Source: an uncultured Eudoraea sp.
Lineage (GTDB): Bacteria; Bacteroidota; Bacteroidia; Flavobacteriales; Flavobacteriaceae
Direction: 5' to 3'
DNA length: 64,000 bases
Assembly: GCF_947490415.1 (NCBI RefSeq)
Contig: NZ_CANLGX010000003.1
Span: 248,001-312,000 of the forward strand
This document shows, in pieces, positions 1 to 64,000 of this stretch (position 1 is its first letter; each line of letters opens with the position of its first letter). Position numbers and translations under genes: made by a program. The notes under the pieces were generated by a model. The model was not told where the DNA came from and searched no databases. It worked only from the letters and a program-made list of their open reading frames with translations.

Positions 1-302
1 GAATTGCTGTCAGAAGTTGCGCTTTAACCTTGGCTCAGGTAGAGGGAAAATCTATAACCACCATAGAAGGTCTCTCTGAAGATGGTACTCATCCTGTTCA
101 GGAAGCCTGGAAAGAGGTAGATGTTCCCCAATGCGGTTATTGCCAGTCCGGCCAGATAATGACTGCTTCAGCATTTCTTAAAAACAATCCGAATCCAACT
201 GAAGATGAGATTAAAGATGCTATGCAGGGTAATATTTGCAGATGTGCGTCTTACACCAGAATTTATAAAGCAGTTGAAATAGCCGCCAGTAAAATGGCAT
301 AG
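1..302 (+). CDS. iorA: Isoquinoline 1-oxidoreductase alpha-like 2Fe-2S subunit (5' partial)
   Basis: This is the C-terminal part of a small xanthine-oxidase-family iron-sulfur subunit; the frame is open to the left edge, so the true start lies outside the window. Just inside the edge the frame reads AVRSCALTLAQVEGK, which matches the end of the N-terminal ferredoxin-like domain. It is followed by CGYCQSGQIM and GNICRCASYTRI, the four cysteines of the helical 2Fe-2S domain. The TTG at 30 is internal and should not be used as the start. In this family the subunit passes electrons from the molybdenum subunit, encoded 24 bp downstream, to an acceptor. Unlike CoxS, such IorA-type proteins usually work without a separate FAD subunit, and none is seen here. 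Confidence 0.85.
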   Translation, partial: IAVRSCALTLAQVEGKSITTIEGLSEDGTHPVQEAWKEVDVPQCGYCQSGQIMTASAFLKNNPNPTEDEIKDAMQGNICRCASYTRIYKAVEIAASKMA

Positions 303-326
303 TGAACCAGCAAAAAAAAAATCAAA

Positions 327-2498
327 ATGTCTACACAAAAAACATCAATAACATTTAGCAGAAGATCCTTTATGAAAGCCAGCTCCCTGGCAGGAGGTGG
401 ATTAATAATTGGTTTTAACTTATTTAATGCCTGTAAGCCAAATGCCAAACCATCCATTGATTTGGCAAAATTAAACTACAATGATTTTAACGCTTTTATT
501 AAAATAGCAGATAATGGGGCAGTGACTATATTTTCACCCAATCCTGAAGTTGGACAAGGAGTTAAAACCTCAATGCCTATGATAATTGCTGAGGAATTAG
601 ACGTGGCGTGGAAAGACGTTTATGTGAAGCAGGGTGTATTGGATACCAATAATTACACCAGGCAGGTGGCCGGAGGAAGCCAGTCTATTAGATTTGGCTG
701 GGATGCCTTAAGGGAGACCGGGGCAACAGCAAGACAAATGCTCATTAATGCAGCGGCGGCGAGATGGGGGGTTGATCCATCTGAATGTACCACCAGTGAA
801 GGTGTTATTAGTAATGCTGCAGGAGAAACATTGAGTTATGGCGAAGTTGTTAATGAAGCTGCAAACCTTGAGATACCTGAAGATGTTACTCTAAAAGAGG
901 TAAAAGACTATAAGATAATTGGAAGCGATGTCACCAATGTTGATATCGATAAAATAGTTAAAGGTGAAAATCTTTATGGGTTCGATTTTAAAACTGAAGG
1001 TATGCTCATTGCCTGTGTAATGCGCCCTCCGGCTTTTGGTCAAAAACTGGAATCCTTTGATGATGCAGACGCGAAAGCTGTCGATGGAGTTACCGAGGTA
1101 CTTAGTTTCGGAGATAAAATTGCCGTTTTGGCAAAAGATACCTGGTCGGCCATGAAAGGAAAAAATGCATTAAAGGCAGAATGGAAGACAGATACCAAAT
1201 TAGAAAGTACTGAAGATCATGATAAATTATTACTGGGATTGTTAGACGGTAATAAATTTGAAACCCTTCGGAAAGACGGTGATATTAAGAAAGCTTTTGC
1301 ACAGGCAGATGAAGTATTGGAAAGAACGTATGAATCTCCATTCCTGCCTCACAATTGTTTGGAACCTATGAACTTTTATGCGAACGTTACTCCGGATAAG
1401 ATACATTTGGTAGGCCCTATTCAAACACCGGAAGGAACAGCCAAACATATCGCTGAAGTATTGGAGCGTGATTTTGAGGATGTCCATTTAGAGATGACCA
1501 GGATTGGTGGTGGTTTTGGCAGGAGGTTATATGGTGATTTTGCCGTGGAAGCAGCGGAGATTTCTAACAAGGCCAAAAAACCGGTAAAAGTTGTATTTAC
1601 AAGAGAGGATGACATGGCGGATGGCATTTACAGACCGGCAATAAAATATAGAATAAAGGCAGCGGTTAAAGATGGGAAAATTACCGGATATCATTTAAAA
1701 GAAGCCGCCATTAATTCTAATATGTATGGCCTTATACCTAACTTTTTTCCTGCAGGCGCAATTGAAAATTATCAGGTAGATGTAGCCAATTATAAAAGTA
1801 ATATCACAACCGGAGCTTGGAGAGCTCCATATACCAATTTTCTTGCCTTTGCAGAACAAAGCTTCTTTGATGAATTAGCGGAAATGATGGAAGTTGATAA
1901 GATACAACTCAGATTAGACCTGCTTCAGAAAGTGAAGGGCACAACCGACGAGCGAATTCAGTATTCACCGGAAAGAATGGAAAAAGTAATCAAAACAGCT
2001 GTAGAGAAATCAGGTTGGGGCACAAAACCTGAAGGTGTTTATCAGGGATTTGTAAATTATTATTGTCATAACAGTCATGTTGCGGAAGTGGCAGATGTAG
2101 TTTTGGAGGATGGCCAACCGGTGGTCAAAAAAATAACCTGCGTCGTTGATTGCGGAATTGTAATAAACCCCTTAGGAGCCTTAAATCAGATCGAAGGTGG
2201 TATAATTGATGGTATTGGCCATTCTATGTACGGAGATTTTACTTTCCAGGATGGAGTGCCACAGTCAGTTAATTTTGACAAATATCGACTCATTAGGATG
2301 AAAGAGGCACCCATAGTGGAAACTCATATGATTAAAAACGAGTTCTCTCCAACCGGACTTGGGGAGCCAACGCTGCCTCCTGCCGGTGCTGCAATTGCAA
2401 ATGCCTTTAAGGCGGCAACGGGAAAAAGACTATATAATCAACCCTTTAGTAAATACCCCGAATTATTAACAGGGCCGGAAAAAGAAATCATTGGTTAA
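327..2498 (+). CDS. iorB: Isoquinoline 1-oxidoreductase beta-like molybdopterin subunit, Tat-exported
   Basis: A 723-residue xanthine-dehydrogenase-family molybdenum subunit of the IorB type. Residues 11-17 (SRRSFMK) followed by a Gly/Ala-rich hydrophobic stretch form a twin-arginine signal, so the folded cofactor-loaded enzyme should be exported. GGGFGRR near residue 395 and GLGEPTLPPAG near 680 are the Moco-binding loops; Glu680 is at the place of the catalytic glutamate of molybdenum hydroxylases. Substrate cannot be read from sequence: characterised relatives oxidise N-heterocycles or aldehydes. It lies 24 bp after the 2Fe-2S subunit and directly before moaD, consistent with an operon that makes the enzyme and its cofactor together. 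Confidence 0.85.
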   Translation: MSTQKTSITFSRRSFMKASSLAGGGLIIGFNLFNACKPNAKPSIDLAKLNYNDFNAFIKIADNGAVTIFSPNPEVGQGVKTSMPMIIAEELDVAWKDVYVKQGVLDTNNYTRQVAGGSQSIRFGWDALRETGATARQMLINAAAARWGVDPSECTTSEGVISNAAGETLSYGEVVNEAANLEIPEDVTLKEVKDYKIIGSDVTNVDIDKIVKGENLYGFDFKTEGMLIACVMRPPAFGQKLESFDDADAKAVDGVTEVLSFGDKIAVLAKDTWSAMKGKNALKAEWKTDTKLESTEDHDKLLLGLLDGNKFETLRKDGDIKKAFAQADEVLERTYESPFLPHNCLEPMNFYANVTPDKIHLVGPIQTPEGTAKHIAEVLERDFEDVHLEMTRIGGGFGRRLYGDFAVEAAEISNKAKKPVKVVFTREDDMADGIYRPAIKYRIKAAVKDGKITGYHLKEAAINSNMYGLIPNFFPAGAIENYQVDVANYKSNITTGAWRAPYTNFLAFAEQSFFDELAEMMEVDKIQLRLDLLQKVKGTTDERIQYSPERMEKVIKTAVEKSGWGTKPEGVYQGFVNYYCHNSHVAEVADVVLEDGQPVVKKITCVVDCGIVINPLGALNQIEGGIIDGIGHSMYGDFTFQDGVPQSVNFDKYRLIRMKEAPIVETHMIKNEFSPTGLGEPTLPPAGAAIANAFKAATGKRLYNQPFSKYPELLTGPEKEIIG

Positions 2499-2499
2499 T

Positions 2500-2745
2500 A
2501 TGACGATTTTATTGTTTGGTATAACCAAGGATATAGTTGGTAGTTCATCGCTGTCAATGCCTGTTGCGAAATCTTTAAAGCTGAAGACTGTCGGGGAATT
2601 AAAAACATATCTTGGCAGCACTTATCCTGAATTAAATAGGCTAAGTTCTTTGGCTGTGGCCGTAAATAACAGTTATGCAGCTGATGATGTTGCCATAAAT
2701 AATTTTGATGAAATTGCATTGATTCCACCGGTAAGCGGAGGTTAG
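2500..2745 (+). CDS. moaD: Molybdopterin synthase small subunit MoaD
   Basis: An 81-residue ubiquitin-like sulfur carrier ending in the diagnostic Gly-Gly (PPVSGG), whose C-terminus is thiocarboxylated and donates sulfur to precursor Z within molybdopterin synthase. I prefer the ATG at 2500, one base after the iorB stop, over a TTG nine bases upstream, because it begins the first beta strand (MTILLFG). The length is normal. Its partner MoaE and the cyclase partner MoaC are not encoded in this window. MoeB, which would adenylate this C-terminus, is encoded 1.7 kb downstream. Confidence 0.88.
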   Translation: MTILLFGITKDIVGSSSLSMPVAKSLKLKTVGELKTYLGSTYPELNRLSSLAVAVNNSYAADDVAINNFDEIALIPPVSGG

Positions 2746-2783
2746 TGCCTTTAAAATAAGTAAAATCTTATTCGGTGTATTAA

Positions 2784-3767
2784 ATGCTATTAGACAACCA
2801 CAATAGAAAAATTAATTACCTGCGCCTGGCCGTCACAGACCGATGTAATCTGAGATGTAATTACTGTATGCCTTCTGAAGGCATAGACTTTGCTAAAAAA
2901 GACAAGTTGTTGACCATGGAAGAGCTTTCAAAAATTGGTGAATTACTTGTTCAAATGGGGATTGATAAAATCAGGATAACAGGAGGAGAGCCATTTGTGA
3001 GAAAAGATTTGATGGCCCTGCTGAGGAACCTCAGGAATAACCCTGGGCTTAAGGATATTTCTATTACTACGAATGCGACTTTAATTGGCCCACACATTGA
3101 TCAACTTAAAGAACTAGGCATTAAAAATGTTAATGTAAGTATGGACGCAATAAACCGGACTACATTTGAACGGATAACGCGGCGGAATCATTACGAAACT
3201 GTTCATAATAATCTAATACGTCTTATATCAGAAGGGTTTAATGTCCGAATTAATTTTATCGTCCTTGACAATCAGAATACTCAGGATATAATTCCAATTC
3301 TGGATTTACAAAAACATTACCCGGTAAGCGTTCGGTTCCTGGAAGAAATGCCATTTAATGGGGGATCTAAAAAATTCAATACCATAAAATGGGACTATAA
3401 AGCCATCTTATCCCATATTAGTAGTACATATCCTTCCTTTGAATTAATACAATCCCCAAAAACTTCTACCTCAATTAATTATAAAATAGCAGGTCATAAA
3501 GGGAATTTTGGAATTATTCCTTCGTTTAGCAGAACTTTTTGTGGTAGCTGTAACAGACTAAGAATAACTGCCCTGGGAGATGTTATTACCTGTTTGTATG
3601 GTCCTCCCAAAATTAATCTCAGAGAAATAATAAGAGGTAATTCTCCCGAATATAATATTAAACGAGCAATAGAAAGAGTCATTGGCAACAGAGCAATTAC
3701 GGGCTTTGAGGCTCAGAAAGAACACAAAGGAGTATTTGATAATTCCATGACCTCCATAGGAGGATAA
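2784..3767 (+). CDS. moaA: GTP 3',8-cyclase MoaA, first copy
   Basis: A 327-residue radical-SAM enzyme for the first Moco step (GTP to 3',8-cyclo-GTP, then cPMP with MoaC). The radical-SAM cluster cysteines are C21, C25 and C28 (CNLRCNYC). The second 4Fe-4S site is in the CGSCNRLRITALGDVITC region, and the protein ends in the expected GG. Odd points: the usual LSLDSL segment reads VSMDAI, and the usual TSNGT or TTNGT reads TTNAT, so this copy has drifted more than the second moaA at 8537-9526. It sits between moaD and mobA in the same orientation. All cluster ligands are present, so it is probably active. Confidence 0.9.
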   Translation: MLLDNHNRKINYLRLAVTDRCNLRCNYCMPSEGIDFAKKDKLLTMEELSKIGELLVQMGIDKIRITGGEPFVRKDLMALLRNLRNNPGLKDISITTNATLIGPHIDQLKELGIKNVNVSMDAINRTTFERITRRNHYETVHNNLIRLISEGFNVRINFIVLDNQNTQDIIPILDLQKHYPVSVRFLEEMPFNGGSKKFNTIKWDYKAILSHISSTYPSFELIQSPKTSTSINYKIAGHKGNFGIIPSFSRTFCGSCNRLRITALGDVITCLYGPPKINLREIIRGNSPEYNIKRAIERVIGNRAITGFEAQKEHKGVFDNSMTSIGG

Positions 3768-3817
3768 TGATAACAGATCAAACGGACTAGGTTAATTACC
3801 AGTAAATCTATAGAACG

Positions 3818-4429
3818 ATGAAAATCCAGGATGGAAACTCACAAGTAAAACTTTATGGCCTGGTGCTTTCTGGAGGAAAAAGCACAAGAATGGGTCAGGA
3901 TAAAGGAGTAATAGAATATCACGGGCTGCCACAGCGCATGCATGTTTATAATTTGCTATCTAAGGTTTGCGATAAAACATTTTTAAGTATTCGAAAAGAA
4001 CAGGAATCAGAAATTTCAGAAGGCATACCCACTGTAATTGACAGGGATGAATATAAAGGCCCTTTTAATGGATTGTTGAGCGCAAACTATGCCTATCCTA
4101 AAGTTGCCTGGCTTGTATTAGCTTGTGACCTTCCGCTAATAGATCTAAAGGCAATAAATCAATTGATAACTGCCAGAGATAAGGGAAAAAACGCAACTGC
4201 ATTTGCTACCAGGAAAAGTGGTTTACCAGAACCTTTAGCCGCGATATGGGAGCCCCACGGTTTAGCCAATGCGATAGATTATTTAAAACAAGCCACTAGC
4301 AGTTGTCCACGCAAATTTTTGATTAATTCTGCGGTTAAATTAGTCTTTCCCAAGGATGATACTGTTTTAATGAATGCAAACTCAGAGGAAGACTATAGAG
4401 AAGTATTATCCAAATTAGAATCCATTTGA
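3818..4429 (+). CDS. mobA: Molybdenum cofactor guanylyltransferase MobA
   Basis: A 203-residue nucleotidyltransferase. Residues 17-30 give the signature LSGGKSTRMGQDKG of the MobA/GlmU/IspD fold, and ACDLPLI matches the metal-binding Asp region. MobA attaches GMP to Mo-molybdopterin to make MGD; in Bacteroidota members of this family could also make the cytosine form used by molybdenum hydroxylases. The second nucleotidyltransferase at 19882 is the more likely MCD enzyme. The stop codon overlaps the TTG start of moeB, pointing to translational coupling. Confidence 0.85.
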   Translation: MKIQDGNSQVKLYGLVLSGGKSTRMGQDKGVIEYHGLPQRMHVYNLLSKVCDKTFLSIRKEQESEISEGIPTVIDRDEYKGPFNGLLSANYAYPKVAWLVLACDLPLIDLKAINQLITARDKGKNATAFATRKSGLPEPLAAIWEPHGLANAIDYLKQATSSCPRKFLINSAVKLVFPKDDTVLMNANSEEDYREVLSKLESI

Positions 4430-5502
4430 ATTCAAATCGCTACATACGTCAAACTTCGCTTAAAGGATTTGGTCATAAATCTCAGGATTTATTGTTAAAA
4501 TCACGCGTTTTAGTTGTAGGAGCAGGTGGCCTTGGTATTCCTGTGCTACAGTACTTAAATGCTATGGGCATAGGAGCTTTGGGAATAGTGGAAGGGGATA
4601 AGGTAGAAATTACCAACTTACAAAGGCAGGTGATCTATTCCGAAAAAGATATTGGAAAGTCTAAACTTGAAGTGATAATTGATAGATTAAAAGCCCAGAA
4701 TTCAAATACCACACTAATAGCTCATGATACTTTTCTAACCCGTAATAACGCTTTGAGTATTATTAATGATTATGATATTGTAGTTGATGCAACTGACAAT
4801 TTCCCATCGCGTTATCTTGTTAATGACTCCTGTGTTATTTTAAATAAGCCATTTATCTATGGTGCATTACACGGTTTTGAAGGACATATCAGCGTGTTTA
4901 ATTACAAGGGAGGCCCTACGTATAGGTGCTTGTTTCCCGTGCCGCCTGAGGAGTCATCTATTCCCAATTGTAATGATAATGGAGTGTTAGGAGTTATTCC
5001 GGGAATAGTTGGTACTTTACAGGCATTAGAAGTGGTTAAATGCATTACCGCCTTAGGGGAAGTGTTATCGGGTAAGTTATTAATATACAATGGGCTAAAT
5101 CAATCCTTTTATAAATTAGGTTTTCAATTAGAGCCTCAAAATTTAGTACGCTCCAGCCTCGAGAGTACCTACGAAATTCCCAACTGCGATTTCGTTAGTG
5201 AAGTATCTATAGAGGCATTTCAAAAGATAAAGAGCGAGAGCAATTCATGGCAACTAATAGATGTCCGAACAAAAGAGGAATTTACCTTAGATCCGCTAAA
5301 GGAAGCCGTTAATATTCCTTTGTCGGATTTGGAAATACAAATTCATAAACTTAAGCCCCAACAGTCACTTTATTTTATTTGTCAATCGGGAATCCGCAGT
5401 CTTAAGGCAGTAAGCATTGCAAGAAATCAATACCCTGATTGTGAATCTCATTCAATAATGGGAGGTGTAAACCTCTGGAATACCTTAATAAAATCAACGT
5501 AA
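4426..5502 (+). CDS. moeB: MoaD-adenylyltransferase MoeB with C-terminal rhodanese domain
   Basis: A 358-residue E1-like enzyme. Residues 32-37 (GAGGLG) start the ATP-binding ThiF/MoeB domain, followed by the conserved Asn/Leu/Gln/Arg segment. From about residue 255 there is a rhodanese domain with active-site Cys319 (CQSGIRS), so adenylation and sulfur transfer to MoaD may be joined in one chain. The start is a TTG overlapping the mobA stop (TTGA); no ATG lies nearby. The zinc site of E. coli MoeB is not kept: the first CxxC reads TYRC and the second pair is absent. That may be common in this phylum, so I would not call the protein inactive. Confidence 0.85.
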   Translation: MNSNRYIRQTSLKGFGHKSQDLLLKSRVLVVGAGGLGIPVLQYLNAMGIGALGIVEGDKVEITNLQRQVIYSEKDIGKSKLEVIIDRLKAQNSNTTLIAHDTFLTRNNALSIINDYDIVVDATDNFPSRYLVNDSCVILNKPFIYGALHGFEGHISVFNYKGGPTYRCLFPVPPEESSIPNCNDNGVLGVIPGIVGTLQALEVVKCITALGEVLSGKLLIYNGLNQSFYKLGFQLEPQNLVRSSLESTYEIPNCDFVSEVSIEAFQKIKSESNSWQLIDVRTKEEFTLDPLKEAVNIPLSDLEIQIHKLKPQQSLYFICQSGIRSLKAVSIARNQYPDCESHSIMGGVNLWNTLIKST

Positions 5503-5608
5503 TTGGCAAGTAACTCTTTTGAATGAGACGACGCAGTTTAGGAACAACAAGCACAGAAGCATAATTAGACAGTTAAATCACCCATAATTTAAAGCTAATC
5601 AACAGTTT

Positions 5609-6808
5609 ATGATTTCATTTGAGGAAGCCTATCAAATTGTTCTCAATCAATCTCGGGATTATGGCTCAGAGTCTGTTCCTTTGATAAATGCCATGGGAAG
5701 GGTCTTAGCTGAAGATATTTATGCTGACAGGGATTTTCCTCCCTTTAATAGAGCCACTAAAAATGGTATTGCCATAAATTTTGATGCTATTGAGCATGGC
5801 CGAAGATCATTTGAGATTAAAGGTATCTTAGCTGCCGGAAAACCTACCGTTCCTTTCCTTGAATCTGAAGAATGTATTGAAATTATGTCTGGTGCTGTAG
5901 TTCCTTTCGAAGCGGATACAGTTGTTATGTATGAAGATCTGAGTATTGAAAAGGATATTGTAACAGTCAATAGTTTACCTGTAAGGGGTCAAAATATATG
6001 TCTGCGTGGAAGTAATCAACTCAAAGGGGCAGGTTTATTAAAAAAAAACACCATACTTACGGCCTCTGAAATGGGAATACTGGCTAGTGTTGGCAAGAAA
6101 AATGTTTGGTTAAAAAAGACACCCCGGGTTGCTGTCATTGCAACGGGAAACGAATTGGTAAAGGTAGATGAACAACCGTTACAACATCAAATAAGAAGGT
6201 CCAATAATTATTCCCTTTTTGGCGCCCTGGAAGTATTAGGTATTAAGCCGATGTTATTGTATTTAGAGGATGATAAGGATTTGATACGCCAAAAGTTGGA
6301 TTATGCCATAGAAGCTATGGACGTTGTGCTAATAAGTGGCGGAATTTCAATGGGAAAATTTGATTTTATCCCCAAGGTATTAGAGGAATTAGGTGTAGAG
6401 AAGCTGTTCGATAGGGTTAATCAATATCCAGCCAAAACATTTTGGTTTGGAACCCATAATAATGCGGATACAGTTGTTTTTTCTTTTCCCGGAAATCCAG
6501 TTTCCATTTTTTTAAATTTTCATATTTACTTCAGGGATTGGCTTTATAAATCAATTGAGCTGCCTTTAAATGAAATAAATGTTCTATTAGAAGATTCTAT
6601 GGTCGTTGCAGGGGAATTCACTCAATTTGCAGGGGTTCAAATCAAATGGGAAAATGGATGCGTTTTGGCCAGAACCGTGGCTACTACCGGCCTTGGAGAC
6701 CTGATCAGTTTGTCAAAAATACACGGATTTATTCGCCTCTCTTCTGACAAAAAATTATTTCATAAAGGAGAGCCTGTACCTTTTATCCCAACAAAAAATA
6801 TATATTAA
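5609..6808 (+). CDS. moeA: Molybdopterin molybdenumtransferase MoeA-like, first copy (diverged active site)
   Basis: A 399-residue full-length MoeA with the GGISMGKFDF loop and the C-terminal barrel (FSFPGNPVS region). MoeA inserts molybdate into adenylylated molybdopterin. Two conserved acidic positions are altered. The motif normally read as MDGxA is KNGIA here (Asn52), and the normal TGDE reads TGNE (Asn181). The copy at 7317-8531 keeps both aspartates. In E. coli MoeA the equivalent aspartates line the active-site cleft. This copy may therefore have a changed role or be a scaffold. It follows moeB after a 106-bp gap without a visible terminator. Confidence 0.85.
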   Translation: MISFEEAYQIVLNQSRDYGSESVPLINAMGRVLAEDIYADRDFPPFNRATKNGIAINFDAIEHGRRSFEIKGILAAGKPTVPFLESEECIEIMSGAVVPFEADTVVMYEDLSIEKDIVTVNSLPVRGQNICLRGSNQLKGAGLLKKNTILTASEMGILASVGKKNVWLKKTPRVAVIATGNELVKVDEQPLQHQIRRSNNYSLFGALEVLGIKPMLLYLEDDKDLIRQKLDYAIEAMDVVLISGGISMGKFDFIPKVLEELGVEKLFDRVNQYPAKTFWFGTHNNADTVVFSFPGNPVSIFLNFHIYFRDWLYKSIELPLNEINVLLEDSMVVAGEFTQFAGVQIKWENGCVLARTVATTGLGDLISLSKIHGFIRLSSDKKLFHKGEPVPFIPTKNIY

Positions 6809-6869
6809 ATAAAAAAAATGGAGATTCCTTTCAAGATGCAGTTAGTTCTTTTAAAACTTAAAATATCGA

Positions 6870-7310
6870 TTATTGTTTTCTAAAACCTAGATAACGAAAG
6901 AAATATTCAAAGTTGCCATTATACCAGATTGCAAAAACAAAACTTGTATACAAGACCCACTCAGGAATAATTTGAATATAAAGGTATGCACTTAAAATTA
7001 ATAGGACTAAAGCAATTCCGGAAATAACTGTGGCAATAAATGTTTTCCGACCTCTATTGTTTAGAAGAATCATTAAAACAACAATTGTTCCCAAAATTGG
7101 TTTTGCATGCAACAGAAAAGGTGCTAATTGGGAATTATCTATATCAAAGAACATAAGAATTGCCCCGGTATATGCAATTACACAAAAAGGGCATTTGGGT
7201 AGCAGAATTAACAGTAATGTAGAGATAAAAGAAATAAAACCCTTTGATCCACCAGCCATTTTACTTGGAGTGTGGACTTTTTTACAACAGGTAGATTTTA
7301 TGTTTTCCAT
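6870..7310 (-). CDS. Four-helix membrane protein with CC and CPFC motifs
   Basis: A 146-residue protein I do not recognise with confidence. The N-terminus has STCCKKVH, then a first hydrophobic segment that contains LLPKCPFCVIAYTG, then about three more membrane segments. The vicinal CC and the CPFC inside a membrane helix recall small metal-handling membrane proteins such as MerC/MerT, but I cannot assign it to a family. It is the last gene of a leftward operon with moaA2 and moeA2, only 6 bp after moeA2. Transport or insertion of a metal (Mo, Cu or other) for the nearby molybdoenzymes is a guess from context. It is followed at 6809-6869 by a short spacer separating it from the convergent moeA. 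Confidence 0.6.
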   Translation of the reverse strand: MENIKSTCCKKVHTPSKMAGGSKGFISFISTLLLILLPKCPFCVIAYTGAILMFFDIDNSQLAPFLLHAKPILGTIVVLMILLNNRGRKTFIATVISGIALVLLILSAYLYIQIIPEWVLYTSFVFAIWYNGNFEYFFRYLGFRKQ

Positions 7311-7316
7311 CTTTCT

Positions 7317-8531
7317 TTAAAGATTATTTCTATAGGGTACGAAAGGATATACTTCTCCCTTCGTGAAAATTGTTTTATTTTGAGGCAAAATCAAAAACCC
7401 ATCTGCTTTCACTAAATTAGCAAAATCTCCTGAACCATTGCCCTTTACGGGAGTTGCCATTAAGGAACCATTGACATTACTTTCTAATGTTGCTTCTAAA
7501 AAATAAATCAAGTTTGGTTCAAACTGCACGTCTTGGTTTAAAATAACATAAAGCATTGATTCTTCTATTCCAAGTGATTTAATCAACCAAAACTTTAAAT
7601 AGATATAAACGCAAACAAAGGAGGATACCGGGTTACCCGGAAGAGCAAAAACCCGTTTATTATTTTTACTAGTTCCGAACCAAAATGGTTTCCCAGGGCG
7701 CTGCTGTATTTTATGAAAATGTTTTACCACATCCAGCGAAGTCAATACTTCAGGTAAATAATCGAACTTTCCTTTAGAGACACCTCCGGTAATTACAAGT
7801 AAATCGTAGTCCTGCAGCAAAGTGGCCAATATGGTTTTCATTTCTTCCTTGTTGTCCGGTAAATGCCTAAGTTCTACAGGAATTCCCCACTCTTTTAATG
7901 TGTTCTGAATACCATAAACATTAGACCTGCGGATTTGATGGGTAAGCGGTGTTTCGTGTACGTCTACCAGCTCATCTCCACTAGAAATTATAACTGCTTT
8001 TGGCATTTGTTTTATAGCCACAGTGAATTTTCCTGTAGCAGCGGCTACATTAATTTCTGCACTTGAAATAAGATTACCTGCTTTACTTATCACAGAGTCT
8101 TTTGCAACATCGCTTCCCTTGAAATGGATATTCTGGCGGTGTTTAATTTCCGTTATGTCAATACAGGCTTTTCCATCGGCTATGGTAATGTCTTCATATC
8201 TAATTACGGTATCTGATTTATTGGGTAAAATAGCACCGGTCATTACCTCTATGCAAGCGTGTTCATCCGAAAGTGTTTGCTGTGGTGATCCTGCTGGAGC
8301 AATCCCCATAATAGGAAACTCACGTTGCCCATTTCTAAATGAGGAATAGTCAATAGCAATCCCATCCATAGTTACACGATCATATGGAGGCAAATCACGG
8401 TCCGCTGTCAAATCCTCTGCAAGAACAAAACCGCCACAATCCTTGATCGGTACTCTTATCGTCGGAAAAGTAGTTTTATTTTTTTCTAAAATACTTAGTG
8501 CTTCCTCATATGTTATAAATGTCTTCTCCAC
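7317..8531 (-). CDS. moeA: Molybdopterin molybdenumtransferase MoeA, second copy
   Basis: A 404-residue MoeA paralogue with the conserved active-site motifs intact: TMDGIA (Asp56), SSGDEL (Asp186) and GGVSKGKFDY. It should insert molybdenum into MPT-AMP. The start is a GTG, 5 bp after the moaA2 stop, so the two are surely co-transcribed. The protein aligns end to end with the first copy (same RDxPPxxRxT and HQIRRSN segments), so the pair arose by duplication of a common type. Because this copy keeps the acidic residues, it is the better candidate for the housekeeping enzyme. Confidence 0.9.
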   Translation of the reverse strand: MEKTFITYEEALSILEKNKTTFPTIRVPIKDCGGFVLAEDLTADRDLPPYDRVTMDGIAIDYSSFRNGQREFPIMGIAPAGSPQQTLSDEHACIEVMTGAILPNKSDTVIRYEDITIADGKACIDITEIKHRQNIHFKGSDVAKDSVISKAGNLISSAEINVAAATGKFTVAIKQMPKAVIISSGDELVDVHETPLTHQIRRSNVYGIQNTLKEWGIPVELRHLPDNKEEMKTILATLLQDYDLLVITGGVSKGKFDYLPEVLTSLDVVKHFHKIQQRPGKPFWFGTSKNNKRVFALPGNPVSSFVCVYIYLKFWLIKSLGIEESMLYVILNQDVQFEPNLIYFLEATLESNVNGSLMATPVKGNGSGDFANLVKADGFLILPQNKTIFTKGEVYPFVPYRNNL

Positions 8532-8536
8532 TGCGC

Positions 8537-9526
8537 TTATCCTCCTATTGAACTCATACTTTCTTCTCTACCCAATACATTTTTCTTGTGTTTTTCAGCT
8601 TCAAAGCCGTTCTTAGGTTTCAGTTTTACAAGTTCGATAAACTTGGCTGTCAATTGCTCATCAGAAACCCCGCTGCGCATAAAGTCCCTTATACTGAATA
8701 CCCCACTATCATAGAGACAAGTTTTGATTTCACCCTTCGCAGTTATTCGTAATCTGTTACAAGTATTACAGAAAGTACGTGAGAAAGCAGGGATGATTCC
8801 AATGTCTCCCTTAAAGCCATTTATAATGTAATTGGTTGCAGTTTCACCATGCTTGCCTGTTTGAGCAGATAGACTGGGATATTCTTTTTTAATAACTCGG
8901 TAGATATCAGTGGCCTTAAATATTTGGTTATTTTCTTTGTAGCCTCCATTAAAGGGCATCTCTTCAATAAAACGAATATTTACGGGATGGTTTTGAGAAA
9001 ATTGCACCAAAGGCAGAATATCCTGGGTATTTATCCCAAACATCACTACAGCATTTACTTTAAGTTCGAAACCCTCATCCATTAACCTGTGTAAGACAGT
9101 AATTACTTTGGCAAAATCATTTCTTCTTGTTATTTTTTTAAAACGCTCTGCATCTAAGGAGTCCAGGCTTAGATTTATTTTTTTTATGCCAAGTTCTTTC
9201 AGTTTTGGAATATACTTTTCTAATAATGTCCCATTGCTGGTGATGTGTATAGAGTCATACTTGTTTAGGCCATGGGTGCTTTCGAGAAGTTTGATAAAGT
9301 CTTTTCTCAAAAAAGGTTCTCCACCTGTAAACCGTACTTTTCTGAACCCAATATTACCCAGGACAGACAAGAGTCTTGTTATTTCTTCATAAGTAAGCAG
9401 ATGAGCTTTGGGTTCATACTGTATGCCTTCCAAAGGCATACAATAAAAGCATCGTAAGTTGCAGCGGTCAGTAACGGCAATTCTTACATAGTCTATAGTT
9501 CTGTCGTAACTGTCTTTAAGCTGCAT
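8537..9526 (-). CDS. moaA: GTP 3',8-cyclase MoaA, second copy
   Basis: A 329-residue MoaA with C22, C26 and C29 for the radical-SAM cluster (CNLRCFYC), a second cluster site in CNTCNRLRITAKGEIKTC, and a terminal GG. It keeps the canonical LSLDSLD and TSNGT segments that are altered in the first copy. It is the first gene of the leftward operon moaA2-moeA2-membrane protein and is divergent from xdhC. The 193-bp region between (9527-9719) must hold both promoters; it is very AT-rich and I found no convincing -33/-7 pair in it. Confidence 0.9.
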   Translation of the reverse strand: MQLKDSYDRTIDYVRIAVTDRCNLRCFYCMPLEGIQYEPKAHLLTYEEITRLLSVLGNIGFRKVRFTGGEPFLRKDFIKLLESTHGLNKYDSIHITSNGTLLEKYIPKLKELGIKKINLSLDSLDAERFKKITRRNDFAKVITVLHRLMDEGFELKVNAVVMFGINTQDILPLVQFSQNHPVNIRFIEEMPFNGGYKENNQIFKATDIYRVIKKEYPSLSAQTGKHGETATNYIINGFKGDIGIIPAFSRTFCNTCNRLRITAKGEIKTCLYDSGVFSIRDFMRSGVSDEQLTAKFIELVKLKPKNGFEAEKHKKNVLGREESMSSIGG

Positions 9527-9719
9527 GTTTATAAACGATTTAAAAAGTAATTAAATGGACTTGAATATTTAACCTAAATTTTGGAACTAAAAACCAAAAA
9601 AAAAATTAATATTGTTCAAGGTTAGATGCTAAAAATACAACAAAAAATAATTCAAAGTATGCAAATTATTTGTTAATAGAAATGGCATCTTTAGAATGAA
9701 TTTAATAAAACAATAAAAG

Positions 9720-10832
9720 ATGAAGGAAATTAAATCCATTTTATCGCTATATAATAAATTAAGCTCTTCCAACGAAAAAGCGGCTATTGCACAAGTAGTT
9801 CGGGTGGAAGAATCATCTTACCGCAGAGAAGGCGCAAGAATGCTCGTATTTGAATCTGGAGTTTTTGAGGGGGGTATAAGCGGAGGTTGCCTGGAAGGGG
9901 ATGCCCTAAAAAGATCCCAGATGGCAATTTTAAAAGAGAAGCCATCTATTGTGACTTATGACACTTCAAAAGATGATGAAAACCAAATAGGGGTAGGCCT
10001 TGGCTGCAACGGAATAATTGATGTTTTAATTTCTCCCATAACAGATACTTTATCTACCATACCCTTGCTGGAAAAATGTATTGCTTCCAGACAGTCACAT
10101 GTTTTGATTACGCTGACGGCCTGTCCGGCTGATCCGGACTTATTGGGAACTACCTACTATTTTGACACGAAAGCGAACACTATAGAAGGTGGAAGTTTAG
10201 ATCCTGAACTCAAAGAACAACTCCTCAAGGATATTACCACAGTGGTAAATAATAAAAAATCAGGTATTTACAATTATCAGATATCTGAAAAGCCGGTAAG
10301 CGTATTTATAGAATTGATTCCGCCTCAGTTTCATCTTGTCCTTTTCGGTGATAATTATGACGTATATCCCATGATTGAATTAGCCAAAGTCATGGATTGG
10401 GAAGTTAGTTTGGTTGGTAATATACAGAAGTTAAAAAAGGAGAAACTGACCTCGGTTAAACATATTTACAGCAAAGAGGATAAAGCACAACTATTTATTG
10501 ATGACAGGACTGCCATTATATTAATGGCTCATGATTTTAAGACAGATATAGGCAATCTGAAATTGGCATTGGAAAGTGAAGCTGCTTATATTGCTTCGCT
10601 AGGACCGAAAAAACGCTTTATTAAAATTGAAAATGAGTTTAAAGAGAAAGGTCAGCCACTTTCTAAGGCTTTTCTGGACAGAATATATGCACCCTGCGGT
10701 TTGGAATTAGGAGCAAATACTCCTGAAGAAATCGCAACTAGTATTTTCGCAGAAATATTGGCGGTTTTTGCCGGGAAAAAAGGAGGGATGTTACGTGATA
10801 AGTCAGGTCCAATACACGAGAGGAGTACATAA
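9720..10832 (+). CDS. xdhC: XdhC/CoxI family Moco-binding maturation factor
   Basis: A 370-residue XdhC-family protein. The N-terminal domain has the family signature around GGISGGCLEGDAL, and the C-terminal Rossmann-like domain carries IASLGPKKRF and the IYAPCGLELGANTPEEIA segment. In Rhodobacter, XdhC binds the cofactor, protects its terminal sulfido ligand and delivers it to xanthine dehydrogenase in concert with a cysteine desulfurase. Here the convergent neighbour, one base past the stop, is exactly such a desulfurase. The protein could serve the IorAB enzyme, the CO dehydrogenase, or both. Confidence 0.85.
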   Translation: MKEIKSILSLYNKLSSSNEKAAIAQVVRVEESSYRREGARMLVFESGVFEGGISGGCLEGDALKRSQMAILKEKPSIVTYDTSKDDENQIGVGLGCNGIIDVLISPITDTLSTIPLLEKCIASRQSHVLITLTACPADPDLLGTTYYFDTKANTIEGGSLDPELKEQLLKDITTVVNNKKSGIYNYQISEKPVSVFIELIPPQFHLVLFGDNYDVYPMIELAKVMDWEVSLVGNIQKLKKEKLTSVKHIYSKEDKAQLFIDDRTAIILMAHDFKTDIGNLKLALESEAAYIASLGPKKRFIKIENEFKEKGQPLSKAFLDRIYAPCGLELGANTPEEIATSIFAEILAVFAGKKGGMLRDKSGPIHERST

Positions 10833-10833
10833 A

Positions 10834-12003
10834 CTAACGCCTGTCCCAAAGTAAATTACTCGCACGCTGCTTTGCCACTTCTTTTGTAATGATGAGGATT
10901 GCCTGTTGTATATCTTCTTCGGTTGTATATTTTCCTAAACTGATGCGCAAGGTTGAAAGGGCTAGGTTTCTGCCAATCCCCATGGCAGTTAGTACATGGG
11001 AGGGATTTATCGCGGCAGAGTTACAGGCAGAGCCATTGGAAACAGCTATATTTCGGCTGAGGGCAGCCAGCAATTGCTGACCATCAACATACTCAAAAGA
11101 TATATTCAGAGTGTTACATAGTCGATCTGATTTTTTGCCATTTATGGTAGCCTCTTCTATTAAAGAAAGTCCTTTTTCCAATTGATTTCTGAGGTTGGAC
11201 AATCTGTCCCTTTCAGCCTCCAGGTTATAAATTCCAAGATTAATGGCTTTAGCCATTCCAACTATGGCAGGAGTATTGTAAGTTCCTCCACGCAATTTTC
11301 GTTGTTGTCCACCCCCTTGAATAAAACTTTGCAGGCTTGCCTGGTTTTCCAATTTCGCAAAAGTAAACCCAATCCCTTTTGGGCCATAAATTTTATGTGC
11401 TGAAAAACAAGCAAAATCCACCCAGGAAAAGAAATTATTTAATGGAATTTTACCTAAAGCCTGTGTCGCATCAGAGAAAAGGAGGGTGTTCTTTTGTTTA
11501 CAGATCTTTGCAATAGCTTCCAGGGGTTGAATAACTCCAGTTTCATTGTTGGCATACATAACCGATACGATAAGGGTATTATCTGAAATTGCAAGTGCAA
11601 GTGCATTAAGATCAATAACCCCATTTCCATCAACATCTAAATAAGTAACATCAGCACCCTCTTCCTGAAGATATTCACACACATCCAAAGTAGCTTTATG
11701 TTCCGTTTTGACAGTCAAAATTTGATTCCCTTTATGTTTTAATTTGCGGTATACACCTTTTAATACTGCATTAATACTCTCTGTAGACCCGGAAGTATAA
11801 ATGATTTCCTTTTCATCTATTTTCAAAAGAGAAGAAATATGTAGAGTGGCGTCCTCAATTGCTTCTTTGGCCAGCCAACCATACGGATGATGTTCACTGG
11901 ATGCATTGCCAAAATCTACGGAGAAATAGGGGAGCATACTATCAACCACATCCTGATCGCATGGAGTTGTTGCATTATAATCTAAATACAATGGGTAATT
12001 CAT
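10834..12003 (-). CDS. Cysteine desulfurase (NifS/IscS family)
   Basis: A 389-residue class V PLP enzyme. The PLP lysine lies in SAHKIYGPKG and the catalytic cysteine in GSACNSAAINPSHV. The early TPCDQDV region and the NNETGVIQP loop are typical of NifS/IscS. It converts cysteine to alanine with a persulfide on the active-site Cys. Its position between xdhC and coxM, with no Isc or Suf scaffold genes nearby, suggests it supplies sulfur for the terminal Mo=S ligand or the Mo-S-Cu bridge rather than general Fe-S assembly. That role is inferred from context only. Confidence 0.85.
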   Translation of the reverse strand: MNYPLYLDYNATTPCDQDVVDSMLPYFSVDFGNASSEHHPYGWLAKEAIEDATLHISSLLKIDEKEIIYTSGSTESINAVLKGVYRKLKHKGNQILTVKTEHKATLDVCEYLQEEGADVTYLDVDGNGVIDLNALALAISDNTLIVSVMYANNETGVIQPLEAIAKICKQKNTLLFSDATQALGKIPLNNFFSWVDFACFSAHKIYGPKGIGFTFAKLENQASLQSFIQGGGQQRKLRGGTYNTPAIVGMAKAINLGIYNLEAERDRLSNLRNQLEKGLSLIEEATINGKKSDRLCNTLNISFEYVDGQQLLAALSRNIAVSNGSACNSAAINPSHVLTAMGIGRNLALSTLRISLGKYTTEEDIQQAILIITKEVAKQRASNLLWDRR

Positions 12004-12145
12004 GACTCTTATTTAATGTATAAAATCTTTATAAAAATATGAAAATTTGTAATCTGTTATTTGCTCAGTATAAGGTATAAATATATAAGAATAAATATTC
12101 CTTATTATATATGTGAACTTTTTCGTTAAAGTCCACTTAAATTGC

Positions 12146-12172
12146 TATATTAAAAATATATTTCTTAATATA
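12146..12172. repeat. Inverted repeat in the promoter region of the cox cluster
   Basis: TATATTAA at 12146-12153 and TTAATATA at 12165-12172 form an 8-bp perfect dyad with an 11-bp spacer. It lies 34 bp before the coxM start, within the 202-bp divergent region (12004-12205) between the desulfurase gene and coxM. It could be an operator for the cox genes, but the region is so AT-rich that chance is a serious alternative. Confidence 0.25.
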
Positions 12173-12205
12173 TTAGCTACTTGTTAATTTAACTTACAAA
12201 TAATT

Positions 12206-13075
12206 ATGATTCCAGCTAATTTCAACTATCACAAGGCATCTTCTTTGCAAGAAGCATTTGCTTTGTCTGCGGAACTTGGTGAAGAAGCAAAATACATGTC
12301 GGGCGGGCATAGTCTGTTGCCGATGATGAAACTTCGCTTTGCCACACCCGAGCACATTATCGATATCAGTAAAATCGAAGGACTGTCTTATATAAAGGAA
12401 GATGGAGATTTTTTGAAAATTGGGGCCTTAACAACCCAGACTGAATTAGAACACAATGCAATTTTAAAATCAAAATATCCAATTTTTGGTGATGCGGTAT
12501 GGTTAACTGCCGACCCTTCCGTAAGAAATTTTGGAACTATTGGTGGTAACATTGCGCACGGAGATGCTGCAAATGATCAACCGGCTTTGATGCTTGCACT
12601 TCGTGCAACTATTATTGCAGAAGGCGCTGATGGTAAAAAAACCATACCGATAGATGAATTTTTCCATGGTTTTTATATGACAGCTTTGGAACCAGGTGAT
12701 ATTTTGACTGAAATTCAAATCCCGAAATCGAAAAAGAATAGTGGCGGTGCATATCATAAAGTAGAACGTAAGGTTGGTGATTATGCTACGGCTGGAGTTG
12801 CTGTTCATATCGAACTAGATGATGATGGTGTTTGTCAAGAAATTGGCATTGGCCTCACCAATGTCAGCGCAGTGCCTATGCGTTTGGAACGAGGCGAAGA
12901 AGTATTAAGAGGGAAAAAGGTTACTGATGAATTGATAGAACAAGTAGGCGTTATTGCTGGTGAAGATGCTGAACCTGAATCTGATTTAAGAGGTTCTGAA
13001 GCCTATAAAAGATCAATATTGAATACAATTACGAAACGAATGTTGAATAAGGCTTTAGAAAGAGCAAGACAATAA
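12206..13075 (+). CDS. coxM: Carbon monoxide dehydrogenase medium (FAD) subunit CoxM
   Basis: A 289-residue FAD-binding subunit of the molybdenum hydroxylase family. The two FAD motifs are present: AGGHS-type ([13 protein letters not shown], near residue 32) and [17 protein letters not shown] near residue 112. These closely resemble those of form I CODH. CoxM accepts electrons from the two 2Fe-2S clusters of CoxS and passes them to the respiratory quinone pool. It opens the cluster, with coxS starting 8 bp after its stop. The order M-S-L is that of form I clusters. Confidence 0.92.
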
Positions 13076-13083
13076 AAATCGCT

Positions 13084-13575
13084 ATGGGAAAACACAATGT
13101 AACAATGACAATTAATGGCGAAAGCGTTTCTGCGGAAGTTGATTCTCGCCTGCTTTTAGTTCATTTTATTAGAGAAAATTTAGATATGACAGGTACCCAT
13201 ATTGGATGTGATACATCTAGTTGTGGTGCTTGTACCATTTTAATTGATGGTAAATCAGTAAAATCTTGTACGTATTTAACCGTTCGTGCTGATGGTGCTA
13301 ATATAACTACAATAGAAGGTATTGCTGCTGATGGCACCAATCATCCTTTGCAAAAAGCATTTCACGATCAACATGGTCTGCACTGTGGTTTCTGTACTCC
13401 AGGTATGATAATGAGGTGTATAGATATGCTAGAGACAAACCCAAATCCCACGGAGAAAGAAATTCGTTGGGGTATTTCAGGAAATTTATGTCGCTGTACA
13501 GGGTATAACAATATTGTTAAATCCGTTCAACAGGCCGCAGAAGAAATGTCCAAAGAAAAAGAAGCTTCAGTCTAA
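13084..13575 (+). CDS. coxS: Carbon monoxide dehydrogenase small (2Fe-2S) subunit CoxS
   Basis: A 163-residue iron-sulfur subunit with all eight cluster cysteines: CDTSSCGAC and a later KSC in the plant-ferredoxin-like N-terminal domain, and [10 protein letters not shown] plus GNLCRCTGY in the helical domain. It wires the Mo-Cu site in CoxL to the FAD in CoxM. No signal peptide is seen, which fits a cytoplasmic or inner-membrane-face enzyme, in contrast to the Tat-exported IorB at the left of the window. It is tightly packed between coxM and coxL (8 and 18 bp). Confidence 0.93.
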
Positions 13576-13593
13576 CCTCAAAACAAAGAAATT

Positions 13594-15960
13594 ATGTTCT
13601 CATGTAAAACAACACCAGAGGTAGGCGGAATGGGTCACTCTGTAAAACGAAAAGAAGATGCTCGATTTTTGCACGGCAAAGGTAATTATACCGATGATGT
13701 CAAATTACCGGGTATGTTACATATGGTTATTGTACGCAGTCCTTACGCCTATGCCAAAATATTAAGTATCAATAAAGAAAAAGCATTGGCTATTGAAGGC
13801 GTTTTAGCAGTCATTACTGGTGAAGATTTGGCACAATACAACCTGCATTGGATGCCCACTTTACTTTCGGATTCGCAAATGGTTTTACCAACGGATACCG
13901 TGATGCACCAATCGCAAGAAGTTTGTGCTGTTATTGCAACGGACAGATATATCGCTGTAGATGGAGCGGAAGCTGTAGATGTGCAATATGAGCCAATGAA
14001 AGCATTAGTCGATCCTTTTAAAGCTCTCGATGAAGATGCTCCTTTATTACGACCAGACAAAGAAGGTCAAAAAGATAATCATATTTACCATTGGGAACGC
14101 GGTGAGCGTGAAAAAACGGATGCGGCAATTGCTGCTGCTGACGTGGTGGTAAAAGAACGTATTCACCTACCTAGAATTCATGTTGCTTCAATTGAAACAT
14201 GTGGCGTGGTTGCGTCTTATGACAAGGATACAGAGAAAATGTTGATTTATTTAACATCTCAAGCGCCTCATGCGATTCGAACGATTCTAGCTTTGGTTGC
14301 AGGTCACGTTGGCTTATCCGAAGAAAAAATTCGAATTATCGCCCCGGATATTGGAGGTGGTTTTGGAGGAAAAGTTCCTGTTTATCCGGGATACGTAATT
14401 GCAATTGCCGCTTCTTTCTTAATTGGTAAACCAGTAAAATGGATTGAAGACCGTTCTGAGAATTTGGTGAACGGATTTGCGCGTGATTATCACATGGATT
14501 GTGAATTGGCGGCAACTAAAGACGGAAAAATTCAAGCCTTTAAAGTTTCGACATTAGCAGATCACGGGTATACAGATTCTTCGGCGAACCCTTCTAAATA
14601 TCCTACGGGAATGTTCTCTATCTGTACAGGTTCGTATGATTATGAACATGCTTTTGCAGAATTAGATGCGGTGTATACGAATAAAGCTCCAGGTGGGGTC
14701 GCGTATCGTTGTTCTTTTCGTGTTACGGAAGCTGTGCATGCTATTGAACGTATGGTAGATAAATTGGCTGCGGAAATAGGGAAGGATCCTGCGCAATTAC
14801 GTTTCGAAAACTTTATAAAGAAAGAAGATTTTCCATATGCTTCGCCTTTAGGATGGAGCTATGATAGTGGCGATTATAAAGCTACACTGGAGAAAGCCAT
14901 GGAAATGGTGGGCTATGCCGATTATAAAAAGGAGCAAGCTGAAAAGCGAGCCCAAGGAAAATTGATGGGCATTGGAATTTGCACTTTTACCGAAGTAGTA
15001 GGTGCAGGGCCATCTAAGGATTTTGATATTTTAGGTATCAAGATGTTCGATAGTGCCGAGATTCGGGTACATCCAACAGGAAAGGTATTAGCTCGTTTTG
15101 GAACCAAGTCACAAGGTCAAGGTCATGAAACTACCTATGCTCAGATTCTAGCAGAAGAATTGGGAATTCCCTATTCTGATATTGAAATCGACGAAGGAGA
15201 TACCGATACCGCTCCCTATGGTTTAGGTACTTATGCCAGTAGAAGTACACCTACCGCTGGAGCAGCAGCAGCAATCGCAGCACGTAAATTACGTGACAAA
15301 GGAAAGAAAATCGCCGCCCATTTATTGGAGGTGAGTGAAGAGGATATTGAATGGGAAATAGGAAAGTACTTTGTGAAAGGAGCTCCGGAAAAGTCTAAAA
15401 CGATACAAGACGTTGCCTTTGCGGCATACACGAATTTCCCACAAGGAATGGAACCCGGTTTTGAGGAAACACATTACTATGATCCACCAAATTTAACCTT
15501 TCCTAATGGCGCATACATCTGTGTGGTTGAAGTAGAGGAAGAAACGGGTGCTATTGATGTGAAACGCTTCGTGGCTATCGATGATTGCGGTAATATAATT
15601 AACCCAATGATTGTAGAAGGTCAGGTTCATGGCGGATTAACACAAGGAATTGCGCCGGCCATGTACGAGGGTATTGTTTATGATGATGAGGGAAATGTAC
15701 TGAACGGAACCTTAATGGATTATCTAGTGCCAACCGCAGTAGAATCGCCACATTGGGAAACAGGACATACGATTACGCCATCACCACACCACCCATTAGG
15801 TGCGAAGGGTGTTGCTGAATCCCCTACCGTTGGAGCACCTCCGGCAATTGCAAATGCGATTATAGATGCCTTATATCCTTTAGGAATTAAGCATTTGGAT
15901 ATTCCTATTACGCCAGACAAAGTTTGGGATGCAATTCAAGTAGCAAAAGCGAACGCTTAG
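13594..15960 (+). CDS. coxL: Form I carbon monoxide dehydrogenase large subunit CoxL
   Basis: A 788-residue molybdenum-copper subunit catalysing CO + H2O to CO2 + 2e- + 2H+. Residues 370-376 read AYRCSFR, the AYxCSFR loop that defines form I CODH; Cys373 is the expected copper ligand of the Cys-S-Cu-S-Mo centre. Form II-like enzymes of unknown substrate have AYRGAGR instead. Other cofactor contacts are GGGFGGK near residue 255 and the catalytic Glu742 in GVAESPTVGAP. The length is close to characterised form I enzymes (about 800 residues). Arginine is mostly encoded by CGN codons, unlike the AGA-rich flanking genes. Physiological CO oxidation remains an inference, but the motif evidence is strong. 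Confidence 0.95.
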   Translation: MFSCKTTPEVGGMGHSVKRKEDARFLHGKGNYTDDVKLPGMLHMVIVRSPYAYAKILSINKEKALAIEGVLAVITGEDLAQYNLHWMPTLLSDSQMVLPTDTVMHQSQEVCAVIATDRYIAVDGAEAVDVQYEPMKALVDPFKALDEDAPLLRPDKEGQKDNHIYHWERGEREKTDAAIAAADVVVKERIHLPRIHVASIETCGVVASYDKDTEKMLIYLTSQAPHAIRTILALVAGHVGLSEEKIRIIAPDIGGGFGGKVPVYPGYVIAIAASFLIGKPVKWIEDRSENLVNGFARDYHMDCELAATKDGKIQAFKVSTLADHGYTDSSANPSKYPTGMFSICTGSYDYEHAFAELDAVYTNKAPGGVAYRCSFRVTEAVHAIERMVDKLAAEIGKDPAQLRFENFIKKEDFPYASPLGWSYDSGDYKATLEKAMEMVGYADYKKEQAEKRAQGKLMGIGICTFTEVVGAGPSKDFDILGIKMFDSAEIRVHPTGKVLARFGTKSQGQGHETTYAQILAEELGIPYSDIEIDEGDTDTAPYGLGTYASRSTPTAGAAAAIAARKLRDKGKKIAAHLLEVSEEDIEWEIGKYFVKGAPEKSKTIQDVAFAAYTNFPQGMEPGFEETHYYDPPNLTFPNGAYICVVEVEEETGAIDVKRFVAIDDCGNIINPMIVEGQVHGGLTQGIAPAMYEGIVYDDEGNVLNGTLMDYLVPTAVESPHWETGHTITPSPHHPLGAKGVAESPTVGAPPAIANAIIDALYPLGIKHLDIPITPDKVWDAIQVAKANA

Positions 15961-16195
15961 GTGGGGAATTTGTACTAAGTAGTATGCAATAATAACTTAG
16001 TTGAAATCAAATAGATTGGTAAGGCTCCTCCCTCTTGAAAATGGGAGGATGCTAATACCATAGACTTGAGACGGAGGATTTGAAAGCCCAAGTTTTGGGT
16101 TTAGAAACCTTGAAATCCATTGTTTTAAAACAGTTTAATAAAATACAGAACACAAGTAAATACTTTCCCTCTTTAGAGAGGCTAAAAAAAATTCT
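15961..16195. other. Structured coxL-coxG spacer with several hairpins
   Basis: This 235-bp gap is the largest inside the cox cluster. I see four dyads: TCCTCCC/GGGAGGA (16026-16032 with 16043-16049), CCCAA/TTGGG (16087-16099), the 12-bp palindrome TGTTTTAAAACA (16121-16132), and CCTCT/AGAGG (16168-16181) just before coxG. None has a following T-run on the plus strand, so they do not look like intrinsic terminators. They may stabilise or process the mRNA so that coxMSL is expressed above the accessory genes, or they may be a remnant of lost sequence. No reading frame of note was found. Confidence 0.4.
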
Positions 16196-16672
16196 ATGAA
16201 AACACAATTAGATAAATCATTTGAAGTTCCACAAAGCACAGATTTAGTTTGGGAACATTTAATCGACCCAGAAAAAATAATGGATTGCGTACCAGGGGTC
16301 ACCATAGATGAAAAGGTGGGTGATAATCACTACAAGGGAAAAGTTGGTATGAAATTCGGTCCTATGGGGGTAAAATACGATGCAGACATCCATTATAATG
16401 AAATTGATAAAGCGAATCGAAAAATTATTATTACAGGAGAAGGTGTTGATTCCAAAGGTAATGGAAATGCAGAAATGATGATGACCATTGACCTTATTGA
16501 ACGTGCTGAAGGTGGGGTAAAGTTAGATGCCATTATGGATGTTACCATAAATGGAAAAATAGCCCAATTCGGTTCTCGTTTAATTACTACGGTTTCCAAT
16601 CAATTGTTCAAACAGTTCGTTTCCAATTTTTCAAAGAAACTTGCTGCAGCAGAAGCAGCGACATCGGCTTAG
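16196..16672 (+). CDS. coxG: CoxG family SRPBCC protein
   Basis: A 158-residue START/SRPBCC-fold protein. The N-terminal VPQSTDLVWEHLIDPEKIMDC segment, with GMKFGPMGVKYDADI and a C-terminal helix (QLFKQFVSNFSKKLA), matches the CoxG family. CoxG is known as the partner that brings CODH to the membrane and has been linked to quinone handling. No C-terminal transmembrane anchor is seen in this copy. It is separated from coxL by the structured spacer and is followed by coxD after 64 bp. Confidence 0.85.
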   Translation: MKTQLDKSFEVPQSTDLVWEHLIDPEKIMDCVPGVTIDEKVGDNHYKGKVGMKFGPMGVKYDADIHYNEIDKANRKIIITGEGVDSKGNGNAEMMMTIDLIERAEGGVKLDAIMDVTINGKIAQFGSRLITTVSNQLFKQFVSNFSKKLAAAEAATSA

Positions 16673-16736
16673 ATATTCCCGGAATCTATAATCAGAAGCT
16701 ATGCTCCCCAAGCATGGCTTTTTAAAATTTTAGCTA

Positions 16737-17609
16737 TTGAATAAAGAAATCGATGCGCTGATAAAAGACTTTTATGAGCACGACTACATTCTCAACGAAG
16801 CCTTGGCGACTTCCATTTTCCTTTTAAAGAATTTGGAAAAACCGTTATTATTGGAGGGTAACCCCGGAGTTGGTAAAACTATGCTAGCCAAAACCTTAGC
16901 GGAACATTTAGGAACGAATTTAATTCGTTTGCAATGTTACGAAGGTTTGGATGTAAGCACTACCATTTACGAATGGAATTACCAAAAGCAGCTGCTCCAT
17001 ATCAAACTTTTTGAACAAGACGAGGATAAGCTGGCACTCCAAAATCAGATTTTTGGAATGGAATATGTTCTTCAACGCCCTTTGTTACAATCAATAAGCG
17101 CTGATAAACCTGTGGTGCTCTTGATTGATGAAATTGACAGGGCTGATGAAGAATTTGAAGCATATCTATTAGAACTGCTTTCTGATTTTCAAATCAGTAT
17201 TCCTGAATTGGGAACGATAAAAGCAAAATCAAAACCTTTGGTGATTTTGACTTCCAATCGAACCAGAGAGCTCAGTGATGCTTTACGACGACGATGTTTG
17301 TATCATTGGGTTGACTTTCCATCAAAGATGGGTGAGATCAATATCATTGCAAAAAAACTTCCGAATATTGATGAAGCATTGGCTGCGCAGGTGGTTACTT
17401 TTATTCACAATTTGAGAAAGTCAAGTTTACACAAACCACCGGGTATTGCAGAATCTCTAGATTGGGCAAAAACCTTGTTGTTGATGAATCAAAAGAATAT
17501 CACCGATGAGATTGTAAAAACTACCATAGGAAGTGTTCTGAAACATAAAGATGATGTAGAGTTTGTGCGGAACAAGTCCGTTCAAGAATTTTTATATCCT
17601 ATTGACTAG
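16737..17609 (+). CDS. coxD: CoxD, MoxR-type AAA+ ATPase for CODH maturation
   Basis: A 290-residue MoxR-family ATPase. Walker A is GNPGVGKT at 41-48, Walker B is VVLLIDEIDRADEE near 130, and the sensor/arginine-finger region follows (TSNRTRELSDALRRRC). CoxD from Oligotropha is an ATP-dependent chaperone needed for sulfuration of the molybdenum site before copper insertion. The start is a TTG that directly follows an in-frame stop, so no longer product is possible. It pairs with the VWA protein CoxE encoded 93 bp downstream, the usual MoxR-VWA partnership. Confidence 0.88.
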   Translation: MNKEIDALIKDFYEHDYILNEALATSIFLLKNLEKPLLLEGNPGVGKTMLAKTLAEHLGTNLIRLQCYEGLDVSTTIYEWNYQKQLLHIKLFEQDEDKLALQNQIFGMEYVLQRPLLQSISADKPVVLLIDEIDRADEEFEAYLLELLSDFQISIPELGTIKAKSKPLVILTSNRTRELSDALRRRCLYHWVDFPSKMGEINIIAKKLPNIDEALAAQVVTFIHNLRKSSLHKPPGIAESLDWAKTLLLMNQKNITDEIVKTTIGSVLKHKDDVEFVRNKSVQEFLYPID

Positions 17610-17702
17610 AATATTAGTCTAAGCGGAATGAACCGTAGGACGGGAACGATATAAAAAACACCAATTTCAAGTTCATTTTTAAAAGCAAAATTTCTATAAT
17701 CC

Positions 17703-18839
17703 GTGCAAGCTGTAGAAAATACTTTCAAAGAACGCCTCATCGACTTTACCATGTATTGTCGGGAGCGGCAGTTTGTTTTGGGCCCACAAGAAACAAGTGA
17801 TGCTTTTGAAGTTGCAAAACGTGGTTGGGTATTAGATCGTAAACTATTTCAGTATAGCTTAAAGGCTATTTATTGTAAACGCAAAGAGCATTTTGACCGT
17901 TTTGATGAAATGTTTGATCGTTTTTGGAGTCGTTATTACGAAGAGAAATTAGAACAACGCAAAAAGCAAGTCAAGCTACTTAAAAAGGAAAAAGAAACTG
18001 CTACGGTTATATTTTTGGGAACGGAATTCAAAGTCCCAAAAAAGGAAGTTAAAGAACAAGAGGCTAAAGAAACTGTTGGGGCAAATGAAAGTATACGCCT
18101 AAGACGGACTGATTTTTCTAAGGTAAATGTTAATGATAAGGAAAAACTGGAAGAACTGGCCGAAGAGCTATTTCATCAAATGAGTATGCGTTTTAAACGT
18201 AGACTTGAGAATGCGAACAAGGGGAGTATCGATATTCGAAATACGATTCGTCACGGAGTGTCTAAAGGGGGATTAATGTTAGACTTGTCCTATAAAAGAA
18301 AACGCAAAGAAAAGCGCAAAGTGGTTTTTATTCTCGATGTGAGTGGTTCAATGGATACGTATAGCTATTATCTTTTGCGATACGTAATGGTGTTAAAGAA
18401 GTATTTTAAGAGTCTGGAATTTTTTACCTTTAGTACAACCCTGACTCATGTTACGCCAATGCTTCGACAAAACAATGAACAGGAAGTTTTAAAACAGATT
18501 GGCAAAAATGTACATTCTTGGTCGAGCGGTACCAAGATAGGGGAGTCGCTCACGGAATTTCTCTCTGAGTATGGAAGTAAATTTTTGAGCCAAAAACATA
18601 TTGTAGTGATACTCAGTGACGGACTCGAAACCGGTAGTGTAACAGTGCTTAGGGAGGCTGTAAGAACCATACGCAGAAAATGCAAGACCTTAGTTTGGCT
18701 GAATCCGTTGAAAGGAATGGATGGCTATCAGCCCATTCAAAAAGGAATGGTGAATGTGATGCCGCATTTAGATGCATTTGAATCGGCGCACAACTTGGAT
18801 AGTTTATTAAAATTAGAAAAATTATTGATGGATGTTTAA
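17703..18839 (+). CDS. coxE: CoxE, VWA-domain protein for CODH maturation
   Basis: A 378-residue protein with a C-terminal von Willebrand A domain. The MIDAS motif DVSGS is at residues 212-216 (Asp212, Ser214, Ser216), followed by SSGTKIG and LSDGLETG for the remaining metal contacts. The N-terminal 200 residues are helical and highly charged, as in the VWA-CoxE family. In characterised systems CoxE and CoxF are needed to complete the Cu site. The start is a GTG. Its last 8 bp overlap the next gene, so CoxE and the CoxF/XdhC-YHS protein are probably made in a fixed ratio. Confidence 0.87.
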   Translation: MQAVENTFKERLIDFTMYCRERQFVLGPQETSDAFEVAKRGWVLDRKLFQYSLKAIYCKRKEHFDRFDEMFDRFWSRYYEEKLEQRKKQVKLLKKEKETATVIFLGTEFKVPKKEVKEQEAKETVGANESIRLRRTDFSKVNVNDKEKLEELAEELFHQMSMRFKRRLENANKGSIDIRNTIRHGVSKGGLMLDLSYKRKRKEKRKVVFILDVSGSMDTYSYYLLRYVMVLKKYFKSLEFFTFSTTLTHVTPMLRQNNEQEVLKQIGKNVHSWSSGTKIGESLTEFLSEYGSKFLSQKHIVVILSDGLETGSVTVLREAVRTIRRKCKTLVWLNPLKGMDGYQPIQKGMVNVMPHLDAFESAHNLDSLLKLEKLLMDV

Positions 18840-19842
18840 CGAACTAGCTTTACAAATAGAAAAGCATTTGGCCAAAGGCTCAAACTTTGCCATTGCTCAG
18901 GTAGTGGACCGTATTGCCCCGAGCTCGGGTAAAGTAGGGGATAAGGCGCTAATTTTGGAAACGGGTGAATTGATTGGCTGGATAGGAGGTGGCTGCGTTC
19001 GTGGTATCGTAATAAAAGAAGCCATTGATGTCATCAGAACAAAACGCTATCGACGTGTACGTATTTCACCTGAAGGTGGTTCTAGGGAAACCGCTACCTA
19101 TAAAGAGTACGTAATGTCTTGTCAAAGTAAAGGAACATTAGAAATTATGATAGAACCTGTAATACCACAACCGGAATTAATTGTAATTGGCAAATCGAAT
19201 ATCGCTAGAAAGTTGGTGCAAATGGCTGCGGCAGCAGATTTTAGGGTATCGGTGATGGCTACTGAAGCAGATGTGCAGATGTTTCCAGACGCCCATAGTA
19301 TTTCTGATATAGTAGATTTCAGTGCTTTTAAAGGGCTAACAAATACTTATATTATAGTTACCACACAAGGCGAAAATGACGAACGTTCCGTCAAAGAGGC
19401 ATTAGAAACCTCCGCTGGTTATGTAGGCTTTGTAGCTAGCGCTAAAAAGGCAGACGATATAAAAATATATTTAAAAAAAGAAGGTATTTCGGAAGCTCGT
19501 GTAGCGGAATTGAGAAGTCCCGTTGGTTTGGATATTAATGCGAAGTTGCCAAGTGAGGTGGCTATAAGTATCTTAGCGGAAGTTATTAATCATTTTAGGA
19601 ATGAAAATAAATCTGAGGCCTCGTGCTGTGGTTCCAAAACATCGGAACAAACATCGGTTGTAAAAGAACAAGATAAGTTTTCAGAAGAATATTATATTAA
19701 TCCTGTTTGTCAAGTTCCTGTTTCAAAAAAAAATCCTAAACACATTGTGGAATATCAGGGAGAAAAGGTATATTTCTGCTGTGATGGATGCAAGGTAAGT
19801 TTTGATAAAAACCCATCACAATACATAGGAAAGACCGTGTAG
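18832..19842 (+). CDS. coxF: CoxF/XdhC family maturation factor fused to a YHS metal-binding domain
   Basis: A 336-residue protein of two parts. Residues 1 to about 255 are an XdhC/CoxF domain (GWIGGGCVRGIV, SAKKADDI, LRSPVGLDINAKLPSEVA). After a linker with a vicinal CC (Cys265, Cys266), residues about 286-334 are a YHS domain with Cys293 (NPVCQVPV) and YFCCDGC (Cys316, Cys317, Cys320). YHS domains bind metal ions, often copper-related. XdhC-type proteins hold Moco. As CODH needs copper added to a sulfurated Mo centre, a fused metal-binding module is a plausible copper donor; that is inference. The gene overlaps coxE by 8 bp. Confidence 0.85.
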   Translation: MFNELALQIEKHLAKGSNFAIAQVVDRIAPSSGKVGDKALILETGELIGWIGGGCVRGIVIKEAIDVIRTKRYRRVRISPEGGSRETATYKEYVMSCQSKGTLEIMIEPVIPQPELIVIGKSNIARKLVQMAAAADFRVSVMATEADVQMFPDAHSISDIVDFSAFKGLTNTYIIVTTQGENDERSVKEALETSAGYVGFVASAKKADDIKIYLKKEGISEARVAELRSPVGLDINAKLPSEVAISILAEVINHFRNENKSEASCCGSKTSEQTSVVKEQDKFSEEYYINPVCQVPVSKKNPKHIVEYQGEKVYFCCDGCKVSFDKNPSQYIGKTV

Positions 19843-19881
19843 AATCTTCCACTCTTAATTTCTTTAAGGTTTCCTTTATTG

Positions 19882-20493
19882 ATGACCCATTCAGAAACAA
19901 AAATAGCTATCCTGATATTGAGCGCCGGGGCATCGAACCGCATGGGATCAACTACCAAACAATTATTACCCTGGCGGGATACCACATTACTGGGCAACGC
20001 TATAAGGTCTGCAAAGCAGGCATCTTGCAATACGGTTGCCGTCGTGTTGGGTTCTCAAGCCAATACAATTCAAAAACAAGTCGAGGGTGAAAAAGTTCAA
20101 ATAGTGTTTAATAAAAACTGGAAATCCGGTTTGGGGTCTTCTATATCCTGTGGTATTAAAGCTTTAGAAAAAAACAAAATGAATTATGAAGCGGTACTTA
20201 TAGTGCTGGTTGATCAACCTTTCATAGACACTGCCTATTTAAATTTGCTTATTACTAACTACCTTAACAGCAGTAATGGGATAATTGCCACAAACTATTT
20301 TGATAAGGCAGGGGTACCCGCTATTTTTGATAAGACTTATTTTCCAGAATTAGAAAAATTAAACACAGACCAGGGTGCCAGGGATTTACTTAAGAAGTAT
20401 GGAAAAGAGGTGATCCTCCTTGATCCCGAAGGAAAAGCTCAGGATATGGACACATTGGATGATTATTATAAGGCATTAAAACAACTAAAGTAA
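19882..20493 (+). CDS. mocA: MocA-like molybdenum cofactor nucleotidyltransferase
   Basis: A 203-residue nucleotidyltransferase with LILSAGASNRMGSTTKQLLP near residue 11 and VLVDQPF for the metal site, as in the MocA/MobA-like family. MocA makes molybdopterin cytosine dinucleotide, the cofactor form used by CODH and other xanthine-oxidase-family enzymes. The ATG at 19882 is preferred to a TTG one codon upstream. It is the last gene of the cox cluster, 39 bp after coxF. Its arginine codons are mixed rather than CGN-biased, so it may have a different history from coxMSL. Confidence 0.75.
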   Translation: MTHSETKIAILILSAGASNRMGSTTKQLLPWRDTTLLGNAIRSAKQASCNTVAVVLGSQANTIQKQVEGEKVQIVFNKNWKSGLGSSISCGIKALEKNKMNYEAVLIVLVDQPFIDTAYLNLLITNYLNSSNGIIATNYFDKAGVPAIFDKTYFPELEKLNTDQGARDLLKKYGKEVILLDPEGKAQDMDTLDDYYKALKQLK

Positions 20494-20533
20494 CTATTAA
20501 CATATAAATTGTAAAATAATGATATTCAATACT

Positions 20534-21610
20534 ATGAAACTTTATTATATCGTATTTCTATTAATAACAATTTCTGCTTGTTCCCAGGAAATGAGTTTTG
20601 AAGAGTACAATCCGAAATCCACACTCGTGGTTGCTGAAAATATAGTGGAGAAGGCGAAGTATCCTTTTATTGATATTCATAGTCATCAGTTTAAGATGGC
20701 CACTCAGGACTTATCCCAGTTGATTGCCTCGATGGATGATCTCAATATGGCCGTTATGGTTAACTTAAGCGGAGGGTCTGGTGAAGGTCTTAAAAATATG
20801 CTGGACAATGTTAAACAGAATTACCCAAATAGGTTCGTAGTCTTTGCAAATGTAAATTTTGATGGAGTAGGAAGTCCGGATTGGTCAGATAATGCAGTGA
20901 AGCAGCTGGAACAGGATGTGAAAAATGGTGCAAAAGGATTAAAAATATATAAAAGCCTTGGGCTTAGAAATAATGATATTAATGGGAATCGAATAGCAAT
21001 TGATGACAGCCGTTTAGATCCTATTTGGGCCAAATGCGGGGAATTGGGTATTCCGGTTCTGATACATGCCGCAGATCCAAAGTCCTTCTGGGATCCAATG
21101 GATAGTAATAACGAACGTTGGTTGGAATTAAAAACCAGGCCTCGTAGGAAACGATCAGCAGATAATCCCGCTCCATGGGAACAAATAATCGGGGAACAAC
21201 ATAATATGATTAGGAAGCATCCGGAAACTAAATTCATTAATGCTCATATGGGATGGTATGCCAATGATTTACAAAAGCTGGCCGAACTTTTAGAGCAAAT
21301 GCCAAATATGTATGTGGGTATTGGTGCAATTATAGCAGAGCTGGGAAGACAGCCTCGAGCTGCCCATAAGTTCTTTATTACCTATCAGGATCGAATTTTA
21401 TTTGGCAAAGACAGTTATCAACCAAAGGAATTTCCAACCTATTTCAGGGTTTTGGAAACCGCCGATGAATATTTTCCTTATTATAAAAAGTATCACGCTT
21501 TCTGGGCTATGTATGGGTTAGATCTCCCGGACGAGGTATTGAGAAAAGTATATTACAAAAACGCTTTAAAACTACTGCCAGGACTGGATCAAAGTTTGTT
21601 TGCCAAATAA
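20534..21610 (+). CDS. Amidohydrolase family lipoprotein
   Basis: A metal-dependent amidohydrolase of the TIM-barrel 'amidohydrolase 2' type, with a lipoprotein signal ending TISAC. Metal-site features are DIHSHQF near the start of the barrel, LIHAADP, NAHMGWYAND and a late LFGKDSY. This suggests a hydrolase or decarboxylase anchored to the envelope; the substrate is unknown. I prefer the ATG at 20534 (MKLYYIV) to one 15 bp upstream because it gives a normal signal peptide. It follows mocA after 41 bp but looks unrelated to molybdenum metabolism. Confidence 0.75.
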   Translation: MKLYYIVFLLITISACSQEMSFEEYNPKSTLVVAENIVEKAKYPFIDIHSHQFKMATQDLSQLIASMDDLNMAVMVNLSGGSGEGLKNMLDNVKQNYPNRFVVFANVNFDGVGSPDWSDNAVKQLEQDVKNGAKGLKIYKSLGLRNNDINGNRIAIDDSRLDPIWAKCGELGIPVLIHAADPKSFWDPMDSNNERWLELKTRPRRKRSADNPAPWEQIIGEQHNMIRKHPETKFINAHMGWYANDLQKLAELLEQMPNMYVGIGAIIAELGRQPRAAHKFFITYQDRILFGKDSYQPKEFPTYFRVLETADEYFPYYKKYHAFWAMYGLDLPDEVLRKVYYKNALKLLPGLDQSLFAK

Positions 21611-21806
21611 ACTATAAGGTTTTCTGGAGATGTTATTCCATTTAGGCCTAATTAGTTCTACAAATAAATCTATACTGCTCTTTTATTGGAAATTCAATTT
21701 TTGACATGTCCATAAATTACCTATTTTCTTAGCCTCTAAAAATATTTTAAAGAAAGTGTGATTTTTTTTGGTGTTGATTTACTAATTAAGCAGAAGTTGT
21801 GAAAAT

Positions 21807-22295
21807 ATGGGTAAAGAAGAGTCATTTACCAGGATAATCAAGGAAAATGAAGGTTTGATTTTTAAAATCACTACAATCTACACAGAAAACGGACAGGACC
21901 AAAAAGATTTATACCAGGAGATTGTATATCAATTATGGAAGTCTTATGATTCATTTCGAAATGAATCCAAAATCAGTACCTGGATGTATCGTATCGCATT
22001 AAATACGGCAATAGGTCAATTAAAAAAAAGAAAAAAGCAATCTATTACGACTTCCATAGATCAGGTCGTTCTGCGGCAAACTGAAAATTACGACACTGAA
22101 TTTGAAAAACGCTTAAAAATGGTATATGAACAAATTCATCAATTGAACATACTTGAAAAAGGTTTAATACTCCTTTTATTGGAAGGAAAAAAATATGAAG
22201 AGATTGCGGAAATCACCGGATTAAGTGAAACAAATGTCGGTACCCGTATTTCCAGAATTAAGCAAAAGTTGAAATCAAGGATATTGAAAAAGTAA
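21807..22295 (+). CDS. ECF-type RNA polymerase sigma factor
   Basis: A 162-residue sigma-70 family protein of the ECF group. Region 2 is around NGQDQKDLYQEIVYQLW and STWMYRIALN, and region 4 is around EKGLILLLLEGKKYEEIAE and SETNVGTRISRIKQKL. It lacks regions 1 and 3, as expected. The next gene starts 3 bp after its stop and encodes a membrane protein that probably holds the sigma factor inactive. Target promoters are not identifiable from the window. Confidence 0.88.
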   Translation: MGKEESFTRIIKENEGLIFKITTIYTENGQDQKDLYQEIVYQLWKSYDSFRNESKISTWMYRIALNTAIGQLKKRKKQSITTSIDQVVLRQTENYDTEFEKRLKMVYEQIHQLNILEKGLILLLLEGKKYEEIAEITGLSETNVGTRISRIKQKLKSRILKK

Positions 22296-22298
22296 ATT

Positions 22299-22895
22299 AT
22301 GGACTTAGAAGAAATCCAAACGGTTTGGTCAGAAATGACGGATCAGTTAGAAAAGCAAAAAAAACTAACCACAGAATTAATCATGAAAATGACACAGGAA
22401 AGATATAGGACTAAGTTTGATAAGATCACATTTTATGAAACAATAGGAGCCGTAGTATGTTTTGTAATGGCGCTATATTTATTAGTTAACATAAATAAGT
22501 TAGACACCTGGTATCTTATGGCCTGTGGGGTATTTACAATAGCTTTATTACTAATTTTACCTGTGATAACTCTGAGGTTACTCGGAAAAATACAGCGGAT
22601 GAATATTGTAAAAAATAGTTTTAAAGAAACTATTGTAAGTTACACAAAGACAAAGAATCAATTATTGCTTATGCAAAGGGTTGGAATATATTTGAGTTTT
22701 GTCTTAATGTTTACCTGCTTACCGGTATTTAGTAAAATCATGAATAACAAGGATCTTTTTCTCCTGGGCAAAATATGGCTAACCTATATTCCCGTGATGG
22801 TTATATTCCTGCTTTTATTTACCAGATGGGGCTATAAATGCTACAAGAACATAACTAATTCTGCTGAAAATATTCTAAAGGAATTAGAAACTTAA
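22299..22895 (+). CDS. Membrane protein, candidate anti-sigma factor
   Basis: A 198-residue protein with a charged N-terminal region (residues 1-45, EEIQTVWSEMTDQLEKQKKL) and four predicted membrane segments. It is not a recognisable FecR/RseA or zinc anti-sigma type. Placement 3 bp after an ECF sigma gene and before an intrinsic terminator suggests a two-gene operon and a sigma-holding role. In many Bacteroidota similar sigma/membrane-protein pairs occur, but function here is inferred from context only. Confidence 0.6.
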   Translation: MDLEEIQTVWSEMTDQLEKQKKLTTELIMKMTQERYRTKFDKITFYETIGAVVCFVMALYLLVNINKLDTWYLMACGVFTIALLLILPVITLRLLGKIQRMNIVKNSFKETIVSYTKTKNQLLLMQRVGIYLSFVLMFTCLPVFSKIMNNKDLFLLGKIWLTYIPVMVIFLLLFTRWGYKCYKNITNSAENILKELET

Positions 22896-22923
22896 ATTCC
22901 TATAGTTATACTCATTTTATCAG

Positions 22924-22945
22924 GCCCCGTATAACGGGGCTTTTT
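22924..22945 (+). terminator. Intrinsic terminator after the ECF sigma operon
   Basis: A perfect 7-bp stem GCCCCGT/ACGGGGC with a 3-base loop (ATA) is followed by TTTTT at 22941-22945. It begins 29 bp after the end of the membrane-protein gene and closes the sigma-factor operon. The rest of the gap up to 23114 holds no other feature I can support. Confidence 0.85.
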
Positions 22946-23114
22946 AGCGGGTTATTATTTCAGTGTTTAATTTCAGGATCTTTTTTAATTTTTACTGAAC
23001 TTTATCATAGTTTTAGAATATACGAACTACGATCTTTAATTTCATTTAATAGTCATTTATTAAGTGTAAACATCATTCGTGCAAGAGTTCAGACCGAATC
23101 ATTAGAAAAGTAGC

Positions 23115-25283
23115 ATGCAGAAGTTACCCATAACATTAGTGCTTTTAACATTGGTACTACAACTTCACGCCCAAAAAAAGAATGAAGGCTTTCGCTTAAA
23201 TATTCGAAAGACCAATTTACCTGTAAAAATTGATGGTATTGCCGATGATGAAGCCTGGGAAGGAACTGATGTTGCCAAAGACTTTTATATGGTATTACCT
23301 ATGGACATAGACAAGGCTACGGATAAGTCTGAAATACGAATGACCTATGATGATACCAATATTTATCTAATCGCTACTTTTTATAACAGTGTTCCCGGAC
23401 GTTATTTTGTAGAGTCTCTAAGACGGGATTTTTCATTTGGAAAGAATGATAATTTCTTATTATTCCTGGATCCCTTTAACAACCAAACTACCGGGTTCTC
23501 GTTTGGTTCGAATGCTGCAGGGGCTCAGTGGGATGGGACCATGTTTGGCGGGGGCAACGTTGATCTCAATTGGGATAGCAAATGGGTGTCGGAAGTATCT
23601 CGCGATGATGAAAAATGGGTTTTTGAAATGTCTCTGCCTTTTAAATCCATAAGGTATGAAGAAGGCGTAAAAGAATGGGGCATTAATTTTAGCAGACTTC
23701 ACTTGGCCACCAGCGAAAAATCTAGCTGGACACCAATACCAAGACAGTTTCCTACCGCATCATTGGCATATACCGGAGTATTAGTTTGGGATGAACCTCC
23801 TCCTGCACCGCGTTTCAATTTTTCCTTAATTCCCTATGCATTAGGCCAAACGACATATGATATAGATGGAAATACAGACTATGAGACCAAAGTTGGTGGG
23901 GACGTTAAAATAAGCCTGTCCTCCTCTCTAAACCTGGATCTGACGATAAATCCGGATTTCTCTCAGGTTGAAGTTGACCGGCAGGTTACAAATCTTGACA
24001 GATTTGAGCTCTTTTTTCCTGAAAGAAGGCAATTCTTCCTCGAAAACGCTGATTTGTTTGCCAGCTTCGGTTATGAGACAATAAGGCCTTTCTTTTCCAG
24101 GCGAATTGGGCTCGGCATTCCAATTGATGCAGGATTAAGACTCAGCGGAAACCTTGGCGATAAATGGCGAATAGGAGTCATGGATATGCAAACAGCAAAA
24201 GACGAAGAAACAGGACTTCCAAGTCAAAATTTTGGGGTCATTAGCCTGCAGCGACAAGTGTTTAGCAGATCTACAATAGGGCTGCTTTTTGTAAATAAGC
24301 AGTCAACTAATTATCCCCAGGATAGTGACTCTCTGCGCACAATCTATCCAAAATTTAACCGGAATTTTGGATTGGAATATAATTTGGCGTCTCCGGATAA
24401 CCTGTGGAATGGAAAGGCCTTTTTACTTAAATCATTTGCACCCGATAAACAGGGGAATGGGATTACTCAGGCAGCCAATATTGAATACAAGAGCAGAAAA
24501 TGGAATTGGGGTATAAAAGAAGAATATGTGGATAGCTCATACACCGCAGAAGTGGGCTATGTACCCAGAAAAGGATATTTTAATTTCAACACATTTTTAG
24601 GCTATCTGTTTTTCCCTAAAGCTGGTCCGGTAGTAAGTCATGGGCCTGTTGGAAAATTAAATTATTATTTTGATGAAAAAATTAACGAAACAGATCATCA
24701 GAATATACTACAATACCTCATAAATTTTCGTAATCGAAGTAGTATAAGCGTGGAAGGACTCAATGAGTATGTTAAATTATTGGCGCCTTTTGATCCTACG
24801 GGCACAGGAAAAGATTCCCTGGCTACAGGTACCAAACATAGATGGAATGCCTTTAGATTTGAATATAATTCCAGACCACAAAGCATGTTTACCTATTCTG
24901 CAGGCGGAAGAGTTGGGGGTTATTATGAAGACGGTACACTAGCAACCTTAACAAGCGAACTGGGTTATCGTTTTCAGCCATATGTAAGTCTAAGCTCAAA
25001 TATTAGTTACAATAACATTAAATTACCTGAACCATGGAATACTACAGAATTTTGGTTAATAGGATCTGAAGTAGACATAACATTTACCAATAAACTATTT
25101 TTTGCAACCTTATTTCAATATAATGAACAATCCAAAAACTTTAATCTAAACTCAAGGCTTCAATGGCGTTATAAACCGGCTTCAGATTTGTTTCTTGTTT
25201 ATACTAATAATGAATTATTGGCACCATTTGACGGGAGGATATGGTCAATTACTCTTAAACTTACTTACTGGTTTAATAAATAA
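23115..25283 (+). CDS. DUF5916 outer-membrane protein with N-terminal carbohydrate-binding-like domain
   Basis: A 722-residue exported protein. After a signal peptide (ITLVLLTLVLQLHAQ) comes a CBM9-like domain that starts with the typical LPVKIDGIADDEAWEG segment. A long DUF5916 region follows (NLDLTINPDFSQVEVDRQV, FFPERRQFFLENADLF) that ends in alternating aromatic strands and a terminal aromatic residue, as in outer-membrane beta-barrels. Family members are widespread in Bacteroidota and have no firmly known function. It is not in a SusC/SusD locus and stands alone after a terminator. Confidence 0.8.
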   Translation: MQKLPITLVLLTLVLQLHAQKKNEGFRLNIRKTNLPVKIDGIADDEAWEGTDVAKDFYMVLPMDIDKATDKSEIRMTYDDTNIYLIATFYNSVPGRYFVESLRRDFSFGKNDNFLLFLDPFNNQTTGFSFGSNAAGAQWDGTMFGGGNVDLNWDSKWVSEVSRDDEKWVFEMSLPFKSIRYEEGVKEWGINFSRLHLATSEKSSWTPIPRQFPTASLAYTGVLVWDEPPPAPRFNFSLIPYALGQTTYDIDGNTDYETKVGGDVKISLSSSLNLDLTINPDFSQVEVDRQVTNLDRFELFFPERRQFFLENADLFASFGYETIRPFFSRRIGLGIPIDAGLRLSGNLGDKWRIGVMDMQTAKDEETGLPSQNFGVISLQRQVFSRSTIGLLFVNKQSTNYPQDSDSLRTIYPKFNRNFGLEYNLASPDNLWNGKAFLLKSFAPDKQGNGITQAANIEYKSRKWNWGIKEEYVDSSYTAEVGYVPRKGYFNFNTFLGYLFFPKAGPVVSHGPVGKLNYYFDEKINETDHQNILQYLINFRNRSSISVEGLNEYVKLLAPFDPTGTGKDSLATGTKHRWNAFRFEYNSRPQSMFTYSAGGRVGGYYEDGTLATLTSELGYRFQPYVSLSSNISYNNIKLPEPWNTTEFWLIGSEVDITFTNKLFFATLFQYNEQSKNFNLNSRLQWRYKPASDLFLVYTNNELLAPFDGRIWSITLKLTYWFNK

Positions 25284-25417
25284 ACCAATAGTTTATGGAG
25301 GAATTAAAATGTAATATTCAACACTGTAAAAATGGTTTTATTATATAAAATATTTAAATTTTTCACGTAATTTAAGATGCTATTTCGGCTATCTAACTAA
25401 CATTAATACTACCCATC

Positions 25418-26749
25418 ATGAAAGGAAAAAAACTAAGTTCTAAGGCAAAACAAGGAATTAATGAACTAAATCTTTCACGCAGGAAATTTATTAGGAATAC
25501 CGCCTTTACTGTAGGGGCCATTTCAATAATACCGCGCCATGTTTTAGGAAAAGGTTTTATAGCGCCCAGCGACAAGGTGAATCTTGGGTTTATTGGTCTT
25601 GGAAAGCAGAGTAGGGGACTTGCTGCTCGATTTGTTCAGAACACGAATGCGCAAATTATAGCCAGTTGCGATGTCTGGACCACTAAAAATGCCTGGTTTA
25701 AAGATCATGTTGAAAAGGTCTATGCAGAACATCGCAATCAATCAAATTATAACAGCGTAAATACATATCTTGAATATAGAGAACTGCTGGATCAACAAGA
25801 AATAGATGCTGTTGTTGTGGCTACTCCGGACCATTGGCATGCCTTACAATCTATTGACGCCATGAAAGCCGGTAAAGATGTTTTTTGTGAAAAACCTCTG
25901 ACTCATACGCTGAAGGAAGGTAAGGAGATGGTAAAATGGGCCAAAAAAACCGGCAAAATTGTACAGACGGGAAGTATGCAACGCTCGTGGGATAATTTTA
26001 GAAAAGCTTGTGAACTGGTAAGGAATGGTTATTTAGGAGATATTCAGAAAATTTTGGTAAATGTTGGTGACCCCGCTAGGCCTTATGATTTAAAGGCTGA
26101 GGCCATGCCAAACGAAGTTAATTGGAATAATTGGTGTGGCCCCGCACCTCTTCTAGGCTACAATCACAGGCTTGCACCTTCCAGTAATGATGTGGATTTC
26201 TGGCCGGATTGGCGTTTATATCAGGAAGTCGGAGGTGGTATTTTGTGCGACTGGGGAGCACATATGTTTGATATCGTTCAATGGGCTCTGGGTATGGACA
26301 GGACCGGACCTGTGAAATTTGTGCCTCCAGCTGATAAAAATGCGGTGCGAGGTTTAAAGATGTACTACGCAAACGGGATTGAAGTTATTCATGAAGATTT
26401 TGAACGCGGATGGGGTGTTCGTTTTATTGGAACGGAAGGTAAGATGGATGTGAGTCGTAGTTTTCTTGAAACTGATCCTGCAGGTATTCTGAACGTAGAG
26501 TTAAAAGATACAGACACACGTTTGTACAAAGTAAAAAAGGATCATTATCAGGACTGGATGGATGCTATAAAAAATAGAACCCAACCTATCTGTGATGTAG
26601 AAACAGGGCATCGATCGGCTAGTGTTTGCAATATTGCAAATATTGCCTATGATCTTGGTGAAACACTTCACTGGAATCCTGATACAGAAAAGTTTAAAGG
26701 CAACAGTGCGGCCAATAAGATGCGACATGTGAAATACCGAAAATTTTAA
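25418..26749 (+). CDS. Gfo/Idh/MocA family oxidoreductase, Tat-exported
   Basis: A 443-residue NAD(P)-dependent sugar oxidoreductase family protein. Residues 20-26 (SRRKFIR) before a hydrophobic stretch form a twin-arginine signal. The Rossmann start GFIGLGKQSRG, the EKP motif (CEKPLTH) and a C-terminal domain with WDNF/WNNWCGP segments are typical. Tat export of the folded enzyme with its bound cofactor is usual for this subgroup in Bacteroidota. Other members act on inositols, glycosides or 3-keto sugars. It has no close operon partner here. Confidence 0.82.
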   Translation: MKGKKLSSKAKQGINELNLSRRKFIRNTAFTVGAISIIPRHVLGKGFIAPSDKVNLGFIGLGKQSRGLAARFVQNTNAQIIASCDVWTTKNAWFKDHVEKVYAEHRNQSNYNSVNTYLEYRELLDQQEIDAVVVATPDHWHALQSIDAMKAGKDVFCEKPLTHTLKEGKEMVKWAKKTGKIVQTGSMQRSWDNFRKACELVRNGYLGDIQKILVNVGDPARPYDLKAEAMPNEVNWNNWCGPAPLLGYNHRLAPSSNDVDFWPDWRLYQEVGGGILCDWGAHMFDIVQWALGMDRTGPVKFVPPADKNAVRGLKMYYANGIEVIHEDFERGWGVRFIGTEGKMDVSRSFLETDPAGILNVELKDTDTRLYKVKKDHYQDWMDAIKNRTQPICDVETGHRSASVCNIANIAYDLGETLHWNPDTEKFKGNSAANKMRHVKYRKF

Positions 26750-26881
26750 TGTACTCGCTTTGACCTGCTTAATGGTCCATTAAGGGTTTTATTATTTAAG
26801 TTTGAGACTGAAAGTTTTAGCAATTTTCTAAGACCAACCTTACATGTAGGGTCATATTTAATATTTCTACTATATTTAAAG

Positions 26882-28441
26882 GTGGATCATCAAGTTGTAC
26901 CATATAAAACACGAATAAAAAAAACGATACCAAAGATACTATTGATTGTAGTGTTTTTCGGATTCCTATTTCATGTCTCAGCACAAACACCGCCTGCTTG
27001 CACGACATTGACTACTCCTTCTAATGGTGAAACAGGAGTTTCTGTAAATACCCAACTGCAATGGCAGGCAGTAGCAAATGCCACACAATATTTCCTTTTT
27101 ATGGGTACCAATCCGGGTGGTACAGATATATTAAATGGAGTATCAATGGGAAGCAATCTCAGTTATACACCCACCACAAGTCTTATGCCCAATACAGTTT
27201 ATTATGTAACAGTAATTCCCAATAATAATAACGGCAATGCTCAAAACTGTGATGAGGAAAGTTTTACAACTGGACAGGCCAGTGCTATTCCCGGATGCGT
27301 TACTTTATCCAGTCCGGCTGCAGGTTCTTATGGGGTGCCGCCGGATACTAATATTAGCTGGGATGGCCAGTCAGCAGCCATAGGATATATTCTGAATATT
27401 GGTACAAGCACAGGCGCAAGCGATATTTTAAGCAATGAGGATGTAGGAAATGTGACTACTTATAATCCCCCTGCTGATTTACCACTTTCCCAGCGTGTTT
27501 ATATCACTATAACACCTTATAACAGCGCTGGAGAATCTCCTTCCTGTTCCGAAGTTACTTTTAGGACCAGAGGAAATAACCCACCTATGTGTACGGAAAT
27601 AATAAATCCGAATGACGGAGGAGAATTTGTTTCCGTTACAGCAAACATCACCTGGATAAGAGATTTTAATGCCTCGGGTTACCTTATGACAGTGGAGAAA
27701 GCGTCCATTGGTGGGATTAAAATTCTTGACAACTTTGATGTCGGTAACGGGACTAATTATAAACCCCCTGATTTTGAAGGTAATACATTGTATTTTGTAC
27801 GAGTAACTCCATACAATGACTTGGGAGTAGCTCCAAACTGTCAGCCAATTTCTTTTACAACTGGTACAGGGCCCCTCCCTCCGGAATGCACGAATTTATT
27901 AAACCCAAAAAATGGTTCTGGTAATATAAGTGTGAACTCTAATTTGGAATGGGAATCTGTAAATAATATTTTGGGATATTTACTATCCGTAGGGACCTCT
28001 GCAGGTGGAACAGATTTGGTGAATACACTTGATTTAGGGAATACAACGACTTACAGCTTTGAACAGCCACTTCCTGAGGCGAGCACTATTTATGTAACGA
28101 TTATTCCCTATAGCGCAAATTACCTGGCAGAAAATTGCCGGGAGGAATCATTTAACACAACTGGATTTCAACTTATGCCTGAGAAATTACCCGTCCCGAG
28201 ATTTTTTACTCCAAATAATGACGGTTTTAATGACCTGTGGATAGTTAGCTCAACTCCCGAATTCGAAGTAAGTACGGTGCATATCTTTAACAGGTATGGT
28301 CAATTGTTGAAGCAATTATTTCCCGATCAGGGTTGGGATGGTAATTTTAATGGAAAACCCCTGGCCTCTGACTCCTATTGGTACAGAATAGAAACTACCC
28401 AGGGTAATTCACAGGTTGGATATTTTATGTTAAAGCGATAA
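26882..28441 (+). CDS. Secreted Ig/Fn3-like repeat protein with T9SS type B sorting domain
   Basis: A 519-residue secreted protein. A signal peptide (ILLIVVFFGFLFHVSAQ) is followed by four repeats of about 100 residues, each starting with a Cys/Pro-rich turn such as PACTTL or PGCVTL, containing a W and a YxVTVIPYN-type strand, and ending with C..ESFTTG. The last 85 residues (PRFFTPNNDGFNDLW to YWYRIET) are the gliding-motility-associated C-terminal domain that targets proteins to the type IX secretion system. The start is a GTG; an upstream start cannot be excluded. It is probably a surface adhesin or structural protein. Confidence 0.8.
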   Translation: MDHQVVPYKTRIKKTIPKILLIVVFFGFLFHVSAQTPPACTTLTTPSNGETGVSVNTQLQWQAVANATQYFLFMGTNPGGTDILNGVSMGSNLSYTPTTSLMPNTVYYVTVIPNNNNGNAQNCDEESFTTGQASAIPGCVTLSSPAAGSYGVPPDTNISWDGQSAAIGYILNIGTSTGASDILSNEDVGNVTTYNPPADLPLSQRVYITITPYNSAGESPSCSEVTFRTRGNNPPMCTEIINPNDGGEFVSVTANITWIRDFNASGYLMTVEKASIGGIKILDNFDVGNGTNYKPPDFEGNTLYFVRVTPYNDLGVAPNCQPISFTTGTGPLPPECTNLLNPKNGSGNISVNSNLEWESVNNILGYLLSVGTSAGGTDLVNTLDLGNTTTYSFEQPLPEASTIYVTIIPYSANYLAENCREESFNTTGFQLMPEKLPVPRFFTPNNDGFNDLWIVSSTPEFEVSTVHIFNRYGQLLKQLFPDQGWDGNFNGKPLASDSYWYRIETTQGNSQVGYFMLKR

Positions 28442-28490
28442 CGTATTTTCCTATTTTTGATCTTCAATTGTTGTTTTAAAATCCAAGCTT

Positions 28491-30380
28491 ATGAGAACAT
28501 TTTTAATCATTTTTCAATTATTTGTAATTACTTTTTCTTTTGGTGTCTTCAATACCTGTGCGCAGGATGATATTTTTGAAAAACTCCAGGAAATTGCAAT
28601 AATAGATCAGAAAGTAATGATGCCCATGCGAGATGGAATTCGATTGGCTACTGATATTTACAGACCCAAAACTGATAAAAAAGTACCTGTCATATTCTCC
28701 AGAACACCATATAATTTTAATTCCTGGGGTGATGGCGAGCAAAAAACCAGAACAGCGGAAAGAGCATACGAAGTTGTGCAACAGGGTTATGCTTATGTTG
28801 TGCAAAATGAGCGTGGAAGATATTATTCAGAAGGTGAATGGGATATATTAGGGATTCCGCTTACTGATGGTTATGATGCCTTTAGCTGGATGAAGGATCA
28901 GCCTTGGTCTAATGGTAAGATTGGAACGCTTGGATGCTCATCTACTGCAGAATGGCAGATGGCTGTTGCCGCCTTAGATCATCCTTCCCATGCGGCCATG
29001 GTACCTCAAAGCTTTGGTGCAGGCGTGGGTAGAGTCGGCGACTATTATGAACAGGGTAATTGGTACAGAGGTGGTGCGGAGCAATTGCTATTTTTTGCAT
29101 GGTTGTATGGTGTGGAACATGATAAGTACAAACCCAGAATTCCTCAAGGAGCCAGTCAGGAAGACCTTATCCGTATTTCCAGATTCTATGATTTGGCACC
29201 GGAAAATCCTCCGGTAAATATGTCCGAAGCTTTAGCCCATTTACCTATTCAAGATATTTTACAGAATATTAAAGGGAAACGAGAGGTTTTTGACAAAATG
29301 GTGAGGCGTAATCCTAATCATAAGGATTGGTATAAAGGTGGGCTCTACCACGACGATATGGAAATAGGGGTGCCAAGCTTTTGGTTTGCCTCATGGTACG
29401 ATGTATCTATAAGTCCTAACCTGGCATTATATAATCATGTCAGAAACAATAGTAAGGACCAATTTGTTAAAGATAACCAGTATTTGGTAATCGCGCCTAC
29501 ATTACACTGCAGGTATACCAGAGCTACTGAGAACACAATAGTAGGTGAACGAAATGTGGGGGATGCCAGGCTCAACTATAGCGAGCAAATATATTCCTGG
29601 TTTGATCTTTGGTTAAAAGGAGAAAACAACAATTTTAAAGACAACACGCCAAGAGTTCAGTATTACACCATGGGAAGTAATGTTTGGCAGTCTGCTGAAT
29701 CCTGGCCTCCGGAAAATTCTGAATTGAAAACCTTTTATTTGACAAGTGGTGGAAAAGCTAATAGCCTATATGGGGATGGAAGGCTTAGTATGAAAGAGCC
29801 TAATAGTGAAAATGCACCTGATAGTTTTAAATATGATCCTATGAATCCTGTGACCTCTTACGGGGGGAATGTTTGTTGTACTGGGAATGCGGTAAAAGGA
29901 GGTGCGTACGATCAACAGGCCATGGAGACAAGACAGGATATTCTTGTTTACACCACAGAACCATTGGAAGAAGGTATAGAAGTTACTGGTTTCATAGAAA
30001 GTTCACTATACATTTCATCTGACGCTAAAGACACCGATTTTACAATAAAGCTAGTTGATGTATACCCAGATGGACGGGCATATAACCTTGATGAAACCAT
30101 ACAACGTGTTCGTTACAGAGAAGGTTATGATAAGGAAGTATTTATGGAGAAAGGTAAGGTGTATAAAATTAACTTAACACCAATGGCGACAAGTAACTTC
30201 TTTGAAAAAGGACATAGAATTCGAATCGAAGTCTCGAGCAGTAATTTTCCAAGATTCGCAAGAAATTTAAATACTGGGGGGAAAAACTACGATGAAAATC
30301 AAGGCGTAGTTGCACGCAATAGTGTTCATCATTCAAAACAATATCCTTCCCAAATCAGATTGCCCATAGTAAATCGGTAA
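28491..30380 (+). CDS. CocE/NonD family hydrolase (X-Pro dipeptidyl-peptidase-like)
   Basis: A 629-residue exported hydrolase with a signal peptide ending NTCAQ. The S15/CocE alpha-beta hydrolase domain opens with [16 protein letters not shown], and the nucleophile is Ser150 in [13 protein letters not shown] histidine in VIAPTLHC is the likely catalytic base. A C-terminal jelly-roll X-Pro domain covers about residues 395-625. Relatives cleave acyl-proline peptides, cephalosporin esters or cocaine; the substrate here is unknown. It lies 49 bp after the repeat protein. Confidence 0.82.
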
Positions 30381-30415
30381 TGGATAAAGATTTTAAGATA
30401 GTTTTAAGTGCTTTT

Positions 30416-30423
30416 TATCTTTG
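30416..30423 (+). promoter_or_regulatory. Possible -7 element of a Bacteroidota promoter
   Basis: TATCTTTG matches the TAnnTTTG -7 consensus and ends 16 bp before the ATG of the methyltransferase gene. No TTG at a suitable -33 distance is visible, so the call is tentative. Confidence 0.3.
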
Positions 30424-30439
30424 AAAATAGTATCTTTTA

Positions 30440-31102
30440 ATGATGTATTCCAGAGCAATTAACATAGGCTTTCTTTTAATTTTATTGATCATCCCTGATA
30501 TACATAGCCAATATTCCGAGAGTGATTGGAAGGCTCGTGATAAATGGATGAAAGTTGCGGAAATATTCCAAATAGCCAGCATACAGGTTGGTAACGAAGT
30601 TGCGGATATTGGCTGTCATGAGGGCTATATAAGCATTCGACTTGCAGATTTTATTGGTGAGACCGGAAAAGTATATTCCGTAGATGTTCGGGAGGATCGT
30701 TTAAACAAACTAAATGATATTGCCTCTAAAAGAGGTATCAGGAATATCCAAACTATTTTAGGAGACTATGACGATCCTAAATTAGAGGAGAATAGCATAG
30801 ATGTTGTTTTAATTATAGATGCCTACCATGAAATGAATGACTACAAGCAAATCCTTTTTCATGTAAAAAAAGCATTAAAACCAGATGGACGTATCTTAAT
30901 TCTGGAAAAACTAAAACGACAAAAGATTGGAAAATCCAGACAAGAGCAAACCTTGGGGCATACAATCGCACCAAAATATGTTGAAAATGAATTGAAAGAG
31001 GCCGGTTTTGAGGTGATCGCAATAGAAAAAGACCTTGGTTATTGGGAAGAAGACCCGGATAAAATGATATGGGTAATGGTCGGGGTTCTTCCTGAATCAT
31101 GA
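30440..31102 (+). CDS. SAM-dependent methyltransferase with N-terminal signal peptide
   Basis: A 220-residue class I methyltransferase. The SAM-binding motif I is VADIGCHEGYIS, with YSVDVRED for motif II and VVLIIDAYHEM for the acidic post-II region. The N-terminus (INIGFLLILLIIPDIHSQ) looks like a cleavable signal peptide, which is odd because SAM is cytoplasmic. The same is true of the Pcm-like gene two positions on. The substrate is unknown. A cluster of three exported small proteins (30440-32455) is possible. Confidence 0.7.
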   Translation: MMYSRAINIGFLLILLIIPDIHSQYSESDWKARDKWMKVAEIFQIASIQVGNEVADIGCHEGYISIRLADFIGETGKVYSVDVREDRLNKLNDIASKRGIRNIQTILGDYDDPKLEENSIDVVLIIDAYHEMNDYKQILFHVKKALKPDGRILILEKLKRQKIGKSRQEQTLGHTIAPKYVENELKEAGFEVIAIEKDLGYWEEDPDKMIWVMVGVLPES

Positions 31103-31157
31103 ATGCTTTTACTACATTGTATAAAGGAAAAATATATCGTCTTGCTAAACAATTACT

Positions 31158-31661
31158 ATGAAAAACATACTTATTAACTCAATAATTTTGATGCTGTTCT
31201 CAGTTAATTTGATAGCACAAACTAAAGAAGAAAAGAAACAAAAAAAAGAAGACCAAAAAAATGTTGCGTTTGCAGATACCAAAAGCCTTATAGATTCCGG
31301 CACCTATATATTCAATGCAAGCTTTGTTAATGGTGGAATGTCGCTTGCAACAAATACAAATCGTTTTATAGTTAAAGAAGGAGAGGTTGATATAGATTTA
31401 CCATTTTTTGGATCAGCGAGAGGAGATGGTGGATACAATAGTAATCCGCGCATAACTTATAAAGGGGTTCCGGATAAATATGATGTAGAACATATTGATA
31501 AAAAAAGAAGATCAATCATTAAAATAGGTATACGCAGCAGCAATGAGCGCCACGATATTACACTTACTGTGGGCTCCAGTGGGCAGACCACTGTAAAAGT
31601 AATAAGTAGCTCCAGGTCTTCTATAAATTATAGTGGGTATTTAAAACCATTAAAGGAGTAA
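31158..31661 (+). CDS. DUF4251 family exported protein
   Basis: A 167-residue protein with a signal peptide ending NLIAQ, then a Lys/Glu-rich linker, then the DUF4251 core (LIDSGTYIF, LPFFGSARGDGGYN). The family is found in Bacteroidota and its function is unknown. Family members are envelope or secreted proteins. It lies between two methyltransferase genes that also carry signal peptides. Confidence 0.75.
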   Translation: MKNILINSIILMLFSVNLIAQTKEEKKQKKEDQKNVAFADTKSLIDSGTYIFNASFVNGGMSLATNTNRFIVKEGEVDIDLPFFGSARGDGGYNSNPRITYKGVPDKYDVEHIDKKRRSIIKIGIRSSNERHDITLTVGSSGQTTVKVISSSRSSINYSGYLKPLKE

Positions 31662-31732
31662 ATTATTACATAAAATACCTTTTAATAATTCTGCTAATTA
31701 CTGTAGATGCCATCTTATCATAATGGAACGCA

Positions 31733-32455
31733 ATGACAATAATACTTAAAAATGCAACGCTATTTAAATCAATTGCTCTTGGTATAATTTATCTGTTTGT
31801 CATATTAGGCCACGGCCAAATAGATCATAAACAATTGAGGGAAAACATGATAAAGGAGCAGTTGTTGGCAAGAGATATAAGTGATCCGGCTACTATAAAA
31901 GCAATTCGGAATGTTCCCAGACATGAATTTGTACCACCGGAGATGAAGCCATATGCTTATTCGGATAATCCGTTACCCATAGGAATGGACCAAACCATTT
32001 CACAGCCCTATATAGTTGCTTATATGACTCAGGTCTTAAAACTAAAAGATCACGACCGGGTTTTGGAAGTAGGCACCGGATCCGGATACCAGGCAGCTAT
32101 ATTAGGACAAATCGTAGATACTGTATACACCATAGAAATTGTTGAAGCATTAGCTTTTACAGCAAAAAATAGACTTTCAGCATTAGGGTATGGCAATATT
32201 GAAGTAAAAACCGGCGATGGATACCTTGGTTGGCCGGAGAAAGGACCTTTTGACGCAATAATAGTTACGGCCGGTGCGGAGGAAGTACCTGAACCATTAA
32301 TAAAACAGTTAAAAGAAGGAGGGAGGATGATTATTCCTGTTGGACCTCACAATGGAATAAGGCAATTGCTTCTAATCACAAAAAAATCTGGTAAGATTAA
32401 AACCAAGGAAGTTATGGCTGTAAGATTTGTTCCACTGACAAGAAAGAATAAATAA
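31733..32455 (+). CDS. pcm: Protein-L-isoaspartate O-methyltransferase, exported form
   Basis: A 240-residue Pcm homologue. The family signature VLEVGTGSGYQAA is complete, preceded by the QPYIVAYMTQ substrate-binding segment and followed by TVYTIEIVE. It repairs isoaspartyl residues in aged proteins using SAM. The N-terminal 30 residues (SIALGIIYLFVILGHG) form a signal peptide or anchor, which would put the enzyme outside the cytoplasm, where there is no obvious SAM supply. It ends in a convergent arrangement with the leftward microprotein array. Confidence 0.82.
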   Translation: MTIILKNATLFKSIALGIIYLFVILGHGQIDHKQLRENMIKEQLLARDISDPATIKAIRNVPRHEFVPPEMKPYAYSDNPLPIGMDQTISQPYIVAYMTQVLKLKDHDRVLEVGTGSGYQAAILGQIVDTVYTIEIVEALAFTAKNRLSALGYGNIEVKTGDGYLGWPEKGPFDAIIVTAGAEEVPEPLIKQLKEGGRMIIPVGPHNGIRQLLLITKKSGKIKTKEVMAVRFVPLTRKNK

Positions 32456-32470
32456 GCTAAAATAGGTCAT

Positions 32471-32502
32471 AAAAAAAGGAGGTTAATTTCTATTACCTCC
32501 TT
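32471..32502 (-). terminator. Intrinsic terminator of the leftward microprotein array
   Basis: Read on the minus strand, AAGGAGGT (32502-32495) and ACCTCCTT (32483-32476) form an 8-bp stem with an 11-base loop. The last two stem Ts run on through 32475-32471, giving seven Ts in all. It lies 46 bp beyond the stop of the last 37-codon frame. The plus strand has only a short, poor T-run, so the structure serves mainly leftward transcription. Confidence 0.7.
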
Positions 32503-32547
32503 GCTTAAATCTCTGCTGGCTTCATCGGGCCAGTTACTCGCTTGCTC

Positions 32548-32661
32548 TTACCGTACATAATTTCTGCTTTCTGTCCAACGTACTCTTTTACTGTCCTTAA
32601 AATTAGAGAAGTATGAAAACCTCCTTGAATCTGTTGGTGAATGGTGCAATAAATTTCTCAT
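32548..32661 (-). CDS. Tandem basic microprotein, copy 1 (distal)
   Basis: A 37-residue open frame on the minus strand, from ATG at 32661 to TAA at 32548. The core reads SPTDSRR then FSNFKDSKRVRWTESRNY. It aligns without gaps to two more frames of identical length at 32713-32826 and 32852-32965. Twenty-one of 37 positions are the same in all three, and several shared residues use different codons (for example Ser19, Arg28), the mark of selection on protein rather than DNA. I do not recognise the family. It is the most diverged copy in its first eight residues (LLHHS) and is followed by a terminator. Confidence 0.7.
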   Translation of the reverse strand: MRNLLHHSPTDSRRFSYFSNFKDSKRVRWTESRNYVR

Positions 32662-32712
32662 TTCTTTGATATTTAATATTTTGATTACTTACTATTTTTC
32701 TATCTATAATTC

Positions 32713-32826
32713 TTATATAGTATAGTGTCGTACTTCTGACCAGCGCACTCTTTTACTGTTTTTAAAATTTGAAAAGAACGTATGTCTTCTGGATTCTGTT
32801 GGTGTTTGTTTGATAAAATGCCTCAT
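32713..32826 (-). CDS. Tandem basic microprotein, copy 2 (middle)
   Basis: A 37-residue minus-strand frame, ATG at 32826 and TAA at 32713. It reads TPTESRR, then FSNFKNSKRVRWSEVRHY. It starts 25 bp after the stop of copy 3 and ends 51 bp before the start of copy 1, so the three could be one transcript. There is no signal peptide, membrane segment or cysteine. It is strongly basic, with Lys and Arg far outnumbering acidic residues, which would suit binding to RNA, DNA or a ribosome; this is conjecture. Confidence 0.7.
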   Translation of the reverse strand: MRHFIKQTPTESRRHTFFSNFKNSKRVRWSEVRHYTI

Positions 32827-32851
32827 GATTTGTTCGTTTTTGATATTAATA

Positions 32852-32965
32852 TTAATTGATATAGTTTCTAGCTTCTGACCAGCGTACTCTTTTGCTGTTT
32901 TTAAAATTGGAAAAGAATGAATACCTTCTTGATCCTGTTGGTGTTTGATTGTTAAAATTTCTCAT
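32852..32965 (-). CDS. Tandem basic microprotein, copy 3 (promoter-proximal)
   Basis: A 37-residue minus-strand frame, ATG at 32965 and TAA at 32852. It reads TPTGSRR, then FSNFKNSKRVRWSEARNY. It has eight Lys/Arg and a single Glu. It is the first of the three from the presumed promoter side and closest in sequence to copy 2. No Shine-Dalgarno is present, which is normal for the phylum. It has no similarity I can recall to toxins, ribosomal proteins or hibernation factors. Confidence 0.7.
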   Translation of the reverse strand: MRNFNNQTPTGSRRYSFFSNFKNSKRVRWSEARNYIN

Positions 32966-33041
32966 CGTTTAAGTTTTTAAATTGATATTGTTTGTTTTTA
33001 CTTTTTATAAACTGTAAATCTTAAAGACCTACAACTAATAG

Positions 33042-33131
33042 ACGACAATTAAATTCATTTGTTACAGTACTATGTATAAAATAGTACCGTTTTATACATT
33101 TTTTAACAGATTATGTTTTTACCATTGTCGT
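33042..33131. repeat. Nested inverted repeats between microprotein array and EF-G-like gene
   Basis: An inner perfect 10-bp dyad, ATGTATAAAA (33072-33081) and TTTTATACAT (33090-33099), is flanked by an outer perfect 8-bp dyad, ACGACAAT (33042-33049) and ATTGTCGT (33124-33131). Both are centred at about 33086. They lie in the 404-bp gap (32966-33369) between the leftward microprotein genes and the rightward EF-G-like gene, where both promoters must sit. A shared operator or a cruciform is possible. I saw no gene in the rest of the gap. Confidence 0.5.
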
Positions 33132-33369
33132 TAAAATATCGCTATATGCCTCATATACTGCTTTTTATGTAAAAATGATACTATTTATGTTATTTATCAA
33201 TAAATTGTCATATTGGAGAGATTATTGGAAAAAAGACAAAAATCTTAAGGATAAAAAGCAATTAAAACTTATATTGTAGAAACCATTCGTACCAAAACCT
33301 AACAAAAGTCATATGCTATATTTTATATCCATATTAGATTTATGATTTTATTCCCAAAAACAAGGACAT

Positions 33370-35472
33370 ATGAAAATATATGATGACAAACACATTAAGA
33401 ATGTAGTATTCGTAGGGGCTCATAATAGTGGCAAAACAACTCTTTCGGAAACCATGCTCTTCGAGGCCGGTCTTATTAATAGGAGAGGAACTGTAGAAAC
33501 ACAGAATACCGTCTCAGATTATCATGAAATTGAACATGAAAGAGGAACATCGGTTTATGCCACACCTTTGCATACCGAATGGCGTAATTACAAAATAAAC
33601 ATAATAGACACTCCCGGGCTCGATGATTTTGTGGGTGAAATTATTTCGTCAATTCGGGTAGCGGATACAATTGTTACAGTTTTAAATGCACAGCATGGAG
33701 TAGAAATTGGAACTGAAATCATTTGGAATTATGTCAGCAACTATTCGAAACCTACTCTTTTTGTGGTAAATCAAATAGACCATATTAATAGTAATTTCGA
33801 GAACTCTTTTAAGGGTATAAAGGCACTCGTTGGTAACAACGCGGTAATTATCCAATATCCCCTAATCATTGATGGCGCTCAGTGTATCATTGATGTTCTT
33901 AAGATGAAATGTTATAAATTTTCACCTGAAGGAGGTAAACCTGAAAAATTACCAATTCCTGAAGATCAAAAGGAAAGAGCAGATCAATTACACAATGAAC
34001 TTGTTGAAAAAGCTGCGGAGAATGATGAAGAATTATTGGAGTTGTTTTTTGAGAAAGGAACTCTAAATGAGGATGAAATGCGGGTAGGTATTAAAGCAGG
34101 AATGCTTAATCATGAGCTGTTTCCGGTTTTCTGTGTTTCTGCATTAAATGATATGGGTACCGGAAGGCTTATGGGCTTTATAGATAATGTAGCACCAGCT
34201 GCTGCAGATTTAAACCCGGAACAAACTGTTGAAGGAGATGTGTTGGTTCGAAAAAAAGAAGCACCAACAGTTTTGTTTGTTTTTAAAACTGTTTATCAAC
34301 CCAGTTTGGGTCAGATCTCATTTTTTAAAGTGAAATCAGGTGTTGTTAAGGCAAATGATAAATTGGTTAATTCCAGAACTGGTGATACTGAAATACTGAA
34401 CCATCTCTATATAATGGATGGTAAAAAACGTGAATCAGTATCAAAATTGGAAGTAGGTGATATTGGAGCCACATTAAAACTTAAAAGTACAGAAACCAAT
34501 GACACGCTTCATGTGGCTGGGAAGTCAATTACTATTAAACCTATACAATACCCGGAACCCAGAACACGTAAGGCGGTATCAGCGGTCAACAAGAATGAGG
34601 AGGAGAAACTTAGCGATGCTTTAAAGAAGATTCACAGTCAGGATCCAACCGTAGTAATTGAATTTTCCAAGGAACTAAAACAACTGATTTTGGGTTGTCA
34701 GGGAGAATTACATTTAGCAACGATTAAATGGATATTAACCAATGTTTATGGGGTTGAAGCAAACTTCGAACCCCCAAAAATTGCCTATAGAGAAACCATA
34801 CAAAGATCATCAAATGCTAATTACAGGCATAAAAAACAATCAGGAGGTGCAGGTCAGTTTGCTCAGGTGAATTTAAAAATAGAACCATGGTACGAGGGTA
34901 TGCCAGATCCGGAAGGTTTTAACATAAGAGGAAAGGAAGAAGTTGACCTTGACTGGGGAGGTAAATTGGTATTCTATAACTGTATTGTGGGAGGAGTAAT
35001 AGATATCCGCTATTTACCATCCATTAAAAAAGGCATTTTGGAGGTTATGGAATCGGGACCACTTACAGGCTCATATATCCGGGATGTTCGCGTAATGGTA
35101 TACGATGGTAAAATGCATTCCGTAGACTCCAACGATATTGCCTTTAAGATTGCCGGAGCCCATGCCTTTAGGGAAGCTTTTCTAAATGCCAAGCCAAAGC
35201 TCTTGGAACCAATTCAGGAATTAACTGTTAAGGTTCCTGAAGAAATGGTAGGAAGTGTTATGACCGACTTACAATCAAGAAGGTCAATCATACAAGGAAT
35301 AGACAGTATTGATCACTATCAGATTCTAAAGTGTGCCGTGCCACAATCCGAACTTTACGGGTATTCAACCAACTTGCGGTCACTAACGCAAGGAAAGGCC
35401 ACGTTCAATTCAGCCTTTTCCGCTTTTAAAGCTGTTCCTAATAATATTCAGGCAAACCTGGTTAAAAATTAA
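33370..35472 (+). CDS. Elongation factor G-like protein with altered GTPase motifs
   Basis: A 700-residue EF-G paralogue with the full domain order (G, II, III, IV, V). The P-loop GAHNSGKT is at 16-23. The G3 motif, DTPGH in true EF-G, is DTPGL (Leu84 replaces the catalytic His), and the G4 motif NKxD is NQID (134-137). The switch I segment ERGTSVYATP differs from the usual ERGITI. A Bacteroides paralogue termed EF-G2 is reported to drive translocation without GTP hydrolysis and to help under carbon starvation; this protein may be its counterpart. It is a lone gene with its own terminator. Confidence 0.85.
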   Translation: MKIYDDKHIKNVVFVGAHNSGKTTLSETMLFEAGLINRRGTVETQNTVSDYHEIEHERGTSVYATPLHTEWRNYKINIIDTPGLDDFVGEIISSIRVADTIVTVLNAQHGVEIGTEIIWNYVSNYSKPTLFVVNQIDHINSNFENSFKGIKALVGNNAVIIQYPLIIDGAQCIIDVLKMKCYKFSPEGGKPEKLPIPEDQKERADQLHNELVEKAAENDEELLELFFEKGTLNEDEMRVGIKAGMLNHELFPVFCVSALNDMGTGRLMGFIDNVAPAAADLNPEQTVEGDVLVRKKEAPTVLFVFKTVYQPSLGQISFFKVKSGVVKANDKLVNSRTGDTEILNHLYIMDGKKRESVSKLEVGDIGATLKLKSTETNDTLHVAGKSITIKPIQYPEPRTRKAVSAVNKNEEEKLSDALKKIHSQDPTVVIEFSKELKQLILGCQGELHLATIKWILTNVYGVEANFEPPKIAYRETIQRSSNANYRHKKQSGGAGQFAQVNLKIEPWYEGMPDPEGFNIRGKEEVDLDWGGKLVFYNCIVGGVIDIRYLPSIKKGILEVMESGPLTGSYIRDVRVMVYDGKMHSVDSNDIAFKIAGAHAFREAFLNAKPKLLEPIQELTVKVPEEMVGSVMTDLQSRRSIIQGIDSIDHYQILKCAVPQSELYGYSTNLRSLTQGKATFNSAFSAFKAVPNNIQANLVKN

Positions 35473-35490
35473 ACAGCACAAGTTTTAAAT

Positions 35491-35528
35491 AAACCATATC
35501 GCAATATTTCAGGCGGTATGGTTTTTTT
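35491..35528 (+). terminator. Intrinsic terminator after the EF-G-like gene
   Basis: AAACCATATCGC (35491-35502) pairs with GCGGTATGGTTT (35513-35524), a 12-bp stem with one T-G pair and a 10-base loop, followed by a T-run to 35528. It starts 18 bp after the stop codon. Confidence 0.85.
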
Positions 35529-35694
35529 AAGTCCCAATTCTAATTTCAGGTTCATAAATGCTTAAATAAAAGGGCTCAAAGTATCAACCGATCATACTCG
35601 ATATCTGGTAATTGATACATTATTCTTTTGCAACAGAATAAAATATAGTATTTTATTGTAGGTAAATTTTATTGCACCATAATTATAGGCAGAA

Positions 35695-37146
35695 ATGCAT
35701 TTTAATGATGAGTATATTGATTTTCATTGTCATCCTTCCTTAAAACCATTTGGGAAAAGCTTCAATTATACTCCTACTGGAATTCATATTAGCCATAGGA
35801 ATAGCAAACGAAGTATCTGGCATTATAACCCTCCATCAATTTTCGATAAATTATTAAACTACGCCACCGGGCTTACCAAGTTTTCCCAGGCAAACTTTAC
35901 AAGCCTTGTCAAGGGCGGGGTAGGTATTGTATGTGTCTCGCTTTACCCATTAGAAAAATGGTTTGTGAGAAACAAAATGAACAATGAATTATTGCTGGAT
36001 CTTACAGCCAATTTTGCCTTGGGAGTAGGGGATAAGCGCATAGATTATTTACAGGAAATAACCGATTATTTTAAGGATGTTGAAGCTCAATATGACTTTT
36101 ACAAGCAATTGGATGCTAAGATAGTACAACTTCCCGAAGGCAAGTTTCGTTACAAATTAGTTTCAAATTACAAGGAAATTGAGGCTATTAAGAATCAAAA
36201 TGCTTCCGGTGGAAAAGTGCATACCATTTGTGTAATATTAAGTATAGAAGGCTTGCATGTGCTCAACACTGGCTTAAAGCAGCCATTTAGCAGTGAAGAA
36301 ATATTAGAAAATCTGGAAAAGATTAAAAATTGGGAATTTCGCCCTTTTTTCGTGACCATCGCGCATCACTTCTGGAATCAATTATGCGGACATTCTGAAA
36401 GTTTATCGGGGATCATATTGAAATTTGCAGACCAGTCCGAAGGACTCAACAGTGGATTTACCTCCATGGGAAGGAAAGTATTGGAACGTCTTGTTGACGA
36501 TACTAATGGCAAACGAATTATACCGGATATTAAACATATGAGTATTCAGGCTAGAAAAGAATACTACCAGCTGTTGGATTCTGGAAACCCAAAATTTGCA
36601 AATATCCCGGTAATCGGCAGTCACGCGGCCTGTAACGGTCTGAAATCCTTTGACGATCCTGTTATAGCCCATCCCAAAACTGCGAACAAACTAAATCCGG
36701 TTTCCATAAATTTTTTCGACGAAGAGATCATACGCATTGCAAAAAGTAAAGGCATAATCGGGCTGCAACTGGATGAGCGCAGAATTGTTAATAAAAAAAC
36801 TCTGAAGAAGACCAAGAATTCCTTGAAGCGAAATAAAATAATGCATTACCGCTCAGAATTATTGTGGAATCAGATACAACATATTGCGGAAGTATTAGAT
36901 ACTGAAGGCCTCTTTGCCTGGGATTGTATGGTAATTGGTTCCGATTTTGACGGTATAATAGATTCACTAAACGGGTTCTGGACTGCTGAAGAATTGCCTT
37001 ATCTGGCAGATTTCCTGGAGCGCCACGCATATAATTATATGGGGGCTCATAATCTGGAAAACATTAAGAATGTACTGGATGCGGATGAAATTATAGCAAG
37101 GCTAATGTCTAAAAATGGGCGAAACTTCTTAAAAAACTATTTTTGA
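35695..37146 (+). CDS. Membrane dipeptidase-like (M19 family) metallohydrolase
   Basis: A 483-residue protein resembling renal-type dipeptidases. Metal-binding features are DFHCHPS near residue 9 (HxH instead of the usual HxD), LSIEGLH for the bridging glutamate, VIGSHAACNGL for the histidine, and IGSDFDG near residue 422, an M19 hallmark. There is no signal peptide, so it is likely cytoplasmic. It is longer than typical members (about 350-400), with extra sequence near residues 20-90. Activity on dipeptides is likely but the HxH change makes the exact substrate uncertain. Confidence 0.72.
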   Translation: MHFNDEYIDFHCHPSLKPFGKSFNYTPTGIHISHRNSKRSIWHYNPPSIFDKLLNYATGLTKFSQANFTSLVKGGVGIVCVSLYPLEKWFVRNKMNNELLLDLTANFALGVGDKRIDYLQEITDYFKDVEAQYDFYKQLDAKIVQLPEGKFRYKLVSNYKEIEAIKNQNASGGKVHTICVILSIEGLHVLNTGLKQPFSSEEILENLEKIKNWEFRPFFVTIAHHFWNQLCGHSESLSGIILKFADQSEGLNSGFTSMGRKVLERLVDDTNGKRIIPDIKHMSIQARKEYYQLLDSGNPKFANIPVIGSHAACNGLKSFDDPVIAHPKTANKLNPVSINFFDEEIIRIAKSKGIIGLQLDERRIVNKKTLKKTKNSLKRNKIMHYRSELLWNQIQHIAEVLDTEGLFAWDCMVIGSDFDGIIDSLNGFWTAEELPYLADFLERHAYNYMGAHNLENIKNVLDADEIIARLMSKNGRNFLKNYF

Positions 37147-37417
37147 CAGCTTCCCTGAGATTTTTTTAAAAAATCCACTGAATGTATTAAAAACTTAAAA
37201 AAATATGTTTAAACATATGTTAAACATATTAGACAATATAATAGAATTTATAAATTTATTTCTGAAAAATAGCTTCGCAGTAATAATATTATAATAACTT
37301 GCTATTATTGTAGTCCTGTTTTGCTTTAAAGATTAATTAAAATACAAAAGGCATAGAGGCTAATTATAGTGTAAGGAATTGCATTTTTTCCTTCTAATAA
37401 ACAAGAATTTAATTACT

Positions 37418-37639
37418 ATGGATATAATTGACAAAGCGCGTTTGTTTGAAGAACGTAAGTGGAATAAGCTTACGACAAATGACCGCATTGTTGCTTCAAG
37501 AGAAGTAAAAGCACTCATATTGGAAATAAATGAGCTCTACAAGCAGACGCAAGACTCATCTTTAATGGAACTAATGAAGCGTTTAACAGTTCTTAAGAAA
37601 AAGCTGGAAAAACGACTTAAAGGCAGACCAGAGATTTAG
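37418..37639 (+). CDS. Small helical protein of unknown function
   Basis: A 73-residue charged protein. The ATG at 37418 (MDIIDKARLFEER) is preferred to a TTG 39 bp upstream, whose extra residues (FFLLINKNL) look like translated spacer. It is predicted to be almost fully alpha-helical with a likely coiled coil (ELMKRLTVLKKKLEKRL). I do not recognise the family. The 271-bp gap before it (37147-37417) is AT-rich with no other gene visible. Confidence 0.6.
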   Translation: MDIIDKARLFEERKWNKLTTNDRIVASREVKALILEINELYKQTQDSSLMELMKRLTVLKKKLEKRLKGRPEI

Positions 37640-37696
37640 TGTTTTTCATTTTTTAGATCTAACAATCTTTTTTTGATCCTAAAGTCAGATGAAATT

Positions 37697-38362
37697 TTAA
37701 TCCTTGTTAATTTCTTCTATTAACAGCTCATAGGTAATCAAATTAGTATATAGTTTGCCGGCGAGATTTACGATAGGAGTATTCATTGAATCTATTGATG
37801 ATTCTCTCCCAAATGCTTTTTGTAGTTGCTCCTGCAATTCTGGTTTTTCATCGAGTTTAATAAGGTTGAAAATGTACTTACTTTCACTCAATGGAATTAC
37901 CAGACTATCACATTGTTCACATATATCAGGGATATAAACGGTTATTTGTTTAGGTGGCTTAATCTTGATTTGTTCAGATTCCTTAAGTAATGATCTGGTT
38001 GAAAGACTATCGTTGACTTTTAAGTCATAACTGAAGGAAGGTTGCTTACCTCTTATCAGGACTATAGTCTTCATATGTACTTTTGAAGTAGCAGGAACCC
38101 TTATAAACCTTGGCCTAGCACTGCTTTGCCTAAAATTAGTTCCGGATAAGGTAAACATCACATCAAGGTCCTGTTCATTTTCATTAATGGCATAAAATGC
38201 GATCCGGTTAGGAATATCTTCGCTAATTATTTTTATTGTCTTGTCCTGAGTATACCCATATACCATTGTAAACAGCAAGCCCAGGAAGAGTACTTTTTTA
38301 TACACAGCATTTTTTTTGGATAAACAAGATAGACAAATATTCCCGTTCACTTGATATTGCAT
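37697..38362 (-). CDS. Exported protein with glutaredoxin-like C-terminal domain
   Basis: A 221-residue protein I do not recognise as a named family. A signal peptide (KKVLFLGLLFTMVYGYTQ) sits about 20 residues in, so the true start may be a GTG at 38305. Residues about 40-135 look like a beta-rich domain. From about 140 the sequence VYIPDICEQCDSL and the later NTPIVNLAGKLY resemble the CxxC and cis-proline regions of a glutaredoxin or thioredoxin fold. A periplasmic redox role is a fair guess. Confidence 0.55.
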   Translation of the reverse strand: MQYQVNGNICLSCLSKKNAVYKKVLFLGLLFTMVYGYTQDKTIKIISEDIPNRIAFYAINENEQDLDVMFTLSGTNFRQSSARPRFIRVPATSKVHMKTIVLIRGKQPSFSYDLKVNDSLSTRSLLKESEQIKIKPPKQITVYIPDICEQCDSLVIPLSESKYIFNLIKLDEKPELQEQLQKAFGRESSIDSMNTPIVNLAGKLYTNLITYELLIEEINKD

Positions 38363-38433
38363 CTATAGATTTGGTTTTTTAGCACTGAGTTGTCCTAACC
38401 AATTCTTTAAAGCCTACAGCATTTTTATTAGCC

Positions 38434-39684
38434 CTAGGCATCATCCTTTTGGAGTGAAGTGGGTAATTCATATACTTCGAGATCAAAATAGGAAACTGCA
38501 GCCAACAAATGATCAAAAATATCCGACATTATATATTCATAGTTTTGCCATCGTTTGTCACTGCTAAAGACATAGATCTCTATAGGAATGCCTTGTGGAG
38601 TTGGTGCGAGTTGTCTGGTCATCATTGTCATTTTCGTATTCAAAGCGCTGTGATTATTCAGGTAAGAATCAATATATTTTCTAAAAACACCAATATTGGT
38701 GAGATTTTGGCCATTCAGAAGAAGCGTTTTATCAATATTATTTTCCTGATTATAATTTGTAATTTTTTCATTTCTCAAATTCAAATAATTACTTATAAGT
38801 TGAATTTTTTTTAGTTTTTCAATTTCTTTATCTGTTAAAAATTTTATATTCTTCTGCTTAATAATTAATGCTCGTTTTATGCGTCGACCACCGGATTCCT
38901 GCATCCCTCTCCAATTTTTAAAAGAGTCTGTGATTAAGGCATAAGTGGGTATTGTTGTGATTGTCTTATCAAAATTCTGAATTTTGACCGTAGCCAGACT
39001 AATTTCTATTAGGTCGCCATCGGCCCCGTATTTATCAAAAGTGATCCAATCCCCAATCCTTACCATATCGTTCATGCTTACCTGAATACTTGCAACCAGG
39101 CCAAGTATAGTGTCTTTGAATAACAATAATAAAACTGCTGAGGCGGCTCCTAAAGCCGTTACAAACTTCCAAATTGTAGTATCGGTAATAATAGCAAAAA
39201 TGGTCAGTATGGCAAGTATCCAACCAATTATCATAAAGACTTGTATATAACTATCAATAGGCTTGTCACTATAGCCAGGTCGTTTCTTGAGGTAATCCCG
39301 CAAGCTTCGTAAAATGCTTTCTACAATGTTCAATATCAGAATAATACCTATAATCGCACCAACTTTCAAAACCATACTACCTAAATATTCAAAGTCGGTA
39401 AAAACAACGGGGATAAGTTCCAAGGCTAAAAGGAGAGGGAAGATATGTGCTAAACGACTTGGCAGTTTATTAGTTATGGCAATGTCGTCTAAATTGGTTT
39501 TGGTTTTGCGAGCAAAAAAAATAGAGGTTTTTCGGATAACCCTTTTTATAATGAAGTCAAGAATACCTACTAAAAATAGCATCGCCAGAATTAACCCAAC
39601 GAGATTTAAATATCTTGCAAATGATTCTGAGATTCCCAGTTCAATTAAATAGTCATAGAGGAGGTGAACGATATTCTTATTCAT
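38434..39684 (-). CDS. MscS family mechanosensitive ion channel
   Basis: A 416-residue protein of the larger MscS type (YbdG-like). There are about five membrane helices. The pore-lining helix is ALGAASAVLLLLFKDTILG, followed by the beta domain (MVRIGDWITFDKYGADGDLIEIS) and a long cytoplasmic part. The channel would release solutes on hypo-osmotic shock. I prefer the ATG at 39684 (MNKNIVHLLYDY) over a TTG 33 bp upstream. It is convergent with nothing and stands alone. Confidence 0.85.
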   Translation of the reverse strand: MNKNIVHLLYDYLIELGISESFARYLNLVGLILAMLFLVGILDFIIKRVIRKTSIFFARKTKTNLDDIAITNKLPSRLAHIFPLLLALELIPVVFTDFEYLGSMVLKVGAIIGIILILNIVESILRSLRDYLKKRPGYSDKPIDSYIQVFMIIGWILAILTIFAIITDTTIWKFVTALGAASAVLLLLFKDTILGLVASIQVSMNDMVRIGDWITFDKYGADGDLIEISLATVKIQNFDKTITTIPTYALITDSFKNWRGMQESGGRRIKRALIIKQKNIKFLTDKEIEKLKKIQLISNYLNLRNEKITNYNQENNIDKTLLLNGQNLTNIGVFRKYIDSYLNNHSALNTKMTMMTRQLAPTPQGIPIEIYVFSSDKRWQNYEYIMSDIFDHLLAAVSYFDLEVYELPTSLQKDDA

Positions 39685-39936
39685 AATACTTGAGCATTTG
39701 TGCAAAATTACAGCCAAATTTTCATTTAATACTCTGAATCTTCATTCTTTGAATTACTTATTACAGAATGCCGAAACCATATATGTTGAAAAAAAGTATG
39801 CATAGCCTTGTTACCTTCTTGTACATAAAGAAGTAAACTTCGACAATGGCGAAAATAAGGATATTGAAGGCAGCAGGGAAAAATTGGAATTGTATTAGAT
39901 TCTCAATACTTTCACTTTTAAATCTCACAATTTACT

Positions 39937-40686
39937 ATGAATCTAAAAGGGCAAAATATTTTGGTCACCGGGGCATCCAAAGGCATAGGGAAGTCAATTG
40001 CTATTCATTTGCTTAAAGCGAATGCCCAAGTAGGAATCCATTATAATAAAAGCAGTGCTGAGGCAAATAAAATAAAAGTTAAATATCCTTTTTCGGAAAC
40101 ATTTCAAGCAGACCTCGGCCATATAGATCAGGTGCAACAGCTTTTTAAGAATACAATTAGTCAATTTGGAAATTTAGATACTATTATTCTGAATGCCGGC
40201 ATATTTTTACCACATCCGATAGATGATCCCACAGAGAAATGGCTTGATATCTGGCGAAAAACAATGGCTATTAATCTTGAAGCGGTTGGATTATTAACCA
40301 AATTAGGTATAGAACACTTTAAAGATCATGGAGGGGGAAGATTCGTATACATTGGCAGCAGGGCTGCATTCCGCGGTGAAACGGAGGAATATCTGGCATA
40401 TGCAGCCTCTAAAGGCGGACTCACATCCCTTGCGCGAACAGTGGCCCGATCTTTTGGCAAATACAATATCAAATCTTTTGTTATAGCCCCGGGATTCACC
40501 CGAACAGAAATGGCGGAAGATGCAATTGGTAAACACGGAGAAGAAAAGATACTTAAGGAACTGGCATTAAAAGAGCTAACCACTCCTGAAGATATAGCCC
40601 CTCTGGTAGTACTTATGTGCAGTGGACAGATGGATCACGCAACCGGGTCTACCATAGATGTTAATGCGGGTAGTTATATTAGATAA
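39937..40686 (+). CDS. Short-chain dehydrogenase/reductase
   Basis: A 249-residue classical SDR. TGASKGIGKSIA (near residue 11) binds the dinucleotide, ILNAGIF is the NAG motif, and the catalytic Ser/Tyr/Lys are in YIGSRAAFRG and YAASKGG. The substrate is unknown; it resembles FabG-like reductases. It lies upstream of the BLUF gene but 188 bp apart, so a shared operon is not certain. Confidence 0.85.
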   Translation: MNLKGQNILVTGASKGIGKSIAIHLLKANAQVGIHYNKSSAEANKIKVKYPFSETFQADLGHIDQVQQLFKNTISQFGNLDTIILNAGIFLPHPIDDPTEKWLDIWRKTMAINLEAVGLLTKLGIEHFKDHGGGRFVYIGSRAAFRGETEEYLAYAASKGGLTSLARTVARSFGKYNIKSFVIAPGFTRTEMAEDAIGKHGEEKILKELALKELTTPEDIAPLVVLMCSGQMDHATGSTIDVNAGSYIR

Positions 40687-40874
40687 CTTAAAAAATAGAC
40701 TATGCTGCTTCGTCTCTTATTCCCTGTGATATAAATAGCTAAAAATAGTTCTGCGCTCTATAAGATTAATCGGAAAACGGCTGCAAACATGGAGATACGG
40801 CGATGATTCCCTAACTTAACAAAAAATATAAAGCTTTAAATAATTAACAGGATTTACAAACAGTACACCGCAAT

Positions 40875-41324
40875 ATGGTTTTTCAGATAACATACAGCTC
40901 GGTAGCTAAGCCGGGGCTTTCCATTTCAGAAATTGAAGAAATCATTACACAGGCAACACAATATAATACTGCTCATGACATAACAGGTTGTCTGATATAT
41001 AATAACGGGCACTTCCTTCAGATTCTTGAGGGAGAAAAGCAGCTTGTAATGACCTTACTTAATAAGATTGAGCTGGATGATCGCCATGATCATTTTAGCA
41101 TACTTTCAGAGGGTCAAACGAATTTACGGACGTTCAATGAATGGGCAATGGCCTTTTATCACGATCCCCTAAATGCCCACTTGAATAGCGAAGTCCAAGA
41201 AATTAAGAGCTCTCTTTTAGAGATTTCAACTAGTTCAGAAAAATCAAATTTCGTCATGAAAGTTTTTTGGTATAATGTTAAGAATCTTCTGTCCGAAAAG
41301 GGCTATTTTAAATCCAACTCATAA
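40875..41324 (+). CDS. BLUF-domain blue-light photoreceptor
   Basis: A 149-residue stand-alone BLUF protein. The flavin-site residues are all in register with AppA: Tyr7, Asn31 and Gln49 (spacings 24 and 18), plus Trp90 and Met92 in FNEWAMAF. The HDITGCLIY and FLQILEG segments are characteristic. It should sense blue light through FAD and signal through a partner, as it has no output domain beyond a C-terminal helical tail. The partner is not obvious in the neighbourhood. Confidence 0.9.
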   Translation: MVFQITYSSVAKPGLSISEIEEIITQATQYNTAHDITGCLIYNNGHFLQILEGEKQLVMTLLNKIELDDRHDHFSILSEGQTNLRTFNEWAMAFYHDPLNAHLNSEVQEIKSSLLEISTSSEKSNFVMKVFWYNVKNLLSEKGYFKSNS

Positions 41325-41519
41325 AATAATTATTTATCACTACTGGATCAGGCGATGTAGTTATTTTAAATTGACACTTATGCAGGTTTACATAAGTTTT
41401 CCCTATGATCATCCACAGAAAAAATTGATTGTCAAATTTTTTAAGAGATAGTGCTTTGGAATGATTCAAATCATTGCCAAAAAATACGCTTTGTATTTCC
41501 TTTGCATAAACATTAAACG

Positions 41520-42020
41520 ATGCTCTGGGCCTTTTTCGGTATACTTTTATTTTTACTTATACTGTATCTATTATTTGTTCCTATGGATATTGTTATAAAT
41601 AGTACTAAAAACCAATACTTTATGCGAATTTGGGGTTTGGCTAAAGTCGCCTTAGAAGGACATGAAAAAGAATTCTTGCGAATTAAGCTAAATACCCTAT
41701 TTACCCGATTTTACTTCTATCCATTAAGAAAAAAGAAAAAGGAACAGAAGAAAAAAGTTGAGGCAAAATCCAGGAAGATGCGAAATTTTAAGTCAAACTT
41801 TAAAAGAGGACTGCAAGTAATAAAATCATTTAAAGTCAAGAAATTAATACTAGATATAGATACCGGTAATTGTATACAAAACGCAAAATTGTATCCTGCA
41901 TTTGCTTTATTGAATCACCATGTAGGCACTTTTCAAGTAAATTTTGAAGGCAGAGTGAACATGGTTTTACACCTGCAAAGCAGGCCTATAAACATTATAA
42001 AATCATTTATTAACTTTTAA
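41520..42020 (+). CDS. Membrane-anchored protein, YtfI/DUF2953-like
   Basis: A 166-residue protein with one N-terminal membrane segment (FFGILLFLLILYLLFVPMDI), a Lys-rich linker and a short beta-rich tail. Sequence identity to a family is weak. I suggest the DUF2953/YtfI type because the next gene, 10 bp downstream, is GerW/YtfJ-like, and in Bacillus ytfI and ytfJ are adjacent. Its function is unknown. Confidence 0.5.
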   Translation: MLWAFFGILLFLLILYLLFVPMDIVINSTKNQYFMRIWGLAKVALEGHEKEFLRIKLNTLFTRFYFYPLRKKKKEQKKKVEAKSRKMRNFKSNFKRGLQVIKSFKVKKLILDIDTGNCIQNAKLYPAFALLNHHVGTFQVNFEGRVNMVLHLQSRPINIIKSFINF

Positions 42021-42030
42021 AAAATTTATC

Positions 42031-42405
42031 ATGGAATTACATTTTGAAGAATTTTTAGGTAAAATCACAGATTTTATCAAAACTGAAGCAAAAACTGAAA
42101 CTGTTGTTGGCGAACAATTTCAATTAGGAGAATTTAAATGTGTACCTGTTATTAAAGTAGGTATGGGATTTGGATCAGGAGGAGGAGAAGGTATGGAAGC
42201 AAAAGCAAAAAAAGGGCAGGGAATGGGTGCCGGAGCCGGGGTAGGAATTGAACCATTAGGTTTTTTGGTAACCAAAGGAGATGAAATCTCTTTCCTAGAA
42301 GCAGGAAAAGCTCATGGTTTGGCCGCCGCTTTTGAAAAAGTACCGGACTTAATTGACAAGTATGTGGAAACCATAAAAAAGAAAGAAGAAGAAGAATTGG
42401 TTTAA
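42031..42405 (+). CDS. GerW/YtfJ family protein
   Basis: A 124-residue protein of the GerW (YtfJ) family. The typical order is an N-terminal helix, VVGEQFQLGEFKCVPVIKVGMGFG, a Gly-rich segment (GSGGGEG, then GAGAGVGIEPLGFL), and a C-terminal helix with IDKYVETI. In Bacillus it is needed for spore germination, but many non-sporulating bacteria carry homologues. It forms a pair with the upstream membrane protein. Confidence 0.8.
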   Translation: MELHFEEFLGKITDFIKTEAKTETVVGEQFQLGEFKCVPVIKVGMGFGSGGGEGMEAKAKKGQGMGAGAGVGIEPLGFLVTKGDEISFLEAGKAHGLAAAFEKVPDLIDKYVETIKKKEEEELV

Positions 42406-42458
42406 CATAGCCTAAACAAGGATCAACCTGAACATCTGCTAAGTCTGACTTAGTGCTG

Positions 42459-42508
42459 AAACTGAGTAGGTTTCAATTAATAAATGAGAATCCTGCTCAG
42501 TTTTATTT
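42459..42508. terminator. Terminator hairpin between convergent genes
   Basis: AAACTGAGTAGG (42459-42470) pairs with CCTGCTCAGTTT (42492-42503), a 12-bp stem with one G-T pair and a 21-base loop, followed on the plus strand by TTTTATTT. It ends the GerW-like gene and may also act weakly on the convergent aminotransferase gene, whose stop codon it touches. Confidence 0.7.
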
Positions 42509-43996
42509 AATATTAAACCATTCAGCTGTAATGGCCTTTTCTGCAGGTTCTTTATCCTTATATATAAATTCATTCTTTAGGCTATCATACTCATAATCCT
42601 TTCCCCATTCTTTATGATGCAAAGCAACTTGCTTTACAGCCTCACAAATTAAATCTATTTCCTTATCAGTCATTATCGGGTGTACAGACATGCGCACCCA
42701 ACCTGGCCTTTCAATGAGGCAACCTTCCAGTATTTTTTGTTCTATGGCTTTTGAAGTAGACAGGTCAACATTTAATAAATAATGGCCGTATGTTCCTGCA
42801 CAGGAACATCCGCCTCGGGTCTGCACTCCATATCGGTCATTGAGTAATTTAACAATCAAATTATAATGGGCATCATCTATAAAAAATGAGAATACCCCTA
42901 ATCGGTCTTTGTGCCTTTGGGCTAGTATATGTATATTTTGAATATTTGATAATTTTTTAAATATTCGGTCAATAATCTGATGTTCCCTAGCCAATATATT
43001 TTCTGTTCCCATTTGTTCCTTTAGCCGTATGGCCAAAGCAGTTTTTATGGTCTGCAGAAAACCTGGAGTACCTCCGTCTTCTCTGGTTTCAATATCGTCT
43101 ATATAGTCATGGTCTCCCCATGGGTTTGTATAGGCCACCGTTCCGCCACCGGGATTATCCGGAATCAGATTTTTATATAATTTTTTATTAAAAATGAGAA
43201 CCCCTGAAGCTCCTGGGCCGCCTAAAAATTTATGCGGGGAAAAGAAGATAGCATCCAAATAGGCCTCTTTGTCTTTTGGGTGCATATCAATTGATACATA
43301 AGGCGCGGAGCATGCAAAGTCTACAAAACATAAGCCATTATAACTATGAATAAGTTTTGCTACCTCAAAATAATCTGTAATAATACCGGTCACATTTGAG
43401 CAGGCTGTAACAGATGCAATTTTAATTGGATGTTGCTCATATTTCACGAGTAGTTCCCGAAAACTATCAAAACAAATAAGACCTTCAGAATTGCAAGGGA
43501 TTACCTCTACCTTCGCTATAGTTTCTAACCATGAAGTTTGATTTGAATGGTGCTCCATGTGAGAAATAAAAACTATCGGTTTAATGGCTTCGGGTACCTT
43601 TGTATGCGCTTTGAGATTTTCTGCTACCTTTAATCCTAAAATTCTTTGAAATTTATTTATGGCTCCTGTCATTCCTGTCCCGACAGTTATTAGGACATCT
43701 TCCTCTGAAGCGTTTACGTGTTCTTTAATAATAGTACGGGCTTCTTTGTAAGCCAGAGTCATAGCAGACCCGGTAACAGAAGTTTCCGTATGTGTATTAG
43801 CTACAAATGGCCCAATTTCATTAAGCAACTTTTCTTCAATTGGACGGTATAGTCTTCCACTGGCAATCCAATCCGCATAAATTATTTTTTTGATCCCAAA
43901 AGGCGATTCAAAAGTTTGATCTATGCCAACAACCTGTTTTCGAAAAGGTTGAAAATAAGATTCTAAGGTATCTGCTGCTATAAGAGTGGCTTTCAT
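42503..43996 (-). CDS. Class V PLP-dependent aminotransferase/lyase
   Basis: A 497-residue PLP enzyme of the NifS/SufS/CsdA superfamily but longer than a standard cysteine desulfurase (about 400). The PLP lysine is in FFSPHKFLGGPGASG. GGCSCAG resembles the active-site cysteine loop of selenocysteine lyase-like proteins. It could be a desulfurase or a lyase; I cannot choose. The ATG at 43996 is preferred to a TTG 12 bp upstream. It is unlinked to the desulfurase at 10834. Confidence 0.72.
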   Translation of the reverse strand: MKATLIAADTLESYFQPFRKQVVGIDQTFESPFGIKKIIYADWIASGRLYRPIEEKLLNEIGPFVANTHTETSVTGSAMTLAYKEARTIIKEHVNASEEDVLITVGTGMTGAINKFQRILGLKVAENLKAHTKVPEAIKPIVFISHMEHHSNQTSWLETIAKVEVIPCNSEGLICFDSFRELLVKYEQHPIKIASVTACSNVTGIITDYFEVAKLIHSYNGLCFVDFACSAPYVSIDMHPKDKEAYLDAIFFSPHKFLGGPGASGVLIFNKKLYKNLIPDNPGGGTVAYTNPWGDHDYIDDIETREDGGTPGFLQTIKTALAIRLKEQMGTENILAREHQIIDRIFKKLSNIQNIHILAQRHKDRLGVFSFFIDDAHYNLIVKLLNDRYGVQTRGGCSCAGTYGHYLLNVDLSTSKAIEQKILEGCLIERPGWVRMSVHPIMTDKEIDLICEAVKQVALHHKEWGKDYEYDSLKNEFIYKDKEPAEKAITAEWFNIK

Positions 43997-44249
43997 TTTA
44001 ATTTGCAATTACAACACTTTGTGTTCCACTATTAAATTCTGAGAATTAAAGATATTAAAACATTACTACTTCAAAGGGTGCTGTTCAACTTTTTAATCTA
44101 ATCCGACAATTTTCGGCTGTAAAACTATAATAGTCGCACTTTATAAAAACAATTATTAAGCATTGAAGTACAATTTCGGGAAAACTTGATCCATGAATTT
44201 TATAAAAGAATTTTCCTAGTATATTTAAGCTTCAAAATTAAACCAAATT

Positions 44250-47042
44250 ATGAAGGTAATTCTTGCTGCGTTGCTGCTATTTTCCTGTTCTATAATTCTT
44301 GCTCAAAAGAAGATTTTAGATCATGCAGATTTTGAAATCTGGAATTCTATAAAAAACAAGTCTATTTCCCCGGATGGTAATTTTATCATGTATTCCCTTG
44401 AAAGGGGAGAAGCGGATCAGTATTTGAAAATAAAGGATAATAAGGCAAATATTGTCTTTGAATATGACCGGGGCTCAAAAGGTGGGTTTACCTATGATTC
44501 TAACTATGCTGTTTTTACCATTACTGCCTGGAGAGATAGCGTGCTGGCCATGAAAAGCCGTAAAATCAAAAAGAAAGATTTGCCAAAAGACAGTCTGGGG
44601 ATATTAGATTTAAAGAATAATTCGCTAACAAAAATAGGCCATATAAAGTCGTATAAATTACCTGAAAAATGGACTGGCTATCTAGCTTATCAATTGGAGG
44701 AAATAAAGAAAGTAAAGGATACTACAGAAGATAAGGACAAAGATGTTAAGGATAAAGAGAAAAAGGTTGGAAAAAAGAATGGCTATCACCTGCTGGTTCA
44801 GGATATACAAACGGGGCAAAAGGATACCTTTAAGTTTGTTACAGATTATGTCTTTGCCAAAGAAGGTAAGCAATTAGCATTCGCCTCTTCAGGAGAAGAC
44901 AAAAAAGATAATTCCGGGGTTTATATACTGGATTTGGAAAAAGCCAGCCTGAAACAAGTTCATACTGCTAAAAAAGGAAAGTATTATCAGTTAAATTTTA
45001 GTGAATCTGGAAATAATCTGGGTTTTATTGTTGATAAGGATACTACAAAAGTTCAGGTAAGACCAACTGAACTATATCTATGGACTAAAGGGCAGGACAA
45101 GGCTCAAAAAGTAGCCGACGCTTCTATGACTCCCAATGCATACCATCCATCTTCCAACGCAGAGCTGGTATTTTCAGAAGATGAGTCGAAATTGTTTTTT
45201 GGCTTGTTAAAACCACCTATTATCAAGGATACACTGCTTACAGAAGACGAAATTGTTAATGTTGAAGTATGGACATATAATGAGCCCAGGCTATATACTG
45301 TCCAAGAATTGCAGCTTAAAAGTGATACTATCCAGTCATTCGAATCCGTAGTACACCTAAAAGAAGATCTCAGGATTGTACAACTGGGTTCGGAAACATT
45401 TCCGGAAGTCGAACTGGGAGATGAAGGAAATGCAAAGTATGCTTTGATAAACAGATCGGAGCCCTATGACCTTGAACGGCAATGGACTGGCAGAAGGGCA
45501 CGGGATTATGCCATTATAAATACCAATACAGGTGAGTTGAAAGAAGTACTTACCAAAGTTGCGGGAAAAGTAAATTTAAGCCCGGAAGGTAGATTTGTTT
45601 ACGGATATAATTCTACAGCGGAAACCTGGTTTGTTTATAATATTGAACGAGACACTTTTTTGAATTTGACCAAGGATAAAGTCTTTTATGATGAATTACA
45701 TGATTCACCCAGCCCCCCGGAACCTTATGGTGCAGCCGGTTGGACTGAAAATGACAACGCTTTACTTCTGTATGACCGATATGATGTTTGGAAATTTGAC
45801 CCTAACACCGGTTTATCGGAGCGTTTAACAAATGGCAGGGAATCTAAAACCAGATTTCGTTATGTATCTCTGGACAAAGAAGTGAAGTTTATAGACACCA
45901 ATAAAAAATGGTTATTCACTACTTTTAAGGAAACTGATAAGAGTGGAGGCTACGCAGAGTTTAATCCTGGGGATAATAGGTTAAAAACATTACTTAAAGG
46001 GCCGTTTCGCTTTACAAATCCAATAAAGGCGGAATTGGATGATGCACTTATCTACACCAGAGAATCATTCAAAGAGTTTCCAGATATTCGTTATTCTGAT
46101 CTCAGCTTTAAAAATGTAAAGATAGTATCCGATGCAAATCCCCGGCAAAATGAATATAACTGGGGTACGATTGAATTGGTTAACTGGACCTCTCTGGATG
46201 GTGAAGCTTTGACAGGAATGTTGGTAAAGCCAGAAAATTTTGACCCTTCAAAAAAATATCCAATGATCGTTAATTTTTATGAAAAAAGTGCCGATAGGTT
46301 AAATTATCACAGAGCTCCAATCCCTGGGCGTTCTACAATTAATTATAGCTTTTATGCCAGTCGGGGCTATCTGATTTTTAACCCCGATGTACACTATCGC
46401 ATTGGTTATCCCGGAGAAAGCGCATATAACTGTGTAATTCCCGGAATTACATCCTTAATAGAAAAAGGTTTTGTTGATAAGGATAATATTGGGGTACAGG
46501 GTCATAGCTGGGGAGGATATCAAATAGCTTATCTGGTGACCAAAACAGATATTTTTAAAGCAGCTGAGGCAGGAGCTCCAGTTCCGAATATGATAAGTGC
46601 TTATGGGGGAATCCGATGGTCGACCGGCTTAAGCAGACAGTTTCAATATGAACATACACAGAGTAGGATAGGAGGAACTCCTTGGGAATACCCCTTCCGG
46701 TATATGGAGAACTCACCCATCTTTAATATTGATAAGATTAATACCCCTCTTTTAATTATGCACAATGACGCGGATGGTGCTGTACCTTGGTATCAGGGCA
46801 TAGAATTCTTTGTAAGTTTAAGGCGATTGGGTAAACCTTCCTGGTTTCTCAATTATAATGGAGAACCACACTGGCCCCTAAAATTGCAAAATCGTAAAGA
46901 TTTTAATATTCGAATGGCTCAGTTTTTCGATCATTATTTAAAAGGCGCTCCAATACCAGTATGGATGGATCGTGGCGTTCCTGCCATGGAGAAAGGTGTA
47001 AATCAGGGATATGAGTTAATGGAAAGTTCTGATGGAAATTAG
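44250..47042 (+). CDS. Prolyl oligopeptidase family (S9) peptidase, exported
   Basis: A 930-residue secreted peptidase. The signal peptide is ILAALLLFSCSIILAQ; a beta-propeller-like middle region follows, and a C-terminal alpha-beta hydrolase carries GHSWGG with Ser753. The Asp and His of the triad are likely in HNDADGAVPW and NGEPHWPL. It belongs with large dipeptidyl-peptidase-like members common in Bacteroidota, probably acting in the periplasm on peptides. A Lys/Asp-rich insertion is near residues 150-175. Confidence 0.85.
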   Translation: MKVILAALLLFSCSIILAQKKILDHADFEIWNSIKNKSISPDGNFIMYSLERGEADQYLKIKDNKANIVFEYDRGSKGGFTYDSNYAVFTITAWRDSVLAMKSRKIKKKDLPKDSLGILDLKNNSLTKIGHIKSYKLPEKWTGYLAYQLEEIKKVKDTTEDKDKDVKDKEKKVGKKNGYHLLVQDIQTGQKDTFKFVTDYVFAKEGKQLAFASSGEDKKDNSGVYILDLEKASLKQVHTAKKGKYYQLNFSESGNNLGFIVDKDTTKVQVRPTELYLWTKGQDKAQKVADASMTPNAYHPSSNAELVFSEDESKLFFGLLKPPIIKDTLLTEDEIVNVEVWTYNEPRLYTVQELQLKSDTIQSFESVVHLKEDLRIVQLGSETFPEVELGDEGNAKYALINRSEPYDLERQWTGRRARDYAIINTNTGELKEVLTKVAGKVNLSPEGRFVYGYNSTAETWFVYNIERDTFLNLTKDKVFYDELHDSPSPPEPYGAAGWTENDNALLLYDRYDVWKFDPNTGLSERLTNGRESKTRFRYVSLDKEVKFIDTNKKWLFTTFKETDKSGGYAEFNPGDNRLKTLLKGPFRFTNPIKAELDDALIYTRESFKEFPDIRYSDLSFKNVKIVSDANPRQNEYNWGTIELVNWTSLDGEALTGMLVKPENFDPSKKYPMIVNFYEKSADRLNYHRAPIPGRSTINYSFYASRGYLIFNPDVHYRIGYPGESAYNCVIPGITSLIEKGFVDKDNIGVQGHSWGGYQIAYLVTKTDIFKAAEAGAPVPNMISAYGGIRWSTGLSRQFQYEHTQSRIGGTPWEYPFRYMENSPIFNIDKINTPLLIMHNDADGAVPWYQGIEFFVSLRRLGKPSWFLNYNGEPHWPLKLQNRKDFNIRMAQFFDHYLKGAPIPVWMDRGVPAMEKGVNQGYELMESSDGN

Positions 47043-47063
47043 AAAAATTACTAGGAGGAATAT

Positions 47064-49256
47064 TTAAGCAAGTATACTTTCATGGCCGGAATCTTTAACA
47101 AAAAGACAGGAACTGTTAGTACTTATAGTCATTTCCTTTACAAATTCAAATTTTAAATTTTCTTCCATACCAAAAATATTAAGATCGGCCGAAGGTGCAT
47201 TTGCCACAGTATCCTTGAAATTTCCTACCCGAACTTCAGTAAGTGTTTCGGGTAATCGGGCCAGGTTAATTAACAATTTCAGGAATTTATGGGCATTCTC
47301 TCTTTCTTTTTCATCTTTAATAACAATAATCAACCGAATAGTAGCATCCCAATTTTTTTTAAGTTTATATGCAATTAGGATCGACAAATCTAAATTACCA
47401 ATATCCCATCCTATATCCCAATTGTCAGTTCGGTCACTTACCCATACATTAATCATATTTCTTCTGCCTAATAATGCTGTTGGATGAGAAGAGTATAGTA
47501 AAACACCAATTTCTAAGCGGATACATTCTTTTATAACAGGCCTGATCTCTGTCTCGTAATTGTCATGTTGCTGTAGGTTTAAAAAAACAACATTAGGTCT
47601 AAAAAAAGCTCCTTTTAAAGCCTGATTGCCATAATTAACCCCTTTGGCAAAATCATCTGTATTAATTACCGTCCAGGAAGAGAAAACATCTTTAATTCTA
47701 AATGCTTCCGAAAGAGAAGCAAGTTCCTCAGCCAATTTTGTGTTTGCTTTATTTGATTCTATCCCCAGGAGTTTTATCGATCCTTTAGGTTTGGCAATAT
47801 TCCTTAAAAACTGAAAATTACCTTTAGCACCAACAACATCTCTTACCGGGACCATCAAATTTGGTTTCCATGCCCTTTGCTGCATGGTTTTCATGCCCCA
47901 TGTATGCTTGGCCGCCCATTCTGCAAATGAAACAAAAAGGCCCGATCTAACATCTTCAAAAGGGGTTTCGATATGTTGGCGTGATAAAAACCAATAGACT
48001 ACAAAAACAATACTTATTGAAATAAGGCTTATCGTCGGGTTAATAATAAACATTGCCATTACAGAGGATGCCAACCCTACCCATGGAACCCATTTATTGA
48101 TCTTAAACAACGGGCGGTAACTTATTAACCCTAAATTTTGTTCAATAATTACAACAACATTGATCATTGCATAGGTAATCAGAAAAAATAGCGTTACAAG
48201 AGGAGCCACCGCATTCAGATCACGAAGCAACATGGTAATAAAAATCATTATGCCTGTGACCAACATAGCATTTCTTGGCTGCCCGTTTGCACTTTGGCCT
48301 GCAAGAAATTTACCATAGGGCAATACCCGATGTTCCCCCATTGCAAAAAGAATACGTGAAGAGCCAACAAGAGAGGCCAGGGCAGAAGAGAAGGTGGCGC
48401 CAAGGATACCTGCAATTATTAAGGGTCCAAAATAAGACTTATCAATTATGATATTATAATTGGAGATCAGTTCCTGTTCCGTGGCTGAGCGTGCTAGCCA
48501 GAAGGCCAAAACCATATAGATTACAAAACTAATCCCAATTGCCCATAAAGTACCAAAAGGAATACTTTTATTAGGGTTTTTTAACTCCCCGGACATATTG
48601 GCCCCTGCCATAATACCGGTGGAAGCAGGAAAGAATACTGCGAATACAATCCAGAAACCACTGCCACCAAAATCATTTTCCGGTGAACCTTTAAAATTAC
48701 CCCATCTGATGGCATCTTCCGTTGGAATGGTCATAGAACCATAATATGCCGCAATAACTATAGATATTAGAGAAAGAATAATAATACCTATAATTAAGAA
48801 CTGGGTTTTGATAGCCAGATCAGCACTGATGTAGGCTATAGTTAATAAAATTCCAAAAACAATAATATCAATCAAAAACGGGATATGATGAGGAAATATA
48901 CCAAGCCATCCTTCTCTGAAACCGAAGATATACATAGTTACCGCCAAACCTTGTGAAATATAACGTGGAATGCCTAGGCTTCCACCTACTTCCAGCCCCA
49001 ATGCCTGGGAAATTATGGCGTAGGCACCACCGGCACCAATGCGTATATTGGTTGTAATCGCCGACATGGATAAGGCCGTAGTCAGGGTAATAAGAAACGA
49101 TACAATAATTATTAACCAGGCACCCAGAAGACCTGCATTGCCTACCACCCAACCCATTCTCAGGTACATAATTACGCCTAGAATAGTTAAAAGTGTGGGC
49201 GTGAATACACCTGCAAATGTTCCAAATTTCTTACTGTTGGTTGGCTGTGTTTCCAT
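47064..49256 (-). CDS. APC superfamily transporter, SLC12 (Na-K-Cl cotransporter)-like
   Basis: A 730-residue transporter with about 12 membrane helices. Early motifs (LTILGVIMYLRMGWVVG and RIGAGGAYAIIS) are very like the SLC12 cation-chloride cotransporters. Residues about 440-730 form a soluble C-terminal domain with UspA-like features, as in eukaryotic members and in many bacterial homologues. Likely substrates are ions or amino acids; this cannot be decided from sequence alone. It is convergent with the S9 peptidase gene. Confidence 0.82.
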   Translation of the reverse strand: METQPTNSKKFGTFAGVFTPTLLTILGVIMYLRMGWVVGNAGLLGAWLIIIVSFLITLTTALSMSAITTNIRIGAGGAYAIISQALGLEVGGSLGIPRYISQGLAVTMYIFGFREGWLGIFPHHIPFLIDIIVFGILLTIAYISADLAIKTQFLIIGIIILSLISIVIAAYYGSMTIPTEDAIRWGNFKGSPENDFGGSGFWIVFAVFFPASTGIMAGANMSGELKNPNKSIPFGTLWAIGISFVIYMVLAFWLARSATEQELISNYNIIIDKSYFGPLIIAGILGATFSSALASLVGSSRILFAMGEHRVLPYGKFLAGQSANGQPRNAMLVTGIMIFITMLLRDLNAVAPLVTLFFLITYAMINVVVIIEQNLGLISYRPLFKINKWVPWVGLASSVMAMFIINPTISLISISIVFVVYWFLSRQHIETPFEDVRSGLFVSFAEWAAKHTWGMKTMQQRAWKPNLMVPVRDVVGAKGNFQFLRNIAKPKGSIKLLGIESNKANTKLAEELASLSEAFRIKDVFSSWTVINTDDFAKGVNYGNQALKGAFFRPNVVFLNLQQHDNYETEIRPVIKECIRLEIGVLLYSSHPTALLGRRNMINVWVSDRTDNWDIGWDIGNLDLSILIAYKLKKNWDATIRLIIVIKDEKERENAHKFLKLLINLARLPETLTEVRVGNFKDTVANAPSADLNIFGMEENLKFEFVKEMTISTNSSCLFVKDSGHESILA

Positions 49257-49488
49257 TATACAATAAGTAATGTTTAATTAGTGCAGAAGATAACAATTAT
49301 GTGCCAATTATAGATCAATTTTTCCATAGGGAATAACAAACTAAATTATTAAAAAACGGGGTCGATTTTTACTTTCGATCAGTAAACTGCCATACTGGGA
49401 CATAAAATAGGTATGTTCGTCCGTTTTGGGTTGGTGATCTTAAATGGATTTTTTTAATTCGCAGCCATTAACCATTTAACAGATAAAT

Positions 49489-50418
49489 ATGAAAAATGTA
49501 TTTTTTACTGCCCTAATGCTTTTAGCAACTATGGGTTATTCTCAAAAGAAAAACAACGGCAAGGTATTTAATGAACACCCTGCTATTGGTATAGTCAATG
49601 ATATGCTCGAGGCTTTCTTTGCGGGAGATGCTGATAAGGTGGCATCATACCTCGCTGAAGATTTTAAAGCCTATAATGGCACAGGCATTAATAAAGATAA
49701 CAAAGGAAACTCTAAAGAACAGTTTATAGATCAGGCCAATTATTGGAAAGAAAACCTATCCTATGTTTCTTTTAAACCTACAAGTGGTGCTTATCCCGAC
49801 GCTATTGAATATAAAGATGGTGGCACCTGGGTACAGACCTGGAACCACTTAAAGGCAATGCATAATACAACCGGAGTAAAAATTGATATGCCAACTCACA
49901 GGCTGTTTAAATTGAATGACGATAACAAAATAGAAACCATGATCAATTATTATAATGAGCGTGTTTTCTGGGAAATCGGTCAAAGTTTTGAAGACAGAAA
50001 AAACGGCACTATATACAACCATCATGACAATATCAATTCAGTTCGGAAAATGATGAACGCATTTGAAAACATGGACCTTGAAACTGCCTACAGCTTTTTT
50101 AAAGAAGATGCCCGCTTTAATTCTTTAGAGTTGCCGGATGGTGAAACCATGAGCCTTGAAGAAGTAAAAGCGAGAAACAATAAGATCATGGAAGATTTTG
50201 AAATTACGAGCATAGATGTTGTAGGTTATCCGGACTACCTTGAATACGATCTGAGAGATGCAAGAGCCGTGCAATCCTGGTGGAAATTCAGAATGATAAG
50301 AAAAGCTGACGGGAAAAAAATAATTCTCCCAGCATTATATATTCACGACTTTGATGAAGATGGAAAGATAGTCAGGTCTAGTTCCTATATAAGTACCAAG
50401 GTGCTCGAGGCAAAGTAA
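49489..50418 (+). CDS. Exported protein with two SnoaL/NTF2-like domains
   Basis: A 309-residue protein with a signal peptide (ALMLLATMGYSQ) and two similar NTF2-like halves. The first starts near PAIGIVNDMLEAFFAGDAD, the second near INSVRKMMNAFENMDLE; both carry the DARF/DFKAY-type motif and a WWK or WNH strand. NTF2-like folds serve as small-molecule enzymes or binding domains. The function is unknown. It stands alone with its own terminator. Confidence 0.72.
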   Translation: MKNVFFTALMLLATMGYSQKKNNGKVFNEHPAIGIVNDMLEAFFAGDADKVASYLAEDFKAYNGTGINKDNKGNSKEQFIDQANYWKENLSYVSFKPTSGAYPDAIEYKDGGTWVQTWNHLKAMHNTTGVKIDMPTHRLFKLNDDNKIETMINYYNERVFWEIGQSFEDRKNGTIYNHHDNINSVRKMMNAFENMDLETAYSFFKEDARFNSLELPDGETMSLEEVKARNNKIMEDFEITSIDVVGYPDYLEYDLRDARAVQSWWKFRMIRKADGKKIILPALYIHDFDEDGKIVRSSSYISTKVLEAK

Positions 50419-50443
50419 ATCAACCAATCCAAAAAAAACCCTT

Positions 50444-50469
50444 AAAAGAGCGCTATTTGCGCTCTTTTT
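50444..50469 (+). terminator. Intrinsic terminator after the SnoaL-like gene
   Basis: AAAAGAGCGC and GCGCTCTTTT form a 10-bp stem around a 5-base loop, followed by T at 50469. It lies 26 bp past the stop. The remaining sequence up to 50732 (about 260 bp) is AT-rich and holds nothing I can support. Confidence 0.85.
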
Positions 50470-50732
50470 GGTTTTCTGATCCTCCCGGGTAAAATACCTA
50501 AAAAGAAATATGCGAATCGCAAGATTAAAATACTGATAAACAGTATTATAGATATATCATTGGTAGTATTAAAAGAAGCATTAATTAAGTTGGACCTGTC
50601 ATGTATTACATCGAAAAAATGGCTAAAATCGTAATTCTTCTTTTTAAAATCAGGAAATTAGCACTTTAAAATGATGTGGATTACCTGAAAATAATTCTAA
50701 CATAATACTACGAACCCTAAATGATATCCCCC

Positions 50733-51617
50733 ATGAAAATTAAACTTTTATCCTCTTTTATCGTTCTGGCATCACTATTTTTTTTAGGATGTTCTGAAGA
50801 CTTGAACAACGAAGCAACCATGGGAAGACTTACAGTGCATTTAACGGATGCACCATTTCCCTATGATATGATCTCTGAGGCCAATGTTACTATTTTTAAA
50901 GTAGATGCGCGTTATAAAGGGGATTCAATGGAAGGTGACGAGAATAATGATGATGAAGGCAATTCTTTTATAGTTTTAATGGAAGAAGAAAGGGATTTTA
51001 ATCTGTTAAACCTAACTAATGGAATTACCGAGACATTAGCAGATATTGAGGTTCCTGCAGGTTCATATGATCTTATCCGAATTTACGTCAAAGGGGTTAA
51101 TGTTGTTCTTAATGACGGCAGAACCTTTGACTTAAAGGTTCCGAGCGGAGAACAAACAGGTATAAAGGTGTTTGTAAAACCTTCTATTAATGTAAGTGGG
51201 GAGATAAGTTCAGATCTGCTGTTAGACTTTGACGTAAGCAGATCTTTTATACCCAAAGGAAATATCGATAACATTTCTGGTATTACCGGGTTTAATTTTA
51301 AACCTGTTATTAAGGCAAGTAATATGTCTTTTGCTGGTACACTATCAGGATTGGTTTCAACAAAGATGGACAATGACGAGATAGTTGGGCTGGAGAATGC
51401 GATGTTATATGTCTATGAGACAGGAACCATGGAAGAAGAACCTTTTAAGACTGGCGCTACAGATGAGAACGGTAATTATACTATAATGGGTCTTAATGCA
51501 GGTTCATATGATGTGATGGTAGAACTGGACGGTTATGAAACGCAAATTATTGAAGAAGTAACTATTGTGGCGGGGAATAAAATAATTCAAGACTTTGATT
51601 TGGTTCCTGTGCCATAA
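50733..51617 (+). CDS. DUF4382 lipoprotein with C-terminal carboxypeptidase-regulatory-like domain
   Basis: A 294-residue lipoprotein. The lipobox is SLFFLGC. The DUF4382 domain begins RLTVHLTDAPFPYD and covers about residues 30-190. The last 90 residues (LSGLVSTKMDN, GATDENGNYTIMGL, YDVMVELDGY) form a CarboxypepD_reg-like beta domain. Such proteins are surface or periplasmic in Bacteroidota, with no known role. The ATG at 50733 is preferred over one 12 bp upstream for a proper signal peptide. Confidence 0.78.
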   Translation: MKIKLLSSFIVLASLFFLGCSEDLNNEATMGRLTVHLTDAPFPYDMISEANVTIFKVDARYKGDSMEGDENNDDEGNSFIVLMEEERDFNLLNLTNGITETLADIEVPAGSYDLIRIYVKGVNVVLNDGRTFDLKVPSGEQTGIKVFVKPSINVSGEISSDLLLDFDVSRSFIPKGNIDNISGITGFNFKPVIKASNMSFAGTLSGLVSTKMDNDEIVGLENAMLYVYETGTMEEEPFKTGATDENGNYTIMGLNAGSYDVMVELDGYETQIIEEVTIVAGNKIIQDFDLVPVP

Positions 51618-51636
51618 GGAACAGTGGTTAAGTCCG

Positions 51637-51667
51637 AAAGGCGGAATATCACTATTCCGCCTTTTTT
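51637..51667 (+). terminator. Intrinsic terminator after the DUF4382 gene
   Basis: AAAGGCGGAATA and TATTCCGCCTTT form a perfect 12-bp stem around a 4-base loop (TCAC), followed by TTT. It is one of the strongest terminators of the window. Confidence 0.9.
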
Positions 51668-51802
51668 ATTGATTACCTTCAGATAACCCTTATCAATAAT
51701 TGTAAATTCCATTCTTTTTAATTGGCGAAAATCATTATTTTCGGTTGTAATAGTCAGTAATTCCATGAATTAAAAATTCTGGTTTTTCTTTTATTTACAA
51801 TT

Positions 51803-52840
51803 ATGAAAGTTGCTTTATATAATGCATTTCAAGGACCAATTTCAATTGCAAATGTCATTGATCCGAACCCCTCAGAGTTTGGTGTAGTTATTAAGGTAGA
51901 AGCCAGTGGTTTATGCCTTAGTGATTGGCATGGCTGGATGGGGCATGATCCGGATATTGTTTTGCCACACGTTCCTGGTCATGAACTGGCCGGAACTATA
52001 ATGAGTGTAGGCAAAAAGGTTAAAAACTGGAGGGCAGGCCAAAGGGTCACCGTCCCTTTTGTAGGAGGATGTGGATCCTGTACCTATTGCCTCGAAGGTA
52101 ATCAACAAGTCTGTAACTTTCAGTTTCAACCGGGGTTTACAGCCTGGGGTTCTTTTGCTGAATATGTCGCAATTGATTATGCTGATATAAATTTGGTAGA
52201 ATTACCTGCCAATATGAACTTCCTTGAAGCTGCAGGATTGGGTTGTAGATTTATTACGGCATACAGGGGTGTTAGAGAGCAGGGAAAATTGACTTCAGAT
52301 CAAACCATTGCAGTACATGGATGCGGTGGAGTAGGGCTTTCAGTGATTCAAATTGCAAAGGGTATTGGAGCCAAAGTCATTGCCATAGATATTAACGTGC
52401 AAAAATGCAACCTGGCAAAAGATCTGGGTGCTGACTATACTATTAACGCAGCTACGACCAATGTTGTGCAAGCCGTAAAAGAACTTAGCGGTGGCGGTGT
52501 ACACGTCTCCGTAGATGCATTAGGGCATAGTATTACCTGTATTAATTCTATAATGGGCCTTAGAAAACGAGGTAAACATATTCAGATTGGATTAATGACA
52601 GAATCACATGCTGCGCCTCCAATACCTATGGCAAATATTGTGGCAAACGAATTGGAAATTCTTGGAAGCCATGGGATGCAAGCTCATAAATATCCGGAAA
52701 TGTTTAATTTTATAGACAAGGCAGGAATTAATTTAGGGAATATGATCACAAAAACCATTTCCCTTCAAGAAGTGCCTGTTCACTTACCAAAGATGCATGA
52801 AAATAGTTCATCAGGAATTACAGTCGTCAATTCTTTTTAA
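51803..52840 (+). CDS. Zinc-dependent alcohol dehydrogenase
   Basis: A 345-residue MDR-family dehydrogenase. Catalytic zinc ligands are in SGLCLSDWHG and PGHELAG. The four structural-zinc cysteines are complete (CGSCTYCLEGNQQVC). The Rossmann motif is VHGCGGVGLS. It oxidises alcohols or polyols with NAD(P); the substrate is unknown. The DUF1080 pseudogene follows 40 bp downstream. Confidence 0.85.
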   Translation: MKVALYNAFQGPISIANVIDPNPSEFGVVIKVEASGLCLSDWHGWMGHDPDIVLPHVPGHELAGTIMSVGKKVKNWRAGQRVTVPFVGGCGSCTYCLEGNQQVCNFQFQPGFTAWGSFAEYVAIDYADINLVELPANMNFLEAAGLGCRFITAYRGVREQGKLTSDQTIAVHGCGGVGLSVIQIAKGIGAKVIAIDINVQKCNLAKDLGADYTINAATTNVVQAVKELSGGGVHVSVDALGHSITCINSIMGLRKRGKHIQIGLMTESHAAPPIPMANIVANELEILGSHGMQAHKYPEMFNFIDKAGINLGNMITKTISLQEVPVHLPKMHENSSSGITVVNSF

Positions 52841-52880
52841 GATAATTAATTAGGTGTTTTTTTAATCAATAACAGCACAT

Positions 52881-53367
52881 ATGAATAGGTTTTGGACATT
52901 TTCATTATTCATAATACTAATAATGGGCTGTAGCCAAAATGATTCTTTTAGCCTTTTTAATGGAAAAGATTTGAATGGATGGCATGTTGATGTTCCCGAA
53001 ATCTATAGAAGTGCAAATGATGCATGAAAATGCCGGCGACTTTTGGTGTATTGCTGAAGACATTAAAACGGACAATATGATAGACCGCAGAGGGCCAGAA
53101 GAGAATTGGGGTATTATAGAAGGTAAGGGGAGGAGAATTAAAAACCTTACCGATGGTTCTGAAAAACCACTTGGTGAATGGAATTCAATGAGTATAGAAT
53201 GTCTGAAAAATGAAATAAAAGTCTGGGTAAACGGAGATTTGGTTAACTATGGATATAATGCCACAGTTAAAAGCGGACATATTGCCATACAGGCAGAAGG
53301 TTCGGAAGTAGAATTCCGGAAGTTGGAACTAATACCAATTACCAGCCTAAGCATGTCTGAAGAGTAG
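52881..53367 (+). pseudogene. DUF1080 (3-keto-disaccharide hydrolase-like) pseudogene with internal deletion
   Basis: The 5' part (52881-53027) encodes a lipoprotein signal (LIMGCSQ) and the DUF1080 opening LFNGKDLNGWHVDVP, then meets a TGA. The 3' part continues in another frame with FPKSIEVQMMHENAGDFW through WGIIEGKGRRIKNL to VEFRKLEL, a normal DUF1080 end. By the usual family order, roughly 70-80 residues are missing between them. The junction is around GTTCCC at 52992-52997, where both sides fit the same bases. An intact DUF1080 gene is at 58126-58944. The start ATG at 52975 of the second frame is unlikely to be used. Confidence 0.8.
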
Positions 53368-53485
53368 TGTTTTATTATCTAATAATAACTGCGCCATAAT
53401 GCAACCACTTTTAAAGGGTGGCCACGGATTAATAGGCTTATACCTTTGTAAAGTGCATAAAAATGGATGCTCTAAATATAAATTC

Positions 53486-53493
53486 TATCTTTG
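53486..53493 (+). promoter_or_regulatory. Possible -7 element upstream of lpxD
   Basis: TATCTTTG fits the TAnnTTTG consensus of Bacteroidota promoters and lies 45 bp before the lpxD ATG. A second match, TACCTTTG, is at 53441-53448. Neither has a clear TTG at the expected -33 distance. Confidence 0.35.
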
Positions 53494-53538
53494 TATAATC
53501 TGGTTTATTGCCACTTTAAAAGCTAACTGCAAAATCAT

Positions 53539-54528
53539 ATGAAATCATTTACAATTCAGGAAATTAATGCAATTCTCGAAGGAGAACTCGTTGGAAATAC
53601 AGACCAAAAGATATTGGGTTTAGAAGAAATTGATAAAGCGGGTAATTCGCAAATTACCTTCATTGGGAGTAGAAAATATGCTCAAAAATGGGATGATTCC
53701 AACGCGGCAGCGGCAATTATTAATGAAGGACTCAAGGCTGAGCCTGGAGAAAACAGAGCCCTGATTAAGGTCAAAAACGCTGATTTGGCTATGGCCAAAT
53801 TGTTGGAAGTTTTTATTAAAGAACCGCCTCATTTTGATGTAGATATACATCCTACTGCAGTAATTCATGAAACAGCCACAATAGGTGAAGGGACTAAAAT
53901 AGGCGCAGGATCTTATATTGGAAAGGATGTTGTTTTGGGAGCAGCTGTTATTGTATATCCTAATGTTACTATTCTGGATGAAACTAAAATTGGAGCTCAT
54001 ACAGTTATTTGGTCTGGTACGGTTATTCGGGAGCGAACTGAGATAGGGGCTTACTGTATTTTTCAAAATAATGTTAGTATTGGTGGTGATGGCTTTGGAT
54101 ATCGTCCGAGAGAAGATGGACGAGGCTTATTGAAAATTCCGCATATAGGCAATGTGGTTATTGGTAATGATGTGGAAATTGGAGCAAATTCATCGGTTGA
54201 CAGAGCAAAATTCAGTTCCACTATAATAGGCGACGGTTGTAAGATTGACAACCAGGTCCAGATTGCGCATAATTGTATTTTAGGGCGTTCATGTATCATG
54301 GCAGGAGCTAGTGGATTAGCTGGATCTGTTACCCTGGGAGACGGAGTAGTTATTGGCGGTAGTGCGTCTATAAAAGATCATACCACCATTCATTCCGGTG
54401 CTACTGTTGGCGCTGGTTCAGGGGTTTTGGCCGACGTTCCGGCCGGGAAAACTGTATTGGGGTATCCTGCTGCGGATGCCCGGGAGAAACTTAAGGAATG
54501 GGTAGCATGTCGTAATTTGATTAAGTAA
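53539..54528 (+). CDS. lpxD: UDP-3-O-acylglucosamine N-acyltransferase LpxD
   Basis: A 329-residue left-handed beta-helix acyltransferase of lipid A synthesis. An N-terminal uridine-binding domain (ILGLEEIDKAGNSQITFIG) precedes many hexapeptide repeats from about residue 110. The catalytic His is in QIAHNCILG near residue 242, as in E. coli LpxD. It adds the N-linked acyl chain to UDP-3-O-acyl-glucosamine. It is not next to lpxA, lpxC or fabZ here, so it may be a second copy, as Bacteroidota sometimes have. Confidence 0.88.
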   Translation: MKSFTIQEINAILEGELVGNTDQKILGLEEIDKAGNSQITFIGSRKYAQKWDDSNAAAAIINEGLKAEPGENRALIKVKNADLAMAKLLEVFIKEPPHFDVDIHPTAVIHETATIGEGTKIGAGSYIGKDVVLGAAVIVYPNVTILDETKIGAHTVIWSGTVIRERTEIGAYCIFQNNVSIGGDGFGYRPREDGRGLLKIPHIGNVVIGNDVEIGANSSVDRAKFSSTIIGDGCKIDNQVQIAHNCILGRSCIMAGASGLAGSVTLGDGVVIGGSASIKDHTTIHSGATVGAGSGVLADVPAGKTVLGYPAADAREKLKEWVACRNLIK

Positions 54529-54644
54529 AAAGGCGAAGGTGATTTGTGGTCGACAAAGAATACCTGAAGAAAAGATTTAAGCAGGAATAAGTTAGAAGTT
54601 GTTATTTTTAATAACTAGCAGTGACCTATTGTTAAGATATTTAT

Positions 54645-55538
54645 TTATTCGAATTCAGGCCAGTAAACCGCGATCTTTTTTCTTAGAAAAGCTACGCTTC
54701 GCGCTAACTGATCCATTCCGTCCACGCCGTCTTCTATACTGATCCACCCATCAAAATTTACTCTTTTCAACTCTGTGAAAATAGCGTCATAGTCATTTAA
54801 ACCCTTTCCAATTTCCCCATGGCGAAGTCTTTTAGCATAACCCAAAACACCGTCTTCCTCTTTTCGAAGATCATCCAAGGTTCCCTCAAGAAGATAACGA
54901 TCACTGGCATGCATGGTCACTACTCTGGAGGAAACTCTTTTCAATAATTCCAAAGGATCTTCCCCTGCCAGAAAGGCATTACTGGGATCATAATTAACCC
55001 CAAAATTCGGGTGTTCTATGGAAGACACAAGTTTGCAAAATACCTCCATTTTCTGGGCAAATTCAGGGTAAGCCCAAAAATCGTCTTTATAGTGGTTTTC
55101 TAAAATTAAGGTAATGCCTAAATCGCTTGCGTAAGGTAAACAAGCTTCTATACAGGAAGCAGCCAGTTCAATACCTTTATCTATAGAAAGTTCAGGGCGT
55201 CTTTGCCCGGAGAGAACACGGCAATAGGATCCTCCCAGGGCTTTGGTCATTGTAATCCAGTGTTTTTGCTTTTTGATTTCATTTTGTCTGAAAGCCTTAT
55301 CGGGATGCGTAAAATCTGGCGAACAACAAAGCATAGGAATCTCTTTTCCCTGTTCTTCCACTTTTTTTCTGAACAATTCCCAATTAGACTTATCTGCCAT
55401 TTCCAGGAAACCCGCATACCATTCCAAACCATCAATTTCCAATGAAGTAGCTAAATCAATCCATTCCGCCACTTTCATAGTTCCGGTTTTACAAAGATCC
55501 TGCATATACGCTTTTGGGAAAACAGCTAACTTTGGCAC
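54645..55538 (-). CDS. Sugar phosphate isomerase/epimerase (TIM barrel)
   Basis: A 297-residue xylose-isomerase-like TIM-barrel protein (IolE/AP-endonuclease-2 superfamily). Metal-site motifs are ILENHYKDD, NPSN-type NYDPSNAF, VVTMHASDRY and SIEDGVDG. It probably isomerises or epimerises a keto sugar. The start is a GTG, 22 bp after the SDR stop. It is the last gene of the leftward five-gene sugar operon. Confidence 0.8.
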   Translation of the reverse strand: MPKLAVFPKAYMQDLCKTGTMKVAEWIDLATSLEIDGLEWYAGFLEMADKSNWELFRKKVEEQGKEIPMLCCSPDFTHPDKAFRQNEIKKQKHWITMTKALGGSYCRVLSGQRRPELSIDKGIELAASCIEACLPYASDLGITLILENHYKDDFWAYPEFAQKMEVFCKLVSSIEHPNFGVNYDPSNAFLAGEDPLELLKRVSSRVVTMHASDRYLLEGTLDDLRKEEDGVLGYAKRLRHGEIGKGLNDYDAIFTELKRVNFDGWISIEDGVDGMDQLARSVAFLRKKIAVYWPEFE

Positions 55539-55560
55539 TTCTTATCTGGTGATTATTTGA

Positions 55561-56358
55561 TTATATTTTACGGAATCCCTTCCAGTTTTTCGGTAAATTT
55601 CGGCCAATCATAGGAAATTGTTCCAACTCTAGTACCTGACCGCTTACAGGGCCGCATTCATCCGACAGCAGGTAAACAGCTCCAGATGCAATTTCCTGAG
55701 GCTCAAAAATACGTTGTGCAGGAGCAAACAGGTCTGGTAACTCCTTAAACCAATCATCATTCATCCCTTGTTGGTTCTGGTTTATTTTTTCGTTTTCCGT
55801 TAATACCCAACCTGGATTAATTTGATTGACACGAACCCCGTGATCCCGGAATAAGCTATCTCCAAGGTTTCTGCTTAAAGTCATCAAAGCACCTTTAGAT
55901 ATGCTATAGGCCAATAAATTGGGTTCTCCGCTCCAGGCATTAATAGAGCCAATATTTAGTACACATCCTTTTGTTTTTTTTAGATGAGGCAGGGAAGCTT
56001 GAATAATAGCAAAAGGAGCCAGGGTATTTATGGCCAGCATCTTTCTCATAAAAGAAAGATCTGTAGTATTAATATTTGAAGAAACAATCATAGCGGCATT
56101 ATTGACCACGGCATCCAGTTTGCCAAATTTCTTTACAGCCTCATTTATCAAAATTTCCGGAGCCTCCTCTGTGGTTATATCCATTGTAATTGCAATGGCA
56201 CTATTACTTCCTAACTCCTCAACCAATCTCTGGCCCTTTTCATTCCGCAATCCATTTAAAAGGACTTGCGCGCCTTCTTTTACGCATGCCCTTGCAATGG
56301 CCTGCCCTATGCCGGTATAACCTCCGGTAATTATAATAACTTTGTTCTTTAAACGCAT
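55561..56358 (-). CDS. SDR family oxidoreductase
   Basis: A 265-residue classical SDR. Motifs are ITGGYTGIGQAIA for the dinucleotide site, NNAAMI, and the Ser in NIGSINAWSG with Tyr/Lys in YSISKGA. It lies 6 bp after the zinc dehydrogenase gene in the same operon. Together the two oxidoreductases suggest stepwise oxidation of a sugar or sugar acid. Confidence 0.85.
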   Translation of the reverse strand: MRLKNKVIIITGGYTGIGQAIARACVKEGAQVLLNGLRNEKGQRLVEELGSNSAIAITMDITTEEAPEILINEAVKKFGKLDAVVNNAAMIVSSNINTTDLSFMRKMLAINTLAPFAIIQASLPHLKKTKGCVLNIGSINAWSGEPNLLAYSISKGALMTLSRNLGDSLFRDHGVRVNQINPGWVLTENEKINQNQQGMNDDWFKELPDLFAPAQRIFEPQEIASGAVYLLSDECGPVSGQVLELEQFPMIGRNLPKNWKGFRKI

Positions 56359-56364
56359 ACTAAG

Positions 56365-57390
56365 TTAATTAGGTTTCAAAATACTTTTTACCACTTTCCC
56401 GGAGTGCATGGCTTCAAAAGCCTCATTCCATTGCTCTAGGGGCCATATTCCTCCAATTATTGGTCTTACATCCAATCGCCCTGTTGCCAACAAGGAAAGA
56501 ACTTTTTCCCAAACAGGCCAGTTATGGCTAAAACTGCCTTGCAAAGTCACATTTTTTTGTACAAGGGGATCCAGCGAGTGATTAAAAGGTTGGGGACCCC
56601 AACCAACCTTGGTGATATGCCCATTAGGTCTTACCCATTTTAGTGCCAATTTCAGGGTTTCACTTACCCCTGCCGCATCAATAACACAATCTACCCCGAG
56701 ACCATCCTGTTCTAGTGCCCATTGGGTAGCATCATCCACAATAATATCACAGCCGTATTGCTTTGCTATTGATAATCTCTCTGCGTCTTTTTTCAGACCA
56801 ACCAGAGCTACATGGGCTCCGCATAATTGAGCCATGGCAGCACACAATATTCCTATGGTTCCTGGACCTATAACAATGACACGGTCTCCGGGTCGTATTT
56901 TTGAATTAGTTATTACAGCATTATAAGCAACAGAACAGGGCTCAGTTAAACAGGCCTGTTCAAAAGAAAGATTTTCAGGTATTCTATGAAGACATCTTGC
57001 CGGGACCTTAACAAATCTTGTCATGGCCCCGTTAACTCCATATCCAAATCCCTTTCGATCGGGGTCCAAATTGTAGAGGCCCTGTCTGGTCAGCGGACTT
57101 TGGGCATTTATAACTGCAGCGGTTTCACTCACCACTGCATCACCTTCTTTCCAATCCTTGATGCCTTTGCCAATTTCAGCGATATGGCCTCCAAATTCAT
57201 GTCCAAGAACTACAGGATAATTTACAGGCCAGCTATGATCTGCTGTCCACTGGTGCAGATCACTCCCGCAAACTCCCACATTAGCCACTTCAAGCAGAAC
57301 TTCGTCATCACTAATGGCAGGCCTGGTTATTTCTCTGATTTCTACACTGCCCTTTTTAGGAGCAAAATTTACAACTGCAATAGAGTTCAT
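56365..57390 (-). CDS. MDR-family dehydrogenase lacking the structural zinc site
   Basis: A 341-residue zinc dehydrogenase of the sorbitol/threonine type. The catalytic zinc ligands are present (GVCGSDLHQW and GHEFGGHI). The lobe that normally has four cysteines reads VINAQSPLTRQGLYNLDPDRKG across residues about 92-113 with no cysteine at all. The Rossmann motif is VIGPGTIGIL. It probably oxidises a sugar or sugar acid. It starts 33 bp after the HUMPS gene stop. Confidence 0.83.
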   Translation of the reverse strand: MNSIAVVNFAPKKGSVEIREITRPAISDDEVLLEVANVGVCGSDLHQWTADHSWPVNYPVVLGHEFGGHIAEIGKGIKDWKEGDAVVSETAAVINAQSPLTRQGLYNLDPDRKGFGYGVNGAMTRFVKVPARCLHRIPENLSFEQACLTEPCSVAYNAVITNSKIRPGDRVIVIGPGTIGILCAAMAQLCGAHVALVGLKKDAERLSIAKQYGCDIIVDDATQWALEQDGLGVDCVIDAAGVSETLKLALKWVRPNGHITKVGWGPQPFNHSLDPLVQKNVTLQGSFSHNWPVWEKVLSLLATGRLDVRPIIGGIWPLEQWNEAFEAMHSGKVVKSILKPN

Positions 57391-57423
57391 ATAATTACTA
57401 TTTAATCTTCAATTCATGGTAGA

Positions 57424-58119
57424 TTATTTAACATCTGTATAAGCATGTATTCTGTCACATATAAGTTTTAATGATGCTTCAAGATCGCCATCAGCCGTCC
57501 TAAACGAATCGGCGTCTATGGTTAAGGGAGCTCCCAGCACAACCAGTGGCGCGCCGTATTCCGGGCACCTAATTGCCTGTTCCAACGATAAGCCACCTAC
57601 GGCTTGTACAGGAATATTTACAGCCGCTACTACCTCTCGCAACTGATCAAGCGGACTTGGCATGGGAAACCCCTGAGCAGCTATTCCTCGGCGCTCATCA
57701 TAGCCGATGTGGTGTATAACATAATCACAACCAAGTTCTTCCAGCCTTTTGGCACCGGCAACCATATCCGGGCAGCCAAGATTATCGCCCATTACTTCAA
57801 TTCCAAAATCTTTTCCTGCCTCAACGACCACCTTAATGGTTTCTTCATGTGCCCTGGCCATGACCACTACATGCGTAGCACCGGCCTTAGCCATCATTTC
57901 CGCCTCCAGGTAGCCCCCATCCATGGTTTTCAGGTCAGCAACAATAGGCACACCCGGAAAGTTTTCACGTAATTTTTTTACCCCGTGCAATCCTTCGGCC
58001 AAAAGTAGAGGAGTTCCTGCCTCCAGCCAATCGACACCTGCCCTCATGGCCAATGCTGCAGTTTCCAAAGCTTCATCAATATTTGTCAGGTCCAGGGATA
58101 TTTGTACTATGGGTTTCAT
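57424..58119 (-). CDS. HUMPS-family aldolase/decarboxylase (hexulose-6-phosphate synthase or keto-gulonate-6-P decarboxylase-like)
   Basis: A 231-residue TIM-barrel protein of the orotidine-monophosphate decarboxylase suprafamily. The motif VADLKTMDGGYLEAEM matches the Asp-x-Lys-x-x-Asp centre of hexulose-6-phosphate synthase and 3-keto-L-gulonate-6-phosphate decarboxylase. HHIGYDERRG is another shared segment. The operon with dehydrogenases and an isomerase points to sugar-acid breakdown rather than formaldehyde fixation, as no PHI isomerase gene is visible. The true reaction is open. Confidence 0.78.
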   Translation of the reverse strand: MKPIVQISLDLTNIDEALETAALAMRAGVDWLEAGTPLLLAEGLHGVKKLRENFPGVPIVADLKTMDGGYLEAEMMAKAGATHVVVMARAHEETIKVVVEAGKDFGIEVMGDNLGCPDMVAGAKRLEELGCDYVIHHIGYDERRGIAAQGFPMPSPLDQLREVVAAVNIPVQAVGGLSLEQAIRCPEYGAPLVVLGAPLTIDADSFRTADGDLEASLKLICDRIHAYTDVK

Positions 58120-58125
58120 ATCTGC

Positions 58126-58944
58126 TTAGAGTTCTTTTAATTTTATATTTCTGTATTCTACCTTCATGGGTGGACCCACATGCACCTGTAAACCAAGAAA
58201 GCCAGAATATTTCCGGTTAACTGAATCCAGATCCGTTATTTCACTCATTAAAATTTCATTGATATAATGCTGCATACGGTTTCCCCTAACTATTAAATGG
58301 CAGCTATTCCAGTCTTCGGTTTTTATCATTGTTTTTAAACTGTCTGAACTCCCCAGTGATGCGATTACCTCCCTGTTCTTCCAGGCATTATTTTGGACAT
58401 TTGCCTGCAGGGAACCCGGTTCATGTGCACTTTCTTGCGATTTAATTATCACTTTTTCTCCCCTGTAAGCCAGGGTAGTGCGTTTTCGCTCTTCGTAATT
58501 CTGCCCGGTATATGTGTTTTTGCCGTCAATATCTGCCTGATATCCCCTTAAGGCAAAAGGAATAGTGTCTAAGCGTTCACTCCGGTAATTAATGCCACTG
58601 TTCCCGGACTCAGCGATACGAAAGTCCAATTTTAGCTCAAAGTCTGCCGGCCGGCCACCCTGCCAAATAATAAAAGTATTACTTTCCAAAAGCGTTTCGG
58701 GCGTGACTTCTCCAGTCAGAACCCCATTGGATGCGTGCCAGTACGCAGGGTCTCCTTCCCAGCCTTGCAAAGTTGCTCCATCAAAAATTTGAACAAAACC
58801 TTCTTCCTCTTGATGGATAATCCCCGATTCCACAACAGTAATCTGGTTTTTTTTATCCTTGCAGAAATGCAAGCCTAAAATCAAAAAAACAGACCAAATT
58901 ATATACCATGAGATTCGTTTGAGTTTTTTTAGTCTTATTCTCAT
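58126..58944 (-). CDS. DUF1080 (3-keto-disaccharide hydrolase-like) exported protein
   Basis: A 272-residue intact DUF1080 protein with an N-terminal membrane anchor or lipoprotein signal (FLILGLHFCKDK). Typical parts are QIFDGATLQGWEGD, FELKLDFRIAESGNSGINYRS, and the C-terminal KVEYRNIKLKEL. Relatives act on 3-keto sugars or bind polysaccharides. It heads the leftward operon, so it may release the substrate that the other four enzymes process. Only 6 bp separate it from the HUMPS gene. Confidence 0.8.
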   Translation of the reverse strand: MRIRLKKLKRISWYIIWSVFLILGLHFCKDKKNQITVVESGIIHQEEEGFVQIFDGATLQGWEGDPAYWHASNGVLTGEVTPETLLESNTFIIWQGGRPADFELKLDFRIAESGNSGINYRSERLDTIPFALRGYQADIDGKNTYTGQNYEERKRTTLAYRGEKVIIKSQESAHEPGSLQANVQNNAWKNREVIASLGSSDSLKTMIKTEDWNSCHLIVRGNRMQHYINEILMSEITDLDSVNRKYSGFLGLQVHVGPPMKVEYRNIKLKEL

Positions 58945-59145
58945 AGGGCTGATAACCTTAATCTAATTACTTATCTGATATAGAAAATCTATAACCTTAT
59001 TGATTAATACTTGTATTTAAAAATAAGCATTTAGAAAACAATATTAGCATCCTCGTTCAAATAACAGATAGTTTAGGATTTATTGGCAAATTCTAACCGG
59101 AATTATCCCTAGAGGTTCTCAAAAATAGCTTTCCAGCCCTTTTAA

Positions 59146-59176
59146 TTGTAAATTAAAATGCAAGGTGTTATCTTTG
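59146..59176 (+). promoter_or_regulatory. Predicted promoter of the cold-shock-domain gene
   Basis: TTG at 59146-59148 and TATCTTTG at 59169-59176 with a 20-bp spacer match the Bacteroidota TTG-N17-23-TAnnTTTG promoter. Transcription would start about 150 bp before the ATG, giving a long leader, as is common for cold-shock genes. It lies in the 386-bp gap 58945-59330, in which I saw no gene. Confidence 0.5.
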
Positions 59177-59330
59177 TAGAAGTTTAATGAGATGACTACC
59201 GACCTATAGTTACCATCGCTCTGGCTAATTTTTTGGAGTATTCACAGTTCCACACTTACTTTTCCAAGCGCTCATTTCTTAATCATGCTTCTTTTTAAAC
59301 TAAACTATAATATCCAAATAAAATATTTTA

Positions 59331-59786
59331 ATGGCAAGATCGCAACAAACCTATAGCAAAGGCGAAAAAGAAAAAAAACGTCTCAAAAAGCGAGAGGATA
59401 AACAAAAGAAAAAAGAAGCACGTAAAGCAGCGGCCAAAGAAAAAGGCGGCGGCATTGAATTTGCATATGTAGATCATAATGGAAATTTAACAGACACCCC
59501 CCCAGATCCTTCACTGAAAGTGGAAATTGAGGCTGAAGATATTATCCTTGGTATTCCAAAAAGGGAAGAAGGCGATATAGAAGAGGTAGATCCGGTAAGA
59601 AAGGGCAAAGTATCATTCTTCGACTCCTCTAAGGGGTTTGGCTTTATCATTGATGCTGAAAACAATGAAAAATATTTCTGCCATGTAAGTGGCTTGATCG
59701 ATGAGATTGTAGAAAATGATAAGGTGTCATTTGAACTGGAAAAAGGGATGAAAGGGCTTAATGCCGTTCGGGTAAAGAAAGTTTAA
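59331..59786 (+). CDS. Cold-shock-domain protein with Lys-rich N-terminus
   Basis: A 151-residue protein. The first 50 residues are almost all Lys, Glu, Arg and Ala (KEKKRLKKREDKQKKKEARK). Residues about 88-151 form a cold-shock domain: GKVSFFDSSKGFGFI (RNP1 is KGFGFI) and KYFCHVSGL (RNP2-like), ending VRVKKV. It should bind single-stranded RNA or DNA. This N-terminally extended Csp is common in Bacteroidota. The long leader fits cold regulation of the mRNA. Confidence 0.85.
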   Translation: MARSQQTYSKGEKEKKRLKKREDKQKKKEARKAAAKEKGGGIEFAYVDHNGNLTDTPPDPSLKVEIEAEDIILGIPKREEGDIEEVDPVRKGKVSFFDSSKGFGFIIDAENNEKYFCHVSGLIDEIVENDKVSFELEKGMKGLNAVRVKKV

Positions 59787-59903
59787 CTTCAAACTTTCTC
59801 CTCAAAACATCATTTACTCGGATTATTTTCAAATTGTCTTAATTTAATTGTGATTTTCTAATGTATTCCTATACTTATGGTTAAATAGTATATTCAAAAC
59901 AAG

Positions 59904-60002
59904 ATGAAATCAGACAATAAGTATTCAGAATTAATAGAATTTATCTGCAAGTTCTATCAATGTGAGGTTCGCATATTTAAAAGAATCTTAGGAATAAAAT
60001 AG
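59904..60002 (+). CDS. Small ORF, 32 residues, unknown
   Basis: A short frame, ATG at 59904 to TAG at 60002, reading MKSDNKYSELIEFICKFYQC then EVRIFKRILGIK. It has amphipathic helix character and two cysteines. I have no family for it and no conservation data, so it is a weak call. It lies in the 572-bp gap between the cold-shock gene and the head-GIN gene. Confidence 0.3.
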   Translation: MKSDNKYSELIEFICKFYQCEVRIFKRILGIK

Positions 60003-60176
60003 CCACTACAAATTTTTCCAAGTGTTTTTCGGGTAAATATTGGGGTTCTTCCCCTTGATATTTTTTGAAATATATCACTTAATTACCTCTGCCCTTTTTT
60101 GTAATAACTTAAATAAAGGCTTAATGTTATTACAAAACAATTGCTTCAATTTTTAGTGCGATTTGTAACAAAAATT

Positions 60177-60193
60177 AAAAGACGTCGTCTTTT
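60177..60193. repeat. Compact inverted repeat upstream of a small ORF
   Basis: AAAAGACG and CGTCTTTT are perfect complements around a single T. The site ends 29 bp before the ATG of the 39-residue small ORF. The tiny loop makes an RNA hairpin unlikely, so a protein-binding operator is the better reading. Confidence 0.4.
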
Positions 60194-60222
60194 AAGTATA
60201 CATCAATCAAAAAACGATCATC

Positions 60223-60342
60223 ATGAGAACACTTGACATGAACTACATTAAACGGACCTTAAATTATCAAATGGGTTATGGATGGGGAATGAGCAGAAGT
60301 CATTCCTTAAAAAGAACTTATAGAAATAACAAATCCTCTTAA
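60223..60342 (+). CDS. Small ORF, 39 residues, unknown, upstream of the head-GIN gene
   Basis: A frame from ATG at 60223 to TAA at 60342 encoding a basic peptide with NYIKRTLNYQMGYGWGMSR and a C-terminal SLKRTYRNNKSS. It starts after the sequence CATC, the same as the head-GIN gene 17 bp downstream, and is preceded by an inverted repeat. The layout suggests a real first gene of a two-gene operon. Function is unknown. Confidence 0.45.
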   Translation: MRTLDMNYIKRTLNYQMGYGWGMSRSHSLKRTYRNNKSS

Positions 60343-60358
60343 ATCAATTCAATACATC

Positions 60359-61003
60359 ATGAGAAGGTTATTTTTAATAGCAATCACGGCAATAACATTA
60401 GCCTCCTGCTCCAAAGATGATTATACAGGATCAGGAAATACGGTTTCAGAATTCAGAGACGTAAATCTATTTACTAAAATTAGTAGTGAAGGAACCTTTG
60501 GTGTTAATATAACTCAGGGTCCGACACAATCTTTGGAAATTATCGCGGATGACAATATCATTGGCAGAGTTAAAACCACAGTTTCCGATGGACAATTAAA
60601 GATACATCTGGAAGATGGAAACTATAAAAACACCTATTTGGAAGCCAATATTACGGTGGCGGATTTAAATGGCATAAAAAACGAAGGCACAGGAGATATT
60701 ACTGTATTCGAATTACAAAATACCGGGATTATGGAAATTGAAAATGTAGGGACTGGAAATATTGCAATTGCCGGTTACACAGATAACTTAACTATTATCA
60801 ATGAAGGGTCCGGAACTATTAATTGTGCAGAGTTTATGGCGGCCAATGTAGATTTGCGCATTGAGGGCTCAGGAGATTGTGAAGTATATTGCACAGAAAA
60901 TTTAAAAGTGACCATTGAAGGCAGTGGTAATGTTTATTACAAAGGTAGTCCCAGTATGATTATAGATATATCCGGCTCAGGACAGGTTATTCCTATGAAT
61001 TGA
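60359..61003 (+). CDS. Head-GIN domain (DUF2807) lipoprotein
   Basis: A 214-residue lipoprotein (signal ending LASC) with a beta-helix made of short repeats such as GIKNEGTGDITV, NVGTGNIAI, NEGSGTINC and EGSGNVYY. This is the putative auto-transporter adhesin head-GIN family, found widely in Bacteroidota and without settled function. It overlaps by 11 bp at its 3' end with the convergent pseudouridine synthase gene. Confidence 0.8.
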   Translation: MRRLFLIAITAITLASCSKDDYTGSGNTVSEFRDVNLFTKISSEGTFGVNITQGPTQSLEIIADDNIIGRVKTTVSDGQLKIHLEDGNYKNTYLEANITVADLNGIKNEGTGDITVFELQNTGIMEIENVGTGNIAIAGYTDNLTIINEGSGTINCAEFMAANVDLRIEGSGDCEVYCTENLKVTIEGSGNVYYKGSPSMIIDISGSGQVIPMN

Positions 61004-61598
61004 ATTGTTCGCCTTTACTAGTAAGATTTGTCAACGGTTGTACTTCTCCCGGCGACAAATTTTCTAAAGTTATATCTCCTATGCGGATCCTAATAAGTCG
61101 GAGAGTTGGGAAGCCAACAGCTGCCGTCATTTTACGAACCTGTCTGAACTTACCTTCTGTAAGTGTAATGCTAATCCAACTGGTAGGCCTGTGTCGTCCA
61201 ATTCGAAGTTTTTTATCGGCCTCAGGAAGTATTAACAAGGAATTTAATTTGTCTATTTTGCAGGCTTTTGTAAGGTATCTTTTTCCTTCAAAACCAATTG
61301 CAACGCCCTTTTCTAAAAGTGCTACTGCCTCATTTGTTATTTCCCCATCCAGTTGAGCATAATACTCTTTTTCGACACCCGAGCGATTTATAGTATCGCT
61401 TAGCTTACCATCAGTTGTAAGCAGGAGCAATCCTTCTGATTTTTCATCCAACCGACCTATTGGCATCACACCTTTGGGAAAATCAAAAAGCTCATTTAAA
61501 AATTTCTTTTTTCGTAACTCCCTTGAGCAATTCGAATTGAGCTGACTTATTATTCCGAAGGGTTTATAAAGCTTGAAGTGACGTGGTTTTATATCCAT
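60993..61598 (-). CDS. RsuA/RluE family pseudouridine synthase
   Basis: A 201-residue enzyme of the RsuA/RluB/E/F group without an S4 domain. The active-site motif GRLDEKSEGLLLLT holds the catalytic Asp. LYKPFG near the N-terminus and GKFRQVRKM near the end are the other family markers. It would isomerise one uridine in 23S or 16S rRNA. I chose the ATG at 61598 over a TTG 12 bp upstream. The last 11 bp overlap the convergent head-GIN gene. Confidence 0.85.
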   Translation of the reverse strand: MDIKPRHFKLYKPFGIISQLNSNCSRELRKKKFLNELFDFPKGVMPIGRLDEKSEGLLLLTTDGKLSDTINRSGVEKEYYAQLDGEITNEAVALLEKGVAIGFEGKRYLTKACKIDKLNSLLILPEADKKLRIGRHRPTSWISITLTEGKFRQVRKMTAAVGFPTLRLIRIRIGDITLENLSPGEVQPLTNLTSKGEQFNS

Positions 61599-61804
61599 TT
61601 GAGTTGGCAAGGTAACAAAGTCTTTTTGGACTTCTCGCTGCTCTTAGCTTATTATTGGTTAAAATAAGTGACTAGGTTATTATGATCTCTGTTGGTTTAT
61701 TTCCGCCAATTTAATTTCTGTCACTTGGGTTTAGTTAGGTTGCTTGGCGGAAATAATTTGTTAAAATTTAATTATTTTTCTTAAATTGTATAAAAACAAA
61801 GCCG

Positions 61805-62911
61805 ATGCCTTTATACATGGACCGACATGATATCCCTGAAGAAATTACTGCAGAACATGTGGCTTTAATGCACCAGGAAGACCTGAAAGTGGAGCATTTA
61901 TATGGGTGTAAGGGAATGACTTATTGGTGTGACACTAAACGGCATACTGCATTCTGTTTGATAGAGGCACCTAACAGGGAGGCCATTCAAAATATGCACA
62001 ACCATGCCCATGGAGATTTTCCACATGATATCATTGAAGTAGACCCACATTTGGTGGAATCCTTTCTAGGCCGCATTGAAGATCCTCAAAAGGGGGAAAA
62101 CGAGGACTTAAATATTATTGATGATCCTGCCTTTAGGGTGATCATGGTCTTAGAAACCTCCGATTACCTTCACAGGTTAGATACGCATCAGCTAAGTATG
62201 TTCACTCAGAAATTTCATCGTAGTGTTGCGAAATCTGTTAATCACTTTGAAGGAAGTATCGTTCGGGAAAATGACAAATCATACTTAATTTCTTTTAAAT
62301 CTGTCACCAATGCAGTATTATGTGCTTTGAAGATCCAGGAAAGTTTTAAGTACAGCTATCCCAAATTGGAAAGGGATAATCAGCGCCTCAAAATAGGTAT
62401 ATGCACAGGTGCTCCTGTAACAGCAAAGGATGGTTTCTTTTCAGAATCTATTTTTTTAGCAACGCAGATGTGCGAAATTATCCAGGGCCAAATCGTTATT
62501 TCTCCTTCTGTAAAGTCCTTGTATGAAAATGAAAATCGAAATGCTGTCATTGACGATCAATTAATCAGAACCTTGACTCCTAAAGAGGTACTATTTGTTA
62601 CTCAATTGGTTGAATTTTGTGAACGTACCTGGAATAAATCAAATTTCAATATACTCAACCTTAGCAAAGAACTTGGGCATAGTAAATCTCAATTATACAG
62701 AAAAGTTAAGAAACTAACCGGTAAATCACCAATCACCTTTATTAGAGAATACCGGTTGCATAAGGCATTGGAGCTAATACATAACCAACAGGGAAATATT
62801 TCTGAAATTGCATTTGAAAGTGGATTTAATAGTCCCGCTTATTTTTCAAAATCTTTTTTAGAGAAGTTTGGGATCCTCCCCTCAAAATATGCACAAATGT
62901 ATCAGAGTTAA
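61805..62911 (+). CDS. Three-domain regulator: DUF4242, degenerate nucleotide-cyclase-like domain, AraC HTH
   Basis: A 368-residue protein in three parts. Residues 1 to about 95 are a DUF4242 domain (nickel-binding SCO4226-like; MPLYMDRHDIP, MHNHAHGDFPHDI). Residues about 110-245 resemble a class III nucleotide cyclase fold (MVLETSDYLHRL, KIGICTGAPV, IVISPSVKSLYE), with the metal aspartates apparently lost. The last 100 residues are an AraC-type double HTH (LSKELGHSKSQLYRKV, ISEIAFESGFNSPAYFSK). It is likely a ligand- or metal-responsive transcription factor, perhaps for the haemoglobin and oxidase genes downstream. Confidence 0.75.
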   Translation: MPLYMDRHDIPEEITAEHVALMHQEDLKVEHLYGCKGMTYWCDTKRHTAFCLIEAPNREAIQNMHNHAHGDFPHDIIEVDPHLVESFLGRIEDPQKGENEDLNIIDDPAFRVIMVLETSDYLHRLDTHQLSMFTQKFHRSVAKSVNHFEGSIVRENDKSYLISFKSVTNAVLCALKIQESFKYSYPKLERDNQRLKIGICTGAPVTAKDGFFSESIFLATQMCEIIQGQIVISPSVKSLYENENRNAVIDDQLIRTLTPKEVLFVTQLVEFCERTWNKSNFNILNLSKELGHSKSQLYRKVKKLTGKSPITFIREYRLHKALELIHNQQGNISEIAFESGFNSPAYFSKSFLEKFGILPSKYAQMYQS

Positions 62912-63023
62912 AATTTTCTTCTTTTAAGACCACGATGCATTAAAAGTGTAATTTTTTGGATTAAAATTGGTAATCTGGGTGTTTTAGTCTCTTTAACTTT
63001 ACGAGATAACCAAAACAATTAAG

Positions 63024-63398
63024 ATGAAAACAACACTTTTTGAAAGATTAGGAGGAACAAAAGGCATTTCGATGATAGTGGATGATGCTGTTGATGCCCA
63101 TATGAACAATCCGGCAGTGAATGCCCGGTTTTTGCCACTAAAAGAGCAACCCGAACGCCTTGCGGTGATAAAGCAGCATACTATTGAATTTTTTAGCGCT
63201 GGTAGTGGGGGGCCTTCGGTATATAACGGGCAAGATATGGTAACTGCACATAAAGGCATGAATATTAGTCTTGGCGAATATATGCATGTAATTGATGATA
63301 TTTTTGTGGCCTTAGATAAAAATGGCATTAATGATGAAGCCAAAAAGGAGGTACTCTACATTCTATGGTCCTTAAAGGGAATGATACTTTCCAAATAA
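63024..63398 (+). CDS. Group 1 truncated haemoglobin
   Basis: A 124-residue 2-on-2 globin. The start (TLFERLGGTKGISMIVDD) and the proximal histidine in MVTAHKGMNIS are characteristic of TrHb1. It binds O2 or NO and may detoxify NO or act in redox chemistry. The oxidase gene starts 41 bp downstream, so the two may be co-transcribed. Confidence 0.87.
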   Translation: MKTTLFERLGGTKGISMIVDDAVDAHMNNPAVNARFLPLKEQPERLAVIKQHTIEFFSAGSGGPSVYNGQDMVTAHKGMNISLGEYMHVIDDIFVALDKNGINDEAKKEVLYILWSLKGMILSK

Positions 63399-63439
63399 AA
63401 TATAACAACCAATTAATAACTAAAACAATTTCAAATACA

Positions 63440-64000
63440 ATGGAAAAAAAACAAACTATTAAAGATTTAGCAACTTCATTAATCGAAGAATTTAGCTCGC
63501 ATCTTAGGGGAGAAATTATACAGGCCTCGGACCCCGAATACCAGGATGCCAGAAAAGTATATAATGCAATGATTGATAAGCATCCGGGAATGATCGTACG
63601 CTGTGTAGACGTTGCAGACGTGATGGCTTGCGTAAATTTTGGCAGGGAAAATAATCTATTGGTTGCCATCAGGGGAGGTGGTCATAATGGCGGAGGACTT
63701 GGGCTTTGCGAAGATGGACTAGTCATTGACTTATCTGGACTAAAGAGTGTACGGGTGAACCTGGCAGATCAGACAGTACGCGTTGGAGGTGGAAATCTTT
63801 GGGGCGAAGTAGACCATGCAACACACCCATTCGGTTTGGCAGTACCGGCTGGTATTATTTCAACAACTGGTGTAGGTGGATTAACTCTTGGGGGAGGAGT
63901 AGGCCATCTTTCCAGAAAATACGGTCTGACCATTGATAATCTTTTAGAGGCAGATATGGTTTTGGCAGACGGTTCCTTTGTTACGGTTAACAAGAATCAA
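63440..64000 (+). CDS. FAD-dependent oxidoreductase, berberine-bridge/oxygen oxidase type (3' partial)
   Basis: The frame begins with ATG at 63440 and is open to the right edge (187 codons shown). It encodes the FAD-binding PCMH domain of the vanillyl-alcohol/berberine-bridge oxidase family. RGGGHNGGG contains His82, the likely covalent 8-alpha-histidyl FAD link, and TLGGGVGHLSRKYGL is the second conserved region. The second covalent Cys of bicovalent members is not at the usual place (GVGH). Such oxidases act on sugars or alcohols and yield H2O2. Its substrate domain is outside the window. Confidence 0.83.
   Translation, partial: MEKKQTIKDLATSLIEEFSSHLRGEIIQASDPEYQDARKVYNAMIDKHPGMIVRCVDVADVMACVNFGRENNLLVAIRGGGHNGGGLGLCEDGLVIDLSGLKSVRVNLADQTVRVGGGNLWGEVDHATHPFGLAVPAGIISTTGVGGLTLGGGVGHLSRKYGLTIDNLLEADMVLADGSFVTVNKNQ

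What the first reader, a model, noticed from the sequence alone, without database searches (positions are those of the whole stretch)
32548..32965. Tandem array of three paralogous 37-residue basic microprotein genes on the minus strand
Three minus-strand frames (32661-32548, 32826-32713, 32965-32852) each have exactly 37 sense codons plus TAA and align without a gap. Twenty-one residues are identical in all three, including SRR, FSNFK, SKRVRW and a C-terminal ExRxY. Several shared residues use different codons (Ser12, Arg13, Ser19, Val27, Arg28), which is expected from selection on a peptide and not from a DNA repeat. Spacers between the units are not conserved. A leftward terminator follows the last unit. 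The peptides are highly basic (8 Lys/Arg and 1 Glu in copy 3), have no Cys and no signal sequence. I know no family like them. They are short enough to escape standard gene calling.
Basis: partly seen in the sequence, partly recalled or inferred. Interest (0 to 1): 0.9.

Follow-up and report, generated by a model that had tools for sequence, protein, structure and literature searches.

The report
Envelope-stress operon of tandem microproteins
Three tiny, highly charged proteins encoded side by side in a marine bacterium look like real genes under a conserved double stress-response switch, and they belong to a wider, unnamed group of microproteins in the same bacterial family.

Summary
In detail: three 37-codon minus-strand genes, 21 of 37 residues identical, with a leftward terminator (genus Eudoraea, Flavobacteriaceae). 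They behave as protein genes: among nine close records pN/pS is 0.14-0.24 in frame and 1.24-1.74 in the shifted frames. 34 of 299 family genomes carry relatives at E<=1e-4.

The new result is upstream. The array has an ECF-sigma-type promoter (TGTAAC-N16-CGTC) abutting a 21-bp dyad, GTACTATTTTATACATAGTAC. The same promoter precedes an ECF sigma gene in 12 of 13 orthologues. A similar dyad stands upstream of PadR in 22 of 24 genomes and matches a published, tested PadR operator (PMC5050560). The two elements together occur at 94 sites in 81 of 199 family genomes; 84 of the 94 are followed by a microprotein with a W-x3-[RK]-x-[YFH] motif (random control 21 of 2000). 59 are of a different kind, ending WNxKRRY-like.

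So this is a family-wide microprotein operon with a predicted sigma/PadR double switch linked to PspC-type envelope stress. The control logic rests on sequence alone; what the peptides do is inferred.

The parts
32852..32965 (-). microprotein gene 1 (first in transcription order), 37 aa
   Evidence: conserved in close records
32713..32826 (-). microprotein gene 2, 37 aa
32548..32661 (-). microprotein gene 3 (last), 37 aa
   Evidence: pN/pS 0.14 among 7 last-unit sequences
33061..33066 (-). ECF-type -35 element TGTAAC
   Evidence: same element before the sigma gene in 12 of 13 orthologues
33040..33044 (-). ECF-type -10 element CGTCT, spacer 16 nt
   Evidence: [quoted passage not shown] psychrophilum (PMC9723704)
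33067..33087 (.). 21-bp dyad GTACTATTTTATACATAGTAC (minus-strand reading), predicted PadR operator abutting the -35
   Evidence: similar dyad upstream of PadR in 22 of 24 genomes; resembles the tested cdPadR1 site
32476..32502 (-). terminator-like hairpin followed by a U run
60164..60189 (+). second copy of the ECF-type promoter (TGTAAC-N16-CGTC), without the dyad
   Evidence: present before the gene in 10 of 10 same-genus genomes
60223..60342 (+). second kind of microprotein, 39 aa, ...GYGW...
   Evidence: found in 10 of 10 same-genus genomes searched and 0 of 16 others
60359..61003 (+). DUF2807 (Toastrack-type) lipoprotein gene downstream of the second microprotein

Best explanation
The array is a stand-alone operon that makes three cationic cytoplasmic microproteins when the cell envelope is stressed. 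Shown by sequence: the frames are protein genes under purifying selection, each with its own translation-initiation signal, and the upstream region carries a conserved ECF-sigma-type promoter with a PadR-type dyad against its -35 box. Inferred: an ECF sigma factor freed from its anti-sigma partner transcribes the operon, and the PspC-linked HAAS/PadR pair blocks or assists RNA polymerase at the dyad, so that both signals are integrated. Also inferred: tandem copies and strong initiation signals give a high peptide dose. Most speculative step: the peptides bind a conserved macromolecular target through their C-terminal SKxxxWxxxRx[YF] segment; I favour RNA or the ribosome (about 0.35) over a protein partner in the same stress pathway (about 0.30) or the inner membrane surface (about 0.20).
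For: Coding: pN/pS 0.14 (7 last-unit sequences) and 0.24 (the other 20 sequences), against 1.38/1.74 and 1.24/1.48 in the +1/+2 frames. A at -13 to -10 (0.76-0.93) and -3 (0.76) over 134 starts, background A 0.43, in line with determinants measured in F. johnsoniae (PMC6847099). Sigma: same -35, N16 and -10 before the ECF sigma gene in 12 of 13 orthologues, 7 of them from the same genus, 2 from other families; 80 of 81 promoter-bearing genomes have the sigma against 90 of 118 others, Fisher p 2e-6. PadR: palindrome score 13.4 of 21 at the dyad centre, 9.2 or less at the other centres tested; dyad upstream of PadR in 22 of 24 genomes at >=14 of 18 matches, 8 of the 22 same genus; 19 of 24 beat all 100 shuffles; cdPadR1 binds TACT-N11/12-AGTA within a 21-bp motif in EMSA (PMC5050560); 81 of 81 promoter-bearing genomes have PadR, 105 of 118 others, Fisher p 0.0009. 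Output: 84 of 94 combined sites lead into W-x3-[RK]-x-[YFH] microproteins. PspC, HAAS-PadR and Toastrack are linked in print to membrane stress (PMC11237479).
Against: No expression data: transcription, translation and induction are all predicted. Sigma and PadR are nearly universal in the family, and many sigma-negative genomes are small or incomplete, so co-occurrence is weak support (genomes are also not independent). Of 61 array upstream regions only 39 carry the GTACTGTA core, so about a third of the arrays have another or a degenerate control region. 10 of 94 combined sites have no such microprotein within 500 nt. The dyad scan of the own genome gave 11 rows against 7 for the reversed control; only three places match on both strands. 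Homology between the 37-aa and 28-aa kinds is not proven (hhalign probability 8.8%, E 0.0038; 28-aa against 44-aa 1.9%). The fold is not predicted with confidence (mean pLDDT 66). No amphipathic pattern was found.
Confidence: 0.8

Rival explanations
1. The functional product is the RNA (a tandem small RNA or decoy), and the open frames are incidental.
For: Short repeated units with a terminator could be an sRNA array; the promoter at G000:C3:101660 has the same control region and no motif-bearing microprotein.
Against: 253 of 382 differences among last units fall at third codon positions and pN/pS is low only in frame; initiation signals precede the frames; no Rfam family in the window. No covariation analysis of the units was run.
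Confidence: 0.05
2. The peptides are secreted or act outside the cell, like multi-peptide leaderless bacteriocins (recalled class).
For: Tandem genes for mostly 28-44-aa cationic peptides without an obvious leader.
Against: Neighbouring genes differ: the commonest neighbour cluster is shared by 14 of 60 array loci (neighbours were not annotated one by one); no amphipathic helix signal.
Confidence: 0.04
3. The peptides are feedback regulators that bind the sigma factor, anti-sigma factor or HAAS-PspC/PadR pair.
For: They are the usual output of a promoter that carries both elements; a protein partner would fit the conserved length and aromatic/basic C-terminus.
Against: No direct evidence; 90 of 118 promoter-negative genomes keep the sigma without this exact promoter.
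Confidence: 0.3
4. The peptides coat the inner membrane as electrostatic lipid binders, a counterpart of PspA-type protection.
For: Strong positive charge with Trp/Tyr/Phe; predicted control by a PspC-linked regulator.
Against: Hydrophobic moments of three tested segments are no higher than in shuffles.
Confidence: 0.2

Closest known systems
HAAS-PadR / PspC / Toastrack envelope-stress modules (PMC11237479, passages seen)
   Same: The own-genome operon DUF4870-PadR-PspC and the DUF2807 gene have parts of that kind.
   Different: The HAAS match here is weak (21.8 bits, cut-off 27). Microprotein outputs and an ECF promoter with the dyad did not appear in the passages I saw.
PadR-s2 regulator cdPadR1 of Clostridium difficile (PMC5050560, passages seen)
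   Same: [quoted passage not shown] it also stands before its own gene.
   Different: Other phylum; here the dyad abuts an ECF-type promoter, and binding is untested.
Flavobacterium psychrophilum SM6 promoters (PMC9723704, passages seen)
   Same: [quoted passage not shown]
   Different: There tied to T9SS genes among others; these microproteins did not appear in the passages I saw.
Leaderless multi-peptide bacteriocins (recalled)
   Same: Tandem short cationic peptides.
   Different: No neighbour shared by most arrays, no amphipathic pattern.

Membership tests
ECF-sigma regulon (sigma of the DUF4252 cluster) | promoter identical in -35, spacer and -10 to the sigma gene's own conserved promoter | tested here: met
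ECF-sigma regulon (sigma of the DUF4252 cluster) | transcription depends on the sigma factor | not testable with these tools
   needs deletion and 5'-end mapping
PadR (HAAS-PspC) regulon | dyad shared with the upstream region of the PadR gene | tested here: met
   22 of 24 PadR loci, 19 of 24 above all shuffles
PadR (HAAS-PspC) regulon | PadR binds the site | not testable with these tools
   a similar site is bound in EMSA by a PadR of another species (PMC5050560)
W-x3-[RK]-x-[YFH] microproteins behind the combined promoter | short ORF with the motif within 500 nt of the promoter | tested here: met
   84 of 94 sites, the window array among them
W-x3-[RK]-x-[YFH] microproteins behind the combined promoter | common ancestry of the 37-aa, 28-aa and 44-aa kinds | tested here: inconclusive
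   hhalign 8.8% and 1.9% probability
Known protein families | 37-aa kind matches Pfam, NCBIfam, PHROGs or a PDB sequence | tested here: not met
   (one PHROG row, E 0.23)
Known protein families | 28-aa and 44-aa kinds match a known family | tested here: inconclusive
   28-aa kind tested against NCBIfam only, 0 of 16; 44-aa kind against Pfam only, 1 of 13 at E 0.073 to bPH_1
Rfam RNA family | score above gathering threshold | tested here: not met
   window only
Leaderless bacteriocin (features recalled) | neighbouring export/immunity genes | tested here: inconclusive
   neighbours clustered but not annotated one by one
Leaderless bacteriocin (features recalled) | amphipathic helix | tested here: not met
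   three segments

The most novel reading that the evidence does not exclude
Flavobacteriaceae use a dedicated two-key stress promoter, readable by an ECF sigma and a PspC-linked PadR, almost solely to make tandem cationic microproteins of several kinds that share a C-terminal SKxxxWxxxRx[YF]-like motif: a new class of envelope-stress effector so short that annotation is likely to pass over it.
Probability: 0.55. Interest if true: 0.85.

Novelty: new variant of a known kind. Interest (0 to 1): 0.75.

Why it matters
To my knowledge envelope-stress control in Bacteroidota is little studied. Here sequence alone joins an ECF sigma without a known regulon, a PadR/PspC module and a microprotein output into one testable circuit with named sites. 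It also adds very short conserved proteins, the 37-aa kind with no match in the libraries searched, and a promoter signature with which more can be found.

Tried and rejected
Considered and rejected: DNA repeat without coding function; known RNA family; phage or plasmid origin (no tblastn match for the peptide at 32852-32965; best PHROG E 0.23); one fixed neighbourhood that would name the function (the commonest neighbour cluster is shared by 14 of 60 array loci). AlphaFold gave two short helices at mean pLDDT 66, too weak for a fold search, which I did not run. Hydrophobic moment gave nothing. Literature: by titles and abstract beginnings of the capped listings, searches showed no paper that describes this operon; most subscription papers are not in that library. 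Seen as passages only: PMC9723704, PMC11237479, PMC6847099, PMC5050560.

Limits: the 60 loci were chosen because they held array hits, so the fair count is the 94 sites (84 positive; set rechecked); the 100 of 111 mixes both. The promoter pattern is exact and misses variants. The reversed-pattern control gave 5 hits in 4 genomes. In one search the split into 7 and 20 sequences was by a strict pattern: the 20 hold first and second units plus two last units (L205, L209), so paralogues are compared too. One of the nine records there (L210) is titled only Flavobacteriaceae bacterium. A MAG titled Eudoraea sp. (L225, L229) does not have the three-unit array but one and two units in separate loci. 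Proteins in A2 include two without their N-terminus. The names pcm-like, EF-G-like, ExbD-like, YtxH-like, DoxX-like and anti-sigma-like are by eye.

Full report
What is there. The three frames are exactly as described. They are the only copies found in the genome. The window belongs to Eudoraea: the best named matches are Eudoraea MAGs and E. adriatica, and G104, called same genus, has a contig of the same length as the E. chungangensis record.

Are they genes? In nine close records (the window, seven titled Eudoraea, one titled Flavobacteriaceae bacterium) the three-unit array is conserved in order. A MAG titled Eudoraea sp. has one and two units in two loci instead. pN/pS is 0.14 among 7 last units and 0.24 among the other 20 sequences, while the shifted frames give 1.24-1.74. 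Third-position changes dominate (78/51/253 among the last units). The starts have A at -13 to -10 (0.76-0.93) and at -3 (0.76), background 0.43 (134 starts); A at -3, -6, -12 and -13 goes with stronger translation in F. johnsoniae (PMC6847099). A terminator-like hairpin follows the last unit. Across the family 42 of 299 genomes match at E<=0.01, 34 of them at E<=1e-4, many with several units. 136 units were read from 60 fetched loci chosen for their hits. Neighbouring genes differ.

The control region. 39 of 61 upstream regions share GTACTGTA, part of a longer element. Its downstream half, TGTAAC-N16-CGTC, looks like an ECF promoter; a CGT box at -10 was attributed to ECF sigma factors in F. 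psychrophilum (PMC9723704). In this genome TGTAACA-N14..16-CGTCT occurs 8 times, against 2 for the reversed control. One site stands before an ECF sigma gene followed by a small protein (anti-sigma-like by position and one apparent membrane segment), two DUF4252 proteins and a mechanosensitive channel. The promoter is kept before the sigma gene in 12 of 13 orthologues: 7 same genus, 3 same family, 2 other families.

The dyad. Next to the -35 lies a 21-bp dyad whose palindrome score peaks at its centre (13.4 of 21). A scan of the own genome with 2 mismatches gave 11 rows, 7 for the reversed control; three places match on both strands: the array, one orphan site, and the head of a DUF4870-PadR-PspC operon. 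A dyad of this kind stands upstream of PadR in 22 of 24 genomes (8 same genus), 19 of 24 above all 100 shuffles. C. [quoted passage not shown] HAAS-PadR pairs with PspC and Toastrack have been proposed as membrane-stress switches (PMC11237479); the PspC protein here has a HAAS match below the cut-off.

What the combined element drives. GTACTGTAACA-N13..17-CGTC occurs at 94 sites in 81 of 199 family genomes (reversed control 5 hits). With N15 it occurs in 8 of 40 family genomes and 0 of 206 genomes from other families of the order. Of the 94 sites 84 have an ORF with W-x3-[RK]-x-[YFH] within 500 nt: 59 of the WNxKRRY-like kind (55 with a 28-29-aa member), 22 of the window's SKRVRW kind, 3 others; 10 have none. 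Controls: 21 of 2000 random stretches and 10 of 2220 shuffles. The kinds are strongly basic (mean net charge +5.4 to +6.0 over 136, 16 and 13 sequences). The 37-aa and 28-aa profiles align without gaps as SKxxxWxxxRxY, but the score is too weak to prove common descent.

Co-occurrence. 80 of 81 promoter-bearing genomes have the sigma, 90 of 118 others do (Fisher p 2e-6). All 81 have PadR, 105 of 118 others do (p 0.0009). Genomes are not independent and the negatives include many incomplete ones. Both regulators are common without the operon, so the operon looks like an added output of older regulators.

A second window member. At 60164-60342 the sigma promoter, without the dyad, precedes a 39-aa GYGW microprotein followed by a DUF2807 lipoprotein. 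Gene and promoter were found in 10 of 10 same-genus genomes; a 214-218-aa lipoprotein was seen next in 7 of 10. Frames with a similar GxGW segment stand first in the array operon of several other genomes.

Function. The regulators point to envelope stress. The peptides lack a signal sequence by eye, show no amphipathic pattern and no confident fold. I favour binding of RNA or ribosome, then a protein partner, then the membrane surface; this step is inference.

Noticed in passing
G000:C3:101660-101707 (L094, L130, L104): A second dyad + ECF-type promoter in this genome with no motif-bearing microprotein downstream; a decayed array or a small RNA could lie there.
   Followed up: partly
own genome C1:27459 (L096); L118, L194: Secreted-looking proteins with repeated YLPxxFNP-like segments stand behind the same sigma promoter in different genomes (by eye); no Pfam match for the L118 protein.
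   Followed up: partly
own genome C2:417207 (L097); L109: Small secreted-looking proteins of similar appearance follow the sigma promoter in this genome and follow microproteins in L109.
   Followed up: no
L107, L110, L113, L117, L121, L131 and others: An ExbD-like gene (by eye) lies just downstream of several 28-aa microprotein operons.
   Followed up: no
L170, L172: YtxH-like and DoxX-like genes (by eye) directly behind the combined promoter instead of microproteins.
   Followed up: no
L073, L075: A shortened 24-aa version (MRTTIF.NSKR...) in tandem arrays of up to five.
   Followed up: no
L058 (plus strand), L065, L066, L071: Arrays with a different, mutually similar upstream region, not the dyad + ECF element.
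   Followed up: no
spacers in L082, L086, L090 and others: Short inverted repeat of the type AATCGC-TAATC-GCGATT overlapping the stop codon of upstream-type units, seen by eye.
   Followed up: no
L042, L068, L069, L078, L089, L090: Ordered arrays: one or more ATESKT-type units followed by one NQSP-type, often diverged, unit at the end.
   Followed up: no
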